DNA of 64,000 bases from Rikenellaceae bacterium. Its GTDB lineage: Bacteria; Bacteroidota; Bacteroidia; Bacteroidales; Rikenellaceae. This document shows positions 1 through 64,000 of the stretch, in pieces. Made by a program: the position numbers and the translations under genes. How positions within the stretch are numbered: position 1 is the first letter of the stretch; each line of letters opens with the position of its first letter. Below the pieces are notes generated by a model. It was given only the letters and a program-made list of their open reading frames with translations, was not told the origin of the DNA and made no database searches. The stretch is from contig SUZH01000008.1 of assembly GCA_015060045.1 (NCBI GenBank), forward strand, positions 36,092-100,091. The letters run 5' to 3'.

Positions 1-2747
1 GCGTAAATCTCGATCGGGTAGCTACGCATGCGCCAACCCGTGAGCTTCATGCACACCTCATCCACGCGGGCCCGACGATCCAGCTGGTAGGTGATCCAGG
101 CGGTGCTCGGTCGGCCGTCGTTCTTCCACTCGCTCAACTCGTTGTCGTCGAAACTCTTCGTTGCCTCCTCCTGATGAACACCTGCCGTAGCCGAGACGAT
201 GTTGACATCGACCTTCGTCGTCGTAAAGGAGGGGGTGAGCGGTGTCTCGCCACGGGTTAAGCGCCCCTCCAACTCATCGCCTGCGATGTAGTCGCTCAGG
301 CCATCTTTGACCTCAATCGGCAGGGTCGAAAGCTCAATCTCTGCCCCCTGCAGCCCCTCGGCACTTGCCGTGATGCGCACCTTGCCCGCCTCGGTGAGCG
401 AACGCACCAGGGCGCGGTTGATACCACACTCGACGGGAAGATCGTGCTTGAGGATGTAGTTATCCTCGCCCTGCGCAATTCCGCCACGCCACTCGGCAGG
501 ACCCTCCACCTCGAAGTGAATCAGGTGGTTGGCGAGCGGACAGCGGCGACCGACTTGATCCACCACCTCAAACTCCAGAAGCACCATATCGGCGCCGTCA
601 GCCTTCCAACCCTTCGGGCTTTGAATCGCTTTCAGGGTGATACGTTGCGGTTTATCAGCTGTTTGCAATGTGGTGCGGCAACACTCCTGGCCGTTTGTGT
701 CATAACCTACGGCCACCAACTCGCCCTTCTCGAAGCGCACATCGGGGAAGGTGAAGAGGAAGCGGTAGCTCTGCTCGCCGCGCCCGAGCGACTTGCCGTT
801 GAGCCACAGCTCGACCTCCTCGGCCGAGGAGACGACATAAATCGGTTTCACGACATCCGCCTTGTAGTTCCAGTGGCCGACGATGTGGATGCGCGGCTGC
901 TCGATATCGACCCAACCGTCCCACATCACCTGATGGGCAAAGAAGGGGTCCTTCGGGATGCGCATCGGGTCGGTGACACCACTGCGGCGGTAGTTTTCGT
1001 CGCCGCGGAAGTGGGTGTTTGTGTCCGAGAAAATGATCTTCACACCACCCGAGCTGACGCGGTCGCCCGTGCCGGGGCGCTCGAGCCAATAGTCGTACCA
1101 ACGGATGACATTCTCGATCGTGAATGCATCCTGGTTGTGGTTGTAGGCGCTCATGTCGTTGCGCTGCTGACCGCGGTAGAGCATGCCCTGGTGGGATACC
1201 TTGTTGGCCTCGTTGCCAACGTGGTAAGGGTAGGAATATTCGTCCCAATATTTACGCAGACCCTCGTCGCGGCAATACTCCATGGCCCACATCGGGTGGT
1301 GCTTACTCTTGTTGATGTAGAGCATCTCGCCGCCATACTCCGCCTCGCGGATGTCGAGCATCTCGCGCGAACCGATGGCACGACCACCGTGCGGATCGAA
1401 CGCGTCGCGGATTGCCTTCATTTCGACCATGTGTTCGCGCGAAATCGACTCGTTGCCACACTCATAGAAGATGATGCTCGGGTTGTTGCGGTTGTAGATG
1501 ATGGCATCGCGCATCAGCTCCTTGCGCTGTTCCCATTGGCGCCCCTCGCGATCCTTTTCGGCATCTCCTGCGGGCATCGCCTGCATCAGACCCACGCGGT
1601 CACACGACTCGATATCCTGCTTCCAGGGGGTGATGTGCATCCAACGCACCAGATTGGCATTGCCCTCCACCATGAGGCCGTTGCTGTAGTCGCTCAACCA
1701 AGCCGGGATGCTCATGCCCACGGCCGGCCACTCGTTGCTCGTGCGTTGAGCGAAGCCCTTGATCTGGATCACGCGGTCGTTAAGCCAAATCATGCCGCGG
1801 CCGAAGCGGGTTTTGCGGAATCCGGTGCGGGTTGCGACCTCATCCACCTTGCGACCATCGACCAGGAGGGCGGTCTTGACCGTATACAAATAGCCATAAC
1901 CCCAGCTCCAGAAGTGCAGCCCCTCGACCTCGGCGGAGGCCTTCAACGTGGTTGTTTCGCCCGCTTGAATCAGCGTGGGTTCACCCTCGAATTGGCGCAC
2001 GATCGCTCCGTCGGGATCGACGACCTGCACCCTGTAAGTGACCTCCTGGGTACGTTTCGTCTCGTTTCTGATCTCCGACTCGGCATGGATCACAGCCGTA
2101 CGCGACTGGATGCGCATCTCGTCGGCGTAGATGTAGACACCCGTCGTCTTGAGGTTGCTATAGAGCGGCAGGGTTTGGTAGAGTTTGTCGGTGACATGCA
2201 GCCAGACATTTTTGGGAATACCGCCATAGTTGGCGTTGAAGTTGCGATCGCTCCACTGGTATTTCGTTTGGGTGGCTCGCTCCTGGTAAGCCCAGTTGTT
2301 GTCGATACGCAGGGCGATGACATTCTCCCCACCGTAGTTGATGTGCGGCGTGAGATCGAAACCGACGGCCATCGCGCCGTTCTCGTGTAGTCCGATGTGG
2401 TGGCCATTGATATAAAAATCGGCACCTTGACGAACGCCCTCAAACTCCACGAAGATCTTCTTGTTTTTGTGCTCCTTCTTCAGGCGGAAATGTTTGCGAT
2501 ACCAAACGATCGTATCCGTCAGGTCGTGAATATTGAGGCGGAAGGCCTCATCCTCGTTGAAGGGGCGGGGTAGGGTCACCTCTTTCCAATCCCCATCCTC
2601 GAAACGCACCTCCTTGGCCGCCGGATCATCCCCGACACGGAGCAACCATTCGGCATTGAAATTATATTTCTTGCGACCATCCGAGGCGGTTGCTACTTGG
2701 CCAATGCCGAGCAAGGCCACGACAAGCAGGAAAATACGCGCTTTCAT
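1..2747 (-). CDS. Glycoside hydrolase family 2 protein (beta-galactosidase-like), 3' end cut by window edge
   Basis: The frame is open from an ATG at 2747 down to base 1, giving at least 915 codons; the ORF track omits it because no stop lies in the window. Residues 1-21 form a signal peptide (MKARIFLLVVALLG...). A jelly-roll sugar-binding domain follows (FVEFEGVRQGADFYINGHHI), then an Ig-like domain and a TIM barrel with NPSIIFYECGNES, where E433 is the expected acid/base; E490 in PMWAMEYC is a candidate nucleophile. Near the edge, sequence like FDDNELSEWKNDGRPSTAW suggests an F5/8-type discoidin domain. It probably acts in the periplasm or on the surface on plant-type galactosides. It lies 50 bp downstream of the PL22 lyase on the same strand, which suggests a joint role in pectin side-chain removal. 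Substrate is inferred. Confidence 0.9.
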   Translation of the reverse strand, partial: MKARIFLLVVALLGIGQVATASDGRKKYNFNAEWLLRVGDDPAAKEVRFEDGDWKEVTLPRPFNEDEAFRLNIHDLTDTIVWYRKHFRLKKEHKNKKIFVEFEGVRQGADFYINGHHIGLHENGAMAVGFDLTPHINYGGENVIALRIDNNWAYQERATQTKYQWSDRNFNANYGGIPKNVWLHVTDKLYQTLPLYSNLKTTGVYIYADEMRIQSRTAVIHAESEIRNETKRTQEVTYRVQVVDPDGAIVRQFEGEPTLIQAGETTTLKASAEVEGLHFWSWGYGYLYTVKTALLVDGRKVDEVATRTGFRKTRFGRGMIWLNDRVIQIKGFAQRTSNEWPAVGMSIPAWLSDYSNGLMVEGNANLVRWMHITPWKQDIESCDRVGLMQAMPAGDAEKDREGRQWEQRKELMRDAIIYNRNNPSIIFYECGNESISREHMVEMKAIRDAFDPHGGRAIGSREMLDIREAEYGGEMLYINKSKHHPMWAMEYCRDEGLRKYWDEYSYPYHVGNEANKVSHQGMLYRGQQRNDMSAYNHNQDAFTIENVIRWYDYWLERPGTGDRVSSGGVKIIFSDTNTHFRGDENYRRSGVTDPMRIPKDPFFAHQVMWDGWVDIEQPRIHIVGHWNYKADVVKPIYVVSSAEEVELWLNGKSLGRGEQSYRFLFTFPDVRFEKGELVAVGYDTNGQECCRTTLQTADKPQRITLKAIQSPKGWKADGADMVLLEFEVVDQVGRRCPLANHLIHFEVEGPAEWRGGIAQGEDNYILKHDLPVECGINRALVRSLTEAGKVRITASAEGLQGAEIELSTLPIEVKDGLSDYIAGDELEGRLTRGETPLTPSFTTTKVDVNIVSATAGVHQEEATKSFDDNELSEWKNDGRPSTAWITYQLDRRARVDEVCMKLTGWRMRSYPIEIY

Positions 2748-2797
2748 AACGGGCAGTTGGGTTCGTAGTGGTTAGGTGTAAAGGAGCAAAAACGGTT

Positions 2798-4123
2798 TTA
2801 TTCGAGGTCCGAAATATCGACCATCATCAGCGTCAGGCGCTTGCCGTCGGTGAAGTGACCCGATTGGAAGAGCACCTTCGTGCCGTCGGGGCTGAAGCTC
2901 GGGTGGGCATGGTCGGGGCGCATCTTGGTATCCGAAACGAGCCAATGACGCTCGCCCGTAGCTACATTGATCACCCATACGTTGCCGCCAAAGGTGTCGC
3001 CGGCAGCCCATTTGTTGTCGCGCGAGGCGTTGCAGTGCCAGAAGCCGCGACCACGCAGCTGACCCTCCATACCTTGGAGATCATCCTGAAGCTCGACCTG
3101 TCCGATGCACTCCACATCGTCGTTGCGGAGGTTGATGCGGATGATACCGCTCACCTGCTTGCGCAGACGAGGCTGGAAGCCTAAGATGTTGAAGTAGACA
3201 TAATCCTTCGTGGCAAAGGTCTCGTGCGTTACCCAGTCGAGCGGCGTCTCCTTGTAGAGGGGCTTGAAGACCGAACCATCGGCCGTGCAGAACCACATGC
3301 GCTGGTGAGCATCGCCACCCGTCTCGTTGCAGAAGACGATCTCGCCCGGCGTGAAGCGGCTGGCCTGGATGTGTCCCACCTTGAACTCCGTATCGATTAC
3401 TTTGGTTACTTCGCCCGTCGTGAGGTTCATCTTGCGAATGCCGCACAAGGTCGGCTTGATCTTAATCGGCTGGTTCGTCAAGGGAAGGAAGGCGGCCTTC
3501 TCCATGCGCTCACGCTCCTCGGCTGTACCCTCACGCTCGACGGTGATGTAGGCGTAGTCGTCGTTGCAATCTACGGCGTAACCTCCCGGACGACCCATCT
3601 CGGTCGGGAAGGTGGCGATGAACTTCTCGTAGGCGGCCGATTTCTTCACCTTGCCGCGCTTGACGTCAGCAAAGAATTTGTCCAGATCCATGACATACAT
3701 GTTCCATGCACCCTCCTCGCGGCGGCTGATGAACATGCGGTTCGACTTGTTGGCCAGGTAGGCGTTGCCCAGGTTCGGACCCTCGGTGGCCTGGATGATC
3801 TTGCCGGTGGCCATTTCGATGAAGTAGATCTGCGTGGGTCGCCACTTGCGCGTCTGACCGTTGGGCATGGTGCTCTCGATCTCCTCATCGTTGCCGCGGC
3901 TCGAGGAGCGGAACAACAGATACTTGCCGTCGGCTGTCCACATCGGGTCAGTCTGATAGAGGAAACGGTCGTGTTTGAGCGTGTCGGTCAGCATCGTAAT
4001 CGTGTGGCCGGTTGCCTCGTCTACGTAGGTCTGCATCTCCGAAGGGGTGCAGTTGCCAAACTGTGCCAAAGCGGTCGAATAAGCCACCGTGGCGAGTACC
4101 AGAGTCAGGAAAAGTTTTTTCAT
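2798..4123 (-). CDS. Oligogalacturonide lyase (PL22 family), secreted
   Basis: The 441-residue protein starts with a clear signal peptide (MKKLFLTLVLATVAYSTALA) and then shows WD40-like beta-propeller blades typical of PL22, e.g. DPMWTADGKYLLFRSSSRG and HPSFSPDGTKVLFQSG. Conserved His/Gln-bearing stretches (GHIQASRF, GGDAHQRMWF, RPDHAHPSF) match the region that binds the metal and substrate in oligogalacturonate lyases. Family members split di- and tri-galacturonides to keto-sugar monomers by beta-elimination. The export signal is noteworthy, since many proteobacterial PL22 enzymes are cytoplasmic; periplasmic action fits Bacteroidota. It is transcribed toward the GH2 gene and has its own promoter and an inverted repeat upstream. 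Confidence 0.88.
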   Translation of the reverse strand: MKKLFLTLVLATVAYSTALAQFGNCTPSEMQTYVDEATGHTITMLTDTLKHDRFLYQTDPMWTADGKYLLFRSSSRGNDEEIESTMPNGQTRKWRPTQIYFIEMATGKIIQATEGPNLGNAYLANKSNRMFISRREEGAWNMYVMDLDKFFADVKRGKVKKSAAYEKFIATFPTEMGRPGGYAVDCNDDYAYITVEREGTAEERERMEKAAFLPLTNQPIKIKPTLCGIRKMNLTTGEVTKVIDTEFKVGHIQASRFTPGEIVFCNETGGDAHQRMWFCTADGSVFKPLYKETPLDWVTHETFATKDYVYFNILGFQPRLRKQVSGIIRINLRNDDVECIGQVELQDDLQGMEGQLRGRGFWHCNASRDNKWAAGDTFGGNVWVINVATGERHWLVSDTKMRPDHAHPSFSPDGTKVLFQSGHFTDGKRLTLMMVDISDLE

Positions 4124-4149
4124 GGTCGGAGAATTAATACATTATGTTA

Positions 4150-4157
4150 CAAATTTA
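4150..4157 (-). promoter_or_regulatory. -7 box of the PL22 gene
   Basis: On the minus strand TAAATTTG matches the Bacteroidetes -7 consensus TAnnTTTG, 27 bp before the PL22 ATG. No good -33 TTTG sits at the usual 19-21 bp, which would suit an activator-dependent promoter. Confidence 0.55.
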
Positions 4158-4162
4158 CACAC

Positions 4163-4215
4163 GAAATGGATCAAATAAAATAGAATATTATCCATTTCAA
4201 TGTCAATTTGTCCAT
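4163..4215 (-). promoter_or_regulatory. Candidate operator upstream of the PL22 promoter
   Basis: GAAATGGAT (4163-4171) and ATCCATTTC (4190-4198) form a perfect 9-bp inverted repeat with an 18-bp spacer. A second TTGTCCAT (4208-4215) lies exactly 20 bp from TTATCCAT (4188-4195), giving a direct repeat with a two-turn period. The array covers the -20 to -70 region of the PL22 promoter, where AraC-type or hybrid two-component regulators commonly bind. Which regulator uses it is not known. Confidence 0.45.
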
Positions 4216-4304
4216 GTTATCCCCATTTTTTAGTCAACTTTTTGCTGATTGGAGCGATCTGATGGGTGAAATGTGGATTTTTTTTGATGAGGAGCGGTAG
4301 GAAG

Positions 4305-4352
4305 TAAAAAAAGGTGTTTGATCGGCGCATGGGCTTACGATCAAACACCTTG
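4305..4352 (-). terminator. Rho-independent terminator of the DUF3127 gene
   Basis: Minus-strand hairpin AAGGTGTTTGATC...GATCAAACACCTT (13-bp stem) followed by a T run, 48 bp after the DUF3127 stop codon. Confidence 0.8.
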
Positions 4353-4399
4353 TGTGATGGGAGAGGTAATTGAGTGTACCCCCTCCCTTGTGTGTCGGA

Positions 4400-4780
4400 T
4401 TAGAACGGCAGGTCGTCCACCTCCTGTGTAGGAGCGGTGGCGTAGGTCGGCTCGGCCGTCAAGGGCGGCAGGTCGGGCATCGCGGGAGCGGCTGCCGGAG
4501 CAACAGCCTCCTCAACGGGCTGCAGGCGCCATGCGCGGATGTCGGTAAACCAACGGCCGTTGTACTCGCGAGCGTCGATATTCACCGACACCTGGTAGCG
4601 GCTGCCCTCGCGGAGCTTGGCGACATCGTCGGGACGGTTGAAGAACGTAACGCACATTTTGCGCGTGAAGTTGCCACCATCCGAGTAGTCGAAGATTACA
4701 TCCTGACGCTGCCAATCACCACGCGCCGAGGTACCCTTCGTGACGGGCATGATTCTGTATACGGTTCCTTCGAATTCCAT
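4400..4780 (-). CDS. DUF3127 family protein with SSB-like acidic tail
   Basis: This 126-residue protein matches the Bacteroidetes DUF3127 family by its start (MEFEGTVYRIMPVTKG) and by the RGDWQRQDVIFDY and CVTFFN stretches, which suggest a small beta-barrel fold. The middle is compact; from about residue 88 it becomes a Pro/Ala-rich linker. It ends in EVDDLPF, the same kind of acidic tip that single-stranded DNA-binding proteins use to recruit partner proteins. Function has not been established; a nucleic-acid-binding OB-fold role is an inference from the tail and size. It has its own promoter inside the 3' end of the hydrolase gene and its own terminator, so it is probably monocistronic. Confidence 0.85.
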   Translation of the reverse strand: MEFEGTVYRIMPVTKGTSARGDWQRQDVIFDYSDGGNFTRKMCVTFFNRPDDVAKLREGSRYQVSVNIDAREYNGRWFTDIRAWRLQPVEEAVAPAAAPAMPDLPPLTAEPTYATAPTQEVDDLPF

Positions 4781-4820
4781 AGTGTTGTAAATGCTTTTTA
4801 TTGGTATGAATGATTTGCTA

Positions 4821-4851
4821 CAAAGATAACGCTTTTATTCGGTTTGTTCAA
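4821..4851 (-). promoter_or_regulatory. Promoter of the DUF3127 gene
   Basis: On the minus strand, -33 TTG (4849-4851) and -7 TATCTTTG (4821-4828) are separated by 20 bp, a full match to the Bacteroidetes housekeeping promoter. The -33 element lies inside the last codons of the upstream hydrolase gene. Confidence 0.75.
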
Positions 4852-5659
4852 CTTTTTGTGGTGCGATTCCCATAAAATCGAGCAACGCCTCGGCCGTGCG
4901 TTCGGGCTCCTCGATAAAGCCCATGTGGCCCGAATTTTCGAGGCGAACGACAGCGGCCTGCGGGTGATTTTGGATCATCGCATCGGCCACCTCGGGGGTG
5001 ATGTACTCATCCTGGCAGCCCAGAATAAAGAGCTGACGGACACTGCTTTGGCGCAACATCTCGTTTTGATCCTTACGCTCGATCATGCCGTTGAGAAGTG
5101 CCACGATGCCTTCGTCCTCGGTGACATGTACCTGCTCGGTGAGGTCCTCGATGTAATCCTTCAGGCGCGTGCGGTTCGTGGCCGCAAAGCCGGCTGCGGG
5201 GGCCACGCGGGCCAACAACTCCTTCTTGCCGCTCTTGACGAGCGCAATTTCGCGGCGACGATTCTCCTTTTTAAGCTCCGTATCGGGGTTGGGGGTCGAG
5301 CTGAGCAGCACCAGCCCCTCCAACCGCTCGGGATGGCGCTCGGCCAGCGCCAAGGCGACGTAACCGCCCATCGAGTGACCCACCACCGTGAAACGCGCAA
5401 CGCCGAGCGAGGTCAGTGTCTCGGCCACCGTGTCGGCCAGGAAATCCATCGAGTGGCACTCTCCTTGCACGACCGAGATGCCATGGCCCGGCAGGTCGAG
5501 CGTCACTACACGCGCGCGTTTATAAAGCAGAGGTATGAAATCCTCCCAAACGAGCATCGACTCCAGGTAGCCGTGCAGCAAAACGACACATTTTTCACCC
5601 TGCTCCGAGTCGCAGAGATGAAGGGGTGTTGCCCCCGCCATGATGAATTTTTCGGTCAT
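4835..5659 (-). CDS. Alpha/beta-fold hydrolase
   Basis: The 274-residue cytoplasmic protein is a standard alpha/beta hydrolase. HG in [10 protein letters not shown] (residues 26-35) forms the oxyanion region, GHSMGG carries the nucleophile Ser96, an acid lies in LGCQDEYI, and the catalytic His is in [13 protein letters not shown] near the end. The family includes esterases, lipases and C-C hydrolases; substrate cannot be read from sequence. No signal peptide is present. It is divergent from dapF, with 119 bp between the two start codons, and its 3' end holds the promoter of the next gene. Confidence 0.85.
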
Positions 5660-5778
5660 AAAAGGGATCTATTTTCTGCAATTTTACGCAAATTTTCCCG
5701 AAAATAGTCGATTTTTGTGGAGTTTTTCGTAATTTTGAAACTTAAAGCACCCTTCGTGGAGGGGATGATGCGAGAAAA

Positions 5779-6744
5779 ATGTTGACAACGAACTATATAC
5801 TTTGTCATGGATCGGGCAACCGATTTCTGATGCTCGATGCTGTCCGTGAGCCGCAGTTGGAGCGGTTGGCCGACCATCCTGCGCTGGTGGCACGGCTATG
5901 CCGCGAAGTGGGAAAGACCGACGGCCTGCTGCTGACCGTGCGGGTGGAGGATACCTTTGGTATGCGCATGCTGAATACCGACGGTTCGGAGGCCGAGATG
6001 TGTGGTAACGGCATTCGTTGCGTGGCTCGCCAGGCGCAAGCCTACGTGGGCGAAAAGGATACGTTTGACCTCTTTTCGGGTGGTAAACGCCATGCAATCC
6101 GCCGTGAGGAGCCGATCTTCGGGGCGATTCCGACCTACTGTGTGGCGATCGGGATTCGTCGCTCGACGCCCGATTTCGTGCCGTCAATGGGACGTGCGAA
6201 GGGTTTCGTGGGGGAGGTGATCGAGCAGCTCGATCCGACGCTGAAGTTTACCTACCTCAATCTGGGCAATCCTCATCTGGTGGCCGCTGTGGAGCAGATC
6301 GACCTCGATCGACTCTCGATGTTGGGCGAAAAGGTAAAGTCTTTGCAGGAGATGCTGCCGCATGGGACAAATGTCAGCCTCTATCGTCCGCTGGGCGATC
6401 AGACGATCTACACGGCCACCTTTGAGCGTGGGGTAGGGCTCACGGCCTCGTGCGGAACGGCCATGACTGCCTGCTCGACGGCCGCTTGCCTGTTGGGCTA
6501 TTGCCGTCACGGCGAACCGATTACGGTCCGCAACAGCGGCGGCATGGTGCGTTGCTGTTCGATGCTCTCTGACGAGGGGCTGGTAACCACTTTGTCGGGC
6601 AATGCCACCTACGAGGGTGAGGGGGAGATGACGCTCGACCTGGAGAAAGAGACCTTTGCTCTGCAGGGGGCTTTCCGTCCGAGCGAGGAGGAGCGCGCAG
6701 CCTATGACCAATTTTTGAAAACTATTCAAGCAGAAAAACTATGA
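5779..6744 (+). CDS. dapF: Diaminopimelate epimerase
   Basis: DapF converts LL- to meso-diaminopimelate for lysine and peptidoglycan. Both catalytic cysteines are visible: C75 in EMCGNGIRCVAR and the second in LTASCGTAMTACS. The N-terminus (CHGSGNRFLMLDA) fits the family. At 321 residues it is longer than the roughly 275 of E. coli, mainly through a C-terminal extension. The stop overlaps the next start (ATGA), so it is translationally coupled to the nitroreductase. A TAATTTTG box at 5730-5737, 41 bp upstream, could be its -7 element, though no -33 box is at the right distance. Confidence 0.93.
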   Translation: MLTTNYILCHGSGNRFLMLDAVREPQLERLADHPALVARLCREVGKTDGLLLTVRVEDTFGMRMLNTDGSEAEMCGNGIRCVARQAQAYVGEKDTFDLFSGGKRHAIRREEPIFGAIPTYCVAIGIRRSTPDFVPSMGRAKGFVGEVIEQLDPTLKFTYLNLGNPHLVAAVEQIDLDRLSMLGEKVKSLQEMLPHGTNVSLYRPLGDQTIYTATFERGVGLTASCGTAMTACSTAACLLGYCRHGEPITVRNSGGMVRCCSMLSDEGLVTTLSGNATYEGEGEMTLDLEKETFALQGAFRPSEEERAAYDQFLKTIQAEKL

Positions 6745-7487
6745 TCAATACGTTACTCAAACATCGTTCGATTCGTAAGTTTAAGTCCACGCCGATTCCC
6801 GAGGAGGAGCTGCGCGAGATGCTGGAGGCGGCTTCGCGTGCCTCGACGTGTGGCAATATGCAGCTCTATTCGCTCATCGTGACCCGTGATAAGGCGATGC
6901 GCGAAAAGTTGCTGCCTTGCCACTTCGGTCAGCAGATGGTTGTGGAGGCTCCTTGTGTGGTGACGGTGTGTGCCGATGTGCATCGCTTCTCGATGTGGTG
7001 TGAACAGCGCGATGCCGAACCGGCTTATGATAACTTCGCCTGGTTCCTGACAGCCACGATCGATGCCCTCTTGGCGGCTCAAAACCTGGTGGTGGCTGCC
7101 GAGGCACGCGGGCTGGGTATCTGCTACCTCGGTACGACGATCTATACGGCCGGTGAAATTGTCAAGACGCTCAACCTCCCGAAGGGTGTGCTGCCCGTGA
7201 CGACCATCGTGTTGGGTTATCCCGACGAGAAACCGGAACTGACGGATCGCCTGCCGCAGGATGCCGTAGTCCACTTTGAGCAGTATAACGACTACACGGC
7301 GGCCGAGATCGATGAGCTGTGGGCCGAACGAGAGGAGTCGGAGCTGACCAAGCAGCTCTTGGCCGAGAACGGACTGCCGAATTTGGCGCGCATCTTTACC
7401 GAGCGTCGCTACGTGAAGGAGGATAATGTGGCTATTTCGCGCAGTTATTTGGAGCTGCTGAAAGAGCGCGGATTTATGAATCAATAA
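6741..7487 (+). CDS. Nitroreductase family flavoprotein (FMN oxidoreductase)
   Basis: The 248-residue protein starts with HRSIRKFKSTPIPEEELREM, the FMN-binding N-terminus of NfsA/FRP-type nitroreductases, and contains RASTCGNMQLYSLIV and a GLGICYLGTTIY stretch of the flavin site. Family members reduce nitro compounds, quinones or flavins with NAD(P)H. The physiological substrate is unknown. It overlaps dapF by 4 bp and precedes tamL by 17 bp, so all three may share a transcript. Confidence 0.88.
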   Translation: MINTLLKHRSIRKFKSTPIPEEELREMLEAASRASTCGNMQLYSLIVTRDKAMREKLLPCHFGQQMVVEAPCVVTVCADVHRFSMWCEQRDAEPAYDNFAWFLTATIDALLAAQNLVVAAEARGLGICYLGTTIYTAGEIVKTLNLPKGVLPVTTIVLGYPDEKPELTDRLPQDAVVHFEQYNDYTAAEIDELWAEREESELTKQLLAENGLPNLARIFTERRYVKEDNVAISRSYLELLKERGFMNQ

Positions 7488-7504
7488 CCTTCGTTGGTTG
7501 CAGG

Positions 7505-9889
7505 ATGAATCGTTGGGTTAGAAACAGCGTTGCGTTGGTCGTGTTGCTCTTGCTGGGCACGGCCTGCTCGGTGACGCGTTATATTCCCGAGGGTGAATAC
7601 CTGCTGGATAAGGTGCGTATCGAGACCGACCGAGAGGTGCCGCGTCGTGAGCGCATCCCGAAAGAGGAGTTTTCGAAGTTTATTCGTCAGACGCCCAATC
7701 GCCGCATCTTGGGAGTGAATGCCTATGTCTGGCTCTACGAACAGGCCGACTCGGCCAAGCACAACGGGTGGAACAACTGGAAGCGCCGCATGGGCGAGGA
7801 GCCGGTATTGCTCGACGCCAATTACACCCGTCGCAGCGCACAAAATCTGAAGGTCTACATGGACTCGAAGGGTTTCTTCCGCTCCGAGTCTGCGTTTGAG
7901 GTGGATACCGTATCGAAGCCCAAACGGGCTACGGTGACCTACCGGGTGCGTCAATACGAACCCTATCGCATCCGCACGATCGACTACGAATTCCGCGATC
8001 GCCAGCTCGAGCCGATCATCCTGGCTGATACGATTCATACGTTGCTCAAATCGGGCGATCGATTCGATATTACGGTGTTGGATGCCGAGCGTGAGCGTTT
8101 GGCGATCTATCTCAAAGAACTTGGTTATTATAACTTTACGGTAGGTAACGTAGAGTATGTGGCCGATACGTTGCGCTCGGATCGTACGGTCGATTTGAAG
8201 ATTGTAATCAAGCAGCATCTGGTCGGCTACAATGAGCGTGGTGAGGCGCTTCGGGAGGATAATTTGGCCTATCAGTTGGGTCAGATCCACCTCTTACCTG
8301 ACTACGATCCCGCCACGATGGCCAATACAGAGGCTGATCCGACAGCACCCAATACGCTCGACACGGCCTCCTACCGAGGACTGAAAATTGTCTATGATAA
8401 GCGGTCGCCGTTGCGCCGTTCTGTATTGCGTCAGGCCGTTTCGCTCAACGAGGGGGCACGTTATGCCACCTCCGAGGTGGAGCGAACCTATTCGGACCTG
8501 ATGGCGTTGGGCTACTTCCGTAGTGCGAAGATCTCGTTCCGCGAGCTGCCTGAACGTGTGGAGCGGGTCGATACGATTCGTGTCTATGACTTCGAGGGAG
8601 AGCAAACCACCCTGCATCGTACGCAGGAGGGTGTGTTGGCCTGCGATATTTTGTGTTCGCCCACGCTGAGGCAGAGTGCTACCGTGGAGGTGGAGGGCTC
8701 TACGACCTCGAGCTTCTACGGACTGAAGGCCACGGTCGGTTATCAGAACCGCAATATCTTCCGAGGTGCGGAGGCGCTCGATATCTCCTTTACGGGTGGT
8801 TATGAGTTTATGAAGGCAAAAGATGCTGCGATGCGTCGTGCTACCGAGGTGGGTGTGACGGCCGGCCTCACCTTCCCTCGCTTCCTCCTCCCCGGCGATG
8901 GCTACTATCGTTCGATCGTACAGCCCAAAACCAAGCTCGAAGCCTCGATCAATTTTCAGGATCGACCCTATTATCGCCGTACCCTCTCCTCGATCGGATT
9001 GGGCTACCAGTGGAGTAATCGTCATTACTCGAATTTTACGTTGCGCCCGATTGATATCAATGTGGTCGATGTGGCACGTCTGGATTCGACCTTCTTGGCA
9101 TCGACGCAGAATAAGTATCTGATTAATAGTTATAAAACGCAACTTATTGCAGGCCTTTCGTTCAGCTACGCCTACAACAACCAGCGTAAGAATCTGGGCG
9201 GTAATGCAACGGTTTTGCGCTTTAATTTCGAGAGCTCGGGCAACCTGATCGACCTCATGGAGCACGCCTTTGCCAAACGCCCTAAAGCACGTGATTACTA
9301 CACCCTCTTCGGTATCCGTTATTCGCAGTACGTGCGTGCCGATTTGAGTGTAAGTCGCAAGATTATGCTGGGCGAAAAGACCGCGCTGGCGGGACGTCTG
9401 TATGGCGGCTTTGCCAAGGCTTACGGAAACTCCGATGCCGTGCCGTTTGATCGCCTCTTCTATGCCGGTGGCTCGAACAGCATGCGCGGCTGGGCGGCTC
9501 GTACACTCGGTCCGGGTTCGGTGCCCGACCCCGATTCGGCCTATCCGACCCAGCTCGGTGACATGAAACTCGAGGCCAACCTGGAGTTCCGCTTCCCGAT
9601 TTGGGGTATTGTGCACGGTGCCACCTTCTTTGACCTGGGAAATATCTGGTATATGAAGTCCAATCCGGCCGAGTATGCCGAGGAGGCGGTCTTCCACTTC
9701 GATGATTTCTACAAGCAGCTCGGTTTTAATACCGGTTTGGGTATCCGTCTCGATATCAAATTTGCCGTGCTACGTCTCGACTGGGGTATTCAGCTCCATA
9801 ACCCCAACCGTCCTGCCGGTGAGCGATGGATTCACAACCTGCGATGGGCCAATACGGCGCTTAATTTTGGCGTGGGTTACCCCTTCTAA
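7505..9889 (+). CDS. tamL: TamL-like outer membrane lipoprotein (BamA/Omp85 superfamily)
   Basis: The 794-residue protein starts with a lipoprotein signal (LLLLGTACS, lipidated Cys about residue 21), then has POTRA-like repeats (SKFIRQTPNRRILG; PYRIRTIDYEF) and a C-terminal 16-strand Omp85 barrel with the typical motif YAGGSNSMRGWAARTLGPG and a terminal aromatic residue (VGYPF). The lipidated BamA relative of Bacteroidota is called TamL and normally works with TamB in outer membrane protein assembly; no tamB is next to it here. It converges on lptD, with a hairpin between them. Confidence 0.82.
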   Translation: MNRWVRNSVALVVLLLLGTACSVTRYIPEGEYLLDKVRIETDREVPRRERIPKEEFSKFIRQTPNRRILGVNAYVWLYEQADSAKHNGWNNWKRRMGEEPVLLDANYTRRSAQNLKVYMDSKGFFRSESAFEVDTVSKPKRATVTYRVRQYEPYRIRTIDYEFRDRQLEPIILADTIHTLLKSGDRFDITVLDAERERLAIYLKELGYYNFTVGNVEYVADTLRSDRTVDLKIVIKQHLVGYNERGEALREDNLAYQLGQIHLLPDYDPATMANTEADPTAPNTLDTASYRGLKIVYDKRSPLRRSVLRQAVSLNEGARYATSEVERTYSDLMALGYFRSAKISFRELPERVERVDTIRVYDFEGEQTTLHRTQEGVLACDILCSPTLRQSATVEVEGSTTSSFYGLKATVGYQNRNIFRGAEALDISFTGGYEFMKAKDAAMRRATEVGVTAGLTFPRFLLPGDGYYRSIVQPKTKLEASINFQDRPYYRRTLSSIGLGYQWSNRHYSNFTLRPIDINVVDVARLDSTFLASTQNKYLINSYKTQLIAGLSFSYAYNNQRKNLGGNATVLRFNFESSGNLIDLMEHAFAKRPKARDYYTLFGIRYSQYVRADLSVSRKIMLGEKTALAGRLYGGFAKAYGNSDAVPFDRLFYAGGSNSMRGWAARTLGPGSVPDPDSAYPTQLGDMKLEANLEFRFPIWGIVHGATFFDLGNIWYMKSNPAEYAEEAVFHFDDFYKQLGFNTGLGIRLDIKFAVLRLDWGIQLHNPNRPAGERWIHNLRWANTALNFGVGYPF

Positions 9890-9927
9890 CATCACAAAAA
9901 CGGTTGTGGAGCTTTTGATAAATGATA

Positions 9928-9965
9928 GAGGGAGATTAAAGAACATGCTTTAATCTCCCTCATAT
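9928..9965. terminator. Shared hairpin between convergent tamL and lptD
   Basis: A perfect 14-bp stem (GAGGGAGATTAAAG / CTTTAATCTCCCTC, loop AACAT G) lies between the two 3' ends. Poly-T tracts are weak on both sides, so it may act as a bidirectional terminator or as 3'-end protection. Confidence 0.6.
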
Positions 9966-9984
9966 TATTTCCGCCTCCCCCCCC

Positions 9985-12786
9985 TTAATACAGGTTGTCG
10001 TACATCGACTGCGACTTGTCGTACTTCAGGTCCTGCAACGAGGAGGCCTTTACACCGATATTAAAACTCCAACTGCGGTGGAAGCCAAACGGAATCCATG
10101 AGAAGGACATCTGCCAACAGTGCAGGTCGCGCGTGATGGAGATCGACGATGTGGTCAGTTTGTTGGCCTTGATATCGTAACCTCCCTGGAACGTGAGACC
10201 CATCTTGGGGGTAATGTTGACCGAACCATTGAATCCAATGGTCTGCGTGATGTTCTTGCGGTAGCCCGTTGTGCCGTTATTGACGTACGAAATCGAGTAG
10301 TTGACTGCGTAGTTGAAACCAAAATTCCACGGCAACGAGAAGTCGTAATAACTCTGCGCCATGTATTGACGGCGTAGTACGGGGTCCATGTGGCCATAGG
10401 GGTCGTGGAAGGGATTCTGGTACTCGGGCGGCAGGGTCGTGATGTCGTTCATACTTTGCTGCGTGCGATCCTGGCTCGACTTAAAGGTATAACCGAACGA
10501 CCAGCCGAGCGACGTAAGACGTCCCGGGAAGAAGAGTTTGTCGATTCGACGACCCTCGGGCGTGACGCGATAGGGGTCGAGCGTGGTCGAGAAGTTGATA
10601 CCGAAGTTCTTGAAGATCGTCGTACGGAACGAAACAGGGATGGTCGACAGACGCATCGAGTCGGCGAGGAAGTTGTACGACGCGCTGAGGCGGAATTCGT
10701 CGATGAGCTTGATCTTCTTCACACCCGACGTGTCACGCTTCGAAAGAACCTTCATCTCCAGGTTCTGCGACAACGAGGCGTTCATCGACATCGAGCGACC
10801 CGACGAGGGTACACCGTAGGCGTTGATCGCGTAGGGCGAATAGGTGGTAAAGCGACCCGTTGAGTCGGTCTGACGTACGCGGTAGTAGCCGTACTTCGGA
10901 TCCGAGAAGTCGGGGGCATACGAGAAGCCGATCGAGGGCGAGATGGTGTGACGAATCGCCTGAATCTTGCGGTCGCGCTTCTTCTTCGTGAAGTCGAACA
11001 TACCGTAGATGGTCGTCGAGGCCGAAGCCGAGAGCGAGTAGTTGTAGAGACGATAGAAGCCATACTCGGGCGGCAGCGTGTCGGTCTGATTCGTGATGGG
11101 GTTCCACTCGTACTCCTGGCGCTTGAAATACCACTTCTCGTTGTAGTTGAACGAAGGCGAGAAGTTGATGTAATTCAGGATGTTGAATGATGCCGATACG
11201 GGGATCGAGTGCTCCACGCCGTTTTTCATGTTGTCGAACGTCTCGCGCGAGAGAATCTTGTCCTCGGTCGTCGTGACGGAGTTGGTCAACTTACCCGTAT
11301 ACTGCATCGAGATCTTCTCATACCAACGATCCTTGCCCACCTTCTCCTTGCGCTTGAAGGGGTAGATGCGCGACATGTTGAATACGACGGTCGGCAGCGT
11401 TACCGAGATGGTCTGGTTCTGCGAGTTCTGCGAGATAGCCATGTTGGCCGAGAGCGAGAAGGGCGTTCCGGCCCAATTCTTCGAGTAGGAGATCGACGAG
11501 TTGGTCTGCGTGGCCAAAATGTCGTTCAGATTCGTAGCCGAGTATTTGTTGTAACCGCTCGTGGCAAAGTTTACCGAGGCCGAGAAGGTCGATCCCGGAT
11601 TGGCCTTGGGATCCTGTTGGTGTGACCACTGGATGCGGAAGTTCTTCTGCTTGATGTAGTCGGGCTCACCCTTCTCACCGGTCTTGATACTCGAATACTG
11701 CATGTTGAAACTACCGCTGTACTTATAGCGCTTGATGTAGCGCGAAGCGGCCGAGGCCTCCCACGATCCGAGCGTGTAGAAACCACCGCGAATGGCTAAA
11801 TCGGCGTGCTCGCCGAGGGTGAAATAGTAACCCAGGTCGCGCAGGAAGAAACCTTTCGAGTACTCCTCACCAAAGGTAGGCATCAGAAGGCCCGATTTCG
11901 GGCCCGAACTGATCGGGAAGAAGCCCTCGGGGATACCGAGGAAGTAGATCGGCACATCCTCCATCACCAGGTAGGCCGGGCCGGTGATTACCTTCTTGCC
12001 CGGCAACACCTTCGCCTTGGTCATCGCCAAGTAGAAGTGGGGATGATCCGTATGGTCGCAGGTGGTGTATTTACCGTTCTCGATGTTGATCGTGTTGTCG
12101 GCCATCTTCTTCACCGAACCGCCGACCAGCCAGCCGTCGCCCTGCTGCGTCGCTACACCCTTAATCTTCGCCTTGCCCGAGTCGAGGTGGTAGGTGATCG
12201 TATCCATCGAGTAGCTGGTGCCGCCCTCGCTGTATTCAGGCTTTGTCGAGGTCCACTTGCCATCCACCGAGTCGGGCTTTCCGTAGGCATAGACGAGCTT
12301 CGACTGCAGGTTGATCTCCATGTAGTCGGCCTTTAGGTTGCTCTCCTGGTAGGTGACATCACCCTGGTTGTAGATGTAAACCAACTTGTTGCGGACGTCA
12401 TAAACCAGCGAGTCAGTGTTCTGACCCGTGATCATGTCGTCGATGAATTTACCGGCAGGGCGGTACTTCGTGGCGGTGTCGGGGGCGATGGAATCCACGG
12501 CGAGGGTATCCACCGCAGTGGAATCGGCGGGCGTCTGCTGTGTGGCAGAATCGGCCAACGCACGGGCAGCCGCACGCTGACGACGCGCCTCACGGCGGTT
12601 GATGCGTCGTGTAGTCTCGTCGGGCTCCTCTTCGTTTTGGTCGGCCGCTGCAGCAAGGGCCATGCGTACACTATCCTCGGCGCGCACCTCCTCCAACAAG
12701 CGGGGCGTACTGAATCCGAAGACGAGTTGCGCGGCTACGAGCAACGAGACCAACGAAAAGAGATATTTTGTGGTTCTTTTCTCCAA
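9985..12786 (-). CDS. lptD: LPS-assembly protein LptD homolog
   Basis: The 933-residue protein carries a signal peptide or N-terminal anchor, an Ala/Asp-rich linker, then an OstA/LptA-like beta-jelly-roll domain (DSLVYDVRNKLVYIYNQGDV; LKADYMEINLQSKLVYAYG) and a large C-terminal barrel rich in alternating aromatic strands. This is the Bacteroidota form of LptD, the outer membrane translocon that places lipopolysaccharide on the cell surface. VMEDVPIYFLGIPEGFFP and PKSGLLMPTFGEEYSKGFF are typical of the domain joint. It is divergent from the amidase gene, with 152 bp between the starts. Confidence 0.88.
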   Translation of the reverse strand: MEKRTTKYLFSLVSLLVAAQLVFGFSTPRLLEEVRAEDSVRMALAAAADQNEEEPDETTRRINRREARRQRAAARALADSATQQTPADSTAVDTLAVDSIAPDTATKYRPAGKFIDDMITGQNTDSLVYDVRNKLVYIYNQGDVTYQESNLKADYMEINLQSKLVYAYGKPDSVDGKWTSTKPEYSEGGTSYSMDTITYHLDSGKAKIKGVATQQGDGWLVGGSVKKMADNTINIENGKYTTCDHTDHPHFYLAMTKAKVLPGKKVITGPAYLVMEDVPIYFLGIPEGFFPISSGPKSGLLMPTFGEEYSKGFFLRDLGYYFTLGEHADLAIRGGFYTLGSWEASAASRYIKRYKYSGSFNMQYSSIKTGEKGEPDYIKQKNFRIQWSHQQDPKANPGSTFSASVNFATSGYNKYSATNLNDILATQTNSSISYSKNWAGTPFSLSANMAISQNSQNQTISVTLPTVVFNMSRIYPFKRKEKVGKDRWYEKISMQYTGKLTNSVTTTEDKILSRETFDNMKNGVEHSIPVSASFNILNYINFSPSFNYNEKWYFKRQEYEWNPITNQTDTLPPEYGFYRLYNYSLSASASTTIYGMFDFTKKKRDRKIQAIRHTISPSIGFSYAPDFSDPKYGYYRVRQTDSTGRFTTYSPYAINAYGVPSSGRSMSMNASLSQNLEMKVLSKRDTSGVKKIKLIDEFRLSASYNFLADSMRLSTIPVSFRTTIFKNFGINFSTTLDPYRVTPEGRRIDKLFFPGRLTSLGWSFGYTFKSSQDRTQQSMNDITTLPPEYQNPFHDPYGHMDPVLRRQYMAQSYYDFSLPWNFGFNYAVNYSISYVNNGTTGYRKNITQTIGFNGSVNITPKMGLTFQGGYDIKANKLTTSSISITRDLHCWQMSFSWIPFGFHRSWSFNIGVKASSLQDLKYDKSQSMYDNLY

Positions 12787-12814
12787 AATCTTCTGTAATG
12801 TCCGAAATTTTCGT

Positions 12815-12822
12815 TACTTTTG
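12815..12822 (+). promoter_or_regulatory. Possible -7 box for the amidase operon
   Basis: TACTTTTG matches TAnnTTTG and would give a leader of about 115 nt. No clear -33 TTG at 19-21 bp. The box lies in the lptD-amidase divergent region. Confidence 0.35.
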
Positions 12823-12938
12823 CCGACAAAGTCGGCAAACCGATCCGAAAGGGCCTTCCGGAGGCTTTTCGGCACGGTGATTCAACCGACAAAGATAGAA
12901 AAAAAATACGAGATAGCCATATAAACTACCCCTTAAAA

Positions 12939-14291
12939 ATGCGCGCGCGAAACATTCTGACTTTTTTTGTGCTCTTCCTGACGCTCTGCTATAGTGCCCA
13001 TGCCGAACAGCAGAACCGCCACGGCGTTCGTGTGGTGGTGCTCGATGCCGGCCATGGCGGCAATGATCCGGGAGCGGTCTACGGCGGCGTAAAGGAGAAG
13101 GATCTGACACTCAAAGTGGTACTTCGCTTGGGTAAAAAGATCGAGGAGGGAATGCCGGGTGTGAAGGTGGTCTATACGCGCAAGACGGACAAAGCGTTGG
13201 CACCGACCAAGATCGAAGATCTGCAGAAACGAGCCGACATTGCTAACCAGGCGGAGGGTGATCTCTTTATCTCGGTGCATGTCAATGCGGCCAAATCGAC
13301 CTCGGCCAAAGGTGTCGAGACCCTCATTATGGGTGAAACGCCCAAGGAGCAGCGCTACAATACCAATGCCCTCTTCGAGTCGAACCGCGACGACCTGCTC
13401 GATATGTCGAACGAACGTGAGGCAGCAATCATTCGTGCTTATATCCAGAATCTGCAATTCACCTATGGCGAGTTTAGCCAGACCATGGCGCGTTGTATTC
13501 AGCAGAATTACATGAAGGCGGGTCGCCATTCGCGTGGCGTGAAGCCGCAACCGTTGCGCGTGCTCTATTCGACCAACATGCCGGGCGTACTGACCGAGAT
13601 TGGTTTCTTGTCGAACAAGGAGGAGGCCGCCTTTTTGAAGTCGGATAAGGGTATTTCGACGATCGTCAACGCCCTCTATCAGGCCCTGCAGGAGTACTCG
13701 AACTATTTGTTGCGTACCCGTGGCGCGGAAGAGCCGATGCTGAAGGAGCAGCCTGCGGTCAAGGAGGAGCCGAAACCTGCTCCCCAGCCAAAGCCCGAGA
13801 CGCCGAAGGCGACGACTCCTACGCCGAAACCGACGGCGGATAAGAAATTATACGATGCTCGCCTGTATGAGGATAGCACCGCTACCAAGCCCTCAAAGCC
13901 GATCGCTGAGCAGCCGAAGAGCGAGCAGCCCAAGCCGAAAGCAGAGTCCTCGAGGCCCGTTGCAGATACGGCCAAGAAACAGGTTGCCAAGCCGACGAGC
14001 AAACCGAAGGAGTCGGTAGCGCAACAGCCTGCGGCAAAGCCCAAGCGCTACTATACGGTGCAGGTGCTCGCCTCGAAACGGTCGCTCCCCCTCTCCTCGC
14101 AGGAGTTTAAGAGCTACCGTAATCGCGTGCATCAATACCAGAGTGAGGGAACCTATCGTTATAAGTACGGCGTAGGTGAGTATGCATCGCGTACCGAAGC
14201 CTTGAAGGCGGCCGAAGCGGTCCGCAGAACCTTCCCGCAGGCCTTTGTGGTGGCTGTTGAGGCGGGGCATGCTGTCGTTCCCAAGCAGTAA
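12939..14291 (+). CDS. N-acetylmuramoyl-L-alanine amidase with C-terminal SPOR-like domain
   Basis: The track ORF begins at 12768, but the ATG at 12939 gives a good signal peptide (MRARNILTFFVLFLTLCYSAHA), so that start is chosen (450 residues). The Amidase_3 domain shows the zinc ligands in VLDAGHGGNDPGAVYGG, KEKDL and SVHVN, and the catalytic Glu in LTEIGFLSNKEE. A long Pro/Lys/Ala linker follows, and the last 75 residues (RYYTVQVLASKR...) look like a SPOR domain, which binds denuded glycan at the division site. It probably cleaves septal peptidoglycan. The gene precedes the MCE protein gene by 27 bp. Confidence 0.9.
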   Translation: MRARNILTFFVLFLTLCYSAHAEQQNRHGVRVVVLDAGHGGNDPGAVYGGVKEKDLTLKVVLRLGKKIEEGMPGVKVVYTRKTDKALAPTKIEDLQKRADIANQAEGDLFISVHVNAAKSTSAKGVETLIMGETPKEQRYNTNALFESNRDDLLDMSNEREAAIIRAYIQNLQFTYGEFSQTMARCIQQNYMKAGRHSRGVKPQPLRVLYSTNMPGVLTEIGFLSNKEEAAFLKSDKGISTIVNALYQALQEYSNYLLRTRGAEEPMLKEQPAVKEEPKPAPQPKPETPKATTPTPKPTADKKLYDARLYEDSTATKPSKPIAEQPKSEQPKPKAESSRPVADTAKKQVAKPTSKPKESVAQQPAAKPKRYYTVQVLASKRSLPLSSQEFKSYRNRVHQYQSEGTYRYKYGVGEYASRTEALKAAEAVRRTFPQAFVVAVEAGHAVVPKQ

Positions 14292-14318
14292 AATGAAAAG
14301 TAAACAAGCGATAAAAGG

Positions 14319-15329
14319 ATGAAAAGAGAAGTTAAAATCGGAATTTTTGGTGTAGCCATGATCTTATTGGCCTGGGGTGGTATCCGCTTTTTGAGCGGCC
14401 TTGATCTCTTGGCGCGCAATATCGAATATGTAGCCGTTTACGATCAGGTGAGCGGTGTGCAGGAGGCCTCGGCCGTGATGATCAAGGGCGTGAAGGTCGG
14501 TACGGTATCGGCCATTGAGTTGAATCCTGCGCAGACGAATCAGGTAAAACTGCACCTCTTGATCAAACGCGCCTATCAAATTCCGACCGATTCGGAGGCT
14601 CGCCTCTTCAGTGACGGATTGATGGGTGGCAAGGCGGTCGAGATTATCATGGGCCAGGCTACCACCTACCTTGAGGCGGGTGATACAATCCCTTCGAGCC
14701 AGGGGCAGGATCTGATGGCCATGGCCGGCTCGGAGTTGGAGTTTTTTAAACAGAAATTCACGGTGATTGCCGATGAGTTGACCCGCACGCTGACCAACCT
14801 GAATGGCATTCTGGAGGCCAACGCCTCGCACATGAACCATACGATGGCCCACCTGGATCAGCTTTCGGGTGATGTGGCCGATCTGCTGGGCGATGAAAAG
14901 GCACAGCTGGCCGAGGCCCTGGAGGGTATTGCCGCCTTCTCGACCATGCTGGGTAACAGCGCCCCGAAGGTAGATAGCCTGCTGGGCGGTGTGAATAACC
15001 TGATCACGACGCTCGACGAAGAGCAGTTTGCTGCGAAGGTGAGTGAGACGGTGGAGCATCTTTCGACCGTGTTGGCTCACCTGGAGCAGGGTGAGGGTAC
15101 GCTGGGGCAGCTCTTGAACGACAAGCAGATGTACGCCAACCTGACGGCGGCAAGTGCCAATCTCTCCGCGCTGTTGGAGGATTTGAAGGCCAATCCGGCT
15201 CGTTATGTGCACCTTTCGGTCTTTGGTAAGGATGTCGAGAAGGCGAAGGAGAAGGCCGAGAAGCGTGCCGAGAAACGTGTTAAAAAGGAGGCCAAGAAGG
15301 CCGCCAAAGCAGCTAAAAAAGCGGAGTAA
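14319..15329 (+). CDS. MlaD/MCE-domain lipid transport protein
   Basis: An N-terminal signal anchor (VKIGIFGVAMILLAWGGIRFL) is followed by one MCE domain at about residues 38-115 (YDQVSGVQEASAVMIKGVKVG; LFSDGLMGGKAVEIIMG). Next comes a long helical, coiled-coil region, and the protein ends in an Ala/Lys/Glu-rich tail (residues 305-336). MCE proteins bind phospholipids between the inner and outer membranes as part of an ABC system; the ATPase and permease partners are not in this window. It sits 2 bp before mutS2, so transcription is likely shared. Confidence 0.87.
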   Translation: MKREVKIGIFGVAMILLAWGGIRFLSGLDLLARNIEYVAVYDQVSGVQEASAVMIKGVKVGTVSAIELNPAQTNQVKLHLLIKRAYQIPTDSEARLFSDGLMGGKAVEIIMGQATTYLEAGDTIPSSQGQDLMAMAGSELEFFKQKFTVIADELTRTLTNLNGILEANASHMNHTMAHLDQLSGDVADLLGDEKAQLAEALEGIAAFSTMLGNSAPKVDSLLGGVNNLITTLDEEQFAAKVSETVEHLSTVLAHLEQGEGTLGQLLNDKQMYANLTAASANLSALLEDLKANPARYVHLSVFGKDVEKAKEKAEKRAEKRVKKEAKKAAKAAKKAE

Positions 15330-15331
15330 CG

Positions 15332-17821
15332 ATGATCTATCCCTCGTCCTTCGAACAGAAGATCGGTTTCGACCGTCTGCGTGAGCAGGTGGCCGCTCTC
15401 ACCACGATGCCCTCGGCGCGCCGACGCATCGAGGAGGAGGCCTTTTCGACCGTGGCGAAGGAGATTGAGCGCCGGTTGACGCTGGCCGACGAGATGCGCC
15501 AACTCCTGATGATGGAGTACGACTTCCCGGGTGGGGAGTATCCCGATCTGATGGAGGTGGTCGGCAAATTGAAGGTGGAGGGTACGTTCCTCGATGTGGA
15601 GGAGGTGGTGATGCTCGGTGCGGCCCTGCGTACGGTGGGTGAGGTAGTACGTTTTATCCGCAACCGCGAGACCCAATACAAGGCGCTGTTCGCCCTGACG
15701 CGGGGTGTGGAGTGCTTCCCGCATCTGTTGGCACAGATCGACCGCGTGGTCGATACCGATGCCACGGTGCGTGATACGGCCTCCGAGGAGTTGTATGCGA
15801 TTCGTCGCTCGATCCGTGAACGTGAAGGACAGGCGGCCAAACGGCTGCAACAGGTGCTGCAAGCCGCCAAGCGGGCCGGTATCGTAGAGGCAGACGCGCA
15901 ACTTTCGGTGCGTGACGGTAAGAGTGTGATCCCCGTCTCGGCGGCCAATAAACGCAAGCTGGCAGGCTTTATCCATGATGAGTCGGCTACGGGTAGAACC
16001 TTCTACGTCGAGCCGGTGGAGGTGGTGGAGCTGAACAACGAGCTGCGCGAATTGGAGTATGCCGAACGCCGTGAGATTGTGCGTATTTTGACGGAATTGA
16101 CCGATGCGTTGCGTCCCGAGGCGGCCTTGATCGAAGATTCGGGTCGCTACCTGACCGAGATCGATGTGCTGCGAGCCAAGGCGCGCTGGGCCATCGAAAA
16201 CCGCTGTACGCGTCCAATCTTGTCGCTCGACGACCGCTTGGTGTTGCGCGAGGCGCGCCACCCGATTTTGGAGCAGAGTTTACGATCACAGGGACGTGAA
16301 ATTGTCCCTTTGTCGTTGGAGTTGGATCGTACGAAGCACCTGCTGGTGATCTCGGGACCCAATGCAGGCGGTAAGTCGGTCTGCCTGAAGACGACCGGCA
16401 TCGTGCAATATATGTGTCAGTGCGGTTTTCTGGTCCCCGTGGCCGAGAACTCGGAGCTGCCCGTTTTTCGCTCGCTGATGATCGACATCGGCGATGAACA
16501 GTCGATGGATAACGACCTGTCGACCTACTCGTCCCACCTGCACAACATGAAACAGATGGTGGCTGCCGCTTCGCCCGAGACGCTGGTGTTGATCGACGAG
16601 TTCGGTTCGGGTACCGAGCCGGTGATCGGCGGCGCAATTGCAGAGGCAATTCTGGAGCGTCTGCTTGAGAAGGGTTGCTACGGCGTGATCACGACCCACT
16701 ACGCCAATATTAAATATTACGCCTCGCAGAGCGAGGGCATCTCGAATGGCGCCATGGCCTTCGATGTACAGCATATTCGTCCCTTGTTCCGGCTCGAGCA
16801 GGGCAAGCCGGGCAGCTCGTTTGCCGTGGAGATCGCCCGCAAGATCGGCCTCCCCGAGGAGTTGATTCGTCGCGCCAGCGAGAAGGCCGGCTCGGACCAT
16901 ATCAACCTCGAAAAACAGCTGCGCGAAATTGCCCGCGATAAGCACTATTGGTCGCAGAAGCGTGACCGCATCCGCCAGACCGACCGCAAGGTGGAGGAGT
17001 TGGAGCAGAACTACTCGGAGCAGTTGCAGAAGATTCGCCAGGAGCGTCAGGAGATCCTACGCCAGGCGAAAGAGGAGGCGCGTGAGCTGATTGCCGGTGC
17101 CAATCGCCAGATTGAGAATACGATCCGCACGATCCGCGAGGCACAGGCCGAGAAGGAACTGACACGCCTGGCCCGTAAGGAACTGGACGACTATCGTGCC
17201 GAGGTCGAGAAGGCTGAAAAAGCGGCCCGCGAGGAGGAGGTGCAGCGCGAAATCGAGCGCATCGAGCATCGCCGTCAGCGTCGCGAGGAGCGTAAATCGA
17301 AAGCGGGTAAGACGCCTGCAACGGAGGCTGCACAACCTGCAGCGAAGCCCCGCGAGGTGGAGGTCGGCTCGAAGGTGAAGATGGTCGGCCAGGCCGTGGT
17401 GGGTGTCGTGCAGGCCGTGCAGGGCAAACGTGCCCAGGTGGCCTTCGGGCAGATGCTGACGACGGTCAATAAGTCGCTGCTGACCGTCGTATCGAACAAC
17501 GAATATCGTGAAGCAACGCGCCCCGTAACGGCTCGTACGGTCTATTCGTCCGAGATTTCGGAGCGCAAACTCAATTTCCGCGACCATATCGACGTGCGCG
17601 GCATGCGTGCCGCCGAGGCGTTGGATGAGGTGCGCGACTTTATCGACGATGCCGTGATGGTCGGCATCGGCTCGGTGACGATTCTCCACGGCAAGGGTAC
17701 GGGTGCCCTCAAGGAGGAGATTCGTCGCTACCTGCGATCGGTTCGAGAGGTGGCCTCGGCTACCGATGAACACGCCGATCGCGGAGGTGCAGGTATTACC
17801 ATCGTAACATTCCACCCCTAA
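15332..17821 (+). CDS. mutS2: MutS2 endonuclease / ribosome-rescue ATPase
   Basis: The 829-residue protein has the MutS2 layout: core and clamp, ATPase with Walker A SGPNAGGKSVCLK and Walker B VLIDEFGSG, a long coiled coil (residues 510-660), a KOW-like stretch (VEVGSKVKMVGQAVVGVV) and a C-terminal Smr nuclease domain (HIDVRGMRAAEALDE; ILHGKGTGALKEEIRRY). It lacks the mismatch-recognition domain of MutS. Known roles of the family are suppression of recombination and splitting of collided ribosomes. The stop is 12 bp before murF-alr. Confidence 0.94.
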   Translation: MIYPSSFEQKIGFDRLREQVAALTTMPSARRRIEEEAFSTVAKEIERRLTLADEMRQLLMMEYDFPGGEYPDLMEVVGKLKVEGTFLDVEEVVMLGAALRTVGEVVRFIRNRETQYKALFALTRGVECFPHLLAQIDRVVDTDATVRDTASEELYAIRRSIREREGQAAKRLQQVLQAAKRAGIVEADAQLSVRDGKSVIPVSAANKRKLAGFIHDESATGRTFYVEPVEVVELNNELRELEYAERREIVRILTELTDALRPEAALIEDSGRYLTEIDVLRAKARWAIENRCTRPILSLDDRLVLREARHPILEQSLRSQGREIVPLSLELDRTKHLLVISGPNAGGKSVCLKTTGIVQYMCQCGFLVPVAENSELPVFRSLMIDIGDEQSMDNDLSTYSSHLHNMKQMVAAASPETLVLIDEFGSGTEPVIGGAIAEAILERLLEKGCYGVITTHYANIKYYASQSEGISNGAMAFDVQHIRPLFRLEQGKPGSSFAVEIARKIGLPEELIRRASEKAGSDHINLEKQLREIARDKHYWSQKRDRIRQTDRKVEELEQNYSEQLQKIRQERQEILRQAKEEARELIAGANRQIENTIRTIREAQAEKELTRLARKELDDYRAEVEKAEKAAREEEVQREIERIEHRRQRREERKSKAGKTPATEAAQPAAKPREVEVGSKVKMVGQAVVGVVQAVQGKRAQVAFGQMLTTVNKSLLTVVSNNEYREATRPVTARTVYSSEISERKLNFRDHIDVRGMRAAEALDEVRDFIDDAVMVGIGSVTILHGKGTGALKEEIRRYLRSVREVASATDEHADRGGAGITIVTFHP

Positions 17822-17833
17822 AAGGCAGAGAAG

Positions 17834-20203
17834 ATGAAATATCGTTTGTCACAGATTGCCGCCATCACGGGCGGGCGCCTGCTGGGCGAAGACCTGGAGT
17901 GCCGATCCATTGCCACCGATAGCCGTTCGCTCGGTTGCGAGTTGGGTACGGCGCCCCTATTTGTGGCGATGCATGGCCAGCACCACGATTCGCACGACTA
18001 TGTGGCCGATGTGGCGCAGCGTGGTGTGAAGGCCTTTATGGTCGAGCGCGAAGTGGCGCTTGCGGAGGGGCAGGGTGCCGTGGTGGTACGCAGTGCGATT
18101 GAGGCGCTGCAACAGCTGGCTGCCTATCACCGTGCACTGTTTCATGGTACGGTGGTCGGTATTACCGGTTCGAACGGCAAGACCGTGATCAAGGAGTGGA
18201 TTGCCGAGGAGTTACCCTCGGAGGTGAAGTTTTACCGTTCGCCTAAGAGCTATAACTCGCAGCTCGGTGTGCCCCTGTCGGTCTTGATGCTCGAGGGGAA
18301 TGAGGAGTTGGCGATCTTCGAGGCCGGTATTTCGGAGATGGGCGAAATGGAGCGTTTGGAGCGCATTATTCGTCCCGACGTGGTGGTCTTCACCTCGCTG
18401 GGCGACGCGCATCAGGAGCATTTCGCCGATCTGGAGCAGAAGGCTCGCGAAAAGTTGATCTTGGCTCGTTCGGCCCGTCAAATCATCTATCACGGCTATT
18501 ATGCTCCGTTGGCCGAGTTGATCAAGAGTCGTTATCGGGATCGTACGTTGGTCGATGCTGCGACGTTTGAGGCACCGGCCTTGTCGTTGGTGGGTGGTGA
18601 GGCAGCTCAGCGTAATGCTCAGATCGTGGAGGCCTTTTTGGGCACGATGGGGTATCCCCACTCCTCCTTCTCGACCACGCCCGCCGTGGCGATGCGCCTC
18701 GAGGTGAAGGAGGGCATCCATCGCTCGATTTTGGTCAACGATGCCTACAACCTGGACCTGAACTCACTGACACTGGCGCTGGACTACCTGCATACGATGG
18801 CGGGTGAGCGTCGACGCGTGTTGATTCTTTCCGATATACAGCAGAGTAATTTGAGCGATGAGGTGCTCTATAAGCGGGTGGCTACGATGATTCAGCGTGC
18901 CGGTGTCGATCGTCTGATCGGTATCGGTAGCCGTATCTCCTCGGCGGCCGATTGCTTTAGCTGCGAAAAGGAGTTTTACCCCACGACCGATGCCTGCTTG
19001 GCGGGCTTGAGCCGTCTGTCGCTGGCCGATTCGGTTGTCTTGCTGAAGGGTGGCCGCGCCTTTCGTTTCGAAAAGTTGGCGCACGGGCTCTCGGAGAAGA
19101 GCCATACGACCGTGCTGGAGGTCAATCTCGATGCCATGATGCGCAACCTGAACCGCTTCCGTAGTCAGATCGGCGAGGGGGTACGCATGATCGCCATGGT
19201 CAAGGCGTCGAGCTACGGCGCTGGCGATTTTGAGGTGGCACAGCTGCTTCAACACCAGGGCGTGGCGATGTTGGCCGTGGCCTTTACCGATGAGGGTGTG
19301 TTGCTGCGCGAACGTGGCATTCGCATGCCGATCGTGGTGCTCAATGCCGATTCGGACAGCTTTGAGCAGATGATTGCCTATCGTCTCGAGCCGGAGATCT
19401 ACAGCCTGCACTCGTTGGAGAGTTTTGCTGCCGCGGTCAGCCATGCAGGCGAGGAGCACTATCCGATTCACCTGAAGTTGGATACGGGCATGCACCGCTT
19501 AGGTTTTGAGGAGCAGGATTTGGAGCGTTTGATCGAACGCCTGCCTGCTATGCAGGAGGTGGCCGTTGCATCCCTCTTTACCCACCTCTGTTGTGCCGAT
19601 GAGCCGGCGGAGGATCGTTTTACGGAGGAGCAACTTGCCCGCTTCGGGCAGCTCTCCGATCAGATTCAGAATGCGCTGGAGTACCCCGTCATGCGTCACG
19701 CGGCTGCTTCGGCGGCGATGATCCGCTTCCCCGAGGCACGTTTTGATGCCTGCCGTCTGGGAATTGGCCTGTATGGCTTTGGCGAGTCGGGAAAAGAGCA
19801 ACTGGAGCCCGTTTCGACCCTTAAGACGCGCATCGTGCAGTTGAAATCGCATCGCGCCGGTACGACGATCGGCTATGGTCGTCAGGGAGTTTTGACGCGC
19901 GATTCGGTGGTGGCCACCGTGCCGATCGGCTATGCCGACGGATTGGATCGCAAACTCGGTTGCGGCAATTGGTCGATGCTGGTCGGGGGTGTGCCTTGCC
20001 CGATTGTGGGACGCGTCTGCATGGACAGCTGCATGATCGACGTTACGGACGTGGCAGGCGTGAAGGAGGGCGACGAGGCCGTTGTCTTCTCGCCCGTGAA
20101 GGGAAACGATGCTGCCGCGATGGCCGCCAAGCTGGGGACGATCCCCTATGAGGTATTAACGAGCGTCTCGGCGCGCGTAAAACGTGTTTACATTCGTGAA
20201 TAA
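17834..20203 (+). CDS. murF-alr: Bifunctional MurF ligase / alanine racemase
   Basis: Residues 1 to about 425 form MurF (IATDSRSL at the UDP-binding end, ATP loop GITGSNGKTVIKEW), which adds D-Ala-D-Ala to UDP-MurNAc-tripeptide. Residues about 430-789 form a full alanine racemase with the PLP lysine in MVKASSYGAGDFE and the downstream motifs RLGIGLYG, IGYADGLDRKLG and VCMDSCMIDVTDV. One protein thus makes D-Ala and uses its dimer. The fusion is common in Bacteroidota. It sits among other wall genes and 13 bp before the RsmI-like gene. Confidence 0.95.
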   Translation: MKYRLSQIAAITGGRLLGEDLECRSIATDSRSLGCELGTAPLFVAMHGQHHDSHDYVADVAQRGVKAFMVEREVALAEGQGAVVVRSAIEALQQLAAYHRALFHGTVVGITGSNGKTVIKEWIAEELPSEVKFYRSPKSYNSQLGVPLSVLMLEGNEELAIFEAGISEMGEMERLERIIRPDVVVFTSLGDAHQEHFADLEQKAREKLILARSARQIIYHGYYAPLAELIKSRYRDRTLVDAATFEAPALSLVGGEAAQRNAQIVEAFLGTMGYPHSSFSTTPAVAMRLEVKEGIHRSILVNDAYNLDLNSLTLALDYLHTMAGERRRVLILSDIQQSNLSDEVLYKRVATMIQRAGVDRLIGIGSRISSAADCFSCEKEFYPTTDACLAGLSRLSLADSVVLLKGGRAFRFEKLAHGLSEKSHTTVLEVNLDAMMRNLNRFRSQIGEGVRMIAMVKASSYGAGDFEVAQLLQHQGVAMLAVAFTDEGVLLRERGIRMPIVVLNADSDSFEQMIAYRLEPEIYSLHSLESFAAAVSHAGEEHYPIHLKLDTGMHRLGFEEQDLERLIERLPAMQEVAVASLFTHLCCADEPAEDRFTEEQLARFGQLSDQIQNALEYPVMRHAAASAAMIRFPEARFDACRLGIGLYGFGESGKEQLEPVSTLKTRIVQLKSHRAGTTIGYGRQGVLTRDSVVATVPIGYADGLDRKLGCGNWSMLVGGVPCPIVGRVCMDSCMIDVTDVAGVKEGDEAVVFSPVKGNDAAAMAAKLGTIPYEVLTSVSARVKRVYIRE

Positions 20204-20216
20204 AGGTACATTATAT

Positions 20217-20909
20217 ATGATCCCTTGTCCGATCTCGGACGAGACAACCCCGTGGGAGGTGCTTCCCGAAGGAAATCGACGCATCATGCAGTCGCTCGAC
20301 TACTTCATCGTCGAGCAGGTGCGTACGGCGCGCCGCTTTCTCTCGAAGGCTGCCTTGGGTTTGAAGATCGACGAGCTGGAGTTTGTCGAGCTGAACGAGC
20401 ATACCGTAGCGGGCGAGGCCGTTGAGCGGATGATTGCTCCGCTCTTGGAGGGGCGTTCGGCAGGTGTGATCTCCGAGGCGGGCGTGCCGGGTGTTGCCGA
20501 TCCCGGGGCGTTGGTCGTGGAGGCGGCCCATCGCAAGGGTATCCGCGTAGTGCCACTCGTGGGTCCTTCATCGATTATCCTGGCGGTGATGGCCTCGGGG
20601 CTGAATGGGCAATCCTTCGCCTTCAACGGCTACCTGCCCGTCAAGGGGCCTGAGCGCCAGAAGGCGATCCGCTTCTATGAGCGACGTGCCCTGCAGGAGC
20701 ATCAGTCGCAACTCTTTATCGAGGCGCCTTACCGCAACCAGAAGCTTGTGGAGGAGTTACTGCAGACCCTGCAGGCCGAGACACGCCTGACGATTGCGAT
20801 GGATTTGACGGCCCCCACGGAGTGGATTGTGACGAAACGCGTCAAGGAGTGGCGTGCAACGCGACTCCCCGAATTGAATAAACGACCGGCCATCCTGATT
20901 ATCGGGTAG
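20217..20909 (+). CDS. RsmI-like SAM-dependent methyltransferase (tetrapyrrole methylase fold)
   Basis: The track start at 20184 lies inside murF-alr; the ATG at 20217 begins MIPCPISDETTPWEVLP, which matches the family N-terminus, so it is preferred (230 residues). Typical motifs are VRTARRFLSK, ISEAGVPGVADPGA and VPLVGPSSIILAVMASGLNG. Relatives methylate the 2'-O of C1402 in 16S rRNA, but Bacteroidota carry a second, divergent paralog group, and this one fits that group, so the exact target is uncertain. Confidence 0.82.
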   Translation: MIPCPISDETTPWEVLPEGNRRIMQSLDYFIVEQVRTARRFLSKAALGLKIDELEFVELNEHTVAGEAVERMIAPLLEGRSAGVISEAGVPGVADPGALVVEAAHRKGIRVVPLVGPSSIILAVMASGLNGQSFAFNGYLPVKGPERQKAIRFYERRALQEHQSQLFIEAPYRNQKLVEELLQTLQAETRLTIAMDLTAPTEWIVTKRVKEWRATRLPELNKRPAILIIG

Positions 20910-20962
20910 TTGGTATATAATTTGCGCGTACTATGTTGTGGAAACGAAGAAAAAATAAAGAT

Positions 20963-21565
20963 ATGAAGAAAGAAAAGGTTTATAATGAGGAGGTTGCGGA
21001 GGAGACCGCAGCTGCCGAGGGCGAAGGTTGCCCTGCAGGTGAGGCTGAACCCTGTGCCAATGTGGCAGATGAGGAGCAGCCCCAGACTGACACAATGGCA
21101 GACGCTCCGGCTGCCGAGGATGAGTTGACGAAGCTCGCTGAGGAGGTAGCCGAGTGGAAAGATAAATATGTACGTCTGCAGGCCGAGTTTGATAACTACC
21201 GCAAGCGTACGCTGCGCGAGAAGATGGAGCTTGTGGAGACGGGCGGAAAGGATGTCCTGCTCGCCATGCTGCCCGTCAAGGATGACGTGGAACGTGCTGT
21301 AGCGGCGATGATGAAGACCGAGGATGTGGAGTCGGTGCGCCAGGGAGTGCAGCTCATCGCGCAGAAGTTTACCGAGGCCCTCAAGCAGCGCGGTGTGACC
21401 CAGATCGAGGTCGTAGGCCAACCCTTCGATGAGGAGGTGGCTGAGGCTGTGGCTCGTTTTGCGGCCGGTGAGGAGCAGAAGGGGCTGGTCATTGATTGCG
21501 TGCAGACGGGTTATCGCCTGGGTGAGCGCGTGTTGCGCTTTGCAAAAGTGGTTGTAGGAGAGTAA
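20963..21565 (+). CDS. grpE: GrpE nucleotide-exchange factor
   Basis: GrpE releases ADP from DnaK. The protein has an acidic, disordered N-terminus, the coiled coil and head signature ([35 protein letters not shown]) and the end [23 protein letters not shown]. The ORF is open from 20933, but AAAAATAAAGATATG before 20963 is the more typical Bacteroidota translation start, so [11 protein letters not shown] is chosen; the earlier start would add 10 residues. It is 4 bp from dnaJ. dnaK is not in the window. Confidence 0.92.
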
Positions 21566-21569
21566 GACG

Positions 21570-22727
21570 ATGGCAGACAAGAGAGACTACTACGAGGTGT
21601 TGGGCGTCGAGAAGAACGCCAATGCCGACGAAATAAAGAAGGCCTACCGCAAGGCGGCTATCAAGTATCACCCCGATAAGAATCCGGGTGATAAGGAGGC
21701 CGAGGAGAAGTTTAAGGAGGCTGCCGAGGCCTACGACGTGCTGTCGAACCCCGATAAGCGTGCCCGCTACGACCAGTTCGGCCATGCCGGCATGAGCGGT
21801 GCGGCCGGTGGTGCAGGTGGCTTCGGTGGTGGTTTCGGTGGCTTCTCGATGGAGGATATCTTCTCGCAGTTTGGCGATATCTTCGGGGGCCACTTCGGTG
21901 GCGGCTTCCGCTCGTCGGGTGGTGGCCGTACGGTTAACCGCGGATCGGACCTGCGCATCAAGGTGCGCCTGACGCTGCAGGAGATTGCCGAAGGCGTGAC
22001 CAAGAAACTCAAGATCAACAAGACCCTCGCCTGCGAGCAGTGCGGGGGTACGGGTGCCAAGGATAGCTCCTCGTACTCGACCTGCTCGACCTGTAACGGT
22101 TCGGGCTACGTGGTGACGATGCAGAACTCCTTCTTCGGTCGCATGCAGATGCAGTCGGTCTGCCCCACCTGCGGTGGTGAGGGTAAGGTGATCACCGCCA
22201 AGTGCGATAAGTGCGGTGGCGAAGGTACGACGCGTGGTCAGGAGGTGGTCGAGATTAAGATTCCCGCCGGTGTGGGCGAGGGTATGGTGCTCACCGTCTC
22301 GGGCAAGGGTAATGCAGCCCGCCACGGTGGTGTGAACGGCGACCTGCAGGTCCTCATCGAGGAGGAGCCGCATCCCGAGCTGCTGCGCGACGGCAATGAC
22401 CTGATCCACAACCTCAATATCACCGTAACGACTGCCCTCTTGGGTGGTACGGTGGAGGTGCCGACCGTCGATGGCCGTGCCAAGATCAAGATCGCTCCGG
22501 GTACGCATGCCGGTAAGGTGCTTCGCCTCGGCGGTAAGGGTCTGCCCGATGTGAACGGCTATGGCCGTGGCGATGAGCTGGTGGTGGTCGATATCACCAT
22601 CCCCGATCGCCTGACCAAGGAGGAGCGCAAACTCGTCGAGCAACTCGCCGAGCAACCCTCTTTCCAGAAGGCAGAGTCGGTGAAGAACCAGAATATATTT
22701 GAGCGCATGAAGAACTTCTTCCGTTGA
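21570..22727 (+). CDS. dnaJ: Chaperone DnaJ
   Basis: A full class I J-protein of 385 residues: J domain with [13 protein letters not shown] (HPD loop), Gly/Phe-rich stretch ([10 protein letters not shown]), four zinc-binding CxxCxGxG-type repeats ([40 protein letters not shown]) and the C-terminal substrate-binding domains. It delivers clients to DnaK. Directly after the stop begins a long palindrome (copy A of the repeat family). Confidence 0.96.
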
Positions 22728-22852
22728 TTTCGATTTTATGCGGCACCTTTTGCACTTTCTTGCCGTGCGAAGTTGGTCACATACCTTTGAGTATGCTCCC
22801 AATTCGCCCGACCTCGAAAGCCCAAAATCTGCTCGCCTAAAATCAAAATCGG
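22725..22852 (+). repeat. Long imperfect palindrome, copy A (after dnaJ)
   Basis: The outer arms TGATTTCGATTTTATGCG and CGCCTAAAATCAAAATC are near-perfect complements. The inner stem GCGAAGTTGG / CCCAATTCGC and the apical CATAC...GTATG core pair again. The same architecture follows gapA, rpmF and greA. The left arm overlaps the dnaJ stop codon. There is no poly-T tract, so it is not a simple intrinsic terminator. Confidence 0.7.
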
Positions 22853-22907
22853 AGGAGGGGCTGGTGAATAGGGGTGCTCACTGAGTCCACTGAGCCTGGA
22901 ACGCTCC

Positions 22908-22946
22908 ACTTTAATTTTGAATTCTAAATTCTAAATTTTGAATTAG
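22908..22946. repeat. AT-rich short repeat before the small membrane protein gene
   Basis: TTTTGAATT occurs twice, flanking two copies of CTAAATT in a 39-bp AT-rich tract just before the 22950 start. It may contain the promoter (an imperfect TAAATTTTG), but no exact consensus can be placed. Confidence 0.35.
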
Positions 22947-22949
22947 ACG

Positions 22950-23390
22950 ATGGGTCTTTTTTCGCCTTATAAGCGGCACGCGAACCGCTTCAACTACATC
23001 CCGCGCTACTTCGACCCCGCGAAGGAGCAGCGCGAGCAGCGTCGTGCCGAGTTGCGCGGTGAGCGTTCGGACGACCAGAGTGAGTACACGCCGGGTAAGT
23101 ATATCCGCACCCAGCGTGAGGCACGTGCCGCCAAACGGGAGGGCGATAGCAGTCGTCAGGGAGGCTCGATTTGGAAGCCGATCCTGGGTGCGGCACTCAT
23201 CCTGTTGTTTGTCGGAATGCTCTATCCGCGTCTGGTGGCAGCTTTCCAGAAGGCAAAAGAGTCGCACGCGACCGAGCAATTGGAGTACAAGCCCCGCGAG
23301 GCGACCTCTGCGCTCGATCAGTCGGGCATCAGCGATGTCGAGTGGCAGGCGCAACCCATTACGGTCGTACCGAACGATTATACCGAATAA
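22950..23390 (+). CDS. Small membrane protein of unknown function, upstream of mutL
   Basis: This 146-residue protein has a basic, charged N-terminal half (YIPRYFDPAKEQREQRRAEL), one transmembrane helix at about residues 75-93 (ILGAALILLFVGMLYPRLVAA) and an acidic C-terminal tail. The topology is probably N-in, single-pass. I do not recognise a functional family; small proteins of this type often precede mutL in Bacteroidales. It is 13 bp from mutL, so they are likely cotranscribed. Confidence 0.75.
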   Translation: MGLFSPYKRHANRFNYIPRYFDPAKEQREQRRAELRGERSDDQSEYTPGKYIRTQREARAAKREGDSSRQGGSIWKPILGAALILLFVGMLYPRLVAAFQKAKESHATEQLEYKPREATSALDQSGISDVEWQAQPITVVPNDYTE

Positions 23391-23403
23391 CCGATAAAAA
23401 ACA

Positions 23404-25380
23404 ATGGCCGATAGAATCCAACTACTACCCGAGGTTGTGGCCAACCAGATCGCCGCCGGTGAGGTGGTGAATCGCCCTGCATCGGTCGTCAAGGAGATGA
23501 TGGAGAACGCGATCGATGCGGGTGCATCGTGCGTGAAGGTCAATTTCCGTGACGGCGGCAAGGAGCTCATCCAGATTGTGGATGACGGGTGCGGTATGTC
23601 GGCCCTCGATGCCCGCATGGCCTTCGATCGGCATGCCACCTCGAAGATCCGCTCCGTGGAGGATATCTATCGCCTCCATACGTTTGGTTTCCGCGGTGAG
23701 GCTTTGGCCTCGATTGCGGCCGTCTCGCAGGTGGAGTTGCGTACGCGCCAGGCGGAGGATGAGTTGGGTACGGTGACCGAGATTCACGGCGGAGCCTTCC
23801 TTTCGCAGCAGCCTGTGGTTTGCCCCGTGGGTTCGCAATTCTTTGTGCGTAACCTCTTTTATAACGTGCCGGCGCGTCGTCGTTTCCTGGAGAAGAGTAC
23901 CACGTCGGCCAAGCAGATTCGCTGTGAATTTCAGCGTGTGGCGATGTGCCATCCCGACGTAAGTTTTGAACTCTACGCCAACGATGCACCGCTCTACCAA
24001 CTTCCTGTCGGTTCGCTCGCTACACGCATTGTCGATCTGATGGGACGTTCGCTCAAGCAGAATCTGTTGGAGGTGGATGCCTCGACTTCGATTGCCTCGG
24101 TGAAGGGCTACGTCGGACGTCCCGCAGCCGCCAAGCAACGCAACCAGGAGCAGTTCCTCTTCGTCAACGGCCGCTACTTCAAGTCCCCCTACCTGGTGAG
24201 TGCCTTGATGCGTGCCTATGAAAAGCTGATTCCACAGACGGCGCAACCCTCCTATTTCTTGTTCCTCGAGATTGATCCCTCGCGCATCGATGTCAATATT
24301 CATCCCCAGAAGACGGAGGTGAAGTTTGCTGACGAGGAGGCTGTTTGGCAGATTGTCCACGCAGCTGTACGCGAGACGCTGGCCAAATCGGGCTCGGTGC
24401 CGATGATGGATTTCGACGCGGAACAGAATGTAGAGATTCCCGTGATGGGTCGCGGTGTGATTTACAACGAGCCCAGCGCGGTGCAAAACAACGAGTACAA
24501 CCCCTTTAGCGATAGTTATATCGACCCTTCGGCACCCGATCCGAATAAGAATTATCGCGGGTTCGATGTTCCCTACGAAGGAACGACACCGACACTGTCG
24601 GATCACGCCTTTACACCCTCCACGCCGCGTAGTAGCTACGGGCGGTCGCCCCTGCCCTTTGCCGGTGGCGAGGAGGAGTTTGACGACTTCAGTTCGGGCG
24701 GTCTCGCGGGTGGCTTTACGCTGCCGACCGAACCGCAGGATGAGGAGGAGTTCGTGGAGTTTGCCTCTGGTGGTGCGCAGGAGGAGGTGCAGTTGGCCAT
24801 GCCGCTGGCCAAGCCGCAATTCCATCACCCGATAGCGATCGGGAGTGCGCTGGCGCTTGCCCAACTGGAGGGGCAGACGGTGGTCGTGGATCTGCGTCGT
24901 GCCGAGGAACGAGTCCTTTTTGAGGATTATCTGAAGCTCAGCCGCACGTCGCATGGTGTGAGTCAGCAACTGCTCTTCCCCGAGGAGGTAATCCTCGCGC
25001 GCGAGGAGTATGAACACCTACAGGAGCACGAAGTGGAGTTGGCAGCGCTGGGTTTTGACCTGGAGTTTGGCTCCGAGGAGCGGGTCGGTGTACGCGGATT
25101 GCCCGCCGATATGGCGACCGAAGAACTGGAGACAGTCCTCTATGAATTGATCGGACTCTTTGCGGAGCCTTGCCTGACGGCCGAGCGGTGTCGGGAGCGT
25201 ACGGCGGCTGTTCTGGCTGCCAGCGGCGCCCGTCGTCTGCCGAAGGTGTTGGGTGAGGAGCAACTCGTAGCCCTCCTGGAGCGATTGGCCGAGGCGGAGA
25301 ACTTCAGCTTCTCGCCCTCCGGCAAGCCGATCTTCTCGATCCTTTCGATCGAGGAGTTGCGCGCCAAGTTGGAGGCTTAA
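23404..25380 (+). CDS. mutL: DNA mismatch repair protein MutL
   Basis: The 658-residue protein has the GHKL ATPase motifs of MutL in order: VVKEMMENAIDAGA, IVDDGCGM, ATSKI, HTFGFRGEALASIAAV, and ENVRNLF-type FFVRNLFYNVPARRRFL. A Gly/Ser/Asp-rich linker (residues 350-465) joins it to the C-terminal dimerisation domain. MutL couples mismatch recognition by MutS to strand removal. No clear DQHAAxE endonuclease motif is seen; the region has VVVDLRRAEERVLFEDY in its place, which is a divergence worth noting. Confidence 0.94.
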   Translation: MADRIQLLPEVVANQIAAGEVVNRPASVVKEMMENAIDAGASCVKVNFRDGGKELIQIVDDGCGMSALDARMAFDRHATSKIRSVEDIYRLHTFGFRGEALASIAAVSQVELRTRQAEDELGTVTEIHGGAFLSQQPVVCPVGSQFFVRNLFYNVPARRRFLEKSTTSAKQIRCEFQRVAMCHPDVSFELYANDAPLYQLPVGSLATRIVDLMGRSLKQNLLEVDASTSIASVKGYVGRPAAAKQRNQEQFLFVNGRYFKSPYLVSALMRAYEKLIPQTAQPSYFLFLEIDPSRIDVNIHPQKTEVKFADEEAVWQIVHAAVRETLAKSGSVPMMDFDAEQNVEIPVMGRGVIYNEPSAVQNNEYNPFSDSYIDPSAPDPNKNYRGFDVPYEGTTPTLSDHAFTPSTPRSSYGRSPLPFAGGEEEFDDFSSGGLAGGFTLPTEPQDEEEFVEFASGGAQEEVQLAMPLAKPQFHHPIAIGSALALAQLEGQTVVVDLRRAEERVLFEDYLKLSRTSHGVSQQLLFPEEVILAREEYEHLQEHEVELAALGFDLEFGSEERVGVRGLPADMATEELETVLYELIGLFAEPCLTAERCRERTAAVLAASGARRLPKVLGEEQLVALLERLAEAENFSFSPSGKPIFSILSIEELRAKLEA

Positions 25381-25416
25381 CCTTGAACAAAGTTTGAAAA
25401 CAGAAAATATAGAACG

Positions 25417-26019
25417 ATGAATCCCTATTCGAAGATGCCGCCGGTGGTGAAAAACCTGCTCATTATCAATGTGCTGGTCTTTATGGCTATGAAGATGTTG
25501 CCCGTTGGAGACCAGATTACCCAGTGGGCAGCCCTTTCACTCGGTACACCGTGGTTCCATACCTATCAGTATATTACCTACATGTTCCTGCATGCCAATC
25601 TGGAGCACCTGTTTTTTAATATGTTTGCCCTTTGGATGTTCGGCCGTACGCTTGAATATGAGTTGGGCTCGCAACGCTTCTTGATCTATTACCTCGCTTG
25701 CGGTATCGGAGCCGCATTGGTACAGTATGGCGTGGCATGGCTGATGGGTGAGTTGCCGCTCTTCCTGGTCGGTGCGTCGGGTGCTGTGATGGGCCTCTTG
25801 CTGGCCTTCGGTGTGATGCATCCCAATGCGACGATCATGCTCCTGATCCCCCCGATTCCGATGAAGGCCAAGTGGTTTGTGATCATCTATGCCGTTATCG
25901 AGCTCTTCCTCGGTTGGCGTGGCGTCGGACAGGTGGCGCACTTTGCCCACGTGGGCGGTATGTTGTGGGGTTGGGCGCTGCTCTACTACTGGAAAAAACG
26001 CGGTGAAATCTACTATTAA
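25417..26019 (+). CDS. Rhomboid family intramembrane serine protease
   Basis: A 200-residue polytopic protein with about six membrane helices. The catalytic Ser121 lies in VGASGAVMG and the catalytic His178 in AHFAHVGGMLWGW; FLHANLEHLFFNMFALW is the usual helix-2 motif. Rhomboids cut single-pass membrane proteins within the bilayer; the substrate is unknown. It lies between mutL and an EEP-family gene, with 19 bp to the latter. Confidence 0.9.
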   Translation: MNPYSKMPPVVKNLLIINVLVFMAMKMLPVGDQITQWAALSLGTPWFHTYQYITYMFLHANLEHLFFNMFALWMFGRTLEYELGSQRFLIYYLACGIGAALVQYGVAWLMGELPLFLVGASGAVMGLLLAFGVMHPNATIMLLIPPIPMKAKWFVIIYAVIELFLGWRGVGQVAHFAHVGGMLWGWALLYYWKKRGEIYY

Positions 26020-26038
26020 TCCCCTTTGACGTTGCATC

Positions 26039-27193
26039 ATGGCCAAGCACGAAACCTACTATACCGATTACGGCGGACGGAAGGTCGGCAAGCGACCGAG
26101 CCTCTTGATGCTCTTGGTGGATCTGATCCTAACGCTGCTCTCCGGAGCGGTGTTTGTGATGCTCCTCACGGCACTTGTCGTCTCGCGCATCGATCCGCTC
26201 TATACGTGGGCCCTCCCGATGCTGGGGTTGGTGGCACCGTGGCTCTACCTGCTGACGATGATCTTGGCCCTGTATTGGATCGTTCGTTGGCGCCTGAAAC
26301 GAGCCGCAGTGATGAGTTTGGCGCTTGTGATCGGCTTCTTTTCCGTATCGCTCTATTGGCGCCCCGAGGCACATCGTACCGAGCTCCAACGCAAGTACGA
26401 CAAGAACTTCTCCTACGATCGCTCGGCCCTCAAGGTGCTCTCCTACAACGTGCGCTTTTTGTACAACGATGCGGGTGAATCTTCGGCCGATAGCGTGGCT
26501 GCCTTTATCGAGCGTGTCAATCCCGATATCGTCTGCCTGCAGGAGTATTACCCCGGATTGGCCTCGCGCTCGGAGCGTCTGATGCGTCTGGTCAACGAGT
26601 ATAACCTCGTGCAGTTCGATACCGATTCCGAAAGCTGGCATCGCCAGGCGATCCTTTCGCGTTACCGCGTGCTGAAGTCGGGCTATATCATGCGCCCCAC
26701 GACCGCCATTTGGGCCGATCTGCTGATCCGTGAGGATACGGTGCGTGTGGTCAATAACCACCTGCAATCGACCGGTATCACGGCTTTCGATAATCAGTAC
26801 CTGACCGGCTATGAGTACCTGCTGGATACGGCTCGCGAGGAGAAATTCCGCAGCATCGTGAGCCGCTTCCACGACAATAGTGTGGTGCGTGCCGATCAGG
26901 CCGATACGATTCGCGGCCACCTCGATTCGTTGGCTCCGCGGATGCAGATCCTGTGCGGTGATTTTAATGACACACCGCTCTCGTACACCTATCGTCGTTT
27001 GGCACGCGGTTTGAATGATGCTTTCTCCGAGGCGGGCGAGGGTTACTCGCACACCTTCCGAGGCTTTTTCGATGCCCTGCGTATCGATTACGTCTTCTCG
27101 TCCGATGCCTTTGAGACCCTCTCGTACGAAACGGTCGATGTACCCCACTCGGACCACCTGCCGGTGCTCGTGCGGCTGAAACGGATAGACTAA
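26039..27193 (+). CDS. Membrane-anchored endonuclease/exonuclease/phosphatase family protein
   Basis: Three hydrophobic segments fill residues 20-110, followed by an exported EEP domain: VLSYNVRFLYND, VCLQEYYPG (metal-binding Glu), GDFNDTPLSYTY and the terminal VPHSDHLPV (catalytic Asp-His). Family members cut phosphodiesters in nucleic acids or lipids/phosphoinositides. With membrane anchoring it likely faces the periplasm, where nucleic acid or lipid could be the substrate; sequence does not decide. Confidence 0.86.
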   Translation: MAKHETYYTDYGGRKVGKRPSLLMLLVDLILTLLSGAVFVMLLTALVVSRIDPLYTWALPMLGLVAPWLYLLTMILALYWIVRWRLKRAAVMSLALVIGFFSVSLYWRPEAHRTELQRKYDKNFSYDRSALKVLSYNVRFLYNDAGESSADSVAAFIERVNPDIVCLQEYYPGLASRSERLMRLVNEYNLVQFDTDSESWHRQAILSRYRVLKSGYIMRPTTAIWADLLIREDTVRVVNNHLQSTGITAFDNQYLTGYEYLLDTAREEKFRSIVSRFHDNSVVRADQADTIRGHLDSLAPRMQILCGDFNDTPLSYTYRRLARGLNDAFSEAGEGYSHTFRGFFDALRIDYVFSSDAFETLSYETVDVPHSDHLPVLVRLKRID

Positions 27194-27220
27194 ACTTACT
27201 AACCTAAACAATAAAAAGTT

Positions 27221-27670
27221 ATGATTTTAGATTCGATGAAAAATTGCGCGGCTTACTATGCACTCTCGCCGCGTATCGAGAAGGCGTTTAAGCTCTTCGC
27301 AGAGGTAGATTGGACGAAGGCCGAGGCCGGCAAGATGGAGCTCGACGGCAAGGAGATCTTTGCCAACGTGCAGGAGCGTGGTCTGAAGACCAAGGAGGAG
27401 GCTAAGCTGGAGGTACACGACAAGTATATCGACATCCAGATCCTTATCTCGGGTTCGGAGGAGGCATTCGGCTGGGCCGATCGCTCGACCTTGACGCAGC
27501 CCAAGGAGGCCTTCAATGCCGAGAAGGATATCCAGTTCTTCGAGGATGAGCCGCAGACCTACTACACGATGCGTCCGGGTCAGTTTACGATTCTTCTGCC
27601 CGAGGATGCACACGCACCGCTGGTGGGCGAAGGAACGATTCGTAAGGTGATCCTCAAGGTGCTCAAATAG
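27221..27670 (+). CDS. YhcH/YjgK/YiaL family protein (DUF386)
   Basis: A 149-residue cupin-like protein with the family signature HDKYIDIQILISGSEEAFGWA and the C-terminal FTILLPEDAHAPLVGEG. The known relatives are E. coli YhcH (sialic acid genes), YiaL and the EbgC beta subunit; they probably act as sugar isomerases or anomerases with a bound metal. The neighbouring genes give no clear substrate. It ends 149 bp before gapA. Confidence 0.88.
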   Translation: MILDSMKNCAAYYALSPRIEKAFKLFAEVDWTKAEAGKMELDGKEIFANVQERGLKTKEEAKLEVHDKYIDIQILISGSEEAFGWADRSTLTQPKEAFNAEKDIQFFEDEPQTYYTMRPGQFTILLPEDAHAPLVGEGTIRKVILKVLK

Positions 27671-27727
27671 TGTCGAAACGGATTGAACAGCAAACGGTAA
27701 GATTTTCCTAAAAAAATTTAATTTTTA

Positions 27728-27759
27728 TTTGCGTATCCCGCGGAAAGTCTCTATTTTTG
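27728..27759 (+). promoter_or_regulatory. gapA promoter
   Basis: TTTG (27728-27731), 20 bp, TATTTTTG (27752-27759): an ideal Bacteroidetes promoter, giving a leader of about 52 nt before gapA. Confidence 0.85.
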
Positions 27760-27776
27760 CGCTGTGAAAAAAATAA

Positions 27777-28832
<1,056 letters not shown>

Positions 28833-28839
28833 TCTTTCT

Positions 28840-28963
28840 AGCGAAGCCACATAGCGCGCCTCTTTTGGCGTTATGCTTACCCCGCAGTTGCTCACATACG
28901 TCAAGTATGCTCCGCACTGCGGGGTTTCGCATGCCTAAAAATAGGCACACTCTGCGGCTTCGT
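28840..28963 (+). repeat. Long imperfect palindrome, copy B (after gapA)
   Basis: Nested complementary segments: GCGAAGCC/GGCTTCG, CCTCTTTT/AAAAATAGG, TTATGC/GCAT, ACCCCGCAGT/ACTGCGGGGT and the core CATAC/GTATG. The architecture matches copies A, C and D while the stem bases differ. It starts 8 bp after the gapA stop codon. Confidence 0.75.
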
Positions 28964-29090
28964 GAGGCCTTTATCTTAAAAGGGTGCTCTTAGCACCCCT
29001 CCGCACTGCGGGGTTTCGCATGTCTAAAAATAGGCGCACTCTGCGGCTTCGTGATGTCGTTGGGAAATAAAAGGGTGTTCTTAGCACCCC
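28910..29090 (+). repeat. Tandem duplication of about 91 bp in the gapA 3' region
   Basis: Two direct copies (28910-28999 and 28999-29090) both run from CTCCGCACTGCGGGG through AGGCRCACTCTGCGGCTTC to GGGTGYTCTTAGCACCCC. They contain the right half of palindrome copy B plus a short GGGTGC/GCACCC hairpin. This fills most of the 370-bp spacer between gapA and the CotH gene. Confidence 0.8.
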
Positions 29091-29105
29091 ATCTTTTGAA
29101 AGTAA

Positions 29106-29136
29106 AGAGTTCTCGGAAACGGGAACTCTTTTTTTT
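29106..29136 (+). terminator. Rho-independent terminator after the gapA repeats
   Basis: Hairpin AGAGTTC(TCGGAAACGG)GAACTCT followed by eight T residues. Confidence 0.8.
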
Positions 29137-29202
29137 AGGGGATGAGTTCTGCCACTTTGTGTTAATTTTGTTACCTTTGCTTGCATGATAAAGTAGGGGC
29201 TT

Positions 29203-30969
29203 ATGAAACGATTTTTCTCTTTGTTGGCCGCGCTGTTGGCTATGGTGGCTTGTTCGGGGGACGATGAGCAGGAGCTGCAACCCGATTTAGGTCTGGGTAG
29301 GGTGGTAATCAATGAGGTAAATACCTCGGCCAAATACATCGAACTTTATAACCCTACCGAGTATGATTGTGATCTCTCGGGCTTCCGTATCTATAAAAAC
29401 AACGAAGGCTACCTAAAAAATGCCGATAAGTCGGCGGATTTTGTGATTGCTGCAGGGACCAACCTTCCGGCGGGCGGCTTTGCTGTGATTGGTTGCAAGG
29501 GGCAGGATCCCGTTTCGTTGGGCATGAAGCTGGGTGTCAGTGCTACGGGTATCTCGGGGTCTAAATCGTTACTCCTGGAGCTTCATGATGCGACGGGTAA
29601 TCGCCTCGACTATTTTGTGAACTCCTCGTTCGAGATGCCGCGTGCCGTGGACGCCTGGGACGATCAGGTGGAGCACTCGTTCGACATTGCAGCCCGCATG
29701 GGCGATGGCGAGGCGTGGCAGGTGGTAAACAACCCCACACCGGGGCGCAGTAATACGATTGCTACCATGAAAGCACCCTTCCTCCATACGGAGGTCGATT
29801 TTACGGCTACAGAGCCGAACGAGCATCCGAAAAATCCTGATATAGTGGAGGATGGCCGTACCTATATCTTCGATATGGAGGCCCTGCCCGAAATTCATGT
29901 CAAGGTGTCGCTCTCTGAGTGGAATCGACTACTCGCGCTCTATGATCAAAACCACGATACGGATGAGTATATCCACTGCGATGCCACTTTTACGAAGGAC
30001 GATAAGACCCACGCCTTTACGGATGCGGGTCTGCGTCTCAGGGGCAATACCTCACGTCGTCGCCCCGAGGGTAACGGTGGAGAGCAGCACAAGGTCGATG
30101 CAGCCGATTGGCACCATTGCCATTTCATGCTCAACCTGCGTAAATTTGTCAAGGACGATGCCCATGAGTTGGGTGGTGTGCGCAAGATCCACCTCAAGTG
30201 GTGCAAAGACGATGCGACTTATGTGCGCGAGATGTACTGCTACAACCTCTTCCGTCGCTACGGCATTGAGACGGGTATCATGACCTCCTACGGTCGCCTT
30301 TGGATCCATGTCGAGGGGGACAAGCAGGAGGCCTACTTCGGTGTCTATGAGATGCTGGAGGCGATTGATGAGACCTACCTCAAAAACCGCACAGAACTCT
30401 TTGGTTCGGCCGATCACAATCTTTGGAAATGCGGCTACGGGGCGGGCTTGAACTCGACCAACGACGGCGATTTTAAGTCGGACGAGGATGCCGGCACAAC
30501 AAATTATCCCTATATCCTGAAGACCAATACGGATAACTTTGCGGCGGCCAAGGAGCAGCTGAAGGATTTTATCCTCAAGCTCAATGGTAAGACGGGCGAG
30601 AGCTTCAAAACCTGGATTCAGCAGGTGACCGATGTGGAACTGCTGCTGAAAACCTATGCGGTGAATGTGGCTGTGGGTATGTGGGACGACTATTGGTGTA
30701 ATCAGAATAACTACTACATCTACTTCAACTCGTCGGATAAGTACGACTATAAGTTCTTCTTTATCCCCTACGACTACGATAATACACTCGGAACCTCACT
30801 CATGATCGATGCCGGTCGTCACGACCCGCTCAACTGGGGTGACAACAGCCGCAAGCTGATCCGTAAATTGTTGGATTATCCCGAGTGGCGGGCGATCTAT
30901 GTTAAGGCGCTTAATGAGCTATGTGCGAGCGATGAACTCTTCAAGATGGAGGGAAGCGTGGCCGCGTGA
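29203..30969 (+). CDS. LTD-CotH surface lipoprotein, C-terminus disrupted by a frameshift
   Basis: The product begins with a lipoprotein signal (LLAALLAMVACSGDD, Cys about residue 19). A lamin-tail-like domain follows (VVINEVNTSAKYIELYNPTE), then a CotH kinase domain from about residue 215 (EIHVKVSLSEWNRLL; RLRGNTSRRRPEG; metal-binding FFIPYDYDNTLG). CotH-type proteins are atypical protein kinases; in Bacteroidota they are often surface lipoproteins. The ORF stops early at residue 588; the next 56 codons continue in the -1 frame. A TACCTTTG box (29172-29179) 24 bp upstream may be its -7 element. Confidence 0.82.
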   Translation: MKRFFSLLAALLAMVACSGDDEQELQPDLGLGRVVINEVNTSAKYIELYNPTEYDCDLSGFRIYKNNEGYLKNADKSADFVIAAGTNLPAGGFAVIGCKGQDPVSLGMKLGVSATGISGSKSLLLELHDATGNRLDYFVNSSFEMPRAVDAWDDQVEHSFDIAARMGDGEAWQVVNNPTPGRSNTIATMKAPFLHTEVDFTATEPNEHPKNPDIVEDGRTYIFDMEALPEIHVKVSLSEWNRLLALYDQNHDTDEYIHCDATFTKDDKTHAFTDAGLRLRGNTSRRRPEGNGGEQHKVDAADWHHCHFMLNLRKFVKDDAHELGGVRKIHLKWCKDDATYVREMYCYNLFRRYGIETGIMTSYGRLWIHVEGDKQEAYFGVYEMLEAIDETYLKNRTELFGSADHNLWKCGYGAGLNSTNDGDFKSDEDAGTTNYPYILKTNTDNFAAAKEQLKDFILKLNGKTGESFKTWIQQVTDVELLLKTYAVNVAVGMWDDYWCNQNNYYIYFNSSDKYDYKFFFIPYDYDNTLGTSLMIDAGRHDPLNWGDNSRKLIRKLLDYPEWRAIYVKALNELCASDELFKMEGSVAA

Positions 30970-31136
30970 AGGGATGGCAGAAGATGATTTCGCCTTACAT
31001 AGCGAACGATACGGGGGAGGATATGTCCATTCAGGATACACCCGCCTCATGGGGCAACCATGCGGAGTATCGCGTGATGGATACAGGCGCGAATAACTTC
31101 TTCAAAGTCAAGGCGTCCAGCATTCCGAAGGAGTAA
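30966..31136 (+). pseudogene. Out-of-frame C-terminal remnant of the CotH gene
   Basis: From 30966 the -1 frame reads VKGWQKMISPYIANDTGE and continues to a TAA at 31134-31136, a natural CotH-type C-terminus. Adding a single C in the run GTGGCCGCGTG restores a continuous reading (SVARVKGW). No slippery heptamer for programmed frameshifting is visible. Either a real 1-bp deletion or a sequencing error. Confidence 0.75.
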
Positions 31137-31174
31137 CAGCTAAAAGGCGATGGGCAACCCCCTTCGTGCTTGAT

Positions 31175-31573
31175 TTATGCGAGATTTAATTCGAGCGATA
31201 TACCGCTCCATGGATTGACTATGTGTTGCTCGGTGCGCAATTCCCGACCGTCGCTCAAGATGCGGAGCTTCAGCTCGAAGGGCGGCACCTCATCCAGACG
31301 ATTCTCTACGGGGAGCGAGTGGGGGAGTACGTAGATCAGAAAACGAGCTCGATGACAAGGCGAGCTTTGGAGTACCAGCTTTTGCTTGGCGTCAAAATCG
31401 GCGGGAGCCTCCTTTAAGTTGGCTCCTACCTCGGCCACAATACGCCCTTCGGAGCTGAACCCTATCTGTTCGCCCGTTGCGTTGTAACTCCCGCATTGCA
31501 GTTGCACGTTGTAGCGCCACCACTCCTTGTACGAGCATCGCAGCTCGACCTGATAGATCTTCTCGCTTGTCAT
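31175..31573 (-). CDS. Hypothetical protein, 132 residues
   Basis: I do not recognise the family. The protein is soluble, without signal peptide or membrane segments, and is beta-rich with many aromatic residues at the start (YKEWWRYNVQLQCGSYN). Codon use resembles neighbouring genes. A possible -7 box on the minus strand, TAACTTTG (31597-31604), lies 24 bp upstream, which supports real expression. It is convergent with the broken CotH gene and divergent from the yceD operon. Confidence 0.62.
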   Translation of the reverse strand: MTSEKIYQVELRCSYKEWWRYNVQLQCGSYNATGEQIGFSSEGRIVAEVGANLKEAPADFDAKQKLVLQSSPCHRARFLIYVLPHSLPVENRLDEVPPFELKLRILSDGRELRTEQHIVNPWSGISLELNLA

Positions 31574-31654
31574 GTTTTTGTCTTCGTGAGTGGTACAAAG
31601 TTAACACAAAATCCTTGTTATCATCACCCTTGTGACGAAAACTCCGAATAAAAG

Positions 31655-31685
31655 TTTGCAATTATTCGATTTTTTCGTAAATTTG
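31655..31685 (+). promoter_or_regulatory. Promoter of the yceD-rpmF operon
   Basis: TTTG (31655-31658), 19 bp, TAAATTTG (31678-31685), 29 bp before the chosen yceD start. Confidence 0.8.
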
Positions 31686-31714
31686 CGGACTAATTGTGTG
31701 CACTTGTGCATTGT

Positions 31715-32269
31715 ATGGAGCAGTTGAACGACTATAAAATCGCCTTCCGAGGCCTGAAAAACGGGGATCACGACTTCCAATTCGCGATCTCGGATCGGCT
31801 GTTTGAGGCCTACGAGAACCCCGAAGTGAAGGGCGGCAAGGGCGAAGCACAGGTTCGACTGAACCGTAGCGAAACGCAGCTCGTGTGCGATGTGAAGATC
31901 GAGGCCGAGGTGGTGGTTCCTTGCGATCGTTGTCTGGAGGATTGCCCCATCGCGATCGATTACGAAGGCCGTCTGATTGTCAAGTTCTCGGAGGAGGAGT
32001 TGGAGTATGACGGTGAGGTGATGTGGCTCTACCCGGGTGAGTCGGAGGTGGATCTCTCGCACTACATCTACGAGAGCATCATCCTTTCGCTTCCCTACCA
32101 GCGTGTACACGCCGAAGGGGAGTGCGATCCGCAGATGATGGCCCGCTTGACGATTGGCACCGAGGAGGAGCTTAACGCCATCGAGCAGCGTGCCGCACAG
32201 AGCGAAGAGCCTTCGGGTGCTTGGGATAAGTTGGCTGCCCTCAAGGCACAAATGGAAAAAGAAGATTAG
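31715..32269 (+). CDS. yceD: DUF177/YceD family protein
   Basis: The ORF opens at 31694, but the ATG at 31715 (MEQLNDYKIAFRGLKNGDH) fits the family and the promoter position; 184 residues. The typical VVPCDRCLEDC cysteine motif and the acidic DLSHYIYESIILSLP stretch are present. YceD is found next to rpmF in most bacteria and is implicated in 23S rRNA processing and ribosome assembly. The order yceD-rpmF-plsX is the widely conserved one. Confidence 0.88.
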   Translation: MEQLNDYKIAFRGLKNGDHDFQFAISDRLFEAYENPEVKGGKGEAQVRLNRSETQLVCDVKIEAEVVVPCDRCLEDCPIAIDYEGRLIVKFSEEELEYDGEVMWLYPGESEVDLSHYIYESIILSLPYQRVHAEGECDPQMMARLTIGTEEELNAIEQRAAQSEEPSGAWDKLAALKAQMEKED

Positions 32270-32335
32270 CTGGGTATCTCCAACCCAAAAGTGATAGAAC
32301 AAAATACGTTAAACTAATAAAAGTAACATTGTAAA

Positions 32336-32518
32336 ATGGCACATCCTAAACACAAAGTCTCGTCGACTCGCCGAGACAAGAGAAGAACGAACTACAAGGC
32401 TGTCGTTCCGACGGTTGTAACCTGCTCGAACTGCGGTAGCGCAGTTCTCTACCACCGTGTATGCCCCGAGTGCGGCTTCTACCGTGGTAAGCTGGCGATC
32501 GAGAAGAAGGCCGAGTAA
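32336..32518 (+). CDS. rpmF: 50S ribosomal protein L32
   Basis: A 60-residue L32 starting MAHPKHKVSSTRRDKRR, with zinc-ribbon cysteines CSNCG and CPECG, so it is the zinc-binding (C+) form. It follows yceD by 66 bp. Palindrome copy C begins 8 bp after its stop codon. Confidence 0.96.
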   Translation: MAHPKHKVSSTRRDKRRTNYKAVVPTVVTCSNCGSAVLYHRVCPECGFYRGKLAIEKKAE

Positions 32519-32525
32519 ATTTCTC

Positions 32526-32648
32526 GGCGAAGAAGCCTGATGGCCGATTTTGGCGTTACGCACAACTTCGTTATTGCTCACATACGGCAGTATGCTCCGC
32601 ATAACGAAGCCGTGCAAGCCTAAAAATCGTCACATCATCCTCCTTCGC
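32526..32648 (+). repeat. Long imperfect palindrome, copy C (after rpmF)
   Basis: Outer GGCGAAG/CTTCGC, TGATG/CATCA, CGATTTTGGC/GCCTAAAAATCG, GCAC/GTGC, then ACTTCGTTAT/ATAACGAAG and the apical CATAC/GTATG. The stems differ in sequence from copy B but the nesting is the same. Confidence 0.75.
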
Positions 32649-32702
32649 AACACTTTTTCGGGTAAATTTCTCGAGTATGAGGAGATAGCTCCTCACAAAA
32701 CT

Positions 32703-32752
32703 AAGAGCTGTCAGTGCCACGACGAGCACGGCGGCTCTTTTTTCTTTTTTTG
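32703..32752 (+). terminator. Probable terminator between rpmF and plsX
   Basis: AAGAGC...GCTCTT with an inner GTGC/GCAC pair, then TTTTTTCTTTTTT, ending 18 bp before plsX. The stem is imperfect. If active, plsX needs readthrough or another promoter; none with a good -7 box is seen in the 252-bp gap. Confidence 0.55.
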
Positions 32753-32770
32753 AAACGAATACCAAACGCT

Positions 32771-33799
32771 ATGATAAAAATCGGTATTGATGCAATGGGT
32801 GGCGATTTCGCTCCCGAGGTAGCGATCGAGGGTGCGGTAATGGCCCTCGCGAAGATCGACAAGGAGAGCCGCATCGTCCTCTTTGGTGACGAGAAGCGCA
32901 TTCGTGAGCTGCTGGCCAAGCACAATTGTGCGGCCGAGAATTTCGACATCGTCCCGACGACGGAGGTTATTGAGATGGGTGATCATCCCGCCAAGGCCTT
33001 TGTCTCGAAGGCCGATTCGAGCATCACGGTGGGCTTCAACTACCTGGCCGAGGGTAAGATCGACGGCTTTGCCAGTGCCGGATCGACGGGCGCGATGCTC
33101 GTAGGCTCGACGATGGTCATCAAGCCCGTGGAGGGTGTGATTCGCCCCGTGATTTCGTCGCTCATCCCGAAGCTCATCAACCGTCGCGGTCTGATCCTCG
33201 ACGTGGGTCTGAATGTGGATGCCAAGCCCGAGGTGCTGGCACAGTACGCCCTGCTCGGCTCGATCTATGCGCAGTCGGTAATGGGTATCGAGAACCCGCG
33301 TGTCGCGCTGCTCAACATCGGCGAGGAGGAGGGCAAGGGCAACGCCCAGGCCAAGGCTACGTTCGACCTGCTGAAGGCCGACAAGCGCATCAACTTCGTG
33401 GGTAATGTTGAGTCGTCGTACATCTTCACGGGTACCTATGGCGGTCCCGATCCTGATGTGGTGGTGGCTGACGGTTTCGTGGGTAATACGGTGCTGAAGA
33501 TGGCCGAGGCCCTTTACCGCATCAACTTCAAGCTCAGCGGCGGCAAGCCCCGCGTGATGAACTTCCTGCGCCCCGTGCTGGGTCGCCTGATCCCGAAGCT
33601 CTACTACCAGCAGGATTTCTGGGAGCAGATGAACTACGAGTCGATCGGTGGTACGCCCGTGATCGGTATCAATGCCCCCGTAATGATTGGTCATGGTGGC
33701 TCGACGGCACGTGCCATCTCGTCGATGATTCTCTCGATGGAGCGTGAGATTAAGGGTAAGTTCCCCGAGAAATTACGCGCTGCATTGGCCGAAAAATAG
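32771..33799 (+). CDS. plsX: Phosphate acyltransferase PlsX
   Basis: The ATG at 32771 gives the family start MIKIGIDAMGGDFAP; the longer track ORF only adds an unlikely basic leader from the terminator region. PlsX (342 residues) turns acyl-ACP into acyl-phosphate, the first step of phospholipid acylation. Typical motifs are VASAGSTGAM-like GFASAGSTGAMLVGST and LGLNVDAKPEVLAQYALLG-like blocks. fabH, the usual next gene, is missing here; a GH43 gene follows a terminator. Confidence 0.95.
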   Translation: MIKIGIDAMGGDFAPEVAIEGAVMALAKIDKESRIVLFGDEKRIRELLAKHNCAAENFDIVPTTEVIEMGDHPAKAFVSKADSSITVGFNYLAEGKIDGFASAGSTGAMLVGSTMVIKPVEGVIRPVISSLIPKLINRRGLILDVGLNVDAKPEVLAQYALLGSIYAQSVMGIENPRVALLNIGEEEGKGNAQAKATFDLLKADKRINFVGNVESSYIFTGTYGGPDPDVVVADGFVGNTVLKMAEALYRINFKLSGGKPRVMNFLRPVLGRLIPKLYYQQDFWEQMNYESIGGTPVIGINAPVMIGHGGSTARAISSMILSMEREIKGKFPEKLRAALAEK

Positions 33800-33824
33800 A
33801 AGAAAGCGTTTAACGCAATGATAA

Positions 33825-33859
33825 AAGGCCGATAACCCAAAAGGTTGTCGGCCTTTTTT
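33825..33859 (+). terminator. plsX terminator
   Basis: Hairpin GGCCGATAACC/GGTTGTCGGCC with loop CAAAA and a run of six T residues. Confidence 0.88.
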
Positions 33860-33861
33860 AT

Positions 33862-33869
33862 TATCTTTG
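33862..33869 (+). promoter_or_regulatory. -7 box of the GH43 gene
   Basis: TATCTTTG, 25 bp before the GH43 ATG. The nearest TTG is only 14 bp upstream and lies in the terminator, so the -33 part is weak. Confidence 0.5.
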
Positions 33870-33894
33870 TCTTACGACCAACCTTTTTTCGAAG

Positions 33895-35478
33895 ATGAAA
33901 CGATTCGTTTTAGCCCTCTTTTTTCTCCTCGTGTCGGCTTCGGCCACGGCGCAGTGGATTCCCGATCAGGGGGACGGTACCTACCGCAACCCGATTCTCT
34001 TTGCCGACTACTCGGACCCCGATGTGATCCGCGTGGGGGAGGATTATTGGATGGTGGCTTCGAGCTTTACCTGCCTGCCGGGTATTCCGCTCCTGCACTC
34101 GAAGGATTTGGTTAATTGGCGCATCGTAAACCACATCTACGACCGTCTGCCGCACGATAAGTACAACCATCCCGCTCACGGCGAGGGATCGTGGGCCCCT
34201 TCGATCCGCTACCACAAGGGGATGTTCTATGTCTATTTCTGCACCCCGAACGATGGCCTGTTTGTGGCGCGTGCGAAGAATCCGCTGGGGAGGTGGCAGT
34301 TGCACCAGGTGCTCGATGTTGTGAAGTGGGAGGACCCCTGCCCCTTGTGGGACGAGGATGGGAACGCCTACCTGGTTCACAGCATCCACCGTGGCGGTCC
34401 GGCTATCGTACACCGCATGTCGGAGGATGGACTGCGTCTGTTGGATAATGGCGTGACGGTCTATCACGATACGGAGGAGAACCCGATCCTGGAGGGAATG
34501 AAATTCCAAAAGCGCAACGGCTACTACTACATCTTCGCGCCGGCAGGTGGTGTCGAGACAGGGTGGCAGACGGTGTTGCGTGCCAAGGATATCTACGGCC
34601 CCTACGAGGCGCGTCGCGTGATGCAGGCGGGTGATAACGGCATCAACGGTCCGCATCAGGGCGGTCTGGTCGAAACGCAGCGTGGCGAGTGGTGGTTCAT
34701 CCACTTTCAGTCGCGCGGCATCTATGGCCGTGTCTGCCACCTGCAACCGGCGCGGTGGACCGAGGAGGATTGGATTGTGATTGGTGAAGACCCCGACGGT
34801 GACGGCATCGGAACCCCCTTGCCGGGTGGTCGGAAACCCGATGTGGGGCGCGCGTGGCCGATCGAGATTCCGCAGACCTCGGATGAGTTTGCCCGGAAAA
34901 CGCTCGGCCTGCAGTGGCAGTGGCACGCCCACGAGCAGCGGGATTGGTACTCGCTCACAGCGCGACGGGGGTGGTTAAGACTCTATGCCGAGCCCTGCCC
35001 CTCGGAGGAGGGCAACCTGTACTATGCGGGCAATCTCTTGTTGCAGAAGGTGGCCGAGGAGGAACCGATGATAACGACCTGCCTCGAGGCAGCGTTTGAG
35101 GCGGTGGGGGAGCGTGCCGGCCTGGTGATGCACGGCAACCCCTACACCTTTATCGCCCTGGAGCGCTGCGCGGAGGGCAATCGCGTGCGTGTGTATAGCG
35201 GTAAGGGCGATAAATACCCCAACCGTCCGCAGGTCGAGGCCGAACAGGCGGTCGATACGAATCGCATATTCCTGCGTGTCGTGCTCCATGCCGATGCGAC
35301 GTGTAGCTATTCGTACGGCCTCGATGGCGCGCGTTTTGTGCCGCTGGGCGAACGCTATACCGTGGCGCCCGGTGTCTGGATTGGTGCCAAGGTGGGCATC
35401 TTCTGCCTTTCGCCCAATGTGGCGCGTGGCGCGGGCTATGCCGATTTCGACTACGTGCGGATCGAAAGCCAGCCATAG
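33895..35478 (+). CDS. Secreted glycoside hydrolase family 43 enzyme
   Basis: A signal peptide (MKRFVLALFFLLVSASATA) precedes a five-bladed GH43 propeller: base Asp in FADYSDPDVIR, the pKa-modulating Asp in VVKWEDPCPLWDEDG and the acid Glu in ENPILEGMKFQKRNG. From about residue 330 a C-terminal beta-sandwich follows, as in xylosidase/arabinofuranosidase members. Likely substrates are arabinose- or xylose-containing side chains of plant polysaccharides, perhaps pectin, but subfamily cannot be set by eye. The gene stands alone between two terminators. Confidence 0.9.
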   Translation: MKRFVLALFFLLVSASATAQWIPDQGDGTYRNPILFADYSDPDVIRVGEDYWMVASSFTCLPGIPLLHSKDLVNWRIVNHIYDRLPHDKYNHPAHGEGSWAPSIRYHKGMFYVYFCTPNDGLFVARAKNPLGRWQLHQVLDVVKWEDPCPLWDEDGNAYLVHSIHRGGPAIVHRMSEDGLRLLDNGVTVYHDTEENPILEGMKFQKRNGYYYIFAPAGGVETGWQTVLRAKDIYGPYEARRVMQAGDNGINGPHQGGLVETQRGEWWFIHFQSRGIYGRVCHLQPARWTEEDWIVIGEDPDGDGIGTPLPGGRKPDVGRAWPIEIPQTSDEFARKTLGLQWQWHAHEQRDWYSLTARRGWLRLYAEPCPSEEGNLYYAGNLLLQKVAEEEPMITTCLEAAFEAVGERAGLVMHGNPYTFIALERCAEGNRVRVYSGKGDKYPNRPQVEAEQAVDTNRIFLRVVLHADATCSYSYGLDGARFVPLGERYTVAPGVWIGAKVGIFCLSPNVARGAGYADFDYVRIESQP

Positions 35479-35482
35479 AACA

Positions 35483-35514
35483 AAACGCTTGGAGTGTTGC
35501 TCCAAGCGTTTTTT
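35483..35514 (+). terminator. GH43 terminator
   Basis: ACGCTTGGAG(TGTTG)CTCCAAGCGT with a T run. The stem CGCTTGGAG recurs in the tRNA-His terminator at 35755-35788. Confidence 0.85.
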
Positions 35515-35518
35515 CTAT

Positions 35519-35637
35519 AAGGGGCTCGAAGTGCGAAGCACTCGCCGAAATACCATTGAAAATAAGATAGAGATATTGTTTCATGAAGGGGCTCGAAGTG
35601 CGAAGCACTCGCGAGGACACCACTGAAAATATAATAT
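35519..35637. repeat. Two 52-bp direct repeats with a conserved CGAAGTGCGAAGCACTCG hairpin
   Basis: Copies at 35519-35570 and 35586-35637 both read AAGGGGCTCGAAGTGCGAAG, then CACTCGC and, after a variable part, ACCAYTGAAAATA. In copy 2 the variable part GCGAGGACAC pairs perfectly with GTGTCCTCGC at 35640-35649; copy 1 pairs weakly in the same place. The leading bases match the complement of the tRNA-His T-arm nearby (AAGGGGCTCGAACCC). Confidence 0.75.
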
Positions 35638-35685
35638 AAGTGTCCTCGCAATCCTATCTAAATGCCCTCTTCCGCTTTGAGCAGA

Positions 35686-35717
35686 AAACCTGCCGCAAGC
35701 GGCAGGTGGTTTTTTTG
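35686..35717 (+). terminator. Hairpin with T run in the GH43-tRNA-His spacer
   Basis: ACCTGCC(GCAAGC)GGCAGGT followed after GG by seven T residues. It has the form of a plus-strand terminator although no gene precedes it directly; it may be a backup for GH43 or part of the repeat cluster. Confidence 0.55.
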
Positions 35718-35763
35718 TGGCGAGTGGGCAGGCTTGCATGCAAGCACATCGCCACAAAAAAAC
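35709..35763. repeat. 55-bp palindrome with perfect inner GCTTGCATGCAAGC
   Basis: Outer arms GTTTTTTTGTGGCGA / TCGCCACAAAAAAAC (15 bp, perfect) enclose the 14-bp perfect palindrome. Its ends serve as the T tracts of the two neighbouring hairpins, one on each strand. Confidence 0.7.
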
Positions 35764-35788
35764 GCTTGGAGACAACTCCAAGCGTTTT
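35755..35788 (-). terminator. tRNA-His terminator
   Basis: On the minus strand AACGCTTGGAG(TTGT)CTCCAAGCGTT is followed by a T run, 15 bp after the tRNA 3' end. Confidence 0.8.
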
Positions 35789-35802
35789 CTGCGAATAAAG
35801 AG

Positions 35803-35877
<75 letters not shown>

Positions 35878-35909
35878 ATGTGATTGACTTCTGATCGTCA
35901 ATCGGAGTG

Positions 35910-35941
35910 CAAATATAGATGTTTTTTTGTTTCGGTGCAAA
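35910..35941 (-). promoter_or_regulatory. tRNA-His promoter
   Basis: Minus-strand TTTG (35938-35941), 20 bp, TATATTTG (35910-35917). Confidence 0.8.
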
Positions 35942-35977
35942 TAATTCGGCAAAAAAGTGCGAAAACGCGCCGCAGCT

Positions 35978-36313
35978 TTAGTGCGAGATCGATTTCGAGA
36001 AGAGGTTAATGATCAACACACCGGCCAAAATCAGCACCAGGCCAATCACGGCGGGCAGATCCAGCTGCTCCTTATGAAGCGCCACACCCAGCAGGGCGAT
36101 GAGCACCATACCCGTTCCGGCCCAAAGAGCATAGGCAACACCTACGGGCATCGTGCGAACCGTCAGCGTGAGAAAATAGAGCGCTCCGAGGTAGGTCACC
36201 AGCGTAAAGATCGTAGCCACGGGGCGGGTAAAATGCTCGGTATATTTCAGCAGGACGGCCCAGGCAACTTCGCAAACAATCGCGATGGCCAGGTATAGAT
36301 AACTTCTCCACAT
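35978..36313 (-). CDS. Small multidrug resistance (SMR) family transporter
   Basis: A 111-residue protein with four membrane helices. The essential membrane Glu is E15 (AIVCEVAWAVLLKY), and the helix-3 to -4 loop motif AYALWAGTGMVLIALLGV is typical. SMR dimers export small cations such as quaternary ammonium or guanidinium in exchange for protons. The pattern is nearer to EmrE/QacE than to guanidinium exporters, but this is uncertain. It lies 3 bp after recN and is the last gene of that operon. Confidence 0.88.
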   Translation of the reverse strand: MWRSYLYLAIAIVCEVAWAVLLKYTEHFTRPVATIFTLVTYLGALYFLTLTVRTMPVGVAYALWAGTGMVLIALLGVALHKEQLDLPAVIGLVLILAGVLIINLFSKSISH

Positions 36314-36316
36314 AGG

Positions 36317-37957
36317 CTATCGACCTAAAAGAATGCGTGCCTGTGCGCGGGCGGCCTCCGTGATTTCGGCACCCGACAACATCTTGGCGATCTCCGTTTC
36401 GCGCTCCTCGTCCGTTAGGCGACGTAGGTAGGTGCGCCCCTCCTCCTTGTAGACCACAAAGTGCGTGTTGCCCTTCGAGGCGACCTGCGGCAGGTGGGTG
36501 ATATCGACCACCTGCATCGTGGTCGAGAGGCGGGCGATGATCTCACCCATGGCATCGGCAATGCGACCCGAAACACCCGTGTCGATCTCGTCGAAGAGGA
36601 TCGTGGGGAGCTGCATGCGACGCGCCAGGAGCGCTTTGAGGGCCAGCATCACGCGCGAGAGTTCACCGCCTGAGGCGATCTTCTCGATTGGTTGCGGACG
36701 GGTCGTGCGGTTGGCCGTGAAGAGGAACTGCACGCTGTCGCTACCCGTGCGGCTTAGCTCGCGGGGCGAAAGCTCCACCTCGAAGCGTGTCTCGGCCATG
36801 CCGAGCAGCGTGAGGGTGGCGAGAATCTCCTCCGTAAAGGGGGCTGCAGCTGCCTGTCGGGCCTGATGCAGCTCATCGGCCAGGGCGCGGGTCTGCTGCT
36901 CCTGCTCACGGAGCGCCTCCTCGGCGCGGGTGATCTCCTCGTCGGAGTGGGTAATCGCATCGAGCTTGCGGCGGCACTCATCGCGCAGGGCGATCAGCTC
37001 CGCCTCATCTTGTGTGCGGTGTTTCTGTTGCAGGGCAATGAGGGCATCGAGGCGGGCGGTCTTCTTCTGCAATCGCTCGGGATCGCTGTCGAGATGCTCC
37101 GTGTCGGAGGCCATGCTGCGGTTCAGATCCTTCAGCTCCTCCAGGACCGAGCGCAGTCGCTCGGCATACTCGGCAGCCGGTGCAAACTGATTGCCGATCT
37201 GGCGCATCCCCTGCTCGCCCTCCTTCAGACGGCTCAGGATGCCCGTCTCGTCGGCATCGAGGTCGTTGCGCAGGGTAGTGAAGAGCTCCCCGATGCGGTC
37301 GGCATTCTCCAGCACCACGAGTTCGGCCTCCAGCTCGGCCTGCTCGCCCAAGCGCAGCTTGGCCGCCTCCAGCTCCTCGCATTGGAAGCGCAGCCACTCC
37401 TCGTCGCGTCGTCCTGCCTCGGCGGCCGTGCGCAACGCTTGCAGGCGCTGACGAGCCTCCTGCAGGGTGGTGTAGGCTGTGGTGTAGCGCTCCAACAGAG
37501 CCCCGTTGCCGGCCATCGTGTCGAGGGCTGAGGTGCGGAACTCCTCCGAGGAGAGAATCAGATTTTGGTGCTGTGAATGGATATCCACCAGGCGCGATCC
37601 CAGCTCACGCATCGTCGTGAGGGGTACGGGCATGTCATTGACAAACGAACGGCTCTTGCCCGCGGGGGTGATAAGGCGCGTGAGGGTGGTCTGTGTGTCG
37701 TAGTCTAACTCCTGCTCCTCGAAGAAGGGCTCCAGATTCAGTCCCGTGAGGTCGAACGTACCCTCCACCTTGCAGTTACGCGTGTTATCCTTGATCGCCG
37801 TTCCCTCGTTCTTGGCGCCCAGCAGGAGCGAGAGCGCACCCAGCAGGATCGACTTTCCGGCACCCGTTTCACCCGTGAGGATGTTCAGGTGCTCGTCCAA
37901 TTCCAACTCGAGGTGGTCGATCAGGGCATAGTTCTCAACCGTAAGGCGACGTAACAT
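36317..37957 (-). CDS. recN: DNA repair protein RecN
   Basis: The 546-residue SMC-like ATPase has Walker A GETGAGKSILLGALSLLLGA near the N-terminus, a long coiled coil, and at the C-terminus the ABC signature ASGGELSRVMLALKA and Walker B TILFDEIDTGVSG. RecN holds broken ends for recombinational repair. It follows coaBC by 16 bp in the bamD-rpoZ-coaBC-recN run. Confidence 0.95.
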   Translation of the reverse strand: MLRRLTVENYALIDHLELELDEHLNILTGETGAGKSILLGALSLLLGAKNEGTAIKDNTRNCKVEGTFDLTGLNLEPFFEEQELDYDTQTTLTRLITPAGKSRSFVNDMPVPLTTMRELGSRLVDIHSQHQNLILSSEEFRTSALDTMAGNGALLERYTTAYTTLQEARQRLQALRTAAEAGRRDEEWLRFQCEELEAAKLRLGEQAELEAELVVLENADRIGELFTTLRNDLDADETGILSRLKEGEQGMRQIGNQFAPAAEYAERLRSVLEELKDLNRSMASDTEHLDSDPERLQKKTARLDALIALQQKHRTQDEAELIALRDECRRKLDAITHSDEEITRAEEALREQEQQTRALADELHQARQAAAAPFTEEILATLTLLGMAETRFEVELSPRELSRTGSDSVQFLFTANRTTRPQPIEKIASGGELSRVMLALKALLARRMQLPTILFDEIDTGVSGRIADAMGEIIARLSTTMQVVDITHLPQVASKGNTHFVVYKEEGRTYLRRLTDEERETEIAKMLSGAEITEAARAQARILLGR

Positions 37958-37973
37958 GGCGGCAGGGGGGGGG

Positions 37974-39188
37974 TTAGTGAAGTAGCTGTTCGATTTTCTG
38001 TACGATGCGCTCGGCTACCTCGCGCTTCGTAAGGAGCGGCAGCTCCTCCTGGGAGGTGGGGTCGATGAGCGTGACGCGGTTCGTGTCACCACGGAAACCG
38101 GCACCCGCTTCGCGCAGGGAGTTCAGTACGATGAAGTCGAAATTCTTTTTCGTGAGTTTTTGGGTGGCGTTTGCCTCCTCGTTTTGGGTCTCCATGGCAA
38201 AGCCTACGAGAATCTTCTGCCCCTTCGTGCTACCCAGCTCGGCGGCGATGTCGCGCGTGCGCTTGAGCGGAATCTGCAGGTCGGCATCCGACTTCTTGAG
38301 CTTCTCGGTAGCCACCTCGGCGGGGGTGTAGTCCGCTACGGCGGCACACATCACGGCTCCATCGGCCTCCTCGAAGGCTGCAACCGTCGCCCGGTACATC
38401 TCCTCGGCCGTCAGGACATCGACACGCTCCACACCTGCAGGCGTCGCGAGTGCCGTGCGGCCGCTTACGAGCGTAACACGCGCCCCCTTGTCGGCCAATG
38501 TTTCGGCGATGGCGTAGCCCATCTTGCCCGACGAGTGGTTCGAGATGAAGCGCACGGGATCGATCGGCTCGATCGTAGGACCGGCCGTTACGACAAAGTG
38601 CTTACCCGTTAAAGGCTTTTTTTTTTCGGCGAAGTGGGCTTTGAGCTGTGCTATGATCTCCTCGGGCTCGGCCATACGGCCCTTGCCCTCCAAACCGCTG
38701 GCCAGCTCACCCGACCCGGGCTCGATGATCCCCACACCATGCTCCTTGAGCTCCTTGAGGTTGCGCTGCGTGGTGTAGTGGGCGTACATGTCGAGATCCA
38801 TGGCAGGAGCGACCATCACGGGGCAACGTGCCGAGAGGTAGGTCGTCAGCAGCAGGTTATCTGCTACGCCGGCCGTCATCTTGGCAAGCGTGTTGGCCGT
38901 GGCGGGGGCGATGAGCATCAGATCCGCCCACTCGCCCAGCGATACGTGCGAATTCCACTGCCCGTTCTCGGGGTCGAAGAACTCGACCAGAATCGGACGG
39001 CGCGAAAGGGTGGCCATCGTCAGGGGGGTGATGAATTGCTTGGCGAGGGCGGTCATGACAACCTGCACCTCGGCCCCCTCCCGTTTCAATAAACGGCAGA
39101 GCGCAGCGGCCTTGTAGGCAGCGATGCTGCCCGTTATACCCAACAAGATGTGTCGTCCTTCCAGCGGGCGGCTTGTGACGGTTGCCAT
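37974..39188 (-). CDS. coaBC: Bifunctional phosphopantothenoylcysteine decarboxylase / synthase
   Basis: A 404-residue fusion for two steps of coenzyme A synthesis. The N-terminal CoaC flavoprotein shows GITGSIAAYKAAALCRLL, the catalytic-His region NSHVSLGEWADLMLIAPATANT and APAMDLDMY. The C-terminal CoaB begins near VVTAGPTIEPIDPVRFISNHSSGKMG. Gene order with rpoZ upstream is common, as omega and CoaBC are often adjacent. Confidence 0.96.
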   Translation of the reverse strand: MATVTSRPLEGRHILLGITGSIAAYKAAALCRLLKREGAEVQVVMTALAKQFITPLTMATLSRRPILVEFFDPENGQWNSHVSLGEWADLMLIAPATANTLAKMTAGVADNLLLTTYLSARCPVMVAPAMDLDMYAHYTTQRNLKELKEHGVGIIEPGSGELASGLEGKGRMAEPEEIIAQLKAHFAEKKKPLTGKHFVVTAGPTIEPIDPVRFISNHSSGKMGYAIAETLADKGARVTLVSGRTALATPAGVERVDVLTAEEMYRATVAAFEEADGAVMCAAVADYTPAEVATEKLKKSDADLQIPLKRTRDIAAELGSTKGQKILVGFAMETQNEEANATQKLTKKNFDFIVLNSLREAGAGFRGDTNRVTLIDPTSQEELPLLTKREVAERIVQKIEQLLH

Positions 39189-39225
39189 GGCGGGATCGGT
39201 TTAAGGTGTGGCGGAAAAATGAGGA

Positions 39226-39537
39226 TTACTTACCCTCCTTGTAGAAGAGCTCGTCGTCGAGGAACTCCTCCGTAGCGATGATCGTCGGCTTCGGCAGACG
39301 CTCGTAGTAGCGCGAGATCTCGATCTGCTCACGGTTCTCGAAGGTCTCCTCCATCGTGTCCGTGGGCGACGAGAAGTCGGCCAGCTTACGCGTCAGCTCG
39401 GTCTTCAGCTCGCTCGAAATCTGGTTGGCACGACGTGCAATGATGTTGATCGACTCGTAGATGTTGCCGGTCTCCTGATCCAAATCCACCAGCTTGCGGG
39501 TTACGGTGTTGTTCGGAATGTTCTTTTTGATCTCCAT
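39226..39537 (-). CDS. rpoZ: RNA polymerase omega subunit (Bacteroidetes type)
   Basis: The 103-residue protein has the omega core DLDQETGNIYESINIIARRANQI, in which the ARRANQI helix docks on beta-prime, and an acidic C-terminal half typical of Bacteroidota. It helps assemble RNA polymerase. It lies between bamD (82 bp) and coaBC (37 bp). Confidence 0.88.
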   Translation of the reverse strand: MEIKKNIPNNTVTRKLVDLDQETGNIYESINIIARRANQISSELKTELTRKLADFSSPTDTMEETFENREQIEISRYYERLPKPTIIATEEFLDDELFYKEGK

Positions 39538-39619
39538 AGTGGGTCTATTTTTGATTTTTATCTTATTTGCTTTTCATGGGGCGGCGGTGAGTTGCCCCTC
39601 TTCCGCCTCGATGTCGGTG

Positions 39620-40441
39620 CTACTCCTCGGGCTTTTCAGCCTCGGTGCGAGCCAGGTATTTACGGGCATTCTCAGCCCATTTGTCCACCTGCTTGCGGTG
39701 TTTCGACTCGGGGAACTCCTCGCAGAACGAGAGGTAGGAGTCGAGCATCGAGAGGTAGCGGTCGGTCTGCTTCGAGGCCACCGAGTTCTCTGCCAAGCGG
39801 TAGCTCGAATCGACGATCAGGTACATGATCTCCTCGCGGTGTGTACTCTCGGGATGAGCGCGCAGGGCATTCTTCAAGGCGACGATGGCCGACTTGTAAC
39901 GCCCGATCTTATAATAGGTGTAGGCGTTGAGGTAGCTCTTGTCGTGCAGACGCTGCGTCAGTTCCTCGTGCAGTTTGTAGAACTCATCCACCTTGTCGCT
40001 CTCGGGGTAGCGCGAGATAAACTCGTTGATGGCGATGATGGCCTTCGTGGTCATCGTCTGGTCGCGCGACGGACCCGGTGACATGCGGTAAAAGCACTCG
40101 GCGTACATACCCTCGGCTTTCTCGATGAAAACGCTGCGGCCAAAGCGGCGGCGGAACTCATCCAGCAGTTGCGAAGCGGTATCGTAGTCCGTATTCTTGT
40201 ATTTGCAGTAGGCGTTGAAGAAAGCGATCGAATCCTCGCGCGGTGTGCCCATGTAGACCGGTGCAACGCTCTCGAAGAGGGTCGATGCACGATTCCACTT
40301 CTTGAGCTCGTAAAGTTCGAGCGCCTTGGCATAGATATCGTTCGGGTCGCCCTCCTTGAGCAATGCATGGATACCGCTACACTGGCTCAGGGTGAGAAGG
40401 ATCACTCCGGCGGCTAAAAAACGTAAAAAAGTCTGCTTCAT
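39620..40441 (-). CDS. bamD: Outer membrane assembly lipoprotein BamD
   Basis: The track ORF starts at 40783, but the ATG at 40441 gives a lipoprotein signal (FLAAGVILLTLSQCSG, Cys21) and lies just behind a good promoter, so it is used (273 residues). TPR helices follow (KALELYELKKWNRASTLFE; YCKYKNTDYDTASQLLDEF), as in BamD, an essential partner of BamA. The protein ends with a charged tail. Confidence 0.92.
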   Translation of the reverse strand: MKQTFLRFLAAGVILLTLSQCSGIHALLKEGDPNDIYAKALELYELKKWNRASTLFESVAPVYMGTPREDSIAFFNAYCKYKNTDYDTASQLLDEFRRRFGRSVFIEKAEGMYAECFYRMSPGPSRDQTMTTKAIIAINEFISRYPESDKVDEFYKLHEELTQRLHDKSYLNAYTYYKIGRYKSAIVALKNALRAHPESTHREEIMYLIVDSSYRLAENSVASKQTDRYLSMLDSYLSFCEEFPESKHRKQVDKWAENARKYLARTEAEKPEE

Positions 40442-40477
40442 CTGCTTGTTTGATTCTTGATAACGCGCATTATCGCG

Positions 40478-40510
40478 CAAAGTTACGCAAAAAGTAACGA
40501 AAAGCCAAAT
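40478..40510 (-). promoter_or_regulatory. bamD operon promoter
   Basis: Minus-strand TTTG (40507-40510), 21 bp, TAACTTTG (40478-40485), 36 bp before the chosen bamD ATG; this supports that start. Confidence 0.75.
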
Positions 40511-40573
40511 AAATTTCGTGCCCCGAGGGGTAAGTTTTTTAGGCTTTTTTGCCTCGCTCGCTCGCGCGCATGA

Positions 40574-40601
40574 GAAAACCGCACCTTTCCGGGTGCGGTT
40601 T
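40574..40601 (-). terminator. Terminator of the ECF sigma operon
   Basis: Minus-strand hairpin AAACCGCACC(CGGAAA)GGTGCGGTTT followed by TCTC, 18 bp after the Spy-like gene; strong stem, short T tract. Confidence 0.65.
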
Positions 40602-40619
40602 GCGTTGATTTTCTGTCGC

Positions 40620-41144
40620 TTATCGGTTTCTTGGCGGACGATTAAAGCTGCCTCGTTGCTCGCCCGGACGACCCATTGGACGGGCCGTGGAGGAACGCTC
40701 GTGGTGGCGTTGCTGGATGCGCTCACCCTGGCGTTGCTCCAGGCGGTAGAGCTGCTCGATCTGACGGGGTGTAAGCACCTCACGGAAACGAGGGTAGTAC
40801 TGCTCTCGAATATCGAGAATGGCGCGACTCATAGCGAAACGGTTGAGGATGTTTTTCTCGATCTGCTCATCGCTCAGCATGGGGCGCTCCTCGCCCTCCT
40901 TTTTTTCACCGCGCGTGGGTTGCTCGAAACGGTATTGCGCACGCACTTGGCGCATCGCCTCGTGGTACTCGGCGTAGATTTTCGTGAACTGCTCGGCGGT
41001 AGCCTTATCGAGCTTCAGCGCCTCGACCAGCTGTTCGTTGCGGTTCGTGTTGTTGGCCGGATGCGGCTTGCGTTGCGGCGCCTGGGCCATGCCTTGCACG
41101 GTCATTGTGAGCGTGACAAGAATTACTGCAAAAAATCGTATCAT
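40620..41144 (-). CDS. Spy/CpxP-like periplasmic protein
   Basis: A 174-residue secreted protein (signal MIRFFAVILVTLTMTVQGMAQ), all-helical, Arg/Gln-rich, with one LTxxQ-type motif (LTPRQIEQLYRLE). This is the hallmark of Spy/CpxP family chaperones and stress sensors. Its start overlaps the anti-sigma stop by 4 bp, so it is coupled to the sigma operon and is probably the protective or feedback member. The Arg/Pro-rich C-terminus looks disordered. Confidence 0.72.
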   Translation of the reverse strand: MIRFFAVILVTLTMTVQGMAQAPQRKPHPANNTNRNEQLVEALKLDKATAEQFTKIYAEYHEAMRQVRAQYRFEQPTRGEKKEGEERPMLSDEQIEKNILNRFAMSRAILDIREQYYPRFREVLTPRQIEQLYRLEQRQGERIQQRHHERSSTARPMGRPGEQRGSFNRPPRNR

Positions 41145-41458
41145 TGATTGTAAGTATTAAATGTTGCATCCGAAAGGAAGAGGTCGGCTTCGTAGAACTC
41201 GCTCCAGCTCGAAAGCTCCTCTTCGCTCATCTGTTCCGTATATTCGTAAAGGGCCAGGGTTGGTTCGTCGGCGGAGTGCAGGCCGACAAGCCCCACCACC
41301 AGACATGCTGCGGCCGCAGCTCCACCGATCCACCACCTTGTGTGGCGGGTATTCGTCCCGACAGTCTGCCGTATGAGCTCCGCTTGCTGCTGCTCGAAGA
41401 ACCCCTCGGGTACGCTGTAGGGCATTCGTTTACCCACTTTATTCCAACTATTCTCCAT
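41141..41458 (-). CDS. Probable anti-sigma factor, single-pass membrane protein
   Basis: A 105-residue protein: short N-terminal cytoplasmic part (MPYSVPEGFFEQQQAE), one membrane helix at about residues 44-61 (IGGAAAAACLVVGLVG) and an acidic periplasmic end. It lies 4 bp after the ECF sigma gene and overlaps the Spy-like gene. No recognisable zinc-binding anti-sigma motif is visible, so the role comes from position and topology. Confidence 0.68.
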   Translation of the reverse strand: MENSWNKVGKRMPYSVPEGFFEQQQAELIRQTVGTNTRHTRWWIGGAAAAACLVVGLVGLHSADEPTLALYEYTEQMSEEELSSWSEFYEADLFLSDATFNTYNQ

Positions 41459-41462
41459 CTCG

Positions 41463-41951
41463 TTACTCCTCTAAATAGGTTTGTATGCGTTTCGTGGCGT
41501 TGTGATAGGCCACGCGACAACTCTGCGGGGTGGAGTCGACCACGCGGGCGATCTCCTCGTAGCTCATCTCGTCGTAGTAGCGCAGCGTAAAGACCGTGCG
41601 TTGCTGCTCCGAAAGGGTGAGGATGGCTTGCTGGAAGCGTAGAAGCCCCTCATCTTCATAATCGACATAACTGCTCCCCTGCAGTCGCTCCAGCAACATG
41701 TCTGACAGCTCCTCGGTCGAGAGCGGATGAATGCGGTGGCGCTGCAGGTGACGATAGGCTGCGTGCGTGGCGATCCTGTAGAGCCAACTTCGTACGGCTC
41801 CCTCATCGCGCAGCGTATCGAGTTTCTGCCACGCCTGCAACAGCGACTCCTGCAACAGATCACGCGCATCCTCGTGGTTCACCACCAGGCGGCGCAGGTG
41901 CCAATAGAGCGGCTCCTGATACTTTTTGATTAGTTGCGTGAAGTCCAACAT
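41463..41951 (-). CDS. ECF-type RNA polymerase sigma factor
   Basis: The 162-residue protein has sigma region 2 (YWHLRRLVVNHEDARDLLQESLLQAW; VRSWLYRIATHAAYRHLQ) and region 4 (LSEQQRTVFTLRYYDEMSYEEIARVV), with no regions 1 or 3, as in ECF sigmas. It heads a three-gene unit with a membrane anti-sigma and a Spy-like periplasmic protein, which suggests envelope-stress control. Confidence 0.92.
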   Translation of the reverse strand: MLDFTQLIKKYQEPLYWHLRRLVVNHEDARDLLQESLLQAWQKLDTLRDEGAVRSWLYRIATHAAYRHLQRHRIHPLSTEELSDMLLERLQGSSYVDYEDEGLLRFQQAILTLSEQQRTVFTLRYYDEMSYEEIARVVDSTPQSCRVAYHNATKRIQTYLEE

Positions 41952-42049
41952 CCTTTTTGTCGATTTGCTGTGGATTAAGATACAAATTTTCGCCCAATGT
42001 TAATGATCTGACAGTAAAAAAAATCTTTTTTGATCTCGTTGGCCGAAAA

Positions 42050-42081
42050 TTTGGAGAAGCCGATAATTCGTTGTACCTTTG
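42050..42081 (+). promoter_or_regulatory. greA promoter
   Basis: TTTG (42050-42053), 20 bp, TACCTTTG (42074-42081). It gives a leader of about 83 nt. Confidence 0.82.
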
Positions 42082-42101
42082 TGGTGTAATACATGAGGGT
42101 T

Positions 42102-42134
42102 CTGACCTGTCGCAGGGTCAGGATTCTTCTTTTT
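42102..42134 (+). promoter_or_regulatory. Hairpin with T-rich tail in the greA leader
   Basis: CTGACC(TGTCGCAG)GGTCAG followed by GATTCTTCTTTTTG, 14 nt after the predicted transcription start region and 36 bp before the ATG. It resembles a weak terminator or attenuator. The E. coli greA leader also has an early terminator, so feedback control is possible. Confidence 0.45.
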
Positions 42135-42170
42135 GTTGTGTGTAAGAAAACTAAAAAACTAAATACAACT

Positions 42171-42647
42171 ATGGCAAAAGAGATTATCTACCTGACCGCC
42201 GAGGGCTACAAGAAGCTCAAGGATGAGTTGGATCACATGCGTTCGGTTGAGCGTCCTGCAGCATCGGCTGCGATTGCCGAGGCACGCGACAAGGGTGACC
42301 TTTCCGAGAACGCCGAGTATGATGCTGCCCGCGAGGCCCAGGGCCTGCTGGAGATGCGCATCGCTAAGCTGGAGGATACGCTGGCCAACGCCCGCGTGAT
42401 CGACGAGACGAAGATCGACCGATCGAAGGTGCAGATCCTCAGCAAAGTAACCCTGCTGAACAAGAACAATAACAAGCAGGTGACCTACACCATCGTAGCC
42501 GAGCATGAGGCTAACCTCCGCGAGGGTAAGCTCGCTATCGGCACCCCCATTGCCAAGGCCCTCCTGGGTCACAAGAAGGGTGAGTCGGTTGAGGTAACCG
42601 TCCCTGCAGGGGTGATTACCTTTGAGATTCTGGACATCTCAATCTAG
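42171..42647 (+). CDS. greA: Transcription elongation factor GreA
   Basis: The ATG at 42171 gives the family start MAKEIIYLTAEGYKKLKDEL; the longer track ORF is rejected because it would cross the leader hairpin. 158 residues. The coiled-coil tip carries the catalytic acids in DKGDLSENAEYDAA, and the C-terminal FKBP-like domain ends with ALLGHKKGESVEVTVPAG. GreA rescues backtracked polymerase by stimulating RNA cleavage. Palindrome copy D follows at once. Confidence 0.96.
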   Translation: MAKEIIYLTAEGYKKLKDELDHMRSVERPAASAAIAEARDKGDLSENAEYDAAREAQGLLEMRIAKLEDTLANARVIDETKIDRSKVQILSKVTLLNKNNNKQVTYTIVAEHEANLREGKLAIGTPIAKALLGHKKGESVEVTVPAGVITFEILDISI

Positions 42648-42648
42648 G

Positions 42649-42775
42649 TTTTCCCATTTTATGCGGAACCTTCCGCACTTTATTTGCAAGCCCCGAATGG
42701 GACGTACGCCAAGTACTACCCATCCGGGGCTTACTGCGTAAATCGCGAAATCTTCTCGCCTAACATGAGAAAACG
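42649..42775 (+). repeat. Long imperfect palindrome, copy D (after greA)
   Basis: Outer arms TTTTCCCATTTTATGCG / CGCCTAACATGAGAAAA, mid pair TTTGCA/TGCGTAAA, strong stem GCCCCGAATGGG/CCCATCCGGGGC and apical GTAC/GTAC. It begins 1 bp after the greA stop. Together with the rho promoter it fills the 303-bp greA-rho spacer. Confidence 0.72.
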
Positions 42776-42843
42776 GACTTTGCTCAATCTGCTCCTCTAA
42801 AATCAAAAACGTTGTGGTGCTGATGCCCCATGGCTGTCTTTTT

Positions 42844-42873
42844 TTTGTTTTTTCGAAATTTGTACTATCTTTG
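42844..42873 (+). promoter_or_regulatory. rho promoter
   Basis: TTTG (42844-42847), 18 bp, TATCTTTG (42866-42873), 77 bp before rho. Confidence 0.65.
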
Positions 42874-42950
42874 CATGTGATTCCGTGTGCGACAACCGTT
42901 CTATTGTCGTCGATTTATCCCTGACTAAACTTATTTTGAAATAACGCTTT

Positions 42951-44591
42951 ATGCATGAATTAGAAGCTCTTGAGGCAAAAAGTCTGCCCGAGTTGAAGCA
43001 AATAGCCAAAGCACTGGGTATCGATGCCCGTCTGCGACGCAGTGAGTTGATTCGCCAAATTAGTGGCGGCCAGGCTGACGCGCCGGCCCAGACGGCAGAT
43101 ACCTCGCTCGAACCTGCATCCGCAACAGCTGCCGAGGAACAGAAACGTCGAGGTCGTCGTCCGCGTCTGCAAAAGGTGGAGGTGCCGACTCCGCAACCGC
43201 AATCGGAGGAGCCGACCGTGGTGGTGGAAAATCAGGCTGAACAGGCGAAAACGACATCTGAAGAGCAGCATCCTGCTGAACATGAGGCTGTAAAGCCCGA
43301 ACCGAAACGTCGTGGCCGCAAGCCCAAGCAGCGTCCCGAAACCGTAGAATCGCACCCCGAGATTGCCGCGACAGAGCCGACGGCCAAAGCGGAAACACCT
43401 GCTACACAACCTTTGCGTTCGCAGCCGATTCATCGTTCGGCCCTCGATGAGGAGGTGATCACGAAGGATGATTTTGTGGGTGAGATTGAGGGTGAAGGCG
43501 TGCTCGAGATCATGCAGGATGGCTACGGATTCCTCCGCTCGGCCGACTACAACTACCTCAATTCGCCCGACGATGTTTATGTTTCGCCCTCGCAGATCAA
43601 ACTCTTTGGCCTGAAGGCGGGTGATACGGTGAGCGGTTCGATCCGTCCGCCGAAGGAGGGCGAGAAGTACTTCCCGCTTGTGCGTGTGAATGAAATCAAC
43701 GGTCTGAAGCCCGAATTTGTGCGCGATCGCGTGCAGTTCGAGTACCTGACGCCGCTCTTCCCGAGCGAGAAATTCTGCCTCACGGGCAACGGACACAATA
43801 CCTTGTCAAACCGCGTGGTCGATCTCTTCTCGCCCATCGGTAAGGGACAGCGCGCGCTGATCGTAGCCCAGCCCAAAACGGGTAAGACGATGCTCCTGCA
43901 ATCCATCGCCAATGCCATCGCCGATAACCATCCCGAGGTCTATATGATTGTGTTGCTGATCGATGAGCGTCCCGAGGAGGTAACCGAAATGGCCCGCAAC
44001 GTCAAGGCCGAGGTGGTTGCTTCGACCTTCGATGAGCAGGCTTCGCGCCACGTCAAGGTTGCCGAGATGGTGCTCGAAAAGGCGAAGCGCATGGTCGAGT
44101 GCGGCCACGATGTGGTGATCTTCCTCGACTCGATTACCCGCCTGGCACGTGCCTACAACTCCGTGCAGCCCGCTTCGGGTAAGGTGCTTTCGGGTGGTGT
44201 GGATGCCAATGCGTTGCATAAGCCGAAGCGATTCTTCGGTGCGGCGCGTAATACCGAGGAGCGAGGTTCGCTGACGATCATCGCCACGGCCCTGATCGAT
44301 ACCGGCTCGAAGATGGATGAGGTGATCTTCGAGGAGTTCAAGGGTACGGGTAACATGGAGCTCCAGCTCGATCGCCGCCTGGCCAACAAACGCATCTACC
44401 CGGCTGTCGATCCCATTGCGTCAAGTACGCGTCGTGAGGATCTGCTCCTTTCGCGCGAGGTGATGAACCGTACGTGGGTGTTGCGTAAGTACCTCTCGGA
44501 TATGACCCCCGTGGAGGCGATGGAGTTCCTGCAGAAGCAGATGAGTCTGTCGGATACGAACGAGGAGTTCCTCGTGACGATGAATCAATAA
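42951..44591 (+). CDS. rho: Transcription termination factor Rho
   Basis: The 546-residue hexameric helicase has an N-terminal Rho_N SAP-like helix ([15 protein letters not shown]), then a Pro/Glu/Lys/Arg-rich insertion (residues about 45-155) typical of Bacteroidota Rho. The RNA-binding CSD follows ([15 protein letters not shown]), then the ATPase with P-loop [11 protein letters not shown]-type [11 protein letters not shown] and ARAYN. The insertion is a disordered, phase-separation-prone type reported for some gut Bacteroides; behaviour here is inferred. Confidence 0.95.
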
Positions 44592-44613
44592 AAACAACTA
44601 AAGCTATACTAAG

Positions 44614-45384
44614 ATGAAGAGACTTTTGTTATTGATGCTGGGTGTTGCAGCTTCGCTGAACGCCTTTGCATGGGGCCAGAAGGGCCACGATGTAGTTGCC
44701 TATATCGCCGAGTGTCACTTGACGCCGACGGCTGCCGAGAAGGTGGGAGCCGTGCTGGGTGGCCGCTCGTTGGTCTATTACGCGAATTGGATGGATAACG
44801 CCAGCAATACGCCGGCTTATGCCCATACCAAGACGTGGCACTACATGAATATCGATGAGGGCGAAACACTCGAGACGCAGCCTCGCCACCCGAAGGGTGA
44901 TCTCTTGACGGCCATCGAGTCGATCACGAAGGAGATCGAGAAGGGCAAGTGGAGCGAGCAGGAGCATTTCGACGGTCTGCGTATGCTGATTCACCTGGTG
45001 GGTGATCTGCATTGCCCGATGCATGCCGGTCGTTCGACCGACCGCGGTGGCAACAATGTGCCGGTACTCTTCTTTAAGCGCGAGACCAACCTGCACTCGA
45101 TTTGGGACTCGTCACTCGTTGAGTCGGCCCACAATTGGAGCTACTCGGAGTGGCAATGGAACCTGGATCGCGTGACGGAGGAGTTCGCCGCCCAGGTGCA
45201 GGCCGGTACGCCCGAGGAGTGGTTTGAGCAGACCGTGGCGCTCGCCAAGCGCATCTACGAGGTAACGCCCGAGGGTACGACCGTTTCGTACGATTACGTG
45301 AATGCCATGACGCCCGTCATCGAGCAACAGCTCCTCTTTGGTGGCCTGCGCTTGGCCGCCTTGCTGAACGCCTTGTATCAGTAG
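44614..45384 (+). CDS. S1/P1-type nuclease
   Basis: After a signal peptide (MKRLLLLMLGVAASLNAFA) the mature protein begins with W (WGQKGHDVVAYIA), as required because that Trp is a zinc ligand. Further ligands are the His of GHD, Asp in YANWMDNA, and LIHLVGDLHCPMHAG plus HSIWDSSLV. Such enzymes hydrolyse single-stranded nucleic acids or remove 3' phosphates, here in the periplasm. It follows rho by 22 bp and ends at a shared terminator. Confidence 0.92.
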   Translation: MKRLLLLMLGVAASLNAFAWGQKGHDVVAYIAECHLTPTAAEKVGAVLGGRSLVYYANWMDNASNTPAYAHTKTWHYMNIDEGETLETQPRHPKGDLLTAIESITKEIEKGKWSEQEHFDGLRMLIHLVGDLHCPMHAGRSTDRGGNNVPVLFFKRETNLHSIWDSSLVESAHNWSYSEWQWNLDRVTEEFAAQVQAGTPEEWFEQTVALAKRIYEVTPEGTTVSYDYVNAMTPVIEQQLLFGGLRLAALLNALYQ

Positions 45385-45402
45385 GAGTGCTGTTCAAAAA
45401 TA

Positions 45403-45446
45403 GGGAGCCGGATAAGTGATGCTTATCCGGCTCCTTCATTTTTTTT
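45403..45446. terminator. Bidirectional terminator between nuclease and AraC genes
   Basis: GGAGCCGGATAAG(TGATG)CTTATCCGGCTCC, a perfect 13-bp stem with TTCATTTTTTTT on plus and CCTATTTTTG on minus. Confidence 0.88.
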
Positions 45447-45454
45447 GTGACGGC

Positions 45455-46300
45455 TTACTTCATCTTTTGGCGGAAACGAGTGGGAGAAAGGCCCGTTTGT
45501 TTGCGGAAGAAACGCCCCAAATAGCTTTGGTCGGGGAAGTTGAGGCGGTAGGCGATCTCCTGCACCGAGAGGTCGGTGGTCTGCAATAGGCTCTTTATCT
45601 CCAGCAGGACCGTGTGGTCGATGATCTCCTTGGCGGTATGATTTGTCACACTGCGCACGATGGACGAGAGATAGCGGGTCGATATACAGAGCTGTTCAGC
45701 GTAGTAGCTAACCTCGCGCTCCTCGGCGTAGTGGCGACCGACCAGATCCATGAAGCGGGCAAAGATCTCCTGCTGGCGCGAGGTGTTTTCGGTCTGACGG
45801 AGCTGCTCACCTGCTCGGCGCAACACGAGGTCGTAGGCCTCCAGCAGGGCATTTTGCAGGCGGTTTTTGGTGATGATGTTGCGAAAACGATTCTCCTTAT
45901 CACGGTAGCTGTATTCGATGATGAGCATCCACATATCCAGCTTTTTGTACCCCTCGCTGTCCAACATCTGAATGGGGTTGGCCTTCATGAGGCGTATGAA
46001 TTCGATCGGAATACGGTAGGCGGCCTCCAAAAAGAGTTCGGAGGAGAAGGCAAAGTAGCACACCTCGAAGTCGGCCGAACGGTTGCGACAATGTAGAATC
46101 GTATTGGGTAGCACGACCAACGATTGGTAACGTTTCAGGGTGATCGGATGATCGTCAAGCAGGAGCGAAGCGCGTCCCTTGCGGCAAAGAATGACGGCAC
46201 CCGATTCGAGACGACCCTGAAAATCCTCCAAGCAGGCAAAATTGCTTTCGCCCACCGAGAATTGCTCGTCGGTCGCCAAGAGAAATGGATTGTGCATCAT
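45455..46300 (-). CDS. AraC family transcriptional regulator
   Basis: A 281-residue protein with an N-terminal cupin-like effector domain (AVILCRKGRASLLLDDHPI) and a C-terminal AraC-type double HTH (LLQTTDLSVQEIAYRLNFPD; YLGRFFRKQTGLSPTRFRQ). The effector is unknown. It is divergent from the tricorn protease gene (219-bp spacer). A minus-strand -7 box TATCTTTG (46323-46330) lies 22 bp upstream. Confidence 0.88.
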   Translation of the reverse strand: MMHNPFLLATDEQFSVGESNFACLEDFQGRLESGAVILCRKGRASLLLDDHPITLKRYQSLVVLPNTILHCRNRSADFEVCYFAFSSELFLEAAYRIPIEFIRLMKANPIQMLDSEGYKKLDMWMLIIEYSYRDKENRFRNIITKNRLQNALLEAYDLVLRRAGEQLRQTENTSRQQEIFARFMDLVGRHYAEEREVSYYAEQLCISTRYLSSIVRSVTNHTAKEIIDHTVLLEIKSLLQTTDLSVQEIAYRLNFPDQSYLGRFFRKQTGLSPTRFRQKMK

Positions 46301-46322
46301 GATTCTGTGTTAAACGATGAGG

Positions 46323-46330
46323 CAAAGATA
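46323..46330 (-). promoter_or_regulatory. -7 box of the AraC-type regulator gene
   Basis: Minus-strand TATCTTTG, 22 bp before the start codon; no TTG at the correct -33 distance. Confidence 0.5.
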
Positions 46331-46457
46331 GCAATAATTTCAAATCGGACGAAAAGATGTTCCGAAAAATCCCAATATGCAGGTCAGTTCGTCCGATTTC
46401 TATGACGATAAGGGGAAGAAATTGGGCGAAACAGCGCAGATTTTTCATTTTTCTTGC

Positions 46458-46465
46458 TATTTTTG
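46458..46465 (+). promoter_or_regulatory. -7 box of the tricorn protease gene
   Basis: TATTTTTG, 54 bp before the ATG. -33 is not clear. Confidence 0.45.
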
Positions 46466-46519
46466 TCCTCGATCCCTCTTTAGAGGGAGGCTGAACCTGA
46501 AACCCAAATACACGATGCT

Positions 46520-49500
46520 ATGAAACACATCTTTTTGTCTCTCTTTGCCCTGGTGTCGATCTGCTCGGCCCATGCCTTTACGCCCCAGTGGCTGCGTTAT
46601 CCCGTGATTTCACCCGATGGTGCAACGGTAGTCTTCTCCTACAAGGGAAATCTGTGGGCTGTCCCGACCGCAGGAGGTGAAGCGCGCCAGCTCACCTCGA
46701 ATACGGCCTATGACTATGCCCCCGTCTTCTCCCCCGATGGGTGTGAGATCGCCTTTGCCTCGGATCGTCGTGGTAATTTCGATCTCTATACGATGCCCCT
46801 TGCAGGCGGTGAGCCGCGTCGCGTGACGACCCACTCCTCGAAGGAGACCCCGTGGTGCTATACGCCCGACGGTAAGGAGATCCTCTTCACGGCTGCTCAG
46901 CAGGATCCGGCTGCGAGTGTGCTCTTTCCGAAGAGCGTGATGACGGAGCTTTATGCCGTGAGTCGTCAGGGTGGTCGCCCGCGTCAGGTGTTGGCTACGC
47001 CGGCCGAGGAGGTCCATTTCGTCGGTACAACCGGCAGCTTCGTGTACCAGGATTGCAAGGGTGGCGAGAATATTTGGCGTAAGCACCACACCTCCTCCAT
47101 TACGCGCGATTTGTGGCTCTATGCCGATGGCAAGCATACGAAACTCACCTCGTTCGAGGGGGAGGATCGTCAGCCCCGCCTCTCGGCCGATGGTAAGACG
47201 GTCTACTACCTCAGCGAACAGGGTGGTTCGTTCAACGTCTACTCCTTCCCGCTGGCAGATCCCACGGCCGTGAAGCGTCTGACAAACCATAAAACGCACC
47301 CCGTACGCTTCCTCTCGGTGGCTGCGGATGGTACGCTCTGTTATACCTATGACGGTGATATCTACCTCAAGAAGGGGAGTACAGCACCGCGCAAGTTGGC
47401 CGTTACGATGACCTCTGATGATGTCTCGGCCGATCGCCAGTTGCTGCCCGTCAGAATGGGTAGCGATGCCGCCCTGTCGCCCGATGGCAAGCAGCTCGCT
47501 TTTGTCTTCCGTGGCGAAATCTTTGTCACCTCGACCGATTATGCCACGACGAAACAGATTACCCATACGGCCGCCTCGGAGGCCGATGTCTGCTTCTCGC
47601 CCGATGGTCGCAAGTTGGCCTACGCCTCGGAGCGTGACGGCAAGTGGCAGATCTTTACGGCCGAACTGAGCCGCAAGGAGGATGTCAATTTTGCCTACGC
47701 TACGACCGTTGTGGAGAAGCCCGTCTTCAAGGATAATAAACTCGATCGTCGTGCACCGCTCTTCTCGCCCGACGGCAAGGAGCTCTCCTACATCGAGAAC
47801 CGCGATCGCCTGATGGTGCTCACGCTGGCTTCGGGCAAGACGCGTCAGATTACCGACGGCGAGCAGTGTTACTCGACGGCCGGTGGATTTAACTACACGT
47901 GGTCGCCCGATGGTAAGTGGTTCGCCATGAGCTACACGGGTAACGGCCATGAGCCTTATACCGATATCGGCATTGTCTCGACGGCGGGTGGTGAACCGAT
48001 CCACAACCTGACGAATAGCGGTTATACCGACTCCTCGCCGCAGTGGGTGCTGGGCGGTGATGCCATCCTCTTCACGTCGGAGCGCTACGGCATGCGTAAC
48101 CACGCCTCGTGGGGTACGTTGCGCGATGTGATGATCGTCTTCCTCAACCGCGAGGCGTACGACCGTTTCCGCCTGACGAAGGAGGATCGCGAGTTGGAGA
48201 AGGAGCTCGAAAAGATTGCCAAGGAGGGCGAAAAGAAGGAGGCTGCGGGTGCCGATAAGGAGACCAAGAAGCCTGCGAAACCCGCTGCAAAAGCTGCCAA
48301 GGAGATTGTCGTGGAGTTGCGCGACATCGAGGATCGCATCATGCGCCTGACGCCCACCTCGTCGCAGTTGGGAGCCGCCACGCTCAACAAGGAGGGTACG
48401 ATCCTCTACTACCAGGCCGCTTATGAAGGGCCGATGAGTCTGTGGCAGCTGGATCTCGAGAAGCACATGCCGACCAAGATCGGTGCCGCCTCGGGACGTA
48501 TGGTGTGGGACGACAAGCAGACGACCCTCTACCTGCTTGGCGCGCGTGCCATGAAGATGAAGCCCGCCACGAAAAAGCTGGAGCCGATTACGGCAACGGC
48601 CGAGCTGATGCTGGATCGCGCAGCCGAGCGTGCCTATATGTTCGATCGCGTCTATCGCCAGGAGAAGGCGCGTTTCTACAACGTGAAGATGCACGGTGTG
48701 GATTGGGAGATGTTGCGGGATGCCTATGCCAAATTCCTGCCCCACATCGGCAATAATTACGACTTTGCCGAGCTGCTCAGCGAGTGGCTGGGCGAGCTGA
48801 ACGTTTCACATACGGGTAGCGGCTACCGCGCCCCTGCCGTGCCGACGGCCGACGTGACGGCCGACCTGGGTCTCTTCTTCGAGCAGGGTTATACGGGTGA
48901 CGGCCTGCAGGTGGCAGAGGTGATTGCCGGTGGTCCGTTCGACCGCGCCTCGTCGAAGCTCGCAGCCGGTGACCTCATCACGGCCATCGACGGTATGCCG
49001 ATCCAGGCGGGTGCGGATTACTTCCCGATGCTCAATCGCAAGGCGGGTAAGCGTACGCTGATTACGATTCGCAAATCCTCGGGTGAGGAGATCCAGGAGG
49101 TGGTGAAACCCATCACGCAGGCTGCACGCGCCACGCTGCTCTACAAGCGCTGGGTGAAGCATGCTGCTGCCGAGGTGGAGCGCCTGTCGGGTGGTCGCCT
49201 GGGGTATGTGCACATCGAGTCGATGGCCGATCCGAGCTTCCGCACGATCTACTCCGACATTCTGGGTCGCTACAACAAGATGGAGGGTATCGTAATCGAT
49301 ACGCGCTTCAACGGTGGCGGTCGCATGCACGAGGATATCGAGGTGCTGTTCAGCGGTGAGAAGTACCTCACGCAGGAGGTGCGTGGTAAGGATGCCTGCG
49401 ATATGCCTTCGCGCCGTTGGAACAAGGCCTCGATCATGATCATGGGCGAGGCGAACTACTCGAATGCGCATGGTACGCCGTGGGTCTATAAATATAAGAA

Positions 49501-49756
49501 GATCGGCTCGCTGGTCGGTATGCCCGTGCCGGGAACGATGACGAGCGTGAATTGGGAGACGTTGCAGGATCCGACCCTCTACTTCGGTATTCCGGTGGTG
49601 GGTTATCGTACGGCCGACGGTTCGTACCTGGAGAATAAGCAGCTGGAGCCCGATGTGAAGGTCGAGAACAGCAAGGAGTTGGTTGTAACGGGCCGTGACG
49701 AGCAGCTTGAGGCTGCCGTGACGCAGTTGCTGAAAGAGATTGACGCTGCGAAATAA
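46520..49756 (+). CDS. Tricorn-type protease, exported
   Basis: A 1078-residue protein with signal peptide (MKHIFLSLFALVSICSAHA) and then two beta-propellers (repeats like FSPDGCEIAFASDRRGNFD and FSPDGKELSYIENRD). A Lys/Ala/Glu-rich linker at about residues 560-600 precedes the catalytic C1 region with the His of GELNVSHTGSGY, a PDZ domain (GLQVAEVIAGGPFDRASSKL) and the S41-type C2 domain (YNKMEGIVIDTRFNGGG; nucleophile probably in GEANYSNAHGTPW). Tricorn trims peptides to small products; here it is likely periplasmic. Confidence 0.9.
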   Translation: MKHIFLSLFALVSICSAHAFTPQWLRYPVISPDGATVVFSYKGNLWAVPTAGGEARQLTSNTAYDYAPVFSPDGCEIAFASDRRGNFDLYTMPLAGGEPRRVTTHSSKETPWCYTPDGKEILFTAAQQDPAASVLFPKSVMTELYAVSRQGGRPRQVLATPAEEVHFVGTTGSFVYQDCKGGENIWRKHHTSSITRDLWLYADGKHTKLTSFEGEDRQPRLSADGKTVYYLSEQGGSFNVYSFPLADPTAVKRLTNHKTHPVRFLSVAADGTLCYTYDGDIYLKKGSTAPRKLAVTMTSDDVSADRQLLPVRMGSDAALSPDGKQLAFVFRGEIFVTSTDYATTKQITHTAASEADVCFSPDGRKLAYASERDGKWQIFTAELSRKEDVNFAYATTVVEKPVFKDNKLDRRAPLFSPDGKELSYIENRDRLMVLTLASGKTRQITDGEQCYSTAGGFNYTWSPDGKWFAMSYTGNGHEPYTDIGIVSTAGGEPIHNLTNSGYTDSSPQWVLGGDAILFTSERYGMRNHASWGTLRDVMIVFLNREAYDRFRLTKEDRELEKELEKIAKEGEKKEAAGADKETKKPAKPAAKAAKEIVVELRDIEDRIMRLTPTSSQLGAATLNKEGTILYYQAAYEGPMSLWQLDLEKHMPTKIGAASGRMVWDDKQTTLYLLGARAMKMKPATKKLEPITATAELMLDRAAERAYMFDRVYRQEKARFYNVKMHGVDWEMLRDAYAKFLPHIGNNYDFAELLSEWLGELNVSHTGSGYRAPAVPTADVTADLGLFFEQGYTGDGLQVAEVIAGGPFDRASSKLAAGDLITAIDGMPIQAGADYFPMLNRKAGKRTLITIRKSSGEEIQEVVKPITQAARATLLYKRWVKHAAAEVERLSGGRLGYVHIESMADPSFRTIYSDILGRYNKMEGIVIDTRFNGGGRMHEDIEVLFSGEKYLTQEVRGKDACDMPSRRWNKASIMIMGEANYSNAHGTPWVYKYKKIGSLVGMPVPGTMTSVNWETLQDPTLYFGIPVVGYRTADGSYLENKQLEPDVKVENSKELVVTGRDEQLEAAVTQLLKEIDAAK

Positions 49757-49785
49757 GCCCTACCGTATTGCTAAAATTCAATAAG

Positions 49786-52700
49786 ATGCGTCTGCGATCC
49801 CTGTTGATATCGTTTGTGGCGATGAGTGTAGCCCTATGCGGCTATGCTCAGTCGCCCCATTGCCAGGTGGAGCACTTCTCGCGCGAGTTGGCATCGCGTT
49901 ATGTGGAGGCGATCGCGCAGGATCAGTCTGGTTTTATTTATCTCGGTACACGTAACGGCCTTTGTCGTTACGACGGCCATGAGTTCCGCTTCTTCAAGAG
50001 CTACCCGGGAGATGCCTGCCGCTTGTCGCACAACCGAATCAATACGATCAGCGTCAGTTCGTCGAATTACCTCTGGTGTCTGGCGCACGATTTAAAATGT
50101 TATCTGTTCGATCCCGAAACGGAGCGCTTTTACGATCCGTTGTCGGTGGCGGAGGATAGGGATACCAATTCCCCCCCCCTGCTGATTCAGCAGATATACA
50201 CACTTCCTCAAGGTATTACGTGGCTTGTAGGGGAAGAGTGGGCCGTCCGAGTCGATGAGAAGATCCTCCGATTGGATGCCCTCTCTGCCGAGGCGTTGAC
50301 CTGCTACCGCATCGGCAGCCCGCAGTTGGCCGGTACACACGTGGTGTCAATCTGCATGGATAGCGTCGGGAACGAGTGGCTATTGACCGATGAGAGCGTG
50401 CGGGTCTTTGGTGAGGAGAAGCGTATCGAGCAACCGGGTGCAGTTGCGATGTGTGTGGCCGAGGAGGCGGCCTGGTCGGTTGGCAAGGACGACACGATAT
50501 CGCGCTATGCGAATGGAGCAGTCTCGATGTGTGTGAACGAAGATGCTGTCTGGCTGATTGGTAAGAACGGCACGATGTTGCGCTATGCGAATGGTGCGGT
50601 CGAGCCGCGTCATATCCGCATGCCGAAGGCACAAGGTGCGGTACGTAATATTCAGGCCATAGCGAAGGATAAAATCGGCATATCGACCGACTTGGGTATC
50701 TCGATTTATGATGCGACCTACAATCGCTTCGACTTTGTCCCTATTGAGGGGGGATGCGTGAATCGGATCTATAGCGATTCGCAGGGCGTGTTGTGGATTT
50801 TTACCGATCGTGAGGGATTGTTTCGCTACAATCCGGCGAGTGGCGAACTTGCCTATCTGAACAACCGCGCAGAGGATGCTTTGCCCGAGAATGAGAACGA
50901 AATCTTCTGGCACGAGGATAGCGAGGGGCGTATCTATGTCGTTCCGACACGAGGCGTGTTGTCGTATTTCAACGCCCGCACGAATGCGCTCGAGCTGCTT
51001 ACACCCGAGGACCAGGAGGTGCCGTACAAGGGGCATACACGTCGCTACCTGGTCGATCAGCAGCGTAATATCTGGTGTGTGGAGGTGGAGGGTGTGACGC
51101 GTATTTCCATTCAACCCGGTGCATTCCATCACCATGTACTCAATACGCAATCCGATACGCGGGCGATCCACTTTGATCGCCACGAACGCATCTGGTTCAG
51201 TTCGCGTGACCGTACGATTCATATCTACGACAATCGCTTGAATGCTGTGGGCTATCTGCGTGCGGATGGGCGGATTCAATCTTCGCCTTGCCGGTTCGGC
51301 TCGCCCATTTACTGTTTCCATGAGGATGAGAATGGCGTCATCTGGATGGGTGCCCGTTTTGAGGGACTCTATCGACTGACGCCGATCGATGAAAAGAGCT
51401 ATCGGGTCGACCATTTCCGCCACGATCCGCAGGATGCCTACTCGCTGAGCAACGATAGCATCTACGATCTGCACCGCGATCGCTACGGTCGTCTGTGGGT
51501 GGCTACCTACGGCGGTGGCTTGAATCTGGTGGATGAAGGTGGAACGACACCCCGTTTCCTGCATGCCGGTAACGAAATTCCCTTCCCGGTGGAGGAGTAT
51601 AGTCAGTTGCGTGTGATCGAGGAGACACCGAATTTCCTGTTGGTCGGAACTACGAACGGCTTGGTGCTCTTTCAGCATGCGCCTAAGACCTTCTCGTCGA
51701 GTTCGTTTAGTTGCTATTCCGTGCAGGAAAATGCCGATGGACTGCTCTCGAATGATGTGCGTGATATTCACTATACGTCGGACAGCGAGGTCTATCTGCT
51801 TTCGTTTGCAGGTGGTTTGAGTCGCCTGCATCTGGAGAAAGATGGCACGGTCAGCTTCGAAAATTTCACCCAAAAAGAGGGCCTTCCGTCGGAGCAGGTG
51901 TTGGCTATGATTGAGGATGCTGGTGGTGATCAGTGGATTTTGTCGGAGACGATGGCCTTTCGTTTCGATCCCGAGACGGCCTACTTCGAGCATTACGGCG
52001 AGCGTTATAGCAGCGAAAACTACTACTTCAGTGAGGCCAAACCGTTGCTGCATGGCGATCGTCTGCTGGCGGGTACCACGGATGGTTTTTGTGTCGTGCC
52101 CACGAATGAGCCCTTGAGCTATTTTGAGCCCCCGCTGGTGCTGACCGAACTCACGATTGGCAATCATACCGAGCGTCGCGGTATCAGCCGCATCGGCGAG
52201 TTGAAGTTGAAACCCGACGAACGTGATGTGCAACTTTCGTTTGCAGCGTTGGATTATGTCAATCCGGCTACGATCCGTTATGCTTATCGCCTGGAGGGGG
52301 TACACAAAGCGTGGCAACACCTGGGCAAGCAGCGCAACATCCACTTCGTGGATCTGGATCCGGGTGAGTACACGTTGGTCATTCGCTCGACCAACAGCAA
52401 TGGCCGCTGGATCGAGAATGATTACCGCCTGAAGTTGGTCGCAACACCCACGTTCTGGGAGACAAATTGGGCATGGGGACTCTATTTGATCGGTATTTTC
52501 CTGGTGATTTATCTCTGGATGCGCATGTCCCAATTGCGCTCGAGGGTGCAGATGGAGCAGCAACTGAGTGACATTAAATTGCGCTTCTTTACCGATATTT
52601 CGCACGAGCTGCGTACGCCGCTCACGTTGATCTCGACCCCGATCGAGATGTTGCTCAGCCGCGAGAAACTCACCGATGAGGGGCGCGACCAGATGCTCGT

Positions 52701-54126
52701 TGTGCGCAACAATACGCAACGTCTCATTACGCTGGTCAATCAGATTCTCGACTTCCGCAAGATCGAGAACAAGAAGATGCGCCTGGTCTTGGAGTATACC
52801 GATGCCTTGGCTGTGGTGCGTCGTGCGATGGCGCATTTCAATTTGTTGAGCGACGAACACAACATCGATTACCAACTCGATTGTCCGGAGGGACCGATTG
52901 AGGGGTGGGTCGATCGCGATAAATTGGAGAAGATCCTCTTCAATCTGTTGTCGAATGCCTTCAAATATACGCCCGACGGCAAGTGCATTACGGTGCGTGT
53001 AGCATCGACCGAACAAGGATTGCAACTGGCTGTGATAGATGAAGGTATCGGCATCGATCCGAGTATGCAGACGCGTCTTTTCCAGCGTTTTGAGAGCCTT
53101 TCGCAAGCGAACCTTTTTAAGCCTTCGTCGGGCTTGGGTTTGTCGCTTGTCTCGGAGTTGGTGCAACTGCTCGGCGGAAAGATTCAGGTGGAGAGTACAC
53201 CCGGTGTGGGAAGTCGTTTTACGGTCCAAATGCCTCTCGCGAAGGAGGCCTTTGCCTCGCTCCCGAATGTCGATTTCTTGCTCGGCGAAGAGCAGCCCAA
53301 GGGTCGTTCCCTGGCTTCGTTGGAGGCAGCCGAGTCGCATGTCGGCGGTCATGATAAGGCCGGTCGCCGAACGACGATTTTGGTGGTGGAGGATAACGAC
53401 GAACTACGCACGATGTTACGCACGATCCTCGCGGATGAGTATCAGGTGTTGGAGGCTACGCAGGGCGAGGAGGGTCTGCGGTTGGCGCGTGAGCAGCAAC
53501 CCGATCTGGTGATCAGCGATGTGCTGATGCCCGTGATGGATGGCTTGGAGATGGTGCGCCGCATGAAGGAGGATCCGCAGACGGCGCATCAGCTGGTGAT
53601 CCTGCTCTCGGCCAAGGCTTCGCCCGATGACCGTATTCAGGGCCTGGAGACGGGTGTGGATGATTATCTGCCAAAACCTTTCCCTGCGAGCTACTTGTTG
53701 GCGCGTGTAAGGTCGCTGCTGGAGCGTCGTCGCGAGTTGCAACAACGCTTGTTGGCGCAGCTGACCTCGCCCGAAATGGCAGTTGATGAGGATAACTACG
53801 TGTCGCCGGAGGTGCTCTTCCTACAGCAGGCGACGGCCGCCGTAGAGCGACATCTGGACGATTGTGAATGGACGATCGAGGACTTCGCGGCCGAGATGTG
53901 CCTGTCGCATACGGCACTCTTCCAGAAACTCAAGTCCACGGTGGGGCTCTCGCTCGTGGAGTTTATCCGCGAAATTCGCCTTAAAAAGGCGTGTCAGCTG
54001 ATTGAATCGGGACACCATAACATTGCCACGGTCAGCTACATGGTGGGCTTCTCGGATCCGAAATACTTTACGCGTGTCTTTAAGAAACGCTTTGGTATTC
54101 CGCCCTCGCAATGGGGTGAAAAGTAA
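49786..54126 (+). CDS. Hybrid two-component system regulator (sensor-kinase-receiver-AraC in one protein)
   Basis: The ATG at 49786 gives a signal peptide (MRLRSLLISFVAMSVALCGYA). The 1446-residue protein has an N-terminal periplasmic double propeller (many reg_prop repeats, e.g. SQGVLWIFTDREGLFRYNP), a Y_Y_Y domain (about 760-860), a membrane helix near residue 900, HisKA (ISHELRTPLTL, His about 940), HATPase (NLLSNAFKYT; SGLGLSLV), receiver (LVISDVLMPVMDG, Asp about 1244; YLPKPF) and a C-terminal AraC HTH (FSDPKYFTRVFKKRFG). In Bacteroidota such proteins sense glycan fragments and switch on PULs. Adjacent pectate lyases suggest a pectin signal. It lies 29 bp after tricorn. Confidence 0.95.
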   Translation: MRLRSLLISFVAMSVALCGYAQSPHCQVEHFSRELASRYVEAIAQDQSGFIYLGTRNGLCRYDGHEFRFFKSYPGDACRLSHNRINTISVSSSNYLWCLAHDLKCYLFDPETERFYDPLSVAEDRDTNSPPLLIQQIYTLPQGITWLVGEEWAVRVDEKILRLDALSAEALTCYRIGSPQLAGTHVVSICMDSVGNEWLLTDESVRVFGEEKRIEQPGAVAMCVAEEAAWSVGKDDTISRYANGAVSMCVNEDAVWLIGKNGTMLRYANGAVEPRHIRMPKAQGAVRNIQAIAKDKIGISTDLGISIYDATYNRFDFVPIEGGCVNRIYSDSQGVLWIFTDREGLFRYNPASGELAYLNNRAEDALPENENEIFWHEDSEGRIYVVPTRGVLSYFNARTNALELLTPEDQEVPYKGHTRRYLVDQQRNIWCVEVEGVTRISIQPGAFHHHVLNTQSDTRAIHFDRHERIWFSSRDRTIHIYDNRLNAVGYLRADGRIQSSPCRFGSPIYCFHEDENGVIWMGARFEGLYRLTPIDEKSYRVDHFRHDPQDAYSLSNDSIYDLHRDRYGRLWVATYGGGLNLVDEGGTTPRFLHAGNEIPFPVEEYSQLRVIEETPNFLLVGTTNGLVLFQHAPKTFSSSSFSCYSVQENADGLLSNDVRDIHYTSDSEVYLLSFAGGLSRLHLEKDGTVSFENFTQKEGLPSEQVLAMIEDAGGDQWILSETMAFRFDPETAYFEHYGERYSSENYYFSEAKPLLHGDRLLAGTTDGFCVVPTNEPLSYFEPPLVLTELTIGNHTERRGISRIGELKLKPDERDVQLSFAALDYVNPATIRYAYRLEGVHKAWQHLGKQRNIHFVDLDPGEYTLVIRSTNSNGRWIENDYRLKLVATPTFWETNWAWGLYLIGIFLVIYLWMRMSQLRSRVQMEQQLSDIKLRFFTDISHELRTPLTLISTPIEMLLSREKLTDEGRDQMLVVRNNTQRLITLVNQILDFRKIENKKMRLVLEYTDALAVVRRAMAHFNLLSDEHNIDYQLDCPEGPIEGWVDRDKLEKILFNLLSNAFKYTPDGKCITVRVASTEQGLQLAVIDEGIGIDPSMQTRLFQRFESLSQANLFKPSSGLGLSLVSELVQLLGGKIQVESTPGVGSRFTVQMPLAKEAFASLPNVDFLLGEEQPKGRSLASLEAAESHVGGHDKAGRRTTILVVEDNDELRTMLRTILADEYQVLEATQGEEGLRLAREQQPDLVISDVLMPVMDGLEMVRRMKEDPQTAHQLVILLSAKASPDDRIQGLETGVDDYLPKPFPASYLLARVRSLLERRRELQQRLLAQLTSPEMAVDEDNYVSPEVLFLQQATAAVERHLDDCEWTIEDFAAEMCLSHTALFQKLKSTVGLSLVEFIREIRLKKACQLIESGHHNIATVSYMVGFSDPKYFTRVFKKRFGIPPSQWGEK
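50437..50592 (+). repeat. Tandem 78-bp in-frame duplication in the sensor propeller
   Basis: Units 50437-50514 and 50515-50592 encode GAVAMCVAEEAAWSVGKDDT...RYAN and GAVSMCVNEDAVWLIGKNGT...RYAN (residues 218-243 and 244-269), and GAV starts a third time. Similar at the nucleotide level too (CGCTATGCGAATGG occurs twice), so it is recent relative to other blades. Confidence 0.85.
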
Positions 54127-54142
54127 GCATCGGCCGATGCAG

Positions 54143-54172
54143 AAAAAGGGGGCTTGCGAGCCTCCTTTTTTT
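54143..54172 (+). terminator. Terminator of the hybrid regulator gene
   Basis: AAAAGGGGGCT(TGCG)AGCCTCCTTTTTTT, 17 bp after the stop codon. Confidence 0.8.
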
Positions 54173-54194
54173 GTGCCGGTGATCGTTACCCTGC

Positions 54195-54235
54195 AAAATA
54201 AAGGGAAACATCCTCGCAAACGGAGGATGTTTCCC
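54195..54235 (-). terminator. Intrinsic terminator of the candidate small RNA
   Basis: 13-bp perfect stem, 7-nt loop, TTTATTTT tail on the minus strand; on plus the tail is not T-rich. Confidence 0.7.
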
Positions 54236-54284
54236 TACTAACTAACTTCAGCCTGATGATGAGACCTATATCGGGGCTCAACTT
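54195..54284 (-). ncRNA. Candidate small RNA of about 90 nt between convergent genes
   Basis: On the minus strand a promoter-like GATCTTTG (54291-54298) is followed by about 48 nt without any ATG-led reading frame. Then comes a perfect 13-bp hairpin GGGAAACATCCTC(CGTTTGC)GAGGATGTTTCCC and TTTATTTT, an intrinsic terminator. The unit is independent of both neighbouring genes, which end on either side of it. It could instead be the leader of a lost susC-like gene. No expression evidence is available from sequence. Confidence 0.45.
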
Positions 54285-54290
54285 CAAAGG

Positions 54291-54348
54291 CAAAGATCAC
54301 GACTTTTTAGGATAAAAAGGTGTACATTTTTACCGAAAAGGTGGACAT
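54291..54348 (-). promoter_or_regulatory. Promoter with 21-bp-period direct repeat (likely activator site)
   Basis: Minus strand: ATGTCCACCTTTT (54336-54348) and ATGTACACCTTTT (54315-54327) repeat with a 21-bp period, two helical turns. The inner copy covers the place where -33 TTTG should be, and GATCTTTG (54291-54298) is the -7-like box. This is the layout of an AraC-type activated promoter; the adjacent hybrid regulator carries an AraC domain. Confidence 0.5.
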
Positions 54349-54415
54349 GCGCTCAATTTTTGTGTTTTTTTTGAATGGGTTTGACCTAATCGCTTGTGCA
54401 AACGGCCAAAGCACA

Positions 54416-55900
54416 CTAGGGACGCGTCATCGCCTCGAGGTAGACCTCCAGGTTGGTGTAGCCTTTATCGCTTAATGTGAAGGCGTTACCGTCGGTTGCC
54501 GATTTCGGATTCAACCCCTGCTCGCGCTCCCACCAGTCGGGCATACCGTCGCCATCCGAGTCGCGCAACGCTTTGCGCGAGATATCCCCGTCGTGGAGTT
54601 TGCACCAGGGCGAATCTTCGCCTGCGGGGATTACGTCCTCCGGCAGATCGATCAAGCCCGGATGTTGGGCTGCATCGGCCGAAATCGAGCCCATGTAGGT
54701 AGCCGTACCGGTGCGAGTCTCGTCGATGATGCGGCGATCAATCGCATCGCGGTGCTTCGAGCAGCCGGCCCCATCGAGTACCAAGCCATAGGCCTCCTCG
54801 GCCGTGTGGGTCGTGATGTGATCGGCCTCGAGCGGTTCGCTGAGCCGGATCTGTCGTTTTACCTCCTCGGTGTAGGTGCCATCGGTCTGGTCGGGGTTGA
54901 TCTGGGCGTAGACGCCCTTCGTCCAATTATCGCGACTCACCTCTTGGTAGCCCTCCATGATGTTGCCGTCGATGAAGAAACGTCCCCAGATGTGCTCCAT
55001 CGGTTTCCAGCCGTTGAACGAACCATCACGACGGGTAACGTACTGCGTGGTACGAATGCCGATTGCGCAGATGCGGTAGCCGACGGGCGAATCCTTCGGG
55101 GTGGCCGGACCGGGTTTGTAGTAGTTGTTGATGAGGTTGGCCTTCATGCCTTCGCCGCCGTAGCAACCTGCTCCGGCCCAATTGTAGATGACGTTGTTGC
55201 GGATGTCGATCCACTCGCGCGTCTGGGTCGATTGGTGCGGCCCGAGGCGTGGCGTGCGGCTGTCGTGGTGTGCCAGAAGGTTGTGGTGGAACGAAGCTTT
55301 CGCACCGCCCCAAATGGCGCCATAGCCGTGGCTGCCCTTCTTGTGGCCGGCGTTGCGCAGGCTCTCCGAAATCAGACACCACTGCACCGTGAGGCGCTCG
55401 CCGCCATAGACCGAGCAACACTCATCGACCGACCAGCTGATCGAGCAGTGGTCGATGATCAGGTCCTCACTCTCCGAACTGCCCAGCCCATCGGGATCAC
55501 GGCGGCTGTAGTTGCCGACACGGAAGCGCAGGTAGCGCATGATGACATTACGGGCGCGAATCGTCACCGGGAAGCGGGCAATGCAGATGCCCTCACCCGG
55601 GGCAGTTTGTCCCGCTACGGTGAGATCACCCTCGGTGATGCGCAGCGGCGCGTTGAGGAAGATCGTGCCCGCAACGTCGAAGACCACCGTGCGAGGTCCC
55701 TGCTGCTCGAGGGCGTAGCGTAACGTTCCCTCCTGCATGCCGTCCTCGAGGGTCGTGACATGGTAGACCTTACCGCCGCGTCCGCCCGAAGCGTAGCGGC
55801 CAAATCCCTCGGCGCCCGGGAAGGCGGGCAGGCGCTCACCTGCGGCAAAGGCCGTCAGCGGCAGTAAGAGCCATAACAGGCTATAGATGTATCGCTTCAT
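54416..55900 (-). CDS. Secreted pectate lyase, PL1 family
   Basis: The ATG at 55900 gives a signal peptide (MKRYIYSLLWLLLPLTAFAAG); the longer track ORF would overlap the upstream gene. The 494-residue protein is a right-handed beta-helix: LPAFPGAEGFGRYASGGRGG, AGQTAPGEG, NVIMRYLRFRVGN and DLIIDHCSISWSVDE are PL1 hallmarks, with acidic calcium ligands. It cleaves polygalacturonate by beta-elimination. An Asp-rich DSDGDGMPDWWERE motif follows, a dockerin-like or thrombospondin type-3-like calcium repeat, in the last 50 residues. It lies 11 bp after the PL10-CE8 gene, so they form an operon. Confidence 0.92.
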   Translation of the reverse strand: MKRYIYSLLWLLLPLTAFAAGERLPAFPGAEGFGRYASGGRGGKVYHVTTLEDGMQEGTLRYALEQQGPRTVVFDVAGTIFLNAPLRITEGDLTVAGQTAPGEGICIARFPVTIRARNVIMRYLRFRVGNYSRRDPDGLGSSESEDLIIDHCSISWSVDECCSVYGGERLTVQWCLISESLRNAGHKKGSHGYGAIWGGAKASFHHNLLAHHDSRTPRLGPHQSTQTREWIDIRNNVIYNWAGAGCYGGEGMKANLINNYYKPGPATPKDSPVGYRICAIGIRTTQYVTRRDGSFNGWKPMEHIWGRFFIDGNIMEGYQEVSRDNWTKGVYAQINPDQTDGTYTEEVKRQIRLSEPLEADHITTHTAEEAYGLVLDGAGCSKHRDAIDRRIIDETRTGTATYMGSISADAAQHPGLIDLPEDVIPAGEDSPWCKLHDGDISRKALRDSDGDGMPDWWEREQGLNPKSATDGNAFTLSDKGYTNLEVYLEAMTRP

Positions 55901-55911
55901 GTAGTTCGCGT

Positions 55912-58050
55912 TTAGTATGCCAATACGTGCCACAGCTCGCGGATCTTGCGCTCGGGATCCCACTTGCCGTCAAAGGTCCAGCGCGCGTTGAGGTTGTAGT
56001 AGGCGGGCTTCTCCTCCGACTCCTGCAGGTTGTCGTTCATCCAGCCGCTATGACCTCCCTCGCGCGTGCAATCGTTGTAATAGACGCGTAAGCCCCACGG
56101 GCAGGGATCGAGTACCTTGTCCGAATAGGCGTAGTGGATGTTGCCGTCGAGCACGTTTTTCGAGAAGTGGCAATTTTGCAGGAAGAACTGCGAATCGTGG
56201 TGGTAACGACCCAGGAGCGTCGGCGAGGCGGCGTCAAACTCCGAATCGGTAATGACGAGCTTCTTCGACTTATCGCCACGGCCGTCATGCCAGATCATGG
56301 CGCGACTATCGCCGTAGAAGCGGGTACGGGTGACGAAGCACCAACCGCGTGGACAGAGGAAATCGACACCCGGACAGCGCAGGTAGAGGTCGGCGTGGTA
56401 GTACATGCCACCTGCATCGCGGGCCCAGAGCGAGAGGGCATCGTTGCCGTCGGCCCATACATTCGAGTTGATGACGATCGTGCGTGTGGCGCGGCCGAAG
56501 ATGGACATCTGGTGGCGCGTGGTCTTCTCGACCGTGGTGCCGTAGTTGTTGTAGACCGTTAGGCCGCTGATTATGCAGTCGTCGGCCCCCTCCTGAATGA
56601 CGATGACGCCATTCCCCACGGGCTTGCCTTTGTACTCCTTGATGCGGCGGTTGTCCGATACCTCGGCGTAGATGATCTGCGTGGCCTCGCGATCCTCGCC
56701 AACCAGTACGATGTTGGGCTTGTCGATAATTACCTTCTCGTTGTAGGTGCCCTTCTCGATCAGAATCTTGAAGGGTTCGGTCGGCTGATCAGGAGCCTTT
56801 TCGATGGCTGCCTGGATGCTTTCGCCCGCCTTGACGATGACATCAAAGGCGGCGCGATCGACCTTCGGAAGGCGATTGAGCTGGATCGTGCCGTTCTCGT
56901 TGCCGCCCTTGGAGTGGAGGTCAATCTGCACCTTATGTTTCGGATCGAATCGCTCGGCCCACTCCTCATAGAGGGGGTAAAGCTCGGCGGCACGGCTGCC
57001 GTACCAGCTGTAACCCGTGCGGCGCTCCAGACCGATCTGGTCGAGGCGACGACGCAGAATACCATCGCGGTCGCACACATAAGGCTCGCAGTACTCAAAA
57101 TCGTAGAAACGACCCCACAAGGGAAGATTGGCCGAGGCATCCTCTACGAGTTTCGCATCGCGACGCTCACCCGGACGCCAACCCGTGCGCACGTAGCGCA
57201 CGCCGGTCAGCTTATAGGTGTCGAACCACTTCATGGCGCCATGGATGGCGGCCTTTACGCGCTTCGAGGGCTTGGGGAGCGACATCAGCAGCTTGACAAT
57301 CGCGGCACTCTCCTGCGTGCAGTACGAGGCCAACTCGAAAGCGCGTGCGGGTGCGGGTGCGAACGTATCTTTGTAGTGCTGCTGACACCATACCGTCGGC
57401 TCTCCGTCCACGAAGATTTGGCACTTGAGGATGCAGTCGATGCCCTTGTCGAAGGCTGTGGCAACCTGCTTGCGGGTGGCCTTGTCGATCAAATCACCCT
57501 CATAGGGGCTCTGCTCGTTGCGGATGTCGTCGAAAATCTCCAGGATGTTGACGATTGCATCGTCGTTGAAGGTGATGTGGGCATGATAACCCTCGGTCTT
57601 CGGCCAGATTTGAGGCCAACCGCCATTTTCGTATTGGCCGTCGAGGAGGTACTTCAGACCTGCTGTGAAGGCTGTGCGGTAGCGCTCCTCGCCTGTGGCT
57701 TGGTACAGACGGGCCAGGAAGATCATTTGCGACGTCGTGGCGCCGTTGTCGATCGTCGAATCATCGACACGCGTCTTTGCGGCGATGACTGCCTCACGCT
57801 CGGCGTCGGTCAGGCGGCGAGCCATATCGGTGTTTTTGGGCCATGCACCCGATACACGCTGGTAGAGCAGGATTTGATCACCGATGCGACGAGCTTCGTC
57901 CGATTGGAAGAACTCCTTGCGCGTCTCGCGCATGACATTGCGTTGCGGACGCAGGCGTTGCGCCAAAGCCGTTGAGGGCAGCAGCAGGGCTACCAAAAGC
58001 GTAAGTGCCCCTGCGCGGAGGGTGCACCCGATGCGGGAAAAGGTCTTCAT
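55912..58050 (-). CDS. Fused pectate lyase (PL10) and pectinesterase-like (CE8) protein
   Basis: A 712-residue secreted protein (signal MKTFSRIGCTLRAGALTLLV...). Residues about 35-370 are the PL10 (alpha/alpha) domain: QRVSGAWPKNTDM, DDSTIDNGATTSQM and GGWPQIWPKTEGYHAHITFNDD. Residues about 390-712 are a CE8-type beta-helix (ILIEKGTYNEKVIIDKPNI). A Asp in GVDFLCPRGW and Arg in LGRYHHDSQF sit where pectinesterases have DFIFG and LGRPW, so the active site is divergent. Together the domains could remove methyl groups and cut the chain. It heads the PL10-CE8/PL1 operon. Confidence 0.87.
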   Translation of the reverse strand: MKTFSRIGCTLRAGALTLLVALLLPSTALAQRLRPQRNVMRETRKEFFQSDEARRIGDQILLYQRVSGAWPKNTDMARRLTDAEREAVIAAKTRVDDSTIDNGATTSQMIFLARLYQATGEERYRTAFTAGLKYLLDGQYENGGWPQIWPKTEGYHAHITFNDDAIVNILEIFDDIRNEQSPYEGDLIDKATRKQVATAFDKGIDCILKCQIFVDGEPTVWCQQHYKDTFAPAPARAFELASYCTQESAAIVKLLMSLPKPSKRVKAAIHGAMKWFDTYKLTGVRYVRTGWRPGERRDAKLVEDASANLPLWGRFYDFEYCEPYVCDRDGILRRRLDQIGLERRTGYSWYGSRAAELYPLYEEWAERFDPKHKVQIDLHSKGGNENGTIQLNRLPKVDRAAFDVIVKAGESIQAAIEKAPDQPTEPFKILIEKGTYNEKVIIDKPNIVLVGEDREATQIIYAEVSDNRRIKEYKGKPVGNGVIVIQEGADDCIISGLTVYNNYGTTVEKTTRHQMSIFGRATRTIVINSNVWADGNDALSLWARDAGGMYYHADLYLRCPGVDFLCPRGWCFVTRTRFYGDSRAMIWHDGRGDKSKKLVITDSEFDAASPTLLGRYHHDSQFFLQNCHFSKNVLDGNIHYAYSDKVLDPCPWGLRVYYNDCTREGGHSGWMNDNLQESEEKPAYYNLNARWTFDGKWDPERKIRELWHVLAY

Positions 58051-58194
58051 GATGTTGGTTCAGATTGGTTAATTTGCAACAAGATACGAAAAAAATCTTA
58101 AAAGATCGCCTCATGCTCTTCGGATTTGGGTCAAACGCCCAAAATGGGGGGCGAAAAGGGTATGAAACGCGAAGCATTGAAATGAACCAACAAA

Positions 58195-58224
58195 AAAAGC
58201 GACCCACTCAAAGTAGGTCGCTCT
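58195..58224 (-). terminator. tRNA-Arg terminator
   Basis: Minus-strand AGCGACCTAC(TTTGA)GTGGGTCGCT followed by seven T residues, directly after the tRNA. Confidence 0.88.
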
Positions 58225-58226
58225 TG

Positions 58227-58300
58227 TGACACCGACAGGACTCAAACCTGTAACCTTCTGATCCGTAGTCAGATGCTCTATTCAATTAAGCTACGGTGCC
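58227..58300 (-). tRNA. tRNA-Arg (anticodon ACG)
   Basis: Minus strand: acceptor GGCACCG/CGGTGTC, D-arm GCTTAATTGAATAGAGC, anticodon arm TCTGACTACGGATCAGA with ACG, T-arm ACAGGTTTGAGTCCTGT, discriminator A. The wobble A is normally edited to inosine by TadA. CCA is not encoded. Confidence 0.95.
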
Positions 58301-58312
58301 GAATTGCGATTG

Positions 58313-58344
58313 CAAATGTAGGGCGAAAAAAGGGATTGTGCAAA
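58313..58344 (-). promoter_or_regulatory. tRNA-Arg promoter
   Basis: Minus-strand TTTG (58341-58344), 20 bp, TACATTTG (58313-58320). With tRNA-Arg and its terminator this accounts for most of the 364-bp spacer between the PL10-CE8 and sigma-54-type genes. Confidence 0.82.
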
Positions 58345-58414
58345 CTTTTTGATGAAAAAAATTTAAAAAATTCTCGCCGAAGTGATTCGGAATCGCTTTA
58401 ATCCTCTGAAAATC

Positions 58415-59560
58415 TTAACAATATAGCTTTACGTCCTGCTCGGTAATTTTTTCGCCCGAAAGAATGATCAACCGCTCCACGGCGTTGCGAAGCTCGCGGA
58501 TATTGCCACTCCACCCCTTTGTCTGCAAGGCGGCGAGTGCTGCCGAGTCGATCTTTTTGGGCTCGATGTGGTACTCCTCGGCGATGCGGTGGATGAAATG
58601 GTCGGTCAGGAGAGGAATGTCCGAGGCGTGTTCACGCAAGGCCGGAACGCGGATCACGATCACCCCGATGCGGTGGTAGAGGTCCTCGCGGAAGTTGCCC
58701 CGTCGAATCTCCTCGCGCAGGTCTTTGTTCGTGGCTGCGATGACGCGCACGTTGACCTCGATATCGCGGTCGCTGCCCACGCGGCAGATCTTACGCTCCT
58801 GCAGGGCGCGCAACACCTTGGCTTGGGCAGCGAGCGACATATCGCCGATCTCGTCCATGAAGAGTGTACCGCCGTCGGCCAGCTCGAATTTTCCTTTTCG
58901 TTGCTTGATGGCCGAGGTGAAGGCGCCGCGCTCATGGCCGAAGAGTTCGCTTTCGATCAGTTCGGAGGGGATGGCGGCGCAGTTTACCTCGACAAAGGGG
59001 GCTGTGGCGCGTGGGCTCGAAAAGTGCAGATGGCGTGCCACCAACTCCTTGCCTGTGCCGTTTTCGCCCGTGATCAACACGCGCGCTTCGCAGGGAGCCA
59101 CCTTCTCAATTAACGCGCGCACGTGTGCCATCTCGGGTGAATCGCCAATGATTGCTTCGACCGAGGTGGCGGCCGGAGCACGGCGTACGCGTCGCGTGGG
59201 GGTGCGGGACGTGGGGGAGGGGTGCTCCTCTTCGGGCGTATCGAGCGTGCGGTGGATGGATTGCAACAGGCGATTCATGTCGATCGGCTTGGTGAGGTAG
59301 TCTTCGGCGCCATGCCGTACCGCCTCGATGGCCGATTCGATCGAACGCTCGGAGGAGAGGACGATGAAGGGGGTGAGTTGCTCTGCATCGAGGGGCGTCG
59401 CTTCGTCGGTCAGGACGAGGTCGAAGTTCAGCCGTTGCAGCAGCGTACGCGCCGTCTCTTCGTTTTCGGCCGTCTCGATCGTGTACCCTTCATATTCGAG
59501 GCGCTCGCGGAGGGTGTTTCGCACACTTTTTGAATGGTCGAGGATTAAAACTTTTCTCAT
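58415..59560 (-). CDS. NtrC-family sigma-54 response regulator without a DNA-binding domain
   Basis: Residues 1-105 are a receiver domain with a probable phospho-Asp at D52 (DLVLTDEATP) and K91 (YLTKP); the segment between strands 3 and 4 is about a dozen residues shorter than usual. Residues about 135-375 are the AAA+ domain: Walker A GENGTGKE, the sigma-54 loop GAFTSA (usual form GAFTGA), Walker B TLFMDEIGD and LRALQERKICRVGSD. The protein ends at YC, residue 381, right after the AAA+ lid, so the C-terminal Fis-type HTH is absent. It may act from solution or need a partner. Confidence 0.88.
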   Translation of the reverse strand: MRKVLILDHSKSVRNTLRERLEYEGYTIETAENEETARTLLQRLNFDLVLTDEATPLDAEQLTPFIVLSSERSIESAIEAVRHGAEDYLTKPIDMNRLLQSIHRTLDTPEEEHPSPTSRTPTRRVRRAPAATSVEAIIGDSPEMAHVRALIEKVAPCEARVLITGENGTGKELVARHLHFSSPRATAPFVEVNCAAIPSELIESELFGHERGAFTSAIKQRKGKFELADGGTLFMDEIGDMSLAAQAKVLRALQERKICRVGSDRDIEVNVRVIAATNKDLREEIRRGNFREDLYHRIGVIVIRVPALREHASDIPLLTDHFIHRIAEEYHIEPKKIDSAALAALQTKGWSGNIRELRNAVERLIILSGEKITEQDVKLYC

Positions 59561-59563
59561 GGC

Positions 59564-59593
59564 TTGTCAATTCTGAAAAAATTGCTAAATTTG
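59564..59593 (+). promoter_or_regulatory. Promoter upstream of the DUF4290 gene
   Basis: TTG (59564-59566), 19 bp, TAAATTTG (59586-59593); leader about 150 nt. It overlaps the 5' side of the divergent sigma-54 regulator gene. Confidence 0.65.
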
Positions 59594-59749
59594 CCCTCAA
59601 AAGTACAAAATCCCAGCGCCGAAACCCAATGAGGGTACGGCGGTTAAGGGGGCAAGAAGGGAGGGCGTTGTGCGCGATCTGAAGGTGCCGTTTGATGCCT
59701 CTCCGAGCCGAAAAGGCACTCTGAACACCCCGTTTTGAACCACTAAACG

Positions 59750-60433
59750 ATGAAAAAGAATTATAACTACACACGACGTAAGCTGTACCTGCCCGAGTAT
59801 GGACGTCACATTCATGAGATGATCGATTCGCTGCTCTTGATTGAGGATCGGCACGAACGCAATCGCCAGGCACGCGCTGTGATTGCCGTGATGGGCAACC
59901 TCTTTCCCTTGTTGCGCGACACGGCAGATTTTACCCATAAGTTGTGGGATCATCTCTTTATTATGTCTGATTTTCAGCTGGATGTAGATTCTCCCTATCC
60001 GCGTCCTTCGCGCGAGGATCTGACGATTCAGCCCCGCCGATTGCAGTATTCTCAGTCGCCGATTGCCTATAAACATTACGGCAAACATGTCCAGCGCATG
60101 GTCAAGGCGTTGGCCGAAGAGGATCCGTCGCGTATTGGCGAATCGATCGATTGTCTGGCGCGCTACATGCGGACGAAGAGCTTTGAGTACAATCAGGAGC
60201 ACCCGAACAACGAGGTGATCGTAAAAGATATCCGTCGCATGTCCGACGGTGCTATCGAACTGGATGAATCGGCCTTGCAAAATATCCGAAGCGATTACAA
60301 GCAAAACCAATCGGCCCATCCTTCGCGTGGTCAAGGGGCCCGCAATGTCCGTCCGATGGGTAAAATGCGCCCCGGTCAGCATAGCCGTAACCACCCAAAA
60401 AACAATTTTCAGCACCGCAACCCCTCGAAATAG
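59750..60433 (+). CDS. DUF4290 family protein
   Basis: A 227-residue protein of the Bacteroidetes family DUF4290: starts YNYTRRKLYLPEYGRHIHEM and contains ERNRQARAVIAVMGNLFP and RTKSFEYNQEHPNNEVI. It is soluble, helical and charged, with a basic Gly/Asn/His/Arg-rich tail (residues 185-227) suited to nucleic acid contact. Function is unknown. It stands between a regulator and the thioredoxin-fold gene. Confidence 0.82.
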   Translation: MKKNYNYTRRKLYLPEYGRHIHEMIDSLLLIEDRHERNRQARAVIAVMGNLFPLLRDTADFTHKLWDHLFIMSDFQLDVDSPYPRPSREDLTIQPRRLQYSQSPIAYKHYGKHVQRMVKALAEEDPSRIGESIDCLARYMRTKSFEYNQEHPNNEVIVKDIRRMSDGAIELDESALQNIRSDYKQNQSAHPSRGQGARNVRPMGKMRPGQHSRNHPKNNFQHRNPSK

Positions 60434-60441
60434 GGCGGCGA

Positions 60442-60473
60442 TTTGGTGAAAATGGGAATTTTGGTTATCTTTG
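60442..60473 (+). promoter_or_regulatory. Promoter of the thioredoxin-lpxH-thyA-folA run
   Basis: TTTG (60442-60445), 20 bp, TATCTTTG (60466-60473), 24 bp before the start codon. Confidence 0.85.
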
Positions 60474-60497
60474 TTATTTGAATAAGACACAAACTCA

Positions 60498-61640
60498 ATG
60501 AATAAGCAATCTCTTATCTTCGCGTTGGCGGCTTTCGCTCTGTGCTGCAGCTGCCAACAGACACAAGTCAGCATCGAGGGCCGTTTGGTGGCCGGTGAAT
60601 CGAAAACGGTCTACCTGGAGCAGGTATCCTCGTTGCGTCAACAGGTAATCGACACGACGGAGCTCGACGAGCAGGGCAACTATCGCTTTGCGTTGGAGGA
60701 GGCCTCCCAAACGCCGTCGCTCTACAACATCCTCTACGACGGGGAGCGCATTCCGCTCTTCGTGAAGGCCGGTGATAAGTTGCAGGTCAGCTCGGTGGGC
60801 AACATCGTTCGCAACTACACGGTCGCCGGATCGGAGGAGTCGGAGCTGCTCCGTGAGTTCTACCAGGCCTTCATCGCCGGTGCACAGCACCTGGAGCAGC
60901 TGGCCAAGCAATTTGCCGATCAGTCGCTTTCGGATGCCGATCGTGCTGCGCTGCTGAAGTCTTACACCGATGAGTATTACGCCATTCGTCGTGAGCAGAT
61001 CAGCTTCATCGCCGAGCACAAGGCCTCGTTGGCTGCCGTCTATGCAATCTACCAGCGTCTGCCGGGTGATCAGCACCTCGCCGATGGCGTGAACGATGTG
61101 TTGCACTACCGTACCGTGGCCGATGCCTTGGAGGAGACCTATCCCGAGTCGCCCTATCTGGTGATGTTGCGTGGCGATATTGCCCGCATGGAGGCAACGC
61201 AGCGCCTGGCCGAGGGAATCACCGAGTCGATGTTCCCCGAGTTGGAGCTGCCCGATATGTATGGCAAGTCAGTAAGCCTCTCGTCGCTCTTAGGTAAGGT
61301 GATCTACCTCGATTTCTGGTCGGCCCAGCTGGGTAACAGCAATGTGCTGAATGCCGAGCTCAAGGAACTTTACGCCAAGTATCACGATGCCGCCACCCCC
61401 TTTGAGGTGTATCAGGTGGCGATCGATACCTCGAAGCCGCTTTGGATCAACACCGTGCAGGAGCAGCAGCTGCCGTGGATCTCGGTGAGCGATCTGCGTG
61501 GTGAGGCTTCCACGGCGCTGGGTACTTACAACGTAACGAAGCTCCCCACCTCGTTCCTGATCGACAAGGAGGGCGTGATCGTGGGTCGTGACCTGCGTGG
61601 CGAGGCGTTGGAGCGCAAACTCCAAGAGCTGACCCGCTAA
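60498..61640 (+). CDS. Thioredoxin-fold lipoprotein lacking the CxxC motif
   Basis: A 380-residue lipoprotein (signal LAAFALCCSCQQ) with an N-terminal DUF4369-type domain (VSIEGRLVAGESKTVYLEQV), a helical middle part, and a TlpA/AhpC-like thioredoxin domain from about residue 245 (ELPDMYGKSVSLSSLLGKVIYLDFWS). The place of the active site reads WSAQLGNSN instead of WASWCGPC, so neither catalytic Cys is present, but the cis-Pro loop (KLPTSFLID) is kept. It likely binds proteins or ligands rather than exchanging disulfides. Its stop shares one base with the lpxH start (TAATG). Confidence 0.85.
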   Translation: MNKQSLIFALAAFALCCSCQQTQVSIEGRLVAGESKTVYLEQVSSLRQQVIDTTELDEQGNYRFALEEASQTPSLYNILYDGERIPLFVKAGDKLQVSSVGNIVRNYTVAGSEESELLREFYQAFIAGAQHLEQLAKQFADQSLSDADRAALLKSYTDEYYAIRREQISFIAEHKASLAAVYAIYQRLPGDQHLADGVNDVLHYRTVADALEETYPESPYLVMLRGDIARMEATQRLAEGITESMFPELELPDMYGKSVSLSSLLGKVIYLDFWSAQLGNSNVLNAELKELYAKYHDAATPFEVYQVAIDTSKPLWINTVQEQQLPWISVSDLRGEASTALGTYNVTKLPTSFLIDKEGVIVGRDLRGEALERKLQELTR

Positions 61641-62386
61641 TGCACTATTTCGTCTCCGACATTCATCTGGGTGCCGGCTCCGAGGCCGAGGCACGCGCTA
61701 CCGAGCAACGCTTTGTCGCTTGGCTGGATCGTGTGGCCGAGGATGCCGAGACGATCGTGTTGGCAGGCGATATCTTTGACTTTTGGTTCGAATACCGCGA
61801 GGTCGTTCCGAAGGGTTTTGTCCGCACGTTGGGCAAGATCGCCGAACTGACCGATCGCGGGATTCGCGTTTTATTCTTTACCGGCAACCACGACATGTGG
61901 GTAGGGGACTACCTGCAGCAGGAGTGTGGTGTGGAGCTCTTTACCACGCCGCAAATCCTGACCTTGGGCACGCGTCGCATCTTCGTGGCGCATGGCGACA
62001 ATATGAACATCGACGGGCAGTGGCTTCTGAAGGCGATGAACACGATGTTCCGTTCGCGTGCTTTGCGTTGGTTCTTTTCGTGGTTCGTGCATCCCGATTG
62101 GGCGCTGCGTTTCGGCCATTGGTGGAGTGGCAGTTCGCGTAAACGGCACGCGCAATATGATGCCTTGACCGAGGCACTCACCGAACCTTTGATTGATTAC
62201 GCGCGCACCTATGAGCAGGTGCATCCGCACGAGGTGGATCACTACCTCTTCGGCCATATGCACTATGCGCGCGATTATCGTGCGGAGGGGCTGCACGTGG
62301 TGTTGCTCGGTGCGTGGGATTGCTACCCCTCCTATGCCGTGTTGGATGCGGAGGGTAGTTTACAACTGAAAAAACTCGATCTATGA
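61640..62386 (+). CDS. lpxH: UDP-2,3-diacylglucosamine diphosphatase LpxH
   Basis: A 248-residue calcineurin-like phosphoesterase in the lipid A pathway; it turns UDP-2,3-diacyl-GlcN into lipid X and UMP. The metal-binding blocks are [38 protein letters not shown] and FGHMHYAR. Its start overlaps the thioredoxin-like stop by one base, and its stop overlaps thyA. Confidence 0.93.
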
Positions 62387-63276
62387 AACAATACCTCGAT
62401 TTGCTGCGCCGCATCAAGGAGGAGGGCGTTGTGCGTGGTGACCGTACGGGCACGGGCACGAAGAGCGTCTTTGGCCACCAGATGCGCTTTAACCTCCGGG
62501 AGGGATTCCCGCTTCTGACGACCAAGAAGGTCTTTCTGAAGGGTGTGATTCATGAGTTGCTCTGGTTTCTGCAGGGCGATACGAATATCCGCTACCTGGT
62601 GGAGAATGGGGTGCATATCTGGGATAACGATGCCTATCGCTACTACAATGAGTTGTGCGTGAAGCATGCCGTGCTGCCCGTAGATCGCGATACGTTCCTT
62701 GCGTCGGCCGGTATGGAGTCGCCGATCGAGGGGTATCGTTTTGGTGATTTGAACCATGTCTATGGCTACCAGTGGCGTTCGTGGCCCAAGGCTGACGACG
62801 GTGTGATCGACCAGATCCAGGCTGCCGTGGAGCTGATCAAGCACAACCCCGAGTCGCGTCGTATCCTGGTCTCGGCCTGGAATGTAGCCGAGGTGGAGGA
62901 GATGGCTCTGCCGCCCTGCCATGTGATGTTCCAATTCTATGTGGCCGATGGCCGCCTTTCCTGCCAACTCTATCAGCGTAGTGCCGATACCTTCCTCGGT
63001 GTGCCGTTCAACATCGCTTCGTATGCCTTGTTGACGATGATGATGGCTCAGGTGTGCGGCCTCGAGCCGGGTGATTTTGTCCACACGCTGGGCGATACGC
63101 ACCTCTACCTGAACCACATGGAGCAGGTTGATGAGCAGCTCGCGCGCGAACCGCGTCCGCTGCCCCGCATGTTGTTGAACCCCGACCGTCAGTCGCTCTT
63201 CGATTTCCGATACGAGGACTTTACGCTCGAGGGATATGATCCGTGGCCGACGATTAAGGCCCCGATGTCGTTCTAA
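62383..63276 (+). CDS. thyA: Thymidylate synthase ThyA
   Basis: ThyA makes dTMP from dUMP with methylene-tetrahydrofolate. The active-site Cys lies in [13 protein letters not shown]; other signatures are [27 protein letters not shown] and [19 protein letters not shown]. 297 residues, somewhat longer than the E. coli enzyme (264), owing to an insertion near residues 85-115. It is 12 bp from folA, which regenerates the folate it oxidises. Confidence 0.97.
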
Positions 63277-63288
63277 AGTGAAAAACGA

Positions 63289-63768
63289 ATGATTTCTGTC
63301 ATTGTAGCGGTGGCCGAGAATGGCACCATTGGTGATAATAATACGCTTCTGTGGCATATCACGGAGGATATGAAGCGTTTCCGTCAACTCACAACGGGAC
63401 ACCCCGTGGTGATGGGGCGTAAGACCTACGATTCGTTGGGACGTCCCCTGCCGAATCGCCGTAATGTAGTGATTTCGCGCCAGGATCTGGCGATCGAGGG
63501 GTGCGAGGTGGCCCATTCGTTGGAGGAGGCGCTTGCGCTCTTTAAGGCAGAGGAGGAGGTCTTTATTATCGGTGGGGCGCAGATCTATGCCGAGGCGATG
63601 CCCGTGGCCGATCGCTTCTATTTGACCGTTGTGGAGCATCCCTACGGGGGCGATACGGTCTTTCCTGCATGGGATCCGTCGGATTGGCAACTCGTCGAGC
63701 TGGAGCGATTTGAGCAGGGCTCGGCCTATCCCTACCCGTTCCGTTTCGAGACCTACGAACGAAAATAA
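63289..63768 (+). CDS. folA: Dihydrofolate reductase
   Basis: The 159-residue enzyme recycles dihydrofolate made by ThyA. Typical parts are VAVAENGTIGDNNTLLWHI, the acidic catalytic residue in TEDMKRF, VMGRKTYDSLG and FIIGGAQIYAEAM. It is the last gene of the thyA-folA pair and is followed by an intrinsic terminator. Confidence 0.95.
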   Translation: MISVIVAVAENGTIGDNNTLLWHITEDMKRFRQLTTGHPVVMGRKTYDSLGRPLPNRRNVVISRQDLAIEGCEVAHSLEEALALFKAEEEVFIIGGAQIYAEAMPVADRFYLTVVEHPYGGDTVFPAWDPSDWQLVELERFEQGSAYPYPFRFETYERK

Positions 63769-63815
63769 AATTTGTTTATAAAATTATTCGGCTGATTTTC
63801 AGCGCATAAAGGTGC

Positions 63816-63845
63816 AAGGGGAGATTTTCTCCCCTTTTTCTTTTG
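63816..63845 (+). terminator. folA terminator
   Basis: AAGGGGAGA(TTT)TCTCCCCTTTTTC, about 48 bp after the stop codon. Confidence 0.82.
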
Positions 63846-63873
63846 GTTTTGAATCTTTTTTGCCTTATCTTTG
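63842..63873 (+). promoter_or_regulatory. Initiator tRNA promoter
   Basis: TTTG (63842-63845), 20 bp, TATCTTTG (63866-63873), 18 bp before the tRNA; the -33 abuts the folA terminator. Confidence 0.82.
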
Positions 63874-63891
63874 CAACGCAAAACGATACAT

Positions 63892-63964
63892 CGCGGGGTA
63901 GAGCAGTTGGTAGCTCGTCGGGCTCATAACCCGGAGGCCGGAGGTTCGAGTCCTCCCCCCGCTA
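63892..63964 (+). tRNA. Initiator tRNA-Met (anticodon CAT)
   Basis: Begins CGCGGGGTAGAGCAG and has the initiator anticodon arm TCGGGCTCATAACCCGG with three G-C pairs next to the loop. Position 1 (C) does not pair with position 72 (T), the hallmark of initiator tRNAs (C1-A72 in E. coli). T-arm GGAGGTTCGAGTCCTCC. CCA is not encoded (ends GCTA, then CTA). Confidence 0.95.
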
Positions 63965-63971
63965 CTAAAGA

Positions 63972-64000
63972 GGACAAATCGCAAGATTTGTTCTTTTTTT
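63972..64000 (+). terminator. Initiator tRNA terminator
   Basis: GGACAAATC(GCAA)GATTTGTTC and a T run that reaches the window end. Confidence 0.85.

Follow-up and report, generated by a model that had tools for sequence, protein, structure and literature searches.

The minus strand of the 64-kb window (the whole stretch of DNA analysed) carries, between the gene for a hybrid two-component regulator (HTCS) and a PL1 gene, an element that is very probably a conserved, independently transcribed small-RNA gene and not a relic. The features expected of a small-RNA gene, namely a promoter of its own, a conserved structured RNA and an intrinsic terminator, are all present at the sequence level, and the sequence directly shows that the RNA gene is conserved, that it is linked to the HTCS and how its operator is arranged. 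The preliminary description had offered two readings, a short RNA made by the neighbouring regulator or the leader left behind by a lost susC. The first is well supported by the operator geometry, the strict co-occurrence with the HTCS, the conserved core and the covarying hairpins, whereas the second did not hold.

Layout of the element on the minus strand

The element runs on the minus strand from 54348 to 54193. A direct repeat with a 21-bp period comes first, then a -7 box and, after about 50 nt, a terminator hairpin of 14 perfect pairs, so that the promoter, the hairpin and the AraC-type repeat are present on this strand as had been claimed. The distal operator half-site TGTCCACCTTTT (54336..54347) stands in a register common to five species and two susC promoters, and the proximal half-site TGTACACCTTTT (54315..54326) lies 21 bp from it. 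They are followed by the -7 box GATCTTTG (54291..54298), whose spacing from the distal half-site was compared in six promoters, and no TTTG was found at the expected -33 position. The small RNA itself is about 95 nt long (54193..54287, minus strand) and was delineated by the match to covariance model R1, the genome search with model R2 and its fold; both ends are estimates, the 5′ end from the -7 box and the 3′ end from the terminator. It is made up of a 5′ hairpin TGAGCCCCGATATAGGTCTCA (54260..54280), in place of which each relative has a hairpin of different sequence, a conserved core AGGCTGAAGTTAGTTAG (54238..54254) recognised by column identity and presumed to be the target-pairing region, and an intrinsic terminator hairpin (54202..54236) with a U-rich tail to 54193. 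The terminator hairpin reads AGGGAAACATCCTC-CGTTTGC-GAGGATGTTTCCCT, with 14 of 14 positions paired, and is followed by TTTATTTTG. The RNA from 54287 to 54193 folds at -34.7 kcal/mol (z = -4.9).

Exact copies of TGTNCACCTTTT in the 64-kb window are confined to the two operator repeats, and with up to one mismatch there are four matches against 0.76 expected, a number reached in 1 of 100 shuffles. A generic promoter/terminator scan stayed at chance level, with 3 terminator-like sites against 3.1 expected; the element rises above chance because it is conserved, with the same layout in five species and covariation in its hairpins. It is present as a single copy in its genome.

Conservation among Alistipes genomes

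The genome of the window (G000) is accompanied by four other Alistipes genomes bearing the small RNA, labelled G020, G026, G033 and G125. A plain DNA search of the genus showed this layout once more, in G020. Covariance model R1, whose only sources were G033 and G026, recovered the window RNA at 54195-54284 (E = 6.5e-5), as well as the RNAs of G020 (E = 2.6e-8) and G125 (E = 2.6e-7). With model R2, strong matches were obtained in 5 of 180 Alistipes genomes, one in each of the four relatives, and these are the same five, and the only five, that were returned by a search of the 180 genomes with the HTCS sensor domain (E ≤ 1e-150); as the five are related MAGs, this co-occurrence does not amount to five independent events. 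The repeat and the hairpin, whose conservation among strains the preliminary description had named as part of its test, keep the same layout in all five species.

The hairpin sequences differ among the five species with compensatory changes. In an alignment fitted to the model, and thereby favouring the structure, both sides had changed in 12 of 15 base pairs with every cell paired, compared with at most 57% in slid controls. All five RNAs fold better than their shuffles (z from -3.0 to -6.2). The 17-nt core AGGCUGAAGUUAGUUAG is nearly invariant across the five RNAs, with a mean column identity of 0.95 versus 0.59 in the remaining columns. When about 85,000 species representatives were scanned for exact copies of the core, three Alistipes MAGs came up, which are G033, G026 and G125; two had been recovered from the caecum of goat and water deer, and the third from the rectum of water buffalo. 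On visual inspection no start codon is common to the five RNAs, and a one-base deletion in G020 disrupts the reading frame across the core. The best Rfam hit scored 20.4 bits where the gathering score is 55, so nothing stood above threshold, and a search of a plasmid collection for the element gave no relevant match. Weak R2 matches were rejected, those in the genus (E = 1e-4 and worse) being unrelated terminators on inspection, and those in other Bacteroidales being a pair of gene-end terminators in G464 and a start-codon leader read in antisense in G324.

Predicted targets of the conserved core

Read as its reverse complement, CUUAACUAACUUYAGCCUAU, the core looks like a leader at a translation start (AACUAAC-AGCCUAUG), a likeness that came to notice through the weak match in G324, which lies antisense to a leader of this kind. 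In G000, three gene starts carry the compact form AACTAAC-N0..3-AGCCTATG, those of a pectate lyase and two DUF4992 genes, all within one pectin locus (C14:122-142 kb). This locus contains two susC, one susD, two DUF4992/DUF4957 proteins and a pectate lyase family 1-like protein, the lyase being called from its sequence with no Pfam match. Elsewhere, in the other 179 genomes, the compact form was found only at the orthologous lyase start in G033 and inside the G125 RNA, a count whose weight is limited by the shared ancestry of the genomes; it was not found in the gene starts of G020, G026 or G125. AACUAAC is common in the leaders of G000 generally, and looser versions of the compact form also occur in genomes without the RNA.

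When pairing energy was ranked over starts taken as -28..+5, the C14 lyase came second of 1462 genes. After per-gene normalisation, the top 15 included two susC and the top 30 three, counts that 1 and 2, respectively, of 220 dinucleotide-shuffled cores also attained; the mean z of susC was as low in 6 of 220 shuffles, and its median rank (34/220) was not significant. Scans in wide windows (-250..+30 and -55..+12) gave no enrichment. The modest enrichment of susC starts among the predicted targets is suggestive only, because the wider windows are null and -28..+5 was settled on once the resemblance was known. We give about even chances to the proposal that the core pairs at translation starts in an anti-translation role.

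The RNA might instead be real and HTCS-linked without pairing at translation starts; its core would then serve as a structural element or as the binding site of a protein, either an RNA chaperone or the HTCS regulator itself, and the RNA would act as a decoy. The core is conserved almost to the letter, yet no target site is kept in all five genomes, and a weak stem GGCUR/YAGUU is possible within it, both of which would suit this reading. Its complement is nevertheless start-codon-leader-like and the best sites cluster in carbohydrate-use genes; we regard this reading as unlikely. A regex motif look for an RRM protein such as RbpB gave no clear candidate and was too coarse to mean absence.

Neighbouring genes and synteny

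The HTCS gene (49768..54126, plus strand), whose true start codon is uncertain, encodes a Reg_prop propeller, Y_Y_Y, HisKA, HATPase, receiver and AraC-type HTH domains, and its product, a classical HTCS and membrane sugar sensor, is the presumed activator of the small RNA. It converges with the PL1 gene, of pectate-lyase type (54416-55963, minus strand), and the small RNA is placed between the two. An orthologous HTCS adjoins the RNA in 5/5 genomes, with the RNA always 3′ of it, convergent and a few tens of bases from its stop codon; the remaining neighbour is PL1, a tRNA or an MFS gene. In G020 the orthologous HTCS stands directly beside the RNA layout, with the same tricorn-like protease and AraC gene as neighbours.

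The preliminary description had placed the RNA between the regulator and PL1 genes. In the window, PL1 and a partner pectic acid lyase/pectinesterase-like gene (together 54416-58050) are located between the RNA and a tRNA-Arg (58226-58300, minus strand), whereas in G026 and G033 the tRNA-Arg lies between the RNA unit and a sigma-54-type regulator, without lyase genes. Because PL1 and its partner are missing at that spot in G026 and G033, the link to PL1 is accidental. The lyase pair was seen between the RNA and tRNA-Arg in G000 only, suggesting a local insertion beside the tRNA gene.

The position so close to the HTCS stop codon, always convergent, would also fit a cis-antisense RNA or a 3′-end element of the HTCS gene, exerting negative feedback through convergent transcription or 3′ UTR pairing. 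A cis-antisense RNA needs no conserved sequence, yet the 17-nt core is kept while the flanks diverge, and in G000 the terminator-like hairpin of the HTCS gene (54140-54173) precedes the RNA complement; such feedback is quite improbable. With A and T runs on its flanks, this hairpin separates the HTCS stop codon from the terminator of the small RNA and is probably the terminator of the HTCS gene. A near-identical copy of it occurs at G000:C14:319352-319398.

Operator and probable control by the HTCS

The published motifs of HTCS regulators consist of direct repeats spaced 21 bp apart on average (PMC3878776), and the operator of the small RNA, a direct repeat of about 21 bp upstream of the -7 box, fits this format. 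Measured from the first base of TCCAC in the distal half-site to the last base of TTTG, the five RNA promoters and a susC promoter of G125 all have a spacing of 55-56 nt. A matrix made from these six sites was scanned over G000 (1,958,149/1,958,768 bases), where the RNA promoter scored 38.1 bits, a value inflated because the window site is in the training set, and the next position 18.0. The fourth match (17.1 bits), which is outside the training set, has its TTTG correctly placed and lies upstream of a distant susC that is 92% identical to its G125 orthologue, with GH51- and galK-like genes divergent in both genomes. Besides the RNA promoter, this GH51/galK-side susC is the only well-placed match in G000. 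Because the operator is common to the two, a regulon of two is suggested, comprising the small RNA and a distant operon devoted to a glycan that contains arabinose or galactose. Control of the small RNA by the HTCS is likely, and we infer that the HTCS binds at these sites.

The susC/susD operon divergent from the GH51-/galK-like genes is found at G125:C72 (L198 7589-12909) and G000:C15:146083-153929; it has the HTCS-type operator, and no HTCS was seen adjoining it in the sequence examined. Its susC in C15 is not among the predicted targets, as would be expected if the module spares its own operon.

The match of the operator and -7 box to a real HTCS-type susC promoter is what could be expected if a susC had once been here and its regulated leader alone remained. 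None of the five species, however, has a susC here, the hairpins covary, the core is conserved, and susC leaders of the same operator class are unlike the RNA; the unit is under selection as an RNA, and the relic given as the second option in the preliminary description is very hard to sustain. Regularly spaced TGT-CA repeats are also present at IS21-like element ends, which the TGTNCAC repeats recall, but a mobile-element end or a chance arrangement has next to no credibility, and the IS21-like end was rejected given the lack of an adjoining transposase, the single copy in the genome and the same place and layout in five species.

Proposed role and comparison with known systems

The small-RNA gene and the adjacent HTCS would, in the mechanism proposed, form one module. 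The HTCS would sense its glycan, probably a pectin side chain with arabinose or galactose in it, and its AraC-type domain would bind the 21-bp direct repeat and bring RNA polymerase to the -7 box. The transcript, a structured RNA of about 95 nt, would end at the hairpin terminator and present, between two hairpins, the core AGGCU-RAA-GUUAGUUA, complementary to the AACUAAC-type leaders. Pairing would block ribosome entry on the mRNAs of other polysaccharide utilization loci (PULs), here first those of a distant pectin locus, while the HTCS would directly activate its own distant susC/susD operon, and the outcome would be a ranking of carbon sources. Activation, pairing and repression by the module are what we infer from the sequence, and we lean slightly towards the RNA being an HTCS-activated trans-acting sRNA that represses competing PULs. 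The fuller scheme, in which an HTCS with a dedicated RNA activates its own susC/susD by DNA binding and silences competing pectin/susC mRNAs post-transcriptionally, giving PUL prioritisation, is offered tentatively, at somewhat less than even odds.

The FopS RNAs of B. thetaiotaomicron repress susC translation by pairing at translation-initiation regions (PMC11697453). Compared by description, the Alistipes RNA is similar to FopS and GibS (Bacteroides thetaiotaomicron; PMC11697453, PMC7366714) in being a small intergenic RNA with a conserved single-stranded seed and a terminator, and in its complementarity to translation-initiation regions, which in FopS/GibS are mainly those of susC and other PUL mRNAs. 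It differs in that there is one RNA copy per genome whereas FopS genes are multicopy, in that the core lies between two hairpins whereas the FopS/GibS seed is at the 5′ end, and in that its promoter has an HTCS-type operator whereas FopS genes have canonical promoters and respond to bile. The DonS-type PUL antisense RNAs of Bacteroides fragilis (cited in PMC7366714) are likewise PUL-related and of similar size, but they are cis-antisense to susC, and no susC lies opposite the Alistipes RNA. The 21-bp direct-repeat operator is shared with HTCS-controlled PUL promoters (PMC3878776), but the operator beside the HTCS would drive a noncoding RNA here, not susC. In the proposed reading, the module is also like BT0366 (PMC3404733), an HTCS that induces one PUL with concomitant repression of others; BT0366 was found at repressed loci by ChIP-seq, and the repression was attributed to DNA binding, not RNA.

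A literature search, with subscription papers and preprints outside its scope, found no small RNA under an HTCS and none in Alistipes. If true, the module would join two layers described apart, transcription control by HTCS and sRNAs that block susC translation, and a gut bacterium could rank its foods by an RNA route to the prioritisation reported for BT0366. The way in which gut Bacteroidota shut off second-choice glycan loci has been described as a large gap (PMC3404733), and a regulator with its own small RNA would, if true, be a compact answer to it.

Other susC leaders

A first idea for targets, the paralogous susC at C7:61902 and C14:30973, with long leaders carrying 11 contiguous complementary bases, was dropped; the site is missing in the other four sRNA-bearing genomes and its energy is unremarkable. 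A complement search in these four genomes gave two matches besides the RNA genes, compared with nine for a reversed control. Several Alistipes genomes without the RNA have a susC family (MKNLT...) with starts of the form AACTAAC...AAAGCCTATG. The paralogous pair of G000 (C7:61500-61900 and C14:30600-30970) has a conserved common leader, about 280 nt long and marked by a G-run and inverted repeats, which is possibly a structured regulatory leader.
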